IMG/VR virus record: IMGVR_UViG_3300032605_001130
Coordinates: 1 to 24,053 of that record
Reading direction: 5' to 3' (one strand)
Source of the DNA: a virus
DNA: 24,053 nucleotides
Both the position numbers and the translations under genes were made by a program. Shown here in pieces: positions 1 through 24,053 of this stretch. The notes under the pieces were generated by a model. That model worked only from the letters and a program-made list of their open reading frames with translations, searched no databases and was not told the DNA's origin. The first letter of the stretch is position 1, and the number at the start of each line of letters is the position of its first letter.

Positions 1-346
1 ATATAGTATTACCTTGGAAGTTAAAGGTGCCGCTGGTACTAGATCCACCCGCAAACATAGCTGTGGCTAGGTTTTGACTTACCTGTGCTAGAACACGTGA
101 TTCTAAGTTAGTTAAGAATTGATTAAGCGGAGTATTGCTGGCCGCAGTGGCCGCCGCTTGTTGTGCGGCCTGTAGAGCCTGTTGTATTGCCTGCGCACGT
201 GTGTATTCTTCGTTCTGTATAGTTAGAACGTATGTGCCATATCCATTGCCGTTGAAACTCGGACTTTTGAATTGAAAGTCGGGCAATGGTGCGGCCTGTG
301 CGGGTATTGCCACAAGCAGTGTGAATATTATTATTGTTTTTTTCAC
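1..346 (-). CDS. csgF: CsgF-like curli assembly protein, secreted (C-terminus off window)
   Basis: The reading frame is open from a GTG at 346 to the window edge (115 codons), with a good AGGAG eight bases upstream of the start. The N-terminus is a textbook Sec signal peptide (Lys-Lys, a hydrophobic core, then AQA before the mature APLPDF). The mature part starts with a PDFQFKSPSFNGNGYGTY stretch, which matches the start of CsgF (FQFRNPNFGGN in the E. coli protein). It continues with an Ala/Gln-rich helix and a TPLNQFLTNLESRVLAQV-type segment, like the CsgF middle helix. In bacteria CsgF caps the CsgG outer-membrane pore and anchors curli. CsgG/CsgF homologues are known in some marine phages, where roles in lysis or host-surface change have been proposed. 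The end of the protein and any csgG neighbour lie off the window, so the role here is open. Confidence 0.7.
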   Translation of the reverse strand, partial: MKKTIIIFTLLVAIPAQAAPLPDFQFKSPSFNGNGYGTYVLTIQNEEYTRAQAIQQALQAAQQAAATAASNTPLNQFLTNLESRVLAQVSQNLATAMFAGGSSTSGTFNFQGNTI

Positions 347-414
347 TGGCTAGGCTCCTAGTAATATTATTTACTAAGTTGCCTGTGAAAATTAACTGAG
401 TAGTTTGCTCTGAA

Positions 415-738
415 TTAAACTTCTTGTGGATCTACTTCATTTATTCTACGTAATATTTCTTCATAGAACGTGTCTACTTCCCCACCAAATTTACCCATTA
501 AATGATCGATGCATTGACGACAATAGTTATATTGTTGAGTTTGATATCCTTTAATAAACTCAGCGTGTAAAGTAGTCCATTGATCCAACTGCGGTAAATC
601 ACCGATAGATATCTTATCGCCCGGGATTAAACAAAAGACTTCAATAGTAGTACCATCTTTTTCGATTGTTTCTAAATCCAATACTGTATATCGATCTTTT
701 AATTTTTCTGCGTTGTCACGCCCAAATATAATTTGCAT
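415..738 (-). CDS. Conserved phage protein of unknown function (107 aa)
   Basis: The protein is soluble and acidic. Its C-terminal half holds a pattern I recall from small proteins of marine T4-like phages: a Trp, then GY, a YNYCRQCIDHLMGKFGG segment, and EVDTFYEEILRRI. There is a CxxC pair in this segment (CRQC) but no second pair, so a zinc site is not evident. The ATG at 738 follows AAGGA by six bases and lies just after the stop of the mazG-like gene, so it is co-transcribed with it. No enzymatic motif was recognised and function is unknown. Confidence 0.75.
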   Translation of the reverse strand: MQIIFGRDNAEKLKDRYTVLDLETIEKDGTTIEVFCLIPGDKISIGDLPQLDQWTTLHAEFIKGYQTQQYNYCRQCIDHLMGKFGGEVDTFYEEILRRINEVDPQEV

Positions 739-740
739 AA

Positions 741-1013
741 CTATTCCTTAAATAACTCTGACCATATCTTTAATTTTTCAATTTTGTTTTCTTTAGCAAT
801 GTCTAAGCCATTTCGATCTAGCACACCTTGTTTGATTAATATATCTACTAAAGCCAACATATCGCCAACTTCCATTTCTAGATTAGTGCGTTGCGATACA
901 CCCGATTTATGTTGATTATCAATCCCAAAGCGATAACATTTACTTACTGCTTGAATAACTTCGGCACATTCTTCTTGAAGAATAATCAGTGCTTCTCTGT
1001 TCTTTTCATTCAT
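741..1013 (-). CDS. mazG: MazG-like all-alpha NTP pyrophosphohydrolase
   Basis: This 90 aa protein has the metal-binding pattern of the all-alpha NTP-PPase superfamily: EECAE at residues 14-18 and EVGD at 48-51, with a helical segment between. The length fits a single-domain MazG-like protein rather than full-length bacterial MazG (about 260 aa). Family members hydrolyse (d)NTPs to (d)NMP and pyrophosphate. In phages they are thought to adjust nucleotide or ppGpp pools, though the substrate is unsettled. The ATG overlaps the stop codon of the upstream exonuclease gene (ATGA-type overlap), indicating translational coupling. The neighbours fit a nucleotide-recycling group: exonuclease here and ribonucleotide reductase at 18793-22852. 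Confidence 0.8.
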   Translation of the reverse strand: MNEKNREALIILQEECAEVIQAVSKCYRFGIDNQHKSGVSQRTNLEMEVGDMLALVDILIKQGVLDRNGLDIAKENKIEKLKIWSELFKE

Positions 1014-1543
1014 CGTTTTGATGTAATTCCGGCTTGTTTAAACACATACTGCACAGCCTGTGCTTGACTTACAGCATCCTCTAGGGCATTGTGTAGGCCT
1101 GCTTTGTTCTTTTCACGTGGGTCACCTAGGCTACTTAACAAGGTACGACTATCACGGATCTGCCAGAACTGCCAAGGGCATGGTAAACCCATCTGTCTGT
1201 ATAGGTTTTCTAAGATAACAATGTCAAAAACAGGACCCTGTGCCCAAATGTTATCTACTCCTACAATAAATCTATTTAATTCTTGTGAAAACTGTTCTAA
1301 CGTGATACGATCGCCTTCGCCAAGTGCTTCTTCGCGAACATCTTCTGCTTGATTGCCCCACCAAGCAATAGTATTGTCATCAACATGACGCCCTAGAGCA
1401 ATTTGACTGTCGATATCGATACGGAAATAGATGCCATCTACAATATCATTTTGGTTATAAGGACTAAACTTGCAAGCACCAAATGTGCAGATAGTAGCAT
1501 CTGGACGGGTTGATAAAGTTTCTAAATCTAACATTACATCCAT
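1010..1543 (-). CDS. DEDDh-family 3'-5' exonuclease (Rv2179c/DexA-like)
   Basis: All five DEDDh catalytic residues are visible: DLE near the N-terminus (D6, E8), D107 in GPVFDIVILENL, and H151 with D156 in HNALEDA. The opening MDVMLDLETLSTRPDATI is typical of the phage/Rv2179c-like group of RNase-T-fold exonucleases. The Trp-rich loop near residue 61 (AWWGNQ) is also usual there. Such enzymes degrade single-stranded DNA or RNA from the 3' end; T4 DexA is a functional relative. The 177 aa length is that of a stand-alone exonuclease domain. It lies between a small membrane protein (two-base gap) and the mazG-like gene (four-base overlap), consistent with a nucleic-acid and nucleotide turnover operon. 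Confidence 0.82.
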   Translation of the reverse strand: MDVMLDLETLSTRPDATICTFGACKFSPYNQNDIVDGIYFRIDIDSQIALGRHVDDNTIAWWGNQAEDVREEALGEGDRITLEQFSQELNRFIVGVDNIWAQGPVFDIVILENLYRQMGLPCPWQFWQIRDSRTLLSSLGDPREKNKAGLHNALEDAVSQAQAVQYVFKQAGITSKR

Positions 1544-1545
1544 AT

Positions 1546-1764
1546 TTAATTACCTTTAGGTTTGAGCCATGATGGGAGGGAGTGTTTTTCCATTTTCTTA
1601 CGACATTCTTCTTTGACTTTTAGCGGAACATCTGGACTAATCTCGGCCATGCGGCAGTCATAGAACACTGCTACTTCTGTCTTGGGAGGAAAAAATGTCA
1701 TTGCTATTGATATAATAACCACTATCAGTAAGATAGCAAATTTTGTATCATCACTTAGTTTCAC
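1546..1764 (-). CDS. Small single-span membrane protein, unknown
   Basis: The protein has 72 aa from a GTG start. The frame upstream of 1764 contains no ATG and soon meets a stop, so GTG is the best start; an AAAGG lies about ten bases upstream. Residues 9-25 (FAILLIVVIISIAMTFF) form one transmembrane helix. They are followed by a short domain of mixed charge with two Cys residues (in YDC and EEC) that could form a disulphide if periplasmic. The 5' end overlaps the 35 aa Cys-rich ORF in another frame. Small one-span proteins with Cys-bearing tails next to such ORFs could be spanin-like or envelope-targeting, but there is no lipobox and I do not assign a role. Confidence 0.65.
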   Translation of the reverse strand: MKLSDDTKFAILLIVVIISIAMTFFPPKTEVAVFYDCRMAEISPDVPLKVKEECRKKMEKHSLPSWLKPKGN

Positions 1765-1858
1765 AGTCGCAGGCCTTTCTACCTTGGTTACAACTACCTG
1801 TGCAACCTCTGCCGCAGGTAAAGAATTTAGCTAGACTACTTAGTAATTTTCGTAACAT
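1751..1858 (-). CDS. Very small Cys-rich protein (35 aa), overlapping both neighbours
   Basis: An ATG at 1858 opens a 35-codon frame ending in TGA at 1751-1753. It begins inside the 3' end of the cytidylyltransferase gene and ends past the GTG of the next gene, so it bridges a gap that would otherwise be about 70 bases. The product is a basic N-terminal helix (MLRKLLSSLAKFF) followed by CGRGCTGSCNQGRKACDCET, with five Cys. The CxGxCNQGRxCxC pattern resembles short Cys-rich ORFs I have seen in many tailed phages, which supports it being real. No clear Shine-Dalgarno is present; translation may depend on reinitiation after the upstream gene. It could bind a metal, but no function is known. Confidence 0.55.
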   Translation of the reverse strand: MLRKLLSSLAKFFTCGRGCTGSCNQGRKACDCETK

Positions 1859-2336
1859 TATTATCTGACTTTAATAGTTTGAGTGTTTCAGCATGTGCTA
1901 CACGTTTACGTAAACTTGAACTGCTGAATGAATGATCACGTTTATTATAAATTAACTCAATGCCGCGATATAGGCATTCTTCCTTACCAGTAAAATCAGT
2001 ATGTTGATATTCTTCACCTAATACACGTACATCTAGTGGAAGGATTAACAGTAGGTCAATTAGGTCTTGTTCTGTTTGGTAGATAACTACTTCATCTACA
2101 TAACGACAAGCAGCCAACTGGATCTGACGTTCTACAATACTTTGAACAGGCTTGTTCTTAGTATCAGGACGGTCAATGGTCGGATCTGTTTGTAAACCAG
2201 CAATCAAGTAATCACAGTGATTTTTGGCTTCACTTAACATGGCTATATGGCCAGCATGTAGCATGTCGAATGTACTAAAGGTAATACCGATCTTCTTACC
2301 TTCAGCTTTAAGTTCTTTAATCTTGTTAAAAATCAT
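1836..2336 (-). CDS. Cytidylyltransferase-like nucleotidyltransferase (TagD/RfaE family)
   Basis: The family signature is complete. GITFSTFDMLHAGH ends in the HxGH nucleotide-binding motif at residues 27-30. An ERQIQL segment follows near residue 70, and a SSSSLRKR segment near residue 140 corresponds to the ISTT-type C-terminal motif. Relatives such as glycerol-3-phosphate cytidylyltransferase transfer CMP or AMP to a phosphorylated small molecule. At 166 aa it is a stand-alone domain. The substrate cannot be read from the sequence; activation of a sugar- or polyol-phosphate for lipid, capsule or NAD-type precursors are all possible. Its ATG overlaps the clpS stop (TAATG), so the two are coupled. 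The last 11 codons run past the predicted fold and host the start of the 35 aa ORF. Confidence 0.8.
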   Translation of the reverse strand: MIFNKIKELKAEGKKIGITFSTFDMLHAGHIAMLSEAKNHCDYLIAGLQTDPTIDRPDTKNKPVQSIVERQIQLAACRYVDEVVIYQTEQDLIDLLLILPLDVRVLGEEYQHTDFTGKEECLYRGIELIYNKRDHSFSSSSLRKRVAHAETLKLLKSDNNVTKITK

Positions 2337-2641
2337 TATGCATCTGGTTCCAATTTAATAACTAATGGATATCCATTATTACGAGCAAGTTGTGTAACTT
2401 CTACACCTTTTTGTTCTGCCATTTCGTATGGTAACGTTGCAGCAATACCACTACCATTTACATGAATACTCTGTGTAATTTCAGCAGCAGTATCATGGCT
2501 GTGATTAAACACAGTAATTAAACTTTCGATTACAAATTCCATAGTAGTAACATCATCATTGATGTAGATAACCCGATACATTGGAGGTTCATGAAGTTCA
2601 AGATTTGGCGTTGGTCTGACTCTAGTAACTGCTTTTCCCAT
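2336..2641 (-). CDS. clpS: ClpS, adaptor of the Clp protease (N-degron recognition)
   Basis: The 101 aa protein matches ClpS along its whole core. YRVIYINDDVTTMEFVIESL at residues 22-41 holds the NDD triad (28-30) and the TxM hydrophobic-pocket segment. H60 in the SIHVNGSG segment corresponds to the ligand-binding His of E. coli ClpS. The protein ends with PLVIKLEPDA, as in the family. The binding pocket for destabilising N-terminal residues is therefore intact. The phage protein would dock on host ClpA and redirect ClpAP, either favouring or competing with host N-degron turnover. It stands first in a possible sub-operon with its own promoter (2696-2724) and 5' hairpin (2668-2687), downstream of dnaK and hsp20. 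Confidence 0.93.
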   Translation of the reverse strand: MGKAVTRVRPTPNLELHEPPMYRVIYINDDVTTMEFVIESLITVFNHSHDTAAEITQSIHVNGSGIAATLPYEMAEQKGVEVTQLARNNGYPLVIKLEPDA

Positions 2642-2667
2642 AATTTCTTTCTCTTTTAGTTAATGAT

Positions 2668-2687
2668 GGGTGGAGTTTCCTCCACCC
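2668..2687 (-). promoter_or_regulatory. Strong GAAA-loop hairpin at the predicted 5' end of the clpS mRNA
   Basis: Read on the minus strand this is GGGTGGAG, a GAAA tetraloop, then CTCCACCC: eight perfect pairs, six of them G-C, closed by a stable GNRA loop. No T-run follows on either strand, so it is not a standard intrinsic terminator. It begins one or two bases after the start predicted from the TATAAT at 2701..2696, so it would cap the transcript's 5' end and may protect it from RNase E-type decay. It could also slow polymerase or mark a processing site between hsp20 and clpS. Confidence 0.7.
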
Positions 2688-2695
2688 TTAAGACT

Positions 2696-2724
2696 ATTAT
2701 ACTACTTTTCGAAGGTAATTGCAA
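2696..2724 (-). promoter_or_regulatory. Candidate sigma70 promoter for clpS and downstream genes
   Basis: On the minus strand, TTGCAA (2724..2719) is followed after exactly 17 bases by a perfect TATAAT (2701..2696). It overlaps the end of hsp20 and lies 55 bases before the clpS ATG. The -35 box matches the consensus at four of six positions. The 17-base spacing equals that of the stronger promoters in this window. It would add clpS transcription on top of any read-through from dnaK-hsp20. Confidence 0.45.
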
Positions 2725-3145
2725 TAGATTTTTTAGTAGATTGTGGAATGAATATTTCTACATTTACTTTTAAAATACCATTGCGAACTGTTGCATTTTT
2801 AACTTCTGCATCATCTGGCAGAGCAAATGTACGTACAAAATTACGTGCTGCAATGCCATGATGTAGATAGTTACCTGTGTTTTCTATGGTGTTAGATTTA
2901 GTTTCGCCTCTAATAATCAACTCACCATCTACCAGTTCAACCTCAAGTTCGTCCTCTTCAAACCCAGCTACAGCTACTTCAATAGAGTATTCTGTTTCAG
3001 CAATACGAAGAATGTTGTAAGGTGGATAGTTAGTGTTGTTTAACTTTTCTTGTGTACGAGCAAGCTCTGCAAACATACGATCAAACCCAACAGCAAAACG
3101 TGGTAAATTACTAATGTCAAAAGATGTTATATAATGTTCTTTCAT
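2702..3145 (-). CDS. hsp20: Hsp20 small heat-shock protein (IbpA-like)
   Basis: This 147 aa protein has an N-terminal arm with a GFDRMF motif typical of class A bacterial Hsp20. The alpha-crystallin domain covers roughly residues 43-137: YPPYNI opening, VAGFEEDELEVEL, YLHHGIAARNFVRTFALPDD and NGILKVNVEI. A C-terminal IPQSTKKSIAI tail follows. Hsp20s hold unfolding proteins in a refoldable state and hand them to Hsp70. Its ATG overlaps the dnaK stop codon (TAATG), and the strong AAGGAG Shine-Dalgarno lies inside the last dnaK codons, so the holdase and DnaK are made together. Hsp20 genes are common in T4-like marine phages; having them coupled to dnaK is less usual. Confidence 0.93.
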   Translation of the reverse strand: MKEHYITSFDISNLPRFAVGFDRMFAELARTQEKLNNTNYPPYNILRIAETEYSIEVAVAGFEEDELEVELVDGELIIRGETKSNTIENTGNYLHHGIAARNFVRTFALPDDAEVKNATVRNGILKVNVEIFIPQSTKKSIAITFEK

Positions 3146-5055
3146 TATTTTTTCTCCTTTTTAACTTCTGTAAACTCTGCATCTACTACATTGTCGGCTG
3201 ATTCTGTAGTTGTTTGTTCGCCTGGTTCAACAGTTGGTTGTGCTTTTGCTTGTTGATCTGCGTATAATGGTTCAACTAATTTACTTACTGCCACCATTGC
3301 GTCACGAATAGCATCTACATCATCACCTTTGATTGCTTCTTCAATTTTTGCCAGAGCCGCATCAATATTAGCTTTTTGTTCTTCAGTAACTTGATCAGCT
3401 TTATCTTCAAGTGTTTTTTTAATGTCATGTACTTGTGCATCTGCTGTATTACGTGTTTGAACAAGCTCAACTGTTTTCTTATCAGCTTCTGCATTAGCTT
3501 CAGCATCTTGAACCATACGTTCAATTTCTTCTTCAGTTAGTCCTGAGTTAGCTTTGATAGTGATGTTCTTTTCTTTGCCGGTATTTTTATCTTTAGCACT
3601 TACTTTTAAAATACCATTAGCATCAATGTCTAAAGTAATTTCAATTTGTGGAGTACCACGACGTGCTGGCTCAATACCTTCTAGGTTAAATTCGCCTAGT
3701 TTTTTATTGTGTTGCACCATTTCGCGCTCACCTTGGTATACCGCTACAGTTACAGCTGGTTGGTTGTCTTCGGCAGTAGAGAATACTTGGCTTGCTTTAG
3801 TAGGAATAGTTGTATTCTTTTTAATCAACTTGCTCATTACTCCGCCCATTGTTTCAATACCTAATGATAATGGAGTAACATCTAGTAATAGAACATCTGT
3901 TTTATCACCGCTTAACACAGCACCTTGGATAGCCGCACCAACTGCAACTGCTTCGTCTGGGTTAACGTCTTTACGTGGAGCACGACCAAATAGTCGCTCA
4001 ACTTCTTCTTGTACCTTAGGCATGCGTGTTTGGCCACCAACTAAGATAACATCATCAATGTCTTTAGCAGTTAATTTAGCATCTTTTAATGCCACTTTAC
4101 ATGGCTCGATACTACGTTTAATTAGTTCTTCAACTAGGCCTTCAAATTTAGCACGTGTAATAGTTACGTTTAGGTGTTTAGGACCAGTAGCATCAGCAGT
4201 GATATATGGTAGATTTACTGTTGTGCTTGTTGAACTTGATAGTTCAATCTTAGCTTTTTCAGCTGATTCTTTTAGGCGTTGCAGAGCCAATTGGTCTTTG
4301 CTTAGGTCAACTCCTGATTCTTTCATAAACTCATCAATGATGTAATCCATGATACGTTGGTCAAAGTCTTCACCGCCCAGGAATGTATCACCATTAGTTG
4401 ATAATACTTCAAATTGTGTTTCACCGTCAATATTTGAGATTTCAATAATACTTACGTCAAATGTACCACCACCTAGGTCATAAACAGCAATCTTGCGATC
4501 ACCCTTTTCAGCTTTGTCCATACCAAATGCTAGAGCGGCCGCTGTTGGTTCGTTAATGATACGTAGAACTTCTAGTCCGGCAATTGTACCGGCATCTTTA
4601 GTAGCCTGACGTTGGCTGTCGTTGAAGTAAGCCGGTACTGTGATAACTGCCTGTGTTACTTCCTCACCTAAATAATCTTCCGCAGTCTTTTTCATTTTGC
4701 GTAGGACTTCTGCTGAGATCTGTGGAGGCGCTAATTTATCACCATTAACTTCTACCCAAGCATCGCCGTTGGTATTTTTAATAATTTTATAAGGCATCAA
4801 ATCGATGTCTTTTTGTACAGCTTGTTCTTCGAATTTACGTCCGATTAAACGTTTAGCTGCATAGATTGTATTTTTTGGATTTGTAACTGCTTGACGTTTG
4901 GCTGGTGCACCAACTGCGATTTCATCGCCGTAGGCAACAATACTAGGGGTAGTACGAGCACCTTCGTTATTTTCAATTACACGTGGTTTGTTGTTTTCAA
5001 GAATGGCCACACAAGAATTAGTGGTGCCAAGGTCAATACCAATGATCTTAGACAT
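3145..5055 (-). CDS. dnaK: DnaK (Hsp70) molecular chaperone, complete
   Basis: At 636 aa this is a full-length DnaK (E. coli 638 aa). The nucleotide-binding domain shows [11 protein letters not shown] (5-15), [12 protein letters not shown] near 167-178, [10 protein letters not shown] (193-202, including the catalytic Thr) and VGGQTRMP near 339-346. The conserved linker [10 protein letters not shown] is at 388-397, followed by the beta substrate-binding domain and a helical lid. The tail ([12 protein letters not shown]) resembles proteobacterial DnaK. The [16 protein letters not shown] and [18 protein letters not shown]-type regions look beta/gamma-proteobacterial, so host origin is likely. 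No frameshift or lost catalytic residue is seen. An AAAGGAG precedes the ATG. Host DnaJ and GrpE must serve it unless they lie elsewhere in the genome. It probably supports virion protein folding and host proteostasis. Confidence 0.97.
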
Positions 5056-5088
5056 ATAGTTTCTCCTTTAATTAAGCAAGATCTAAAA

Positions 5089-5121
5089 ATATGTAGAACC
5101 CTAATTAGGCATCCTACATAT
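5089..5121 (-). promoter_or_regulatory. Hairpin plus T-run in the dnaK leader (possible attenuator)
   Basis: On the minus strand ATATGTAG (5121..5114) pairs perfectly with CTACATAT (5096..5089). The intervening 17 bases contain the self-complementary CCTAATTAGG (5109..5100). A TTTTT run follows the second arm at once. The structure begins at about the predicted transcription start of the dnaK promoter and ends about 33 bases before the ATG. It looks like a weak, A-T-rich terminator or 5' stem. The Shine-Dalgarno is not within it, so it is not a simple RNA thermometer. Confidence 0.5.
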
Positions 5122-5124
5122 ATA

Positions 5125-5153
5125 TTTATACAACAAGTTTATCTAGTTGTCAA
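5125..5153 (-). promoter_or_regulatory. Strong sigma70-type promoter of dnaK; its -10 is also a TATAAATA box
   Basis: TTGACA (5153..5148), a 17-base spacer, then TATAAA (5130..5125) on the minus strand, 70 bases before the dnaK ATG. Extended by two bases the -10 reads TATAAATA (5130..5123), the T4 late promoter box, so the same site could serve both early host sigma70 and a late phage sigma factor. No sigma32 heat-shock consensus was seen. Confidence 0.8.
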
Positions 5154-5164
5154 ATAATTGACAA
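5147..5164. repeat. Inverted repeat covering the dnaK promoter -35 box
   Basis: TTGTCAA, four bases, TTGACAA: a perfect seven-base inverted repeat that contains the -35 hexamer and lies between bS21 and dnaK. It could be a repressor operator or the 3' stem of the bS21 message. No T-run follows, so termination is unlikely. Confidence 0.45.
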
Positions 5165-5171
5165 TCAAAAA

Positions 5172-5405
5172 TTAATAAAGTTTATCTGGAAGTTGTTGGC
5201 TTTGTAGTTTACGTTTCCAACGTTGTTTAGCCTGTGCGGCTTTTTTCTTACGTACGATAGTCGGTTTAACGTATTCGCCACGGTCACGTACTTCTTGTAG
5301 TAGGCCGCTGTCTTGAATCTTTTTCTTAAATTTGCGTAGTGCCTGTTCTACGTTATCGTTTTTAACGTAGACTGTACTACCTGTTAATGAGTTTTGAAAT
5401 GCCAT
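5172..5405 (-). CDS. rpsU: Phage-encoded ribosomal protein bS21
   Basis: This 77 aa basic protein has the bS21 signature: TVYVKNDNVEQALRKFKKKI, then LLQEVRDRGEYVKPTIVRKK and a Lys/Arg-rich C-terminal helix. E. coli bS21 has 71 aa. bS21 sits beside the anti-Shine-Dalgarno region on the small subunit and helps initiation. Phage copies are thought to replace the host protein and favour phage messages. A clean AAGGA precedes the ATG, and a TATAAATA box lies 28 bases upstream, so it appears to have its own late-type promoter. Several phage starts in this window depend on GAGGTG-type Shine-Dalgarno pairing, or have none at all, so altered initiation would matter here. Confidence 0.93.
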   Translation of the reverse strand: MAFQNSLTGSTVYVKNDNVEQALRKFKKKIQDSGLLQEVRDRGEYVKPTIVRKKKAAQAKQRWKRKLQSQQLPDKLY

Positions 5406-5433
5406 ATTTTTCCTTGAAATTATATGTGTAGTT

Positions 5434-5441
5434 TATTTATA
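5434..5441 (-). promoter_or_regulatory. T4-type late promoter box for bS21
   Basis: A perfect TATAAATA on the minus strand, 28 bases before the bS21 ATG and overlapping the stop codon of the upstream 109 aa gene. The spacing leaves room for a short leader with the AAGGA ribosome site. Confidence 0.65.
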
Positions 5442-5766
5442 GTTGATTGCTATTATCGTCAAACTTTTGAAAATATTCTAATACATTTAAACTAAATTTG
5501 CTTTGATTACCAATGCCCGAAATAGTTACTTGACTAGATTCATTGATTAATACATGATCTGCTAGATTAGTCACTGCCCCTAACCATTGTAGATCGTCAT
5601 AATCGCCTTTGTACAAGTAAATATCATAATTTTTATTACTTGCATTACAGAAGTAATTAATTTTTTCTATGTCTTCTGGTGTAGCATCCACTAATACCAC
5701 TGTGTGATTGCTGTCTGGATATACTGTATCAGGGGGAGTTATAAATCTGCTATTGGTTTGTGTCAT
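5437..5766 (-). CDS. Unknown phage protein (109 aa)
   Basis: The protein is soluble and acidic. A central alpha/beta-like stretch (HTVVLVDATPEDIEKINYF, then NYDIYLYKGDYDDLQWLG and ADHVLIN) looks like a small Rossmann-like or receiver-like fold, but no catalytic motif is visible. The ATG lies 17 bases inside the 3' end of the membrane coiled-coil gene in another frame, so the two are translated from one message. Its stop overlaps the bS21 late promoter box. I do not recognise the family. Confidence 0.7.
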   Translation of the reverse strand: MTQTNSRFITPPDTVYPDSNHTVVLVDATPEDIEKINYFCNASNKNYDIYLYKGDYDDLQWLGAVTNLADHVLINESSQVTISGIGNQSKFSLNVLEYFQKFDDNSNQL

Positions 5767-7426
5767 TTAGATATCTCGATATTTGTTCTTGTTCAGCGGC
5801 AGTAAGTAAATCAACATCATACTCTCCTGAATCAATTTTTTCCACTAAGTGTTTGATATACTCTTGATCATAAGCAAACTGATCAGTTTTGTCTTTGTCT
5901 ACTTCAATCCATTTAATACCATTCCATTTGAATAGTTTACCTGGTAGATAATCTACACGTAGGAACATGTCACCTCTGCCCGGATTTGCTGGAAACTCTG
6001 TACCAAATCCTGCTTGAGTATTTACTGCATTGTCTGCTGTGATGCTCATATCTGGAATATCTACAAAATTAGTCTTAGCCGTATTAAGAATAGGATCTGG
6101 GTCAATATGTGGATTATCTTTTACTACATTAATAGTTACACCAGAATTTAATAATGTATAAGTCTCTTCGTCCGGCGTTGTAGGTGCAAATTGTTGATTT
6201 AACTTGTTAATAAAATCTTCTGCACTTTCACCTTGTGGTTCTTCAGTAGGACCCCATGACCAAGGTTTAGTCAGGTATGGATGTTGATCCTGCACATGTT
6301 CTTCCGGTGTTTCTAGGTATTCAGTATGCGTATGATGTTGAATTAGCCCATCATTATGCTTTTCGTCTATTCTAGCATTCCAACTATCAATCGGACTAAA
6401 TTTACCATTGTTAGCATCTATTTCACGGGCAATTTCTCGGCCATGATCAAAGAATTCTCGTTCTGTATCGAATAAGGTTGAAGACATTGATGTCATTTCT
6501 ACATTACCTGCAGCGGCTTTGATGGCTTCTAATTGCTCATCAGTTAGCGGACCATCATCTGGTTCGTATGCGGCTGTTTCATCCCACTCAGGCCATGCTT
6601 CACTATCAGGTATCCATTCTTGATGCCACCCTTCACGTTTCTGATCCTTTTCAGCTTTTGTTTTATCATCTTCTCGAGACCATTCAACTGTTTGTTCTGC
6701 GGCTAAGATAAGGATAAGTGCTAAAGGATCAAACACTAGAACTAATAGAATAATTACCCAACGCACAGCACGTTCTAATAGGTTAGCATCTGGATTATCA
6801 CCGTAGATCAGTGCCGCTATGTATTTGATTGGACCAACTTCTGCTTCAATTTTGCGTGACTGTGCCGCAAGCGGAGCACGCTGTTCTTGTAGTCGAGCTA
6901 TGTTTGACTGTGCCGTAGCAATATCAGCTTGTAAACTCTTACGTTCACCTGCTTGTTGCTTGCGTATTTGAACTGCTTTGTTAGTGCCTTTGTCGTCTGT
7001 GGTACGTGATAGCATTTGGTCAACCTGGCTATCCATTTGTGCTAGGGCTTTTTTGCTCGTAGCAATATTATCCTGTTCCGTTTTAATCTTTTCATCAAGG
7101 ATTTGTACCTGGGCAGAACTATCTCCTACCGTAACGGATTGATCCATGTGTGCCTTGCTGAGGAAACCGAAAATGCCCATGCTGGTAACTAACATAAGCA
7201 CTACAATGGCTGGGACAAGATAAATTTTAAATTGAAGTGGAGCACGATGCCAAAACTTGTGTAACCAAACTGTGGCTACAATTTTGCCCAATTCAAGTGC
7301 GGCACCCATGATAATAATTGGGTATACTGCCGCGGCAAATATAGCACATAGGCCAGCAATACTGTAGTATGCGGCCACAGCCGAAATAGTTAAGGCAACG
7401 CCTAGAACGAATAATCCAAATATCAT
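5750..7426 (-). CDS. Multi-span membrane protein with coiled coil and soluble C-terminal domain
   Basis: This 558 aa protein has hydrophobic segments at about residues 3-22, 24-50 and 68-90. A long Gln/Lys/Asp-rich coiled coil follows at about 105-196, then another hydrophobic segment at about 222-245 and a charged, soluble C-terminal half. Near residues 485-525 an ANPGRGDMFLRVDYLPGKLF segment with KWNGIKWIEV resembles modules I recall from structural proteins of marine T4-like phages. The architecture suggests an inner-membrane protein with an extramembrane coiled coil. It could be a superinfection-exclusion, membrane-remodelling or lysis-related protein, but none of these is shown. A near-consensus AATAAATA lies seven bases before the ATG, and no good Shine-Dalgarno is visible. 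It is the first gene of its run. Confidence 0.8.
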   Translation of the reverse strand: MIFGLFVLGVALTISAVAAYYSIAGLCAIFAAAVYPIIIMGAALELGKIVATVWLHKFWHRAPLQFKIYLVPAIVVLMLVTSMGIFGFLSKAHMDQSVTVGDSSAQVQILDEKIKTEQDNIATSKKALAQMDSQVDQMLSRTTDDKGTNKAVQIRKQQAGERKSLQADIATAQSNIARLQEQRAPLAAQSRKIEAEVGPIKYIAALIYGDNPDANLLERAVRWVIILLVLVFDPLALILILAAEQTVEWSREDDKTKAEKDQKREGWHQEWIPDSEAWPEWDETAAYEPDDGPLTDEQLEAIKAAAGNVEMTSMSSTLFDTEREFFDHGREIAREIDANNGKFSPIDSWNARIDEKHNDGLIQHHTHTEYLETPEEHVQDQHPYLTKPWSWGPTEEPQGESAEDFINKLNQQFAPTTPDEETYTLLNSGVTINVVKDNPHIDPDPILNTAKTNFVDIPDMSITADNAVNTQAGFGTEFPANPGRGDMFLRVDYLPGKLFKWNGIKWIEVDKDKTDQFAYDQEYIKHLVEKIDSGEYDVDLLTAAEQEQISRYLNDTNQ

Positions 7427-7460
7427 AGTTAATTATTTATTAGTGTATATTGATAGCTTA

Positions 7461-7480
7461 ACATTGTAGTTAAACAATGT
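7461..7480. repeat. Inverted repeat in a 66-base intergenic gap
   Basis: ACATTGT, six bases, ACAATGT: seven perfect pairs between the Cys-rich gene and the membrane coiled-coil gene. On the minus strand a TTGACA (7483..7478) overlaps it, but the hexamer 17 bases on is TAAGCT, a poor -10. It could be an operator or a 3' stem; no T-run follows. Confidence 0.35.
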
Positions 7481-7492
7481 CAAACTATTTGG

Positions 7493-7759
7493 TTATGCTT
7501 CTTCAAGATAATATCCACAATGCGGATTGTTTAAAAAGAATCGTGGCTCAGATGGGTAAATCTTACAACCCTCATATCTGTTTTCATATATGGTACATTT
7601 AAGAGTTACACTAGGATCTTGATCGTAGTATTGACACCATTCTAGGGTATAGTTTACAGCATCTGAATAGACCTTGAACATACAACAAGCACTACCACAC
7701 CCGCCGTCTGGGGTGCAGCTGCCTTTGACCACTGGATTAATCCAGATAACGTCAGACAT
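7493..7759 (-). CDS. Small Cys-rich, probably metal-binding protein
   Basis: The protein has 88 aa with nine Cys. CTPDGGCGSACC near the N-terminus is followed by single Cys residues and by GCKIYPSEPRFF and HCGYYLEE. The order of a CxxxCC cluster, then GCxIYPxxP, then a terminal Cys recalls the YkgJ/UPF0153 family of proteins predicted to bind Fe-S or zinc. The spacing differs, so this is only a suggestion. It starts one base after the fibre gene's stop, in the virion gene run. It may be a virion metal-binding part or an assembly or modification factor. Confidence 0.65.
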   Translation of the reverse strand: MSDVIWINPVVKGSCTPDGGCGSACCMFKVYSDAVNYTLEWCQYYDQDPSVTLKCTIYENRYEGCKIYPSEPRFFLNNPHCGYYLEEA

Positions 7760-7760
7760 A

Positions 7761-9878
7761 TTAGATCCAAGCGAAATAGGTTAGATTAAAAGCAGAGAGA
7801 GTGGTACCCATACCATTTGGCGCCCAAAATTGCAGCTGGAATCCTAAGGTATTTGCGGAAAGCGGATATGCGGCAGAAATAAATGCTCCTGAAGTCATAT
7901 CAGCTGCTGGCATAACCATAACTTTATGACTGGTAGTTAGTCCTGCGACAGTTACATTAGCATCCAATGTTGTGGTATTTTTAGCTAGAGTCAGACTTGA
8001 AACACTTACCTGTCCTGCTAGGATTGATGAAGCCGCGGATAAATTAGTGGCCACATTAGCTTTAGTAGCAGTGCCTGTGACATTGCCTACCAAATTGCCT
8101 GTGATAGTGCCAGTTACTGTGACATTACCACCAACTGTTTCATTGTTAGTAATAGCAACGTTACCGGCCGCAATGTTTCCTGAATAGACTGGCAGATATG
8201 AAGATACGTTTGTGTTACTGTATGTTGATATACCAGTTAGTGCCGAACCATTACCAACAAAATAGTTGGCTGTTACGTTACCTGGTGTAGTGAACTGTGT
8301 TGCCTGTAGGCCAACTGAAGCATCAACATAGGCAATTCTTTGTATATTAGCATAAGCTGGACCAGATGAATTTGCTGTAGTCCAGAATTCAATACGTCCG
8401 CCTTGGTTAGTGGCAGTTTGATTTTCATTACTTACAAAACTGATACGACTTGGGCCAATATTTGCCCAACCACTGCTGGTATATACACCTCCCGCAATAC
8501 GGAAAATGTCCTCATTGGCTTGAACTGCTGACGGGTTAGCCATTGTACCATCAAATCTACGACCAGTAAACAAGGCATAGTTGTTTATGGCGTCATTATA
8601 GATGCGACTCGATAAGTTTGCTTGGCCTGTGACGTGCAGCATTACACCAGTATTAACAGGAGTTTGCCAACTACCGCTGGCATCGCCGGTAATCTCTACA
8701 GCACCTTGAGTGCTGTTTTGTGCAGACACTATGAATGTTGATAGTCCAGATTGGATGCTATTACCAGTGACTGATATAGTGCCAGTGACAAAACTGTTAC
8801 CTTGTAGGTAAGTGTTGCCTGTAATGGTTGTAACCTGTCCAGTTACATAGGTATTACCAATTACTGTGGTAGTTCCTGTAACAAAAGTATTGCCAGCTAT
8901 ATAACTATTACCAGTTAGAGTTGCGGTTCCTACCACTGTGGTGTTACCAGTTACCAGAGTGTTACCTGTTACTAGAGTATTACCTGTTACTGTTGTGGTT
9001 CCAACTACTACAGTATTACCTGTTACCAATGTATTACCTGTAACAGTTGTATATCCCGTTACTATTGTATTACCAGTCACTGTGGTAGTTCCAGTTACTA
9101 GAGTATTGCCAGTTACTGTAGTATTACCAGTTATGCTTGTGTTGCCAACTAAGTGCGCATTACCAGCAATGGTTAGGTCACCGTTGAATATGCTCAGTCC
9201 ATTGTTAGTTGTTTGGCCTGTGATGACAATGTTACCTATGTGTGCTACATCGCCAACAAATGATGTGAATCCTGTGTGGTAAGCATTGCCATTGAATACA
9301 GTATTACCGTTAAACGTGCTAGAACCAGTGTTTATTGAATTACCAGTGATAGTTACGTTACCAGTTTGATAAGTGTTACCTGTACGAGTAGTATCACCGT
9401 TAATGATAGTAGCACCGTTAAATGTAGTTGTCCCATTATTAACAGCATTACCTGTAACTGTTATATTACCAAAATTAGTTTCATTACCAACAAAATAACT
9501 TTGGCCGTTGATGTTCAATTTACCATTGACCACTACATTACCAAAATTATCTACAGAAAATAGAGGAGATCCAGTAGCACCTGAGGCTGTAGTAAAGAAT
9601 CCCACATTACCGATTAGATTAACAGTACCAGTACCATTGGTCTGTACGTTTAAGTTAGCATTAGCAGGTTGTGTACTAATTGTGGTATTAGTAATTAGTA
9701 AGTTACCAATGTTAGCATTACCAACAGCAATGTAAACAGGTAGTCCACCGGGAGTTGCACCATCACTGCGGCGTAGTTCGCCAGTGGTTAAATTGTAGAA
9801 TAAACGACCAAATTCACCTATGTGAGAAGTGAATGCATCTTGTGTAATACCACTGCTAATTTTAACTGCTTGTGACAT
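7761..9878 (-). CDS. Tail-fibre-like protein with about 40 hexapeptide repeats
   Basis: At 705 aa this is the largest virion-type protein here. An N-terminal module (FTSHIGEFGRLFYNLTTGEL...RRSDG...GGLPVYI) resembles attachment domains of phage fibres. Residues about 137-380 are a run of six-residue repeats with consensus NTxVTG, which suggests a beta-helix or triple-stranded shaft in which Thr/Val face inward and Asn-Gly form turns. Residues about 385-530 form a distinct domain (FRIAGG...RISFVSNENQ...GRIEFW), and more NVTxxG-type repeats follow before a short C-terminal domain. It likely forms a long, thin trimeric fibre for host contact. The ATG is held in a hairpin with the upstream gene's stop (see 9874-9898). 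Repeat number is likely to vary between relatives. Confidence 0.85.
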   Translation of the reverse strand: MSQAVKISSGITQDAFTSHIGEFGRLFYNLTTGELRRSDGATPGGLPVYIAVGNANIGNLLITNTTISTQPANANLNVQTNGTGTVNLIGNVGFFTTASGATGSPLFSVDNFGNVVVNGKLNINGQSYFVGNETNFGNITVTGNAVNNGTTTFNGATIINGDTTRTGNTYQTGNVTITGNSINTGSSTFNGNTVFNGNAYHTGFTSFVGDVAHIGNIVITGQTTNNGLSIFNGDLTIAGNAHLVGNTSITGNTTVTGNTLVTGTTTVTGNTIVTGYTTVTGNTLVTGNTVVVGTTTVTGNTLVTGNTLVTGNTTVVGTATLTGNSYIAGNTFVTGTTTVIGNTYVTGQVTTITGNTYLQGNSFVTGTISVTGNSIQSGLSTFIVSAQNSTQGAVEITGDASGSWQTPVNTGVMLHVTGQANLSSRIYNDAINNYALFTGRRFDGTMANPSAVQANEDIFRIAGGVYTSSGWANIGPSRISFVSNENQTATNQGGRIEFWTTANSSGPAYANIQRIAYVDASVGLQATQFTTPGNVTANYFVGNGSALTGISTYSNTNVSSYLPVYSGNIAAGNVAITNNETVGGNVTVTGTITGNLVGNVTGTATKANVATNLSAASSILAGQVSVSSLTLAKNTTTLDANVTVAGLTTSHKVMVMPAADMTSGAFISAAYPLSANTLGFQLQFWAPNGMGTTLSAFNLTYFAWI
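8739..9470 (-). repeat. Degenerate 18-bp tandem repeats coding the hexapeptide fibre shaft
   Basis: About 40 units of 18 bases encode the six-residue repeat. The most regular part is about 8820-9150, where GTATTACC and AGTTACTGT-type words recur on the plus strand. Units differ in the third and fourth residues, so selection for the protein pattern is visible, but neighbouring units are alike enough for slippage or recombination. Confidence 0.85.
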
Positions 9879-9898
9879 TGGAACTAATCTCCAATGTC
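9874..9898 (-). promoter_or_regulatory. Hairpin hiding the start of the fibre gene
   Basis: On the minus strand GACATTGGA (9898..9890) pairs perfectly over nine bases with TCCAATGTC (9882..9874). The loop carries the TAG stop of the upstream gene, the 5' arm carries most of the GGAG ribosome site, and the 3' arm contains the fibre ATG. A ribosome finishing the upstream gene would melt it, so fibre synthesis should be coupled to that gene. Confidence 0.6.
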
Positions 9899-10228
9899 GT
9901 TATCTTCACCAGCTGTATGGGCAACGATAACAGGAAGGCCTGCATTTTGTTTAATGATGTTTAGCTCATCTGGGCCTTCACATTCGCATTCAGTTGCTCC
10001 ACATATTGGACATGTTTCTTGTTCCCCTTGTACTGCTTGTTTTAACAGTTCAAGTTTTTGTTGTAAGGGCGGAACCATTGCTGTAGGTTCTGTGGCATCT
10101 GTGTGATCAACTTCTACAGGTGCTAATTCAGCGTGTGGTACTGAATTTTCCGGGCGGGCTTGTTCTTCACCACCAGTATGCTGATCAATTACGTCAGCTA
10201 ACTTTCTTAAAATTTCACTTGCTCTCAT
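9884..10228 (-). CDS. Conserved phage protein with a short zinc-knuckle-like motif
   Basis: This 114 aa, strongly acidic protein starts with an amphipathic MRASEILRKLADVIDQ helix. A Pro/Glu-rich middle follows, then CPICGATECEC (about residues 77-87), which could bind a metal ion. The ending PDELNIIKQNAGLPVIVAHTAGEDNDIGD resembles tails I recall in proteins of uncultured marine phages. It lies upstream of and is probably coupled to the fibre gene (hairpin at 9874-9898). An AAGGA precedes its ATG. It may be a virion assembly or scaffold-type part; no function is known. Confidence 0.7.
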   Translation of the reverse strand: MRASEILRKLADVIDQHTGGEEQARPENSVPHAELAPVEVDHTDATEPTAMVPPLQQKLELLKQAVQGEQETCPICGATECECEGPDELNIIKQNAGLPVIVAHTAGEDNDIGD

Positions 10229-10237
10229 GTTTTATCC

Positions 10238-10558
10238 TTACCAAGGTGTCACTGCAAAATTAACCCAACCAATTTCAGTTACACTTACTGTACCAGTGCC
10301 ACTTACTGCTAGGAAAGCGATTTGAGGACCTTGTCCTGCTTGTGTAATATTACCGCCACTTGCTATTAAGTTACCCGGTCCGCAATTGATATCACGAACT
10401 ACACCTGCTGGTAATATTGCACAATTACCTGCATAAGCAACTGGATTGTGCCCAGTTGCATAGTAACAAGACACGGTGCTTGATACTTTAACTTTTGTAC
10501 TGTTTAAAATTGCGCTAACATTACTTGTTGCGCCAACTGCGATGTCATAGACTGCCAT
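10238..10558 (-). CDS. Small beta-rich virion-type protein A
   Basis: This 106 aa protein is rich in Val, Thr, Gly and Ala with alternating hydrophobics. Segments such as VSCYYATGHNPVAYAGNCAILPAG, then PQIAFLAVSGTGTVSVTEIGW, suggest a beta sandwich. The neighbouring 92 aa gene has the same plan (SVYFVVGEKPEAIPGKSALLHAG, then SRIAFTAVNNQGMVIITEL), so the two are distant tandem paralogues. Such small beta proteins in virion clusters are often capsid decoration or fibre-tip proteins; that is inference. A CTAAATA late box lies 25 bases upstream and an AGAGGAA Shine-Dalgarno precedes the ATG. Confidence 0.75.
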   Translation of the reverse strand: MAVYDIAVGATSNVSAILNSTKVKVSSTVSCYYATGHNPVAYAGNCAILPAGVVRDINCGPGNLIASGGNITQAGQGPQIAFLAVSGTGTVSVTEIGWVNFAVTPW

Positions 10559-10583
10559 GAGTGTTCCTCTAATCTAATAATTG

Positions 10584-10590
10584 TATTTAG
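10584..10590 (-). promoter_or_regulatory. CTAAATA late promoter box
   Basis: GCTAAATA on the minus strand, 25 bases before the ATG of the 106 aa virion-type gene. The same word stands 24 bases before the fibre-type gene at 23906, which supports a promoter role. CTAAATA-like boxes are known late signals in T4-like phages of marine bacteria. Confidence 0.45.
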
Positions 10591-10596
10591 CTAATG

Positions 10597-10875
10597 TTAC
10601 GCCGAACAGCTTGCTTTTGCTCCTACGGTAAGTTCAGTTATGATAACCATGCCCTGATTATTAACTGCCGTAAATGCAATGCGGCTACAACTAACTGGTA
10701 ATTTTATTTGGCGAGTTTCGCCAGCATGTAGTAAAGCACTTTTTCCTGGAATTGCTTCTGGTTTCTCACCTACTACAAAATAAACAGAAACATCTGAATA
10801 TATTGAAATAGGACCTTTACGTAGGACTGGCGTTGCTTGACTGATATTATTAGCATGTATAGAGTATGAAGCCAT
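10597..10875 (-). CDS. Small beta-rich virion-type protein B (paralogue of A)
   Basis: This 92 aa protein shares layout and several motifs with the downstream 106 aa protein: an N-terminal strand, a YFVVGEKPEAIPGKSALL block, and a C-terminal IAFTAVNNQGMVIITEL block. It is probably a virion surface or decoration protein, by neighbourhood. No Shine-Dalgarno precedes the ATG; instead a TATAAATA box ends four bases before it, which would place the transcript start at or next to the ATG. It is the first gene after the intrinsic terminator, so it probably heads the virion transcription unit. Confidence 0.72.
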   Translation of the reverse strand: MASYSIHANNISQATPVLRKGPISIYSDVSVYFVVGEKPEAIPGKSALLHAGETRQIKLPVSCSRIAFTAVNNQGMVIITELTVGAKASCSA

Positions 10876-10879
10876 ACAG

Positions 10880-10887
10880 TATTTATA
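10880..10887 (-). promoter_or_regulatory. TATAAATA late promoter box abutting a start codon
   Basis: A perfect T4-type late box on the minus strand, between the terminator and the ATG at 10875 with only CTGT in between. T4 late transcripts begin about six bases past the box, so the message would be leaderless or nearly so. Confidence 0.6.
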
Positions 10888-10890
10888 GTC

Positions 10891-10915
10891 AAAAAGAAAG
10901 GACCCGAAGGTCCTT
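10891..10915 (-). terminator. Intrinsic terminator with UUCG loop
   Basis: On the minus strand AAGGACC, TTCG, GGTCCTT form seven perfect pairs closed by a UUCG tetraloop, followed two bases later by TTTTT. It ends the short unit of the 68 aa gene (10944-11150) and insulates it from the virion unit, whose TATAAATA box starts four bases further on. Confidence 0.9.
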
Positions 10916-10943
10916 AAAATTACAACTTTAGGAGTTACAACAA

Positions 10944-11150
10944 TTACATATTTTCTACAGCATGTTCAGCAATTTTATTAGCAATCATATCAGGAATGCT
11001 CAACCATGGCCATTCTAATTCAAATGGACAACCATTTTCACCCCAGCTATGTGTAGTAATAAACTGTTTATAAGCTGTTAAGTCTGCTTTACTTGTAACA
11101 TCAAACTCACGTTTTGGAAATCTATTCTTTAATGCGTTTGTAGTAACCAT
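10944..11150 (-). CDS. Small conserved phage protein (68 aa), monocistronic
   Basis: The protein holds WGENGCPFELEWPWLSIPDMI near residues 36-56. I recall this motif from small proteins of T4-like phages of marine bacteria (a WGxxGCPFxLExPxxxxPDM pattern). It has its own strong promoter (11181-11209), an AAAGG ribosome site and its own terminator, which is rare in this compact genome and suggests high early expression. No function is known; a host-takeover peptide is possible. Confidence 0.78.
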   Translation of the reverse strand: MVTTNALKNRFPKREFDVTSKADLTAYKQFITTHSWGENGCPFELEWPWLSIPDMIANKIAEHAVENM

Positions 11151-11180
11151 TTGCTACCTTTCTTAATTAACTTAACAGCA

Positions 11181-11209
11181 ATTATACAGTCGTTTAAAAT
11201 AAAAGTCAA
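11181..11209 (-). promoter_or_regulatory. Early-type promoter of the 68 aa gene
   Basis: TTGACT (11209..11204), 17 bases, then a perfect TATAAT (11186..11181) on the minus strand, with TTT directly after the -35 box. The 68 aa gene's ATG is about 30 bases downstream. It shares TTGACTTTT with the promoters at 12484 and 15017. Confidence 0.85.
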
Positions 11210-11218
11210 GTAGATTAA

Positions 11219-11226
11219 TATAAATA
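11219..11226 (+). promoter_or_regulatory. TATAAATA late box five bases before the ATG at 11232
   Basis: A perfect late box on the plus strand. The start expected six bases past the box falls exactly on the A of the ATG, and no Shine-Dalgarno is present. No -35 box is seen 17 bases upstream, so a late sigma is more likely than sigma70. Confidence 0.6.
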
Positions 11227-11231
11227 GTATT

Positions 11232-11777
11232 ATGAAGAATTTATTACACTACATTAACCTAGTTGAAGCTAGAATTGAGCACCCAGATGTTAGCTACGCT
11301 GACGATCCAACTAAAGTTACAGCTAGACTGAGCTCTTATAAGAGTGCTGAATTTACACGTCTTGCTAAAAATATGATGCGTATTGATGAATTAACCACTG
11401 AGTTAAAACAACTACAGGCCGATGTAAAACAAGCACGTCGCGAAGATGTAGCTGAGTTATTTGACATCGAAGATGCTGTATTAACACGTGTAGTAGAAAC
11501 TAAAAGTGCCTACTTCAAACTAACCAAAGACCCCAAACCTACCGAAACTCCTCAATACAAAACTATTCTTGAGGAATTTACCAAACACCTAACTCCGGAA
11601 TTAATACAGGTTCTAGAAGTGTTAAAGAAACAACACGTAACTATAACACAAAAAGAACCTGCACTTACTTACGAGCCAATTGCCGAAGACAACGGTAGTG
11701 GCATATTAGCTAAGATCCGCGGGTGGCTACCTAAATTTGATTCCAGGTTGGAACAAATTGAGCATCAATTGGTTTAA
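11232..11777 (+). CDS. Helical protein of unknown function (181 aa)
   Basis: The protein is mostly helical and charged. It opens with MKNLLHYINLVEARIE, followed by a coiled-coil-like region at about residues 50-80 (MRIDELTTELKQLQADVKQARR). A second helical region follows, then a Trp-bearing C-terminus (IRGWLPKFDSRLEQIEHQLV). MKNLLHYINLVE-type openings are common in phage prohead and structural proteins translated late, but I do not know this family. It appears leaderless from a late box. Its last 47 bases overlap the convergent gene at 11731-12381. Confidence 0.72.
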   Translation: MKNLLHYINLVEARIEHPDVSYADDPTKVTARLSSYKSAEFTRLAKNMMRIDELTTELKQLQADVKQARREDVAELFDIEDAVLTRVVETKSAYFKLTKDPKPTETPQYKTILEEFTKHLTPELIQVLEVLKKQHVTITQKEPALTYEPIAEDNGSGILAKIRGWLPKFDSRLEQIEHQLV

Positions 11778-12381
11778 CTGTTACCCGAGACGAAATTGTT
11801 GGTTGGTTAATATCACTTAGGTGATCAATAAACCAATTATAATCAATTTCTGTCAATCCAAATGAATTGGTAAACTGATCAAAATTAGACTTTGATTGCA
11901 GTATCCATGGCCAATATTTACTATCAAAATTTGCTAATGTAATATGATTCAGTGCGCTGTCCTGTGTAATATACTTGTGAATTTCTTGGCTCACTGGCAT
12001 GATGGTCATAAACTCTAACAGCAATATTGGATTTTCGTTCAAACGTTTACTTCTAAAAATATGACTTGGGTCATACATACCCTTATCTTTACTTGTGCCT
12101 GCTTGCATTGCACCTAATTGTTCTTGTCTAATATGATTAAAGTCTATATTAAATCTTTGTTTTTCATTTTTTGTAATAATACATGGAAAATCGATCCACC
12201 CAGGAGCTCCGGATACTACACAGTGCAATGGAGTTAATACATCGCCGTGATACATATATTGTAATATGGGCAAATTATGATTTTTATATTTGGCTTTTGC
12301 ACGCTCACCACTTTTATCAGTGCGAGTTGGTTCAAAATATCTAGTTAATGGTAGTGCTGGTTTCCAATTATGCGTACTCAC
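11731..12381 (-). CDS. Unknown soluble protein (216 aa)
   Basis: The gene starts with GTG at 12381 after AAAGGAAAG, a good ribosome site. The protein is basic to neutral and holds several aromatic-rich segments: LTRYFEPTR, then LHCVVSGAPGWIDFPCII, KYWPWILQSK and IDYNWFIDHL. There are conserved-looking His and Asp residues, but no catalytic pattern I can name. It has its own promoter at 12416-12444, divergent from the small-gene array, and converges on and overlaps the 181 aa gene. No function is assigned. Confidence 0.7.
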   Translation of the reverse strand: MSTHNWKPALPLTRYFEPTRTDKSGERAKAKYKNHNLPILQYMYHGDVLTPLHCVVSGAPGWIDFPCIITKNEKQRFNIDFNHIRQEQLGAMQAGTSKDKGMYDPSHIFRSKRLNENPILLLEFMTIMPVSQEIHKYITQDSALNHITLANFDSKYWPWILQSKSNFDQFTNSFGLTEIDYNWFIDHLSDINQPTISSRVTVKPIDAQFVPTWNQI

Positions 12382-12415
12382 TGTCTTTCCTTTCGAATTT
12401 ATTTAAGACTGTTGT

Positions 12416-12444
12416 AATATATAGCTATTAAAAATAAAAATCAA
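12416..12444 (-). promoter_or_regulatory. Early-type promoter of the 216 aa gene
   Basis: TTGATT (12444..12439), 17 bases, TATATT (12421..12416) on the minus strand. The -35 box continues as TTGATTTTT, matching the TTGACTTTT of the other early promoters. It is back to back with the plus-strand promoter at 12484. Confidence 0.65.
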
Positions 12445-12483
12445 TGATTAGGTTTACCAAAATATTAACCAAAATAATATTCC

Positions 12484-12512
12484 TTGACTTTTCTACTGAG
12501 TGACTATATAAT
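12484..12512 (+). promoter_or_regulatory. Early promoter of the small-gene array
   Basis: TTGACT (12484-12489), 17 bases, perfect TATAAT (12507-12512). The first ATG is at 12519, seven bases after the -10, where transcription should begin, so the array's first gene is probably read from a leaderless message. Confidence 0.85.
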
Positions 12513-12518
12513 AGTAAC

Positions 12519-12734
12519 ATGAAGATTCTATTAGAGCAAGATGGCGGACATTTGGCAATGATTGTTGAACACAGTCTAAAGCCTCAATGGGATGCTGTAA
12601 TTTATGATATAGCTGAAGAGCTCAAGGACCGTAAAGGTGTGCGTCGTATGGCCTATGATACTTGGCACTGGGATCTACGTAAACAGCAAGAAGCTGAAGA
12701 ATATATTACATACTTTTATTTGAAGCACGAATAA
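12519..12734 (+). CDS. Small-gene array member 1 (71 aa)
   Basis: This first gene of the array has no Shine-Dalgarno and its ATG coincides with the predicted transcript start. It holds a Trp-rich central part (LKPQWDAVIYDIAEEL and DTWHWDLRKQ). It ends in EEYITYFYLKHE, a divergent version of the C-terminal array motif (D/E-x-x-T-x-F-x-L-R/K). Its stop overlaps the next start (TAATG). It is probably an early, small host-interaction protein; no family is recognised. Confidence 0.72.
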   Translation: MKILLEQDGGHLAMIVEHSLKPQWDAVIYDIAEELKDRKGVRRMAYDTWHWDLRKQQEAEEYITYFYLKHE

Positions 12735-13024
12735 TGACCTTAGATATTACATATGGTAACATCGAAGAAGGTCCGGTGTACTTGAACATCAAGGGCAGTG
12801 ATCACGCGGCTCGAATTTTTATTAATTTTTTAAGAGATATAATTGGATATGTGCCCGATGATCCTGTTGTTGAAATTTCAGAGTACCAACGGGTCAAGGC
12901 TGCTCTAGCTGAATATAATGCAGTGTACAAATTTAATCAGGCCAAGGCCGGACATATCAAACGACATTTTATACGCTTTGGTACTCCTAAAGATCTAACA
13001 GCATTTTTAATGAGATACTCATGA
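12734..13024 (+). CDS. Small-gene array member 2 (96 aa)
   Basis: The N-terminal part has no relation I can see to its neighbours (alpha/beta-like, AARIFINFLRDIIGYVPDDP). The end RFGTPKDLTAFLMRYS fits the array motif: an aromatic strand, then D-L-T-A-F-x-M-R-Y. The TGA overlaps the next ATG (ATGA). No function is known. Confidence 0.75.
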   Translation: MTLDITYGNIEEGPVYLNIKGSDHAARIFINFLRDIIGYVPDDPVVEISEYQRVKAALAEYNAVYKFNQAKAGHIKRHFIRFGTPKDLTAFLMRYS

Positions 13025-13299
13025 GAGCAGCACCAGTAGAGCGACAACAAGTAGAACGACAGTTACTCGACCAAGGGTGGCATGCGGTTCGCATACCCAA
13101 AGTGGAAGGTGATAACACGTGGAGCATTTACAATATGACGAAGTGGTGCGAGCATACTCTTGGGCTAGGTAGACAAGAACCAGGCATGATTGGTCTCGGT
13201 TTGGGGGATGTTTGGTACGTGTTTAATTGGTTTGGCTATTATAATTTTTACTTTGAGCACAGTAAAGATGCTACCGCATTTGCCCTAAGGTGGGCATGA
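13021..13299 (+). CDS. Small-gene array member 3 (92 aa)
   Basis: This Trp- and Gly-rich protein (NTWSIYNMTKWCEHTLGLG, GDVWYVFNWFGYYNFYF) ends in FEHSKDATAFALRWA, a clear copy of the shared motif. The last codons (CTAAGGTGGGCATGA) supply an AAGGTGG ribosome site for the next gene and overlap its ATG. No function is known. Confidence 0.78.
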   Translation: MRAAPVERQQVERQLLDQGWHAVRIPKVEGDNTWSIYNMTKWCEHTLGLGRQEPGMIGLGLGDVWYVFNWFGYYNFYFEHSKDATAFALRWA

Positions 13300-13511
13300 G
13301 AGTTCCAATACACAAAATACTATCAGCGTTTCATAATGCCAACCAAGCGGTAATTGCTAACGGTGGTTTTGGATTAGAACGACACCGACATAAAGATGCC
13401 TTTGAGCAACTACACAATGTTAAGATTATTCAAAGCAACTGGGGTAATTGGGATGAATTAGTTTTTCCTAGTGATGCAGCATATACAGCGTTTTTGTTGA
13501 GGTGGGCATAA
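13296..13511 (+). CDS. Small-gene array member 4 (71 aa)
   Basis: The ATG at 13296 is chosen over a GTG six bases upstream because it sits in an ATGA overlap after AAGGTGG. The body is a short, His- and Asn-rich helical protein with a Trp pair (SNWGNWDELVF). It ends in FPSDAAYTAFLLRWA, nearly the same as member 7. The stop and next start overlap as TAATG after GAGGTGG. Confidence 0.78.
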   Translation: MRVPIHKILSAFHNANQAVIANGGFGLERHRHKDAFEQLHNVKIIQSNWGNWDELVFPSDAAYTAFLLRWA

Positions 13512-13744
13512 TGGCATACTACTATAACGGAACAAGTCATTATATTAAAGTCACAGCCCGTGGTGACTACGATAAGTATCTAACGGCGGTTGCGTTTAGG
13601 GACGAAGTTGATGCTTGGTTAGAGGATAATGCTATTGATACACTCTACGAAGATATGGAATATATCGTCAATGGTAAGTATGAATACCATTTCCTCTGTT
13701 TAAAAGAAGAACATGCTACTATGGCAAAGTTGAGGTGGTCATGA
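13511..13744 (+). CDS. Small-gene array member 5 (77 aa)
   Basis: The ATG at 13511 follows GAGGTGGGCATA; the in-frame GTG at 13502 is less likely. The body is Tyr- and Asp-rich (MAYYYNGTSHYIKVTARGDY) with an acidic helix. It ends in FLCLKEEHATMAKLRWS, a looser form of the motif that keeps LRW. It overlaps the next gene by ATGA. Confidence 0.76.
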   Translation: MAYYYNGTSHYIKVTARGDYDKYLTAVAFRDEVDAWLEDNAIDTLYEDMEYIVNGKYEYHFLCLKEEHATMAKLRWS

Positions 13745-13977
13745 GCATATTAGATGGTGCCAACGGACGTAAGTTCATAGTAAGCGGTCCGTTTGATCAA
13801 GAAATGCCTTACCATTATATTGTCATTGCTGATATTAGCTATTGGATGAAAAACGAAAAAGCTATATATGCGTGGATGGATATCAATCTACCTAGGGGTC
13901 GTATGCATCAAGAAGGCATGACCGTAGTATTAGAACGTGAAGAAGATGTTACTGCATTTATTATGAGGTGGGCATGA
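13741..13977 (+). CDS. Small-gene array member 6 (78 aa)
   Basis: The ATG at 13741 follows GAGGTGGTC, with the previous stop overlapping as ATGA. A beta-alpha-like body (KFIVSGPFDQEM, YHYIVIADISYWM, AIYAWMDINLP) precedes VVLEREEDVTAFIMRWA, a clear motif copy. The final codons give GAGGTGGGC and the next ATG. No function is known. Confidence 0.77.
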   Translation: MSILDGANGRKFIVSGPFDQEMPYHYIVIADISYWMKNEKAIYAWMDINLPRGRMHQEGMTVVLEREEDVTAFIMRWA

Positions 13978-14198
13978 CAGATCATAGATGTGTACAATTT
14001 GTTCCTTTTAGAATAATACATCGTGCGGCTGTGAGTATGGATGCAGAAAAGCGTAAACTTACAGTATGGCAATGGCAAGATGAATTTGAACTAGAGTATA
14101 ATGTTAAATTTAGCCAACTTAAAGCTGATGTAGAGAGTTATTGTGTAATATTCCCTAGTGACCAAGATTACACTATGTTTATGTTGAGGTGGGCGTGA
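13974..14198 (+). CDS. Small-gene array member 7 (74 aa)
   Basis: The ATG at 13974 lies in the ATGA overlap after GAGGTGGGC. A basic N-terminal half (CVQFVPFRIIHRAAV) and a Trp-Gln-rich stretch (LTVWQWQDEFELEY) precede VIFPSDQDYTMFMLRWA. The FPSD-x-x-YT-x-F-x-LRWA ending is shared almost exactly with member 4, suggesting recent duplication or exchange of the 3' end. Confidence 0.78.
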   Translation: MTDHRCVQFVPFRIIHRAAVSMDAEKRKLTVWQWQDEFELEYNVKFSQLKADVESYCVIFPSDQDYTMFMLRWA

Positions 14199-14512
14199 GT
14201 AAAATACCTAAAAACGTTGCCTTAGATCGACTACACGAAGAAGACATATGGTCAAATGAATGGGAAGACTATGTTTTTTCTATGCATCAAAATGATTGGA
14301 CTGATTGGGACACTCAGCCGTGGAATTGGTATATGGAACGTGACATGCGCACCAGAGAAGGGTGGCATCATGTTACTATCAATCCTATGCACAAAGATGT
14401 CACAGTTATCTATTATCTCAAGTCACAAAACGCTAAGTTTAAATGTAGTCGTAATGAGTTTTTAATTGAAGATCATCAACACGCAATGATGGTAACATTA
14501 AAGTATGCGTAG
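14195..14512 (+). CDS. Small-gene array member 8 (105 aa, GTG start)
   Basis: The GTG at 14195 follows GAGGTGGGC and overlaps the previous stop as GTGA. This is a very Trp-rich protein (WSNEWEDYVF, then WTDWDTQPWNWYMERDM) with several His. It ends in FLIEDHQHAMMVTLKYA, a divergent copy that keeps L-K-Y-A. It overlaps the next gene by eight bases. The Trp density suggests a binding protein, but nothing more can be said. Confidence 0.75.
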   Translation: MSKIPKNVALDRLHEEDIWSNEWEDYVFSMHQNDWTDWDTQPWNWYMERDMRTREGWHHVTINPMHKDVTVIYYLKSQNAKFKCSRNEFLIEDHQHAMMVTLKYA

Positions 14513-14843
14513 AGTCATAGCCAAGGGAAGGCACGTGGGTAAATCAACATTAAGTTTAGCAGATCAGATACTACAACACCAATCACAGTTGATGCAACGT
14601 AGTATTGACCGTATGGTCATGGAGGAGATTTGGTCTTTATACAAATATCGTATACACAAATCCTGGACTGATCGTAGAGGTCGCAAGATGCATCGTATAG
14701 CTGCCGATAATGAAGTACGTGGATGGTTAGACACAGAACACAGTCAATACGGTGTTGCTGATCCAGACTGGTGGAAGTTTGAGAAACAAATCAACATCAC
14801 TGACAAATTGTTCACCCTATTAGTCCTAAGGTTTGCAGAATGA
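14505..14843 (+). CDS. Small-gene array member 9 (112 aa)
   Basis: This basic, helical protein (RRVIAKGRHVGKSTLSLADQ, then a Gln/Met-rich helix and KSWTDRRGRKMHRIAAD) could contact nucleic acid. The GKST string lacks the rest of a Walker A motif, so it is not called an ATPase. It ends in INITDKLFTLLVLRFAE, with L-R-F-A in place of L-R-W-A. It overlaps member 10 by ATGA after AAGG. Confidence 0.75.
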   Translation: MRRVIAKGRHVGKSTLSLADQILQHQSQLMQRSIDRMVMEEIWSLYKYRIHKSWTDRRGRKMHRIAADNEVRGWLDTEHSQYGVADPDWWKFEKQINITDKLFTLLVLRFAE

Positions 14844-15037
14844 AATTTAAAAAAATTTCCCAGAGCCCTAGAGCTTGTATATATGCTCTAGCAGAAGATG
14901 TTGATTCAGTTGAATATAAAAAGTTAATCGACTGGCTTAATACTCACTGTCCTGGTGCATACGAAATTAATAACATGCACATAATTATCAATCGCCAAGC
15001 TGAATTGTTTTTTGACTTGACTTTTGAGTTAATTTAA
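14840..15037 (+). CDS. Small-gene array member 10 (65 aa)
   Basis: This short alpha/beta-like protein (ACIYALAEDVDSVEYKKLIDWL, then a strand NNMHIIIN) ends in RQAELFFDLTFELI, which keeps the spacing of the motif but has lost the basic/aromatic end. Its 3' end contains the -35 box of the methyltransferase promoter. No function is known. Confidence 0.7.
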   Translation: MKFKKISQSPRACIYALAEDVDSVEYKKLIDWLNTHCPGAYEINNMHIIINRQAELFFDLTFELI

Positions 15038-15045
15038 AGTATAAT
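15017..15045 (+). promoter_or_regulatory. Early promoter of the methyltransferase gene
   Basis: TTGACT (15017-15022), 17 bases, perfect TATAAT (15040-15045), sharing TTGACTTTT with the promoters at 12484 and 11209. The ATG is at 15068, preceded by a modest AGGAA. It lies inside the array, so the methyltransferase can be read separately. Confidence 0.85.
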
Positions 15046-15067
15046 AGCCATAGGAATACAATTAGTA

Positions 15068-16210
15068 ATGATAGGTATAGCAGATTTACACAAAACTTGG
15101 GGTACAGACAATTATCATACCCATGCACTACTACAGGGCACGGATATGTTTACCTGCTACGAAGGTGTAGCAGACCAATTAGCAGACTATACTAAAGAGC
15201 GGTACGATCAAGCACCAGAACAGGTTATCGAAGAGGTGTTTAATATCTACCGTTCAATTAATATTGTACCAATTAACTATTATACCGAACAGGGATTATA
15301 CTCTGCTATTCGTAATCTAAGTTTAAGTAATTACAATGAAGTTAAGAATGGTGTAATAGGACTTGGCAACAATCAAGGGCAAAGCATTAACCGTTTTTGT
15401 TTTCCAAATATGATGACTGCCGAACCTAAGGGTCGTGGCAGCAATAGTTTAAAGGATCGTTTCAATGATGATACTAAGTTGCGTCGCGCCATACGCATTT
15501 GCTTTGAGTTTAGGACTGGCGATAATCTTGTTAGCCCTACAGCACTCAGACGAGCGTTGGAATTGGTTACCGGAGAAAATATCCAGAATTTTAAACCACA
15601 GAATGCTTGTGCTATTGCTGAGTACCTATGTCCTGTTCTATGGGGTAATGTTTATGATTACAGTGCTGGCTACGGCGGAAGGCTCTTAGGCATCAGTTGC
15701 AGTACAATGAGCTATAACTACACCGCAGTGGACCCTAACACAGAAACCATAGAATATCTACACTACTTAAATGATTGTATATACGATAGTCTCGGTCGTC
15801 GAGGTACATTACATAAGAATGTCAGTGAAGTATTTGTTCCCGAGGACGTGGATCTAGCATTTAGTAGTCCACCGTACTTTAACTTAGAAAAATACAGTGA
15901 TGAACCTACACAGTGTATGAATCAATTTACTACACTTGATGAATGGTTCGAAGGATATGTTGTGCCTACTATGGCAAATATTCACAAGGGTTTAAATGCA
16001 GATGGTGTGTTTGCCACTAATATTGCTGACTATAAAGTAGGCAAAGATCGAGAATTTCTAGTAGTTGACCGTTGGATCGAAACTGCTGCAAAACTAGGAT
16101 TTAAACACAAGCAGACTATCAAGATGATGCTAAACACTCGCCCAGGTGTAGGCAATGATAAAGTTGCTGGGCGTGAAAAATGGGAGGGTGTATATGTCTT
16201 CACAAAATGA
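15068..16210 (+). CDS. DNA methyltransferase (amino-type, SPPY motif)
   Basis: The 380 aa protein has a SAM-binding motif I, YDYSAGYGGRLLG, at about residues 196-208. This is the form seen in a group of phage methyltransferases with D-x-x-AGxGGRLLG. It also has a catalytic SSPPYF at 266-271, the class IV motif of N6-adenine or N4-cytosine enzymes. A VDPNTET acidic motif at about 221 would bind the SAM ribose. The N-terminal 190 residues are family-specific and may choose the DNA site. No restriction endonuclease is adjacent, so it is a solitary enzyme, probably protecting phage DNA from host restriction or marking it. It has its own promoter and overlaps the next gene by 17 bases. Confidence 0.85.
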   Translation: MIGIADLHKTWGTDNYHTHALLQGTDMFTCYEGVADQLADYTKERYDQAPEQVIEEVFNIYRSINIVPINYYTEQGLYSAIRNLSLSNYNEVKNGVIGLGNNQGQSINRFCFPNMMTAEPKGRGSNSLKDRFNDDTKLRRAIRICFEFRTGDNLVSPTALRRALELVTGENIQNFKPQNACAIAEYLCPVLWGNVYDYSAGYGGRLLGISCSTMSYNYTAVDPNTETIEYLHYLNDCIYDSLGRRGTLHKNVSEVFVPEDVDLAFSSPPYFNLEKYSDEPTQCMNQFTTLDEWFEGYVVPTMANIHKGLNADGVFATNIADYKVGKDREFLVVDRWIETAAKLGFKHKQTIKMMLNTRPGVGNDKVAGREKWEGVYVFTK

Positions 16211-16559
16211 TTTAACTAATCGTCTTAAGAACATCAGTGCCGCAGTTGATGCCGCCAATGACTTATCAGCTACACAAAAAGACGAGTTCTACAAGGATCT
16301 GCCTAGACGCATAGATACCATCCTAGGCGAAGATCAACACCTACACAGTTTAAAACAGTTAGCCGATGCTCGCACAGCATGGATGAAAGAATTCATCGAT
16401 CCCGCCGCAGACTTCGACTTAAACACTTGGTCATTTGCCAATTGGCTGCGAGATCGTTGGGGTGTTGAACTAATCTACGACAACGAAACGCTTGGACTGT
16501 CAGGATACGCTGTTGTAGATCCGCAAAAACATTTATTGTTTACCATGGTGTTTCCGTGA
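16194..16559 (+). CDS. Small-gene array member 11 (121 aa), coupled to the methyltransferase
   Basis: The ATG at 16194 is preferred over an upstream in-frame start because GGGAGGG precedes it by five bases. The protein has an N-terminal helical part (NRLKNISAAVDAANDLSATQ) and a Trp-rich C-terminal part (TWSFANWLRDRWGVELIYD), ending YAVVDPQKHLLFTMVFP. This is a strand-turn-hydrophobic ending like the array motif but without LRW. Its GTGA junction with the next gene continues the array's style. It may work with the methyltransferase, but that is only position. Confidence 0.7.
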   Translation: MSSQNDLTNRLKNISAAVDAANDLSATQKDEFYKDLPRRIDTILGEDQHLHSLKQLADARTAWMKEFIDPAADFDLNTWSFANWLRDRWGVELIYDNETLGLSGYAVVDPQKHLLFTMVFP

Positions 16560-16777
16560 AAAGAAAGCTAATCAACGGTGAACTACTAGACAGCATCGAA
16601 AGCCATTTCCAACGAGATAATGGGTATTTTGTTGCTGACGAACTACCAGGTTGGCTAATGGCCATGGACCTTAGTGTTGTTGTGTGTAGATGGCACATGG
16701 ATGAGTTTTATCTATATCTAGGTGTGGTGTTTGCTAAAGAAGAAGATTATACTATTTTTTGTTTGAGGTGGTTGTAA
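16556..16777 (+). CDS. Small-gene array member 12 (73 aa, GTG start)
   Basis: It starts at GTG in a GTGA overlap. The body has an amphipathic helix (LLDSIESHFQRDNGYFV) and a strand-rich centre with Trp and Cys (LSVVVCRWHMDEFYLYLG). It ends VVFAKEEDYTIFCLRWL, a clear motif copy that matches members 4 and 7 in DYT-x-F-x-LRW. The end codons supply GAGGTGG for the next gene, with TAATG overlap. Confidence 0.77.
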   Translation: MKRKLINGELLDSIESHFQRDNGYFVADELPGWLMAMDLSVVVCRWHMDEFYLYLGVVFAKEEDYTIFCLRWL

Positions 16778-17040
16778 TGACTAAAACACTTACATTATCA
16801 ATGGATTCCTGGCACAAGTTGCAGGAAAAGATTATAGAAGATCATGGACGTACTACTTTGTTGATCAGTTGGCGATTAAAGGCTAATCTAGGTTTTAGTG
16901 TGCGAGAACATACTTGGCATGGTGACAGTGACAGTAACGGATTTATGGATAGGTTCACCGACATTCGCCTAGATTTTTATGATGAGCAACTACAGACTTT
17001 GTTCTTGTTAAAATATAGTGAATTTTTAACTAAATTTTAG
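16777..17040 (+). CDS. Small-gene array member 13, last gene (87 aa)
   Basis: The ATG at 16777 follows GAGGTGGTTGTA; an upstream in-frame TTG lacks support. The body contains SWHKLQEKIIEDHGRTT and a Trp/His segment (REHTWHGDSDSNGF). Near the end RLDFYDEQLQTLFLLKYS matches the array motif (F-x4-x-T-x-F-x-L-K-Y), with an extra EFLTKF tail that runs 15 bases into the convergent gene. No function is known. Confidence 0.73.
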   Translation: MTKTLTLSMDSWHKLQEKIIEDHGRTTLLISWRLKANLGFSVREHTWHGDSDSNGFMDRFTDIRLDFYDEQLQTLFLLKYSEFLTKF

Positions 17041-18474
17041 AGGATTAATGCCCTGCGCTTGCATTAGTGAAATATTCTTACCTTCTGCCAGACTATTTTT
17101 AATACTATCACCGTATATACTATTTGGTACAGCCATACTATTAAGTACATCACTTACTCCAGATCCAGTAGAATCTACACCAAATTTATGTAAATTAGTA
17201 GCAAAACTCATATTAGTACTTAGGGTAGATGTCGGTACAGAAGTTAAGTCAATACCAGCTGTGTCCATAAGACCTGATGTTTTAGATATCGAATCACTTA
17301 ATGCACTAACTTGTCCAGCAGTTAAACTGCTAGGAGATGTTATATTAGATAATTCAGGTCCACCGCTGACTACATGTGTAAAGTCTTGCATACTAGGCAA
17401 TCCGTTTGAACCTAATAGTGGACTGACACCAACTCCTACTCCGGTCATTGATTGAATACTCGGTGTTAAGCTGGTCATGTGTGCAGATAAATCAGATGCA
17501 CTGGTATCTAGGGTCGGAATACTAGGAACCTGTATGTTATTCATCATACTTGCTGCGTCAGTCGGACTGGTAAATTTTGCTCCCATGTCGCTGAACTTAT
17601 CAGACATACCACTTAATCCGCCAGTTAAGCCACTTACAGAATTTGGATTTGCTAATTTATTAATATCAGTTAAATCATTTAAATTAGTAATGTTACCCGG
17701 AGGACTAATACCCAATTGATTAGTCACTGTAGAAATAACAGTTGGATCATTGATAGATGATAATGTTTGTGTAATAGTATCGCTGTAAGACGGATCACTC
17801 AGATTATTTAAATCAACATTATTTTGTGTTAATGCTGCATTAACTCCAGTTGCATTACCTAATTTTACACTAGATAATTTATTAACTAATCCTGCACCAG
17901 TACCAAAATTGCTCATGTCAGTTAAATCAAACACAGGACCAGCTGCCGAAAAAGCATTACCAGCAGCAGACAAATTACCTAAACTTCCAACTAATCCCTG
18001 ATTAGACATGCTACTCATATTAGTAATACCACTACCAAAGTCACTATAACTACTATTTGAAATAAAGCTGGTAGTTGTTTGTATACTTTGCGCATCACTA
18101 ATATGATTTTGTGCTTGATTTAAAATTTGCCCAAACCCGGCATGATTGTCGGTACTAGGATTTCCAGTAAATCCCATTTGTCCTTGTATAGTAGTTAGAC
18201 TAGATAATGCGTTTGCAGCACTACCAGTCGGACCCGATACTCCTGGAATATAACCTGCGCTATTTGAATTATAACCTGCATGAGTAGATAAAACACTCAT
18301 AGCATTAGTAACACTTGGAGCAATTTGTAATCCAAGATTTTTAGATATTCCCACCATAGCAGTAATAGTACTAGGGGTTATGCTGCCAGATGCAATGCCT
18401 AAACTAACTTTCTGGCCTTCGGCTACAACTGATCCTGCTTGTGATGTTACTAACGATATATCATGTTCTGACAT
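17026..18474 (-). CDS. Large low-complexity Ser/Thr/Asn/Gly-rich protein (482 aa)
   Basis: The protein has no Cys and almost no Trp, and is built of Ser, Thr, Asn, Gly, Leu and Met in loosely repeating turns (NLNDLTDINKL, GLTGGLSGMSDKFSDMG, ASDLSAHMTSLTPSIQSMTG). Such composition suggests an extended virion or surface protein. The only certain signals are an AAGG about 12 bases before the ATG and position after the LSm-like gene. Asn-x-Leu-type spacing recurs without a fixed period. It could be a tail, whisker or head-associated protein; no family is recognised. It converges on the array with a 15-base overlap and no visible terminator. Confidence 0.72.
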   Translation of the reverse strand: MSEHDISLVTSQAGSVVAEGQKVSLGIASGSITPSTITAMVGISKNLGLQIAPSVTNAMSVLSTHAGYNSNSAGYIPGVSGPTGSAANALSSLTTIQGQMGFTGNPSTDNHAGFGQILNQAQNHISDAQSIQTTTSFISNSSYSDFGSGITNMSSMSNQGLVGSLGNLSAAGNAFSAAGPVFDLTDMSNFGTGAGLVNKLSSVKLGNATGVNAALTQNNVDLNNLSDPSYSDTITQTLSSINDPTVISTVTNQLGISPPGNITNLNDLTDINKLANPNSVSGLTGGLSGMSDKFSDMGAKFTSPTDAASMMNNIQVPSIPTLDTSASDLSAHMTSLTPSIQSMTGVGVGVSPLLGSNGLPSMQDFTHVVSGGPELSNITSPSSLTAGQVSALSDSISKTSGLMDTAGIDLTSVPTSTLSTNMSFATNLHKFGVDSTGSGVSDVLNSMAVPNSIYGDSIKNSLAEGKNISLMQAQGINPLKFS

Positions 18475-18488
18475 GCTACTAAATTACC

Positions 18489-18800
18489 TTAAGTTATAAT
18501 ACCGCCAGCCGATGCTGGTTTAATACCTGTAGTTGTTTCAATGTAATGATTTTTAACATCTTCAACTGTTGGGGCATGCATCATCACATGTTGACGATCT
18601 AAAACTATACTCTTATTTAAGTCACTTGTTAGCATAGTTTGTATCAAACCTAATCCATCACGACTCGGAATAGCCGTGCATGGTTTACTTACTGTAAACC
18701 CAGTTTCATCTTCGGCTACTACTTTAGCAATGATTTCATCACCATTAACTATTTTAAATGTTACAATAGTATCTTTACTATATCCGTTCTCTTTAAGCAT
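18489..18800 (-). CDS. LSm-like small phage protein (103 aa)
   Basis: The N-terminal half, VTFKIVNGDEIIAKVVAEDE then FTVSKPCTAIPSRDGLG, follows the Sm/LSm strand pattern (V-x-F-K-x-x-x-G-x-E-I-x-A-x-V). It resembles a protein common in T4-like marine phages. A central LIQTMLTSDLNKSIVLDRQHVMM segment would be later strands. Sm-like proteins form rings that bind RNA, but RNA binding here is only suggested by the fold guess. The ATG overlaps the glutaredoxin stop by eight bases, so it belongs to the nrd operon. Confidence 0.65.
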   Translation of the reverse strand: MLKENGYSKDTIVTFKIVNGDEIIAKVVAEDETGFTVSKPCTAIPSRDGLGLIQTMLTSDLNKSIVLDRQHVMMHAPTVEDVKNHYIETTTGIKPASAGGIIT

Positions 18801-19050
18801 TTGTCGCTCCTATGCGTTCTTGAATTTGATCAGCGTTTAACTTTGCTAATCCTTGATATCCACCTTCTACTAACAATTTACCATTGTTGTAGATCTGTGG
18901 GGCTGTGCGGTGACCTTCATTGATCAACCATTCACGTGCTTCTGGATTCTCATCGATTTTAATTTCTTCATACTCGAACCCATTAGTTTTTAGATAATGC
19001 TTGGCTTTGTCGCAAAACGGACAATTATTTTTTGAATATACTGTTAACAT
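18793..19050 (-). CDS. grx: Glutaredoxin
   Basis: At 85 aa it is the usual glutaredoxin size. CPFC at residues 10-13 is the dithiol active site after an LTVYSKNN strand. RTAPQIY supplies the cis-Pro loop, and GGYQGLAKL supplies the glutathione-binding GG motif. It would reduce the C-terminal cysteines of the neighbouring ribonucleotide reductase using glutathione. It lies just downstream of nrdB in the same operon, as in many phages. Confidence 0.95.
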   Translation of the reverse strand: MLTVYSKNNCPFCDKAKHYLKTNGFEYEEIKIDENPEAREWLINEGHRTAPQIYNNGKLLVEGGYQGLAKLNADQIQERIGATNA

Positions 19051-19059
19051 TTTTCTCTC

Positions 19060-20160
19060 TTATAAACTTGGTAGTGCATCATAATCAACACTGTCACCCA
19101 TTACACCAATGACATAGTTAGTTGACTCTGATTCTTGTAAGGCTGTTTGTTTCTTGCTGGTGTCGCTGTGCTTGTTAAACCAAGGAATAGGTGTTGTTTT
19201 TGGTGCAGGTTGATTGTAACGTATGCCAATTTGTTTTAGTGCATCTACGGCTGTATAATCAACAAAATCCTTCAAAATATTAGCGTTTAGACCAATAACT
19301 GGCCCCATTTTGAACAAATAATCAGCCCAATCTTTCTCTTCCTTGATAACACTCATATACATCTGATATACTTCATCTTCACATTCTGCTTTGATGTCAG
19401 CAAAACGTGGATCTTCTTTAACCACTTGATTGATCAAGAACGCTGTCCACTCTTTGTGTAGCAGTTCGTCTTGTAAGATCAAACTGATAATGTTACCATT
19501 ACCAATAAAGATCTTATTCTCAACCATGGCTAAACTTGTAGCAAATGATACCATAAAGCGGAATGCTTCTAGGCCATAGCTGGCATGTAGGGCTAACCAA
19601 ATAGCTTTGATATGATCACGTTCTGCTACAGTTTCGCCCATTTCTTTACGACAATTAATAGCATGTAAGGCATCATAATAGTTACCAATGGTACTGGCCA
19701 TGCCCACAATCTCAGCAGTGTCGTGAATAGTATTAAACACATCTTTAGGTACATTATAGATATTACGAATAATATGACTATAGCTCTTACTGTGAATGTT
19801 AGTTTCGAAGAAACTCCAATTGCTGATAAGTGCTTCTAGTTCCGGGATACTCACCACTGGGCCGAATACTTGATTAGGTGCGCGGCCTTGTAAACTATCT
19901 AGGGCTGTTTGACGTAATAGGTTGCTGGTAAAGATATGCTTAACTGCATCACTCGCATCTTTAAAATCATTAGCATCTTTAGTTAGACTAACTTCTTCTG
20001 GTTGCCAAAAGAACCCCCTGGCTGTGGTTTCAAAGTTAGCAACTTTGTTATACTTAACTTCTTCAAAGCGTTGGATAGTTACAGGACCTGCCGGATCAAG
20101 GAACATCTTACGTTGTAGATAGTTTGTTTTGGTTAATAAATTATATTGTTCTTTACTCAT
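19060..20160 (-). CDS. nrdB: Ribonucleotide reductase class Ia beta subunit (NrdB)
   Basis: This 366 aa protein matches NrdB throughout. Candidate iron ligands are D88 (ALDSLQGR), E119 and H123 (FETNIHS), E198 (GLEAFRF), and E232 and H235 (DELLH). The radical Tyr is Y127 (SKSYSHII). Compared with E. coli, one residue (Asn) is inserted between E119 and H123, giving ExxxH instead of ExxH. The C-terminus (VDYDALPSL) is the short tail that docks into NrdA. With NrdA and glutaredoxin it makes dNTPs for phage DNA. Its ATG overlaps the iscU stop (ATGA). Confidence 0.95.
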   Translation of the reverse strand: MSKEQYNLLTKTNYLQRKMFLDPAGPVTIQRFEEVKYNKVANFETTARGFFWQPEEVSLTKDANDFKDASDAVKHIFTSNLLRQTALDSLQGRAPNQVFGPVVSIPELEALISNWSFFETNIHSKSYSHIIRNIYNVPKDVFNTIHDTAEIVGMASTIGNYYDALHAINCRKEMGETVAERDHIKAIWLALHASYGLEAFRFMVSFATSLAMVENKIFIGNGNIISLILQDELLHKEWTAFLINQVVKEDPRFADIKAECEDEVYQMYMSVIKEEKDWADYLFKMGPVIGLNANILKDFVDYTAVDALKQIGIRYNQPAPKTTPIPWFNKHSDTSKKQTALQESESTNYVIGVMGDSVDYDALPSL

Positions 20161-20534
20161 TGATTCTTTTTCCTGTAATCTTCTATTGCACTTTTGATAG
20201 CATCTTCCGCCAAGACTGAGCAGTGTATCTTTACTGGCGGTAGGGCAAGTTCTTCAGCAATCTCGCTGTTCTTAATTGCTTGAGCTTGGTCAAGCGTGCG
20301 GCCTTTAAGCCATTCAGTAACGAGGCTCGAACTAGCAATCGCACTTCCGCATCCGTAAGTTTTAAACTTAGCATCAGTGATAATGCCATTATCAACCTCT
20401 ATTTGTAATTTCATCACATCACCGCAAGCAGGCGCACCTACCATACCAGTGCCTACTTTAAGAGAGTTTTTATCTAAACTACCTACATTGCGTGGGTTTT
20501 CATAATGTTCTAAAACTTTTTCAGAATAGGCCAT
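20157..20534 (-). CDS. iscU: IscU Fe-S cluster scaffold, complete
   Basis: This 125 aa protein keeps every key residue. C37 and D39 are in GAPACGDVMKLQI, C62 in YGCGSAIASSS, H104 and C105 in KIHCSVLAEDAI, and the LPPVK chaperone-binding motif is at 98-102. It is close to E. coli IscU in length and almost collinear with it (MAYSEKV...HYENPRNVGS). It would assemble [2Fe-2S] clusters with a host IscS and pass them on with HscA/HscB. It is wedged between nrdA and nrdB with one- and four-base overlaps, so it is made at the same rate as the reductase. It was probably taken from a beta/gamma-proteobacterial host. Confidence 0.96.
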   Translation of the reverse strand: MAYSEKVLEHYENPRNVGSLDKNSLKVGTGMVGAPACGDVMKLQIEVDNGIITDAKFKTYGCGSAIASSSLVTEWLKGRTLDQAQAIKNSEIAEELALPPVKIHCSVLAEDAIKSAIEDYRKKNQ

Positions 20535-22852
20535 TACAGTTTACAGCTTTCGCAGTCCTCTTCAATAAATTCTTCTACTTGACCAGTTTGTAGTGGAGTT
20601 GCTTCTACATCTGCTTTTGATCCTTGCTTGTTCACAAGGCTGTAGTAGAAGGTCTTAATGCCCCACAAATGAGCCTGCATCAAGTTTTTAGCAATAAGTG
20701 TAGTTGGTACTTTACGATCTGCCCAGTGTGCTGGATTGTAGAATGTATTAGTTGAAATACTTTGATCTACATAGGCCGCAATAACAGCCGCAGTTTTCAA
20801 GTAAGCATCACAGTCTTTTTGTTCCCACATCAATTGATATTTGTTTTTCAATTTATGATATTCTGGAACTACTTGAATAAACGAGCCTGCTTTACTTTCT
20901 TTAACTGAAATCAAACTCATTGGCATTTCAATACCGTTAGTTGAGTTAATAACAACACTAGAACTTTCGACTGGTGCTACAGCCATTAAAGTAGCATTAC
21001 GCACACCATATTGTTTAACATGTTCACGTAGGCCTTCCCAATCCAACTCTGGAGTAAAGTCAGCAAGTTCATTAACGCCATTAGCACGTAGTTCCCATGG
21101 AAAAATACCCTGTCCATAACGTGTCTTAGCTGAGTCTAAACAAGCACCGCGTTCACGTGCTAGTTCTGTAGTTGCTTCTGTTAGATAAAATGCCTGATGC
21201 TCCATCCATGATTTAACTTCTTGTAGGGCATCCTTTTCACCGTATTTAAAGCTACGTTTAGCATGCCAATAGGCCAAGTTAGTAATACCAATACCCAAAG
21301 GTTGGATTTCATCGTTGCTTAACTTAGACTGAATAGATAAAAAGTCTTGATAGTCTAAGATATTACATAGGCTACGTTGTAGAATACGGCAAGCACGGCG
21401 CATGTCTTCTGGGTTACGGAAAGCACCCCAGTTAATTGACCCAAGTGTGCAAAGAGCAATACGGCCACTATCATCATCGAGACGCTTAAATGGTTTAGTA
21501 GGCAATAAAATCTCACAGCAAAGATTACTTTGATAGATAGTATGATATTCCGGATCAAACGGTCCTTGGTTCATTACATTGTCAATAAACACTAGATAGA
21601 TACGTCCAGTATCTGTGCGCTCTTTTAAGATACCGCCTTTGAATACTTCTTCTGCCGACATTACTTTCTTACGTAGACCGCTTTTCTTTTCATACTTAAC
21701 ATACAGTTCTTCAAACAGTTTAGCATCTTTGTAAAATGCTTCATATAGGTCAGGAACTTCATTAGGATCAAAGAATGTTATGTTTTCTTTGTTTTTGAAG
21801 CGTCTCCAGAAGAACGCCGACAATACGACACCATAGTCCATGTGACGAACACGAGTTTCTTCAGTGCCCTGATTATTTTTAAGCACAATAAGATCATCAA
21901 ACTGGTGATGCCATATTGGATAAAACACAGTAGCTGACGCATTTCTAATACCACCTTGTGAACATGAACGTAAATCACCAAACCACTTCTTAAGGAAAGG
22001 AATCATACCCGTGTGCATGATTTCCCCGCCTCGTATAGGACTTCCCAATGGACGTAGTCGACCTATCTCTAGACCAATGCCAGCACGTTTGCTAGCATAC
22101 TTGGCCATCATTTCTCCTGAAGCAAAGATGCTATCCAAGTCGTCATCACTGCGAATAAGCACGCAAGAGCTGAATTGTTTTGTTGGAGTGCCCAATCCAG
22201 CAAGCACAGGAGTAGCAAGAGTAAACAAACCATCACTAGCCGCATTGTAATATTCCTTGATAAATTTTAATCTTTGATTTGTTTCTTCTTTGTGCATGAC
22301 CGTTGCGGCTGCAATCATATAACGAATTTGTGGAGTTTCATAAATTTGTTTGGTACTGCGGTTACGCACAAGGTATTTCTCGATTAATTGTTCAATCGCA
22401 GCATATGAATACTCTTCGTCTTTTGCATGGTCAAGAAGATCATTCATCTTGTTCCATTCTTCTTCTGTGTACCACGTAAGCAACTCTTCTGTGTATAATC
22501 CTGTGGCCACATTAGTCTTAACAATTTCGTATAGGTGCGGAGGATTATAGTCACCGTAGACATCTTTACGCAGCATGCTCAGACGCTGTTTACCTGCTAC
22601 ATACTGATAGTTTACATGCCCAACATCTGGATTATGTTCTACGTCAATAAGATCAACAATAGCTCGAAGTGTTAGTTCATCAATTTCTCTAGTGCTGATA
22701 CCATCGTAGAAGTGTGGCTGTGCTTTGATCTCAATCATACTCTGACTGACATCTGCAATACCTGCACATATTTTAGTAACCTGCGCTTGCCATTTGCTAA
22801 CGTCTAAAGGTACACGTGCTCCACTGCGTTTAGTGACTTGAATGTTGCTCAA
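20534..22852 (-). CDS. nrdA: Ribonucleotide reductase class Ia alpha subunit (NrdA), TTG start
   Basis: The 772 aa protein has an N-terminal ATP-cone region (KRSGARVPLDVSKW, then EIDELTLRAIVDLI). The catalytic core is intact: C230 in FSSCVLI, N443/C445/E447 in SNLCCEI, and C468 in IALCTLG. Tandem radical-transfer tyrosines are present near residue 736 (TFYYSL), and the C-terminal redox pair is C767/C770 (CESCKL). The enzyme reduces ribonucleoside diphosphates. The start is TTG: no ATG or GTG occurs in frame between the previous stop and 22852, and AGAGG lies eight bases upstream. It heads the nrdA-iscU-nrdB-grx-LSm operon. Confidence 0.97.
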   Translation of the reverse strand: MSNIQVTKRSGARVPLDVSKWQAQVTKICAGIADVSQSMIEIKAQPHFYDGISTREIDELTLRAIVDLIDVEHNPDVGHVNYQYVAGKQRLSMLRKDVYGDYNPPHLYEIVKTNVATGLYTEELLTWYTEEEWNKMNDLLDHAKDEEYSYAAIEQLIEKYLVRNRSTKQIYETPQIRYMIAAATVMHKEETNQRLKFIKEYYNAASDGLFTLATPVLAGLGTPTKQFSSCVLIRSDDDLDSIFASGEMMAKYASKRAGIGLEIGRLRPLGSPIRGGEIMHTGMIPFLKKWFGDLRSCSQGGIRNASATVFYPIWHHQFDDLIVLKNNQGTEETRVRHMDYGVVLSAFFWRRFKNKENITFFDPNEVPDLYEAFYKDAKLFEELYVKYEKKSGLRKKVMSAEEVFKGGILKERTDTGRIYLVFIDNVMNQGPFDPEYHTIYQSNLCCEILLPTKPFKRLDDDSGRIALCTLGSINWGAFRNPEDMRRACRILQRSLCNILDYQDFLSIQSKLSNDEIQPLGIGITNLAYWHAKRSFKYGEKDALQEVKSWMEHQAFYLTEATTELARERGACLDSAKTRYGQGIFPWELRANGVNELADFTPELDWEGLREHVKQYGVRNATLMAVAPVESSSVVINSTNGIEMPMSLISVKESKAGSFIQVVPEYHKLKNKYQLMWEQKDCDAYLKTAAVIAAYVDQSISTNTFYNPAHWADRKVPTTLIAKNLMQAHLWGIKTFYYSLVNKQGSKADVEATPLQTGQVEEFIEEDCESCKL

Positions 22853-22867
22853 CTTGAATGCCTCTTT

Positions 22868-23329
22868 TTAATATTTGTTTAATGCTAAATCTATACTTGA
22901 ATATTGATACAGTAATTTTAACTGCTTTTTTTCTATTTCATTTGTATTTACTATCGCGTAAGGATAGAAATTAAGAATATATTTTCCATCAGCTAACCAA
23001 GCTACATTGCTTCGCTCTTTGGTTTGATAGTCATAATAGACCCGAATCTCAGGATTTAAATTTTTATGACTAGTAAAATATATAGTATATACTATTCCTA
23101 GAGCTTTTGCAACGTCGCAATAGTAATTTTCGGCTAACAATGTCCATGGATCTGGCCATTCTGTGGTATCATCTGGAGTCAAATAATACCCTACTCCCGG
23201 AGCTCGACTCCAGAATTGATTTAAACATTCTACAGCTTGTTCTATAGGCAAAGTGTCTAATGTTCGGCGAAGTTCTTTCCACTGCGTCAGTCTATCATTA
23301 ACTCGCAGATTCCAAAAATTTTCCAACAT
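22868..23329 (-). CDS. Conserved phage protein of unknown function (153 aa)
   Basis: The N-terminal part is helical (WKELRRTLDTLPIEQAVECLNQFW). It is followed by GVGYYLTPDDTTEWPDPWTLLAENYYCDVAKALGI, a Trp/Pro-rich motif I recall as widely conserved in T4-like phages of marine bacteria near structural genes. A mixed strand region ends the protein. No catalytic residues are evident. It lies two bases after the fibre-type gene and 15 bases before nrdA, so it belongs to a virion-type unit running into the nrd operon. Confidence 0.76.
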   Translation of the reverse strand: MLENFWNLRVNDRLTQWKELRRTLDTLPIEQAVECLNQFWSRAPGVGYYLTPDDTTEWPDPWTLLAENYYCDVAKALGIVYTIYFTSHKNLNPEIRVYYDYQTKERSNVAWLADGKYILNFYPYAIVNTNEIEKKQLKLLYQYSSIDLALNKY

Positions 23330-23330
23330 A

Positions 23331-23906
23331 TTATGCTGTCGCGATAGTGTAAGTTAGGTTTGCTGAAAACCCGGTGCTGGTTGTTGTGTATGTTACTGCT
23401 ACATTGGTACCATAGGTAGTAAACCCAAATGTAACTCCTGTATTAGCAGTCTCATCATATTCATCATCATAAGTAGCAGTGCCGTTATAATTTGTTATTT
23501 TGAGTGTACCAACACGTGCTGTGGTATTTCTAACAATATTATAATTAATTCTAGCCGGAATCATTGATTGAGTAATAATTCCCGTGTTGCCTGAAGAATT
23601 ATCTGCTAATACCACTGTCGCAGGTGTTATGCTAGCGATAGTTGATTGAATTGTAGCAATATTGGCTTGTATATTAGCAATGTTGCCTTCGATGATGGCT
23701 ATAGCCATTTCAGTTTGGCCAGCACTGAATTCAGTAAGCAATTCAGTAACTCCGCCTGGGTTAGGGCTACCTTCAGCTGATGTTCCATTACCAATATACA
23801 GTTGTCGTGTGTCGATACTCCAGCCTAACTCGCCGCTGTCTAATTGTGGGAGTTGTTCGTTATATCCACGTCTTACTTGTATTTTTGAAATTTGTATAAC
23901 AGCCAT
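23331..23906 (-). CDS. Fibre or tropism-type virion protein (191 aa)
   Basis: It opens with ISKIQVRRGYNEQLPQLDSG, then ELGWSIDTRQLYIGNG. This matches the N-terminal domain common to phage tail fibres and tropism determinants (RRG...LPxLxxGELGWxxDTxxLYIGNG). A coiled coil of Ile/Asn-rich heptads (IIEGNIANIQANIATIQSTI) follows at about residues 72-92. The Thr/Tyr-rich beta C-terminus ends in NLTYTIATA. It is probably a trimeric structural fibre part. A CTAAATA box lies 24 bases upstream and an AAGG precedes the ATG. Confidence 0.85.
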   Translation of the reverse strand: MAVIQISKIQVRRGYNEQLPQLDSGELGWSIDTRQLYIGNGTSAEGSPNPGGVTELLTEFSAGQTEMAIAIIEGNIANIQANIATIQSTIASITPATVVLADNSSGNTGIITQSMIPARINYNIVRNTTARVGTLKITNYNGTATYDDEYDETANTGVTFGFTTYGTNVAVTYTTTSTGFSANLTYTIATA

Positions 23907-23930
23907 GTTCTCAACCTTAACTATATTTTA

Positions 23931-23937
23931 TATTTAG
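23931..23937 (-). promoter_or_regulatory. CTAAATA late promoter box of the fibre-type gene
   Basis: GCTAAATA on the minus strand, overlapping the stop codon of the upstream gene and 24 bases before the ATG at 23906. It has the same core word and nearly the same distance as at 10584-10590. Confidence 0.45.
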
Positions 23938-24053
23938 CTGAGTTTGTAATACTGTTCAACTCTTTCTAACCACTTGTTAGTCCACTTTTCCCACTCCGCA
24001 CCTTCTACAGTCCACGTTTGAAATTCAAATGCTTGGCTACACATTAGGATAAC
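23934..24053 (-). CDS. 3' end of an upstream gene (39 aa visible)
   Basis: The frame is open from the window edge to TAA at 23934-23936. The visible C-terminus is Trp- and Glu-rich: FEFQTWTVEGAEWEKWTNKW, then LERVEQYYKLS. The N-terminal part is off the window. No family can be named from this piece; by position it may belong to the virion unit. Confidence 0.6.
   Translation of the reverse strand, partial: VILMCSQAFEFQTWTVEGAEWEKWTNKWLERVEQYYKLS

Follow-up and report, generated by a model that had tools for sequence, protein, structure and literature searches.

T4-like phages carry arrays of small early genes that function in host takeover. The array considered here resembles these in consisting of tandem tiny genes behind a sigma-70 promoter, but differs in that the profile of its shared C-terminal tail has no match in the reference phages (none in T4, KVP40, P-SSM2, S-PM2, S-SSM7, HTVC008M, phiM12, phiM9, Cr30, or PhiW-14), so that the similar endings in other T4-like phages suggested in a sequence-only reading of the locus were not recovered. 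Termination-reinitiation pairs, overlapping genes with an intragenic Shine-Dalgarno sequence, are also known (PMC6728339). The array shares with such pairs the ATGA or TAATG overlap and a Shine-Dalgarno sequence within the coding end of the upstream gene, but in the array this sequence is written by a conserved protein motif common to paralogues; the same codons appear to serve both the family fold and the start of the next gene, and across many phages. Phage boundary sequences, in turn, are short stretches of DNA common to the junctions between modules, past which the sequences are unrelated. This arrangement is also seen here, but in the array each module consists of just one gene, all such genes belonging to one family, and the boundary is formed by a coding end together with a start codon.

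The window, the whole stretch of viral DNA that was analyzed, is 24,053 nucleotides long (IMG/VR record IMGVR_UViG_3300032605_001130). The tandem array described from the sequence was confirmed, with verified coordinates, as 13 small genes (65–121 aa) and a DNA methyltransferase; the features are as follows.

12484..12512, + strand: sigma-70-like array promoter, TTGACT-17-TATAAT; many related loci are arranged likewise
12519..12734, + strand: g1, 71 aa, end ...ITYFYLKHE
12734..13024, + strand: g2, 96 aa, end DLTAFLMRYS; family member by profile
13021..13299, + strand: g3, 92 aa, end DATAFALRWA; member, body linked by profile to other subfamilies
13286..13299, + strand: AAGGTGG...ATGA, last codons of g3 as predicted Shine-Dalgarno sequence and start of g4, −8.1 kcal/mol
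13296..13511, + strand: g4, 71 aa, end YTAFLLRWA; member by profile
13499..13513, + strand: GAGGTGGGCATAATG, end of g4 as predicted Shine-Dalgarno sequence and start of g5, −8.3 kcal/mol
13511..13744, + strand: g5, 77 aa, end ATMAKLRWS; member by its end, holds the predicted Shine-Dalgarno sequence for g6
13741..13977, + strand: g6, 78 aa, end VTAFIMRWA; member, about 65 homologous loci, AlphaFold pLDDT 87.6
13965..13977, + strand: GAGGTGGGCATGA, end of g6 as predicted Shine-Dalgarno sequence and start of g7, −8.4 kcal/mol
13974..14198, + strand: g7, 74 aa, end YTMFMLRWA; member, its GAGGTGG predicted to serve g8 (GTG start)
14195..14512, + strand: g8, 105 aa, end AMMVTLKYA; possible degenerate member, profile score not significant
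14505..14843, + strand: g9, 112 aa, end FTLLVLRFAE; weak member via an orthologue in L010 (E 5e-5)
14840..15037, + strand: g10, 65 aa
15017..15045, + strand: second promoter, TTGACT-17-TATAAT, upstream of the methyltransferase
15068..16210, + strand: DNA methyltransferase, 380 aa, enclosed by the array
16194..16559, + strand: g12, 121 aa
16556..16777, + strand: g13, 73 aa, end YTIFCLRWL; member, its GAGGTGG predicted to serve g14 (−8.5 kcal/mol)
16777..17040, + strand: g14, 87 aa; member, 7 residues beyond the motif (LQTLFLLKY-SEFLTKF), AlphaFold pLDDT 84.1

Nearly all of the array genes are joined by ATGA or TAATG overlaps, the successive overlaps from g1 on being 1, 4, 4, 1, 4, 4, 4, 8, and 4 nt; g10 is followed by a 30-nt gap and the methyltransferase, after which the overlaps are 17, 4, and 1 nt. 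The ATG of g1 begins 6 bases past TATAAT, which would imply a leaderless first message, and with a leaderless g1 and intragenic Shine-Dalgarno sequences the stretch from g1 to g10 may have no need of non-coding bases.

The endings that had been quoted are exact for g2, g3, g4, g6, g7, and g13, and g5 (KLRWS) fits as well. Profile, shuffle, and IMG/VR pattern tests all exclude chance as the source of the shared end. For the family tail tested, F-x-F-x(4)-[DE]-A/Y-x-x-F-x-L-R-W (chain core F-x-F-x(4)-D-A-x-x-F-x-L), the tail profile picks out 193 members on the strand that carries the array versus 1 on the opposite strand and 0 in shuffled tails, and the family count is 194 members in 36 body clusters, with 0 shuffled matches. 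A scan of IMG/VR with DAxxFxLRWx-stop gave at least 120 stretches versus 8 for a one-codon control pattern, and 147 of the 151 matches of the IMG/VR pattern lie in open frames. Five array genes were recovered by a profile whose training sequences share no 6-mers with the window: g3 and g7 were equalled by 0 of 2000 shuffles, g13 by 1, and g4 by 2, while the recovery of g6 was weaker (24 of 2000). Profile A12, whose training includes rows from the window, picks up six window genes, and g14 belongs to a family recovered by profile. As for the looser copies reported elsewhere in the array, that of g5 fits, but g1, g8, g9, g10, and g12 are not significant alone, and g1, g8, g10, and g12 are not recovered by the independent profile of the family tail.

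The N-terminal parts had been taken to show no visible relation, but the bodies are partly related. A helix bearing a near-invariant Trp recurs across family-wide alignments, and profile-profile comparison links g6 to an independent set (E 9e-11 over 52 columns) and g3 to another subfamily (E 6e-11 over 66 columns), whereas the alignment of g14 with the family profile is confined to the tail, its body having no profile link. A regular expression for the Trp helix matches 84 of 107 against a shuffle mean of 55, and because this excess is only moderate, the relatedness of the bodies rests on the profile comparison. The bodies are also constrained (dN/dS 0.05–0.29). The AlphaFold models of g6 and g14 both show a small beta-alpha-beta-beta-alpha domain whose last strand and closing helix are formed by the motif; it should be noted that the likeness of the two models is one of the order of elements, Foldseek with one not returning the other. 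Very probably, then, the members form one family in which the motif is part of the fold: several array genes would be diversified paralogues of an unnamed phage family of about 60–110 aa with a beta-alpha-beta-beta-alpha fold, and the shared end would supply the final strand and the C-terminal helix that closes it.

A feature missed by the sequence-only reading is that the Arg-Trp codons, AGG TGG, lie within GAGGTGG, which can act as the Shine-Dalgarno sequence of the next, overlapping gene. Computed pairing is −8.1 to −8.5 kcal/mol for g4–g8 and g14, and in an independent sample the mean is −8.2 kcal/mol with AGG, weakening to −2.5 with CGT. AGG encodes the motif Arg in 69 of 80 coupled members (86%) versus 7 of 29 uncoupled members (24%), other Arg codons of the same proteins being AGG in 68 of 973 cases (7%), although many of the sampled loci are kin and the counts are therefore not independent. 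Families with an AGG majority number 17 of 20 when coupled versus 2 of 7 when uncoupled, the Arg-Trp residues are present in 71 of 127 coupled versus 14 of 60 uncoupled members, and GAGGTG occurs in 30 of 89 member overlaps. The independent sample, from IMG/VR, has AGG in 91 of 134 coupled members versus 50 of 706 background codons; this sample was selected by pattern, and within it the difference from uncoupled members (6 of 13) is not significant (p 0.13). The uncoupled members (7 of 29) still lie above background in AGG, and in phage Phosso several coupled members are without a strong Shine-Dalgarno sequence. Judged from these codon patterns, the shared end almost certainly has a dual coding function: AGG TGG preceded by G would create the Shine-Dalgarno sequence GAGGTGG, the next gene starting in an overlapping ATGA, GTGA, or TAATG, so that each gene would supply the next with a ribosome-binding site, and a second constraint would act on the final Arg-Trp.

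The g6 loci indicate what may happen at such junctions. Identity among them is 87–100% up to the stop codon and 20–40% beyond, the drop falling exactly at the stop, and 9 different gene clusters lie downstream; a short shared sequence is thus found with the breakpoints exactly at it. As a pattern, cassette exchange at the junction is highly likely on this comparative evidence, and because all such cassettes end alike, they could be exchanged without breaking the translation of the neighbor, which would explain the shuffled gene orders. That the shared sequence is itself the cause of the exchange is plausible rather than probable.

The suggestion that the motif may be widespread proved correct, although outside the T4-like phages tested. 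Many contigs hold 5–31 members each, and the family is found in contigs only tens of kilobases long, in jumbo phages of 470–600 kb, and in one cultured phage; the latter, the jumbo phage Phosso, which infects Sinorhizobium meliloti, was pointed to by a weak match of a 60-aa member and has 28 members by profile, among them XYS97656.1–XYS97660.1. Profiles found no members in phiKZ or the cyanophages tested, tblastn of g6 and L241 against cultured phages gave nothing, and a scan of genome contigs with g6 gave no relative. No shared family was found in Pfam, PHROGs, NCBIfam, PADLOC, or the PDB at a curated cut-off or convincing E-value, a PDB fold search gave no match, and a description of the family was not found in the open-access literature. 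The Gp23 major capsid family (PF07068) was considered and rejected: the members checked score 13–18 bits versus a 24.4-bit cut-off, mostly over about 30 residues, and the weak match is of the N-terminal helix of one subfamily from outside the window to profile positions 168–199.

The best guess as to role, on which judgement is evenly balanced, is that the proteins are early host-directed binders, small proteins each with a body specialized to its own host-cell target. They might instead be inhibitors of restriction or of other defences, retained beside the methyltransferase of a phage. The methyltransferase enclosed by the array and the diversified tiny genes downstream of a sigma-70-like promoter favor this, but it is unlikely, given that no anti-defence family was matched in libraries without a dedicated anti-defence set, that the presence of a methyltransferase played no part in selecting the loci found by pattern, and that the proteins have ordinary charge, unlike typical DNA mimics (median pI 5.6, range 4.1–11.1). 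In E. coli and Haloferax, subunits of complexes are enriched among overlapping gene pairs (PMC10666635). The members overlap and very probably have a common fold, and could accordingly be subunits of one heteromeric complex held at a fixed ratio by coupled translation, for example an assembly that surrounds the methyltransferase and has a structural or DNA-binding role; this is improbable, however, because the order and composition of the arrays vary widely, which is odd for fixed-ratio subunits, and because members also occur singly and dispersed, as in Phosso, or, like g6, with varied downstream neighbors.

The constant extreme C terminus and variable body in the window led to the proposal that the end is a tag for docking, degradation, or processing, carried by effectors that have nothing else in common. 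Such a tag is very unlikely, and as sole cause it is rejected: the motif sits in a folded strand-helix rather than an unstructured tail in both models, in the g14 family and some others the chain runs on past it, by about 13 residues at most, the bodies are related by profile, and g6 orthologues conserve the body no less than the tail (0.72 versus 0.65). Of the two possibilities first raised for the constant end, it is thus the fold with a shared strand-helix core that models, profiles, and continuing chains support, and not the tag. That unrelated proteins end alike simply because the DNA must read GAGGTGGxxATGA would account for the enrichment of AGG and RW in coupled genes but is extremely unlikely, and as sole cause is refuted, although it does explain the final two residues in part. 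The Shine-Dalgarno sequence comes only after the conserved F-x-F and D-A-x-x-F-x-L, LRW is often kept in orthologues without a coupled neighbor with Arg mostly encoded by other codons (CGN), solitary Phosso members retain DAxLFKL, and GAGGTG is rare in other overlaps of the same loci (4 of 426).

Taken whole, the probable explanation of the array is one fold family whose shared end doubles as a Shine-Dalgarno sequence, with cassette exchange at the junctions and, less surely, a role as host-directed binders. More tentatively, the coding end could be a universal connector with three functions: closing the fold, initiating the following gene and, through being identical between cassettes, offering a crossover site. 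The result would be a natural plug-and-play operon, and by way of the connector phages of very different sizes might, just as tentatively, swap cassettes of one effector superfamily gene by gene and accumulate them.

Apparent orphan genes in a row thereby become, for the most part, members of one large unnamed family, and as this family has a cultured phage, it is open to bench study. The array would be a clear natural case in which one stretch of codons serves both a protein fold and the ribosome-binding site of the next gene, a dual coding that can be tested by a single synonymous codon change, and it may give a concrete sequence to the old idea of a phage mosaicism driven by short boundary sequences.

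The tandem run of tiny overlapping genes claimed in the sequence-only reading was found on the plus strand (g1-g10 and g12-g14, in order), and the endings quoted for these genes were correct. The opposite-strand neighbours are ordinary phage genes.

12519-17040, plus strand: one DNA methyltransferase gene among 13 small genes of 65-121 aa
Opposite strand: NifU-like protein, exonuclease and collagen-like tail protein (PHROGs); ribonucleotide reductase (reading of translations)
2336-5055 and 19060-22852, opposite strand: auxiliary ClpS-, Hsp20-, DnaK- and NifU/IscU-like genes and both ribonucleotide reductase subunits, identified by reading translations alone, except NifU (PHROGs)

Nearly all array genes join through ATGA, GTGA, TAATG or similar overlaps, and the ATG (or GTG) within ATGA or GTGA gives the usual 4-base overlap; these internal starts suffice, and the long GTG starts from the ORF finder are unneeded. 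The nearest matches of cultured-phage DNA to the window are negligible.

The shared end (core F-x-F-x(4)-D-A-x-x-F-x-L, then R-W) had been read either as a docking or processing tag or as the strand-helix core of a fold. The AlphaFold models of g6 and g14 (pLDDT 87.6 and 84.1), whose bodies have no visible sequence similarity, both have the core order beta, alpha, beta, beta, alpha, in which the motif forms the last strand (F-x-F) and the C-terminal helix. Profiles align across bodies as well: the g6 orthologues match the independent set (IMG/VR sequences gathered by motif-pattern scan) with probability 97 and E 9e-11 across 52 columns, and the 66-column alignment between g3 and another subfamily, at E 6e-11, takes in the body; the g14 profile is linked to the family by the tail only. 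A body Trp is near-invariant (at least 90% of 83 sequences in the independent set). The models and profile alignments favor the fold, and the shared end appears to be part of one fold and not a tag, since it lies in a folded strand and helix and some chains, including g14-family members, run up to about 13 residues past it. The bodies had shown no visible relation, which holds between g6 and g14, but the profiles link those of g6 and g3 to others. Each body is specialised and constrained, not hypervariable, because bodies are no less conserved than tails in g6 orthologues and dN/dS is 0.05-0.29 in the pairs tested.

Built from 80 IMG/VR loci with the methyltransferase and 76 more found via g6 and g3, an iterated tail profile gathers 194 members (193 on the array strand) and has no matches among shuffled tails; compared without tails, the members form 36 clusters. 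A pattern scan of all of IMG/VR shows that the motif recurs: DNA coding D-A-x-x-F-x-L-R-W-x-stop(TGA) occurs in at least 120 IMG/VR stretches, versus 8 for a control with TGG changed to GGT. Open frames of at least 25 codons contain 147 of 151 matches, most with F-x-F at the expected position, though it is outside the search pattern, and several loci hold 4-6 matches each. With a broader profile (pattern-scan set plus window sequences), single records have up to 31 members (a 607-kb contig), and Phosso, a cultured Sinorhizobium jumbo phage (469 kb; PV764938.1; loci L160 and L307), has 28 matches at E <= 0.05. These are dispersed, several within a tandem run of five small ATGA-overlapping genes, and those examined are annotated hypothetical proteins; Phosso is a good bench model for the family. 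The suggested presence of similar endings in other T4-like phages was not borne out, as the broader profile finds no members in T4, KVP40, P-SSM2, S-PM2, S-SSM7, HTVC008M, phiM12, phiM9, Cr30, PhiW-14, DAC16, a Vibrio phage or an uncultured phage. Among five further jumbo phages, Atu_ph07 has one weak match and GAP32, 121Q, SCTP-2 and phiKZ none. The N-terminal helices of four pattern-found members (L171, L216, L241, L259; LEEEI..EMAREIDREVL) resemble positions 168-199 of the Pfam Gp23 capsid, with sub-threshold scores in members checked singly.

Pfam, PHROGs, NCBIfam, PADLOC and the PDB have no entry for the family, and good BFVD hits are all unnamed proteins of uncultured phages. The most likely role of the array proteins, at roughly even confidence, would be as early host-directed binders, because each is a tiny single-domain protein under purifying selection, the set is diversified, and a sigma-70-like promoter precedes it. 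An anti-defence role, which overlaps with host-directed binding, is less likely, and a heteromeric complex slightly less likely again; overlapping gene pairs are in general enriched for complex subunits (PMC10666635).

In different contigs g6 is followed by nine different gene clusters, including further members, the methyltransferase and genes that resemble a phosphatase and a lipoprotein. Locus pairs are 87-100% identical just before the g6 stop and 20-40% (unrelated) from the next base, and several show the same drop just upstream of g6. Exchange at short boundary sequences has been proposed for phage mosaicism, though at most boundaries such sequences reportedly cannot be recognised (PMC3029335); the g6 junctions show the pattern that such exchange would leave. 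We infer that shared sequence causes the exchange, but the same signature could arise from selection that keeps translation intact. Two g6 orthologues (L013 13547-13990, L125 576-1019) open in frame about 70 codons further upstream; the L013 extension contains a second motif-like stretch, FDTPQDETKF, and may possibly be a fused pair of members.

Member ends read TTG AGG TGG GCA TGA, in which GAGGTG is a perfect Shine-Dalgarno-complement stretch immediately before the overlapping start. The motif Arg is AGG in 69/80 members with an overlapping downstream gene (coupled), compared with 7/29 uncoupled members (Fisher p 2e-9) and 68/973 Arg codons elsewhere in these proteins (p 3e-57); tallied by family, the figures are 17/20 and 2/7. 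In the independent sample, whose pattern was open to every Arg codon, AGG occurs in 91/134 coupled members against a background of 50/706, the difference from uncoupled members (6/13) not being significant (p 0.13). The g6 orthologues with and without a coupled gene are a natural experiment on this codon: without one, LRW is often kept with Arg as CGA, CGT, CGC, CGG or AGA, and AGG once, or K, Q, S or T replaces R. The RW pair is commoner when coupled (71/127 versus 14/60), and GAGGTG occurs in 30/89 member overlaps versus 4/426 other overlaps of the same loci, the latter including some chance ORFs. The starts of g4-g8 and g14 have computed 16S-tail pairing energies between −8.1 and −8.5 kcal/mol, near that of the best other-strand gene checked (−8.7); only g12 pairs more strongly (−10.7). 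Changing AGG to CGT would cost a computed mean of nearly 6 kcal/mol in the independent sample. Overlapping genes coupled via an intragenic Shine-Dalgarno are already known (PMC6728339), whereas here it is a conserved protein motif that writes the Shine-Dalgarno of the next gene, which is new.

The array promoter, TTGACT-17-TATAAT, places the g1 ATG six bases past TATAAT. ORF starts peak at exactly +6 after such promoter-like sites in all three sets of loci (19, 15 and 23, versus 0-7 at other offsets below 29), which implies messages starting at the start codon; early messages are thus probably leaderless. Sigma-70-like promoters with a 17-bp spacer and an ORF ATG at exactly +6 are seen at window 12484-12519 and at L004 9530, L006 2330, L010 445, L033 7451 and others among the related loci. 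If leaderless, the g1-g10 operon would have no untranslated bases between its genes or before g1.
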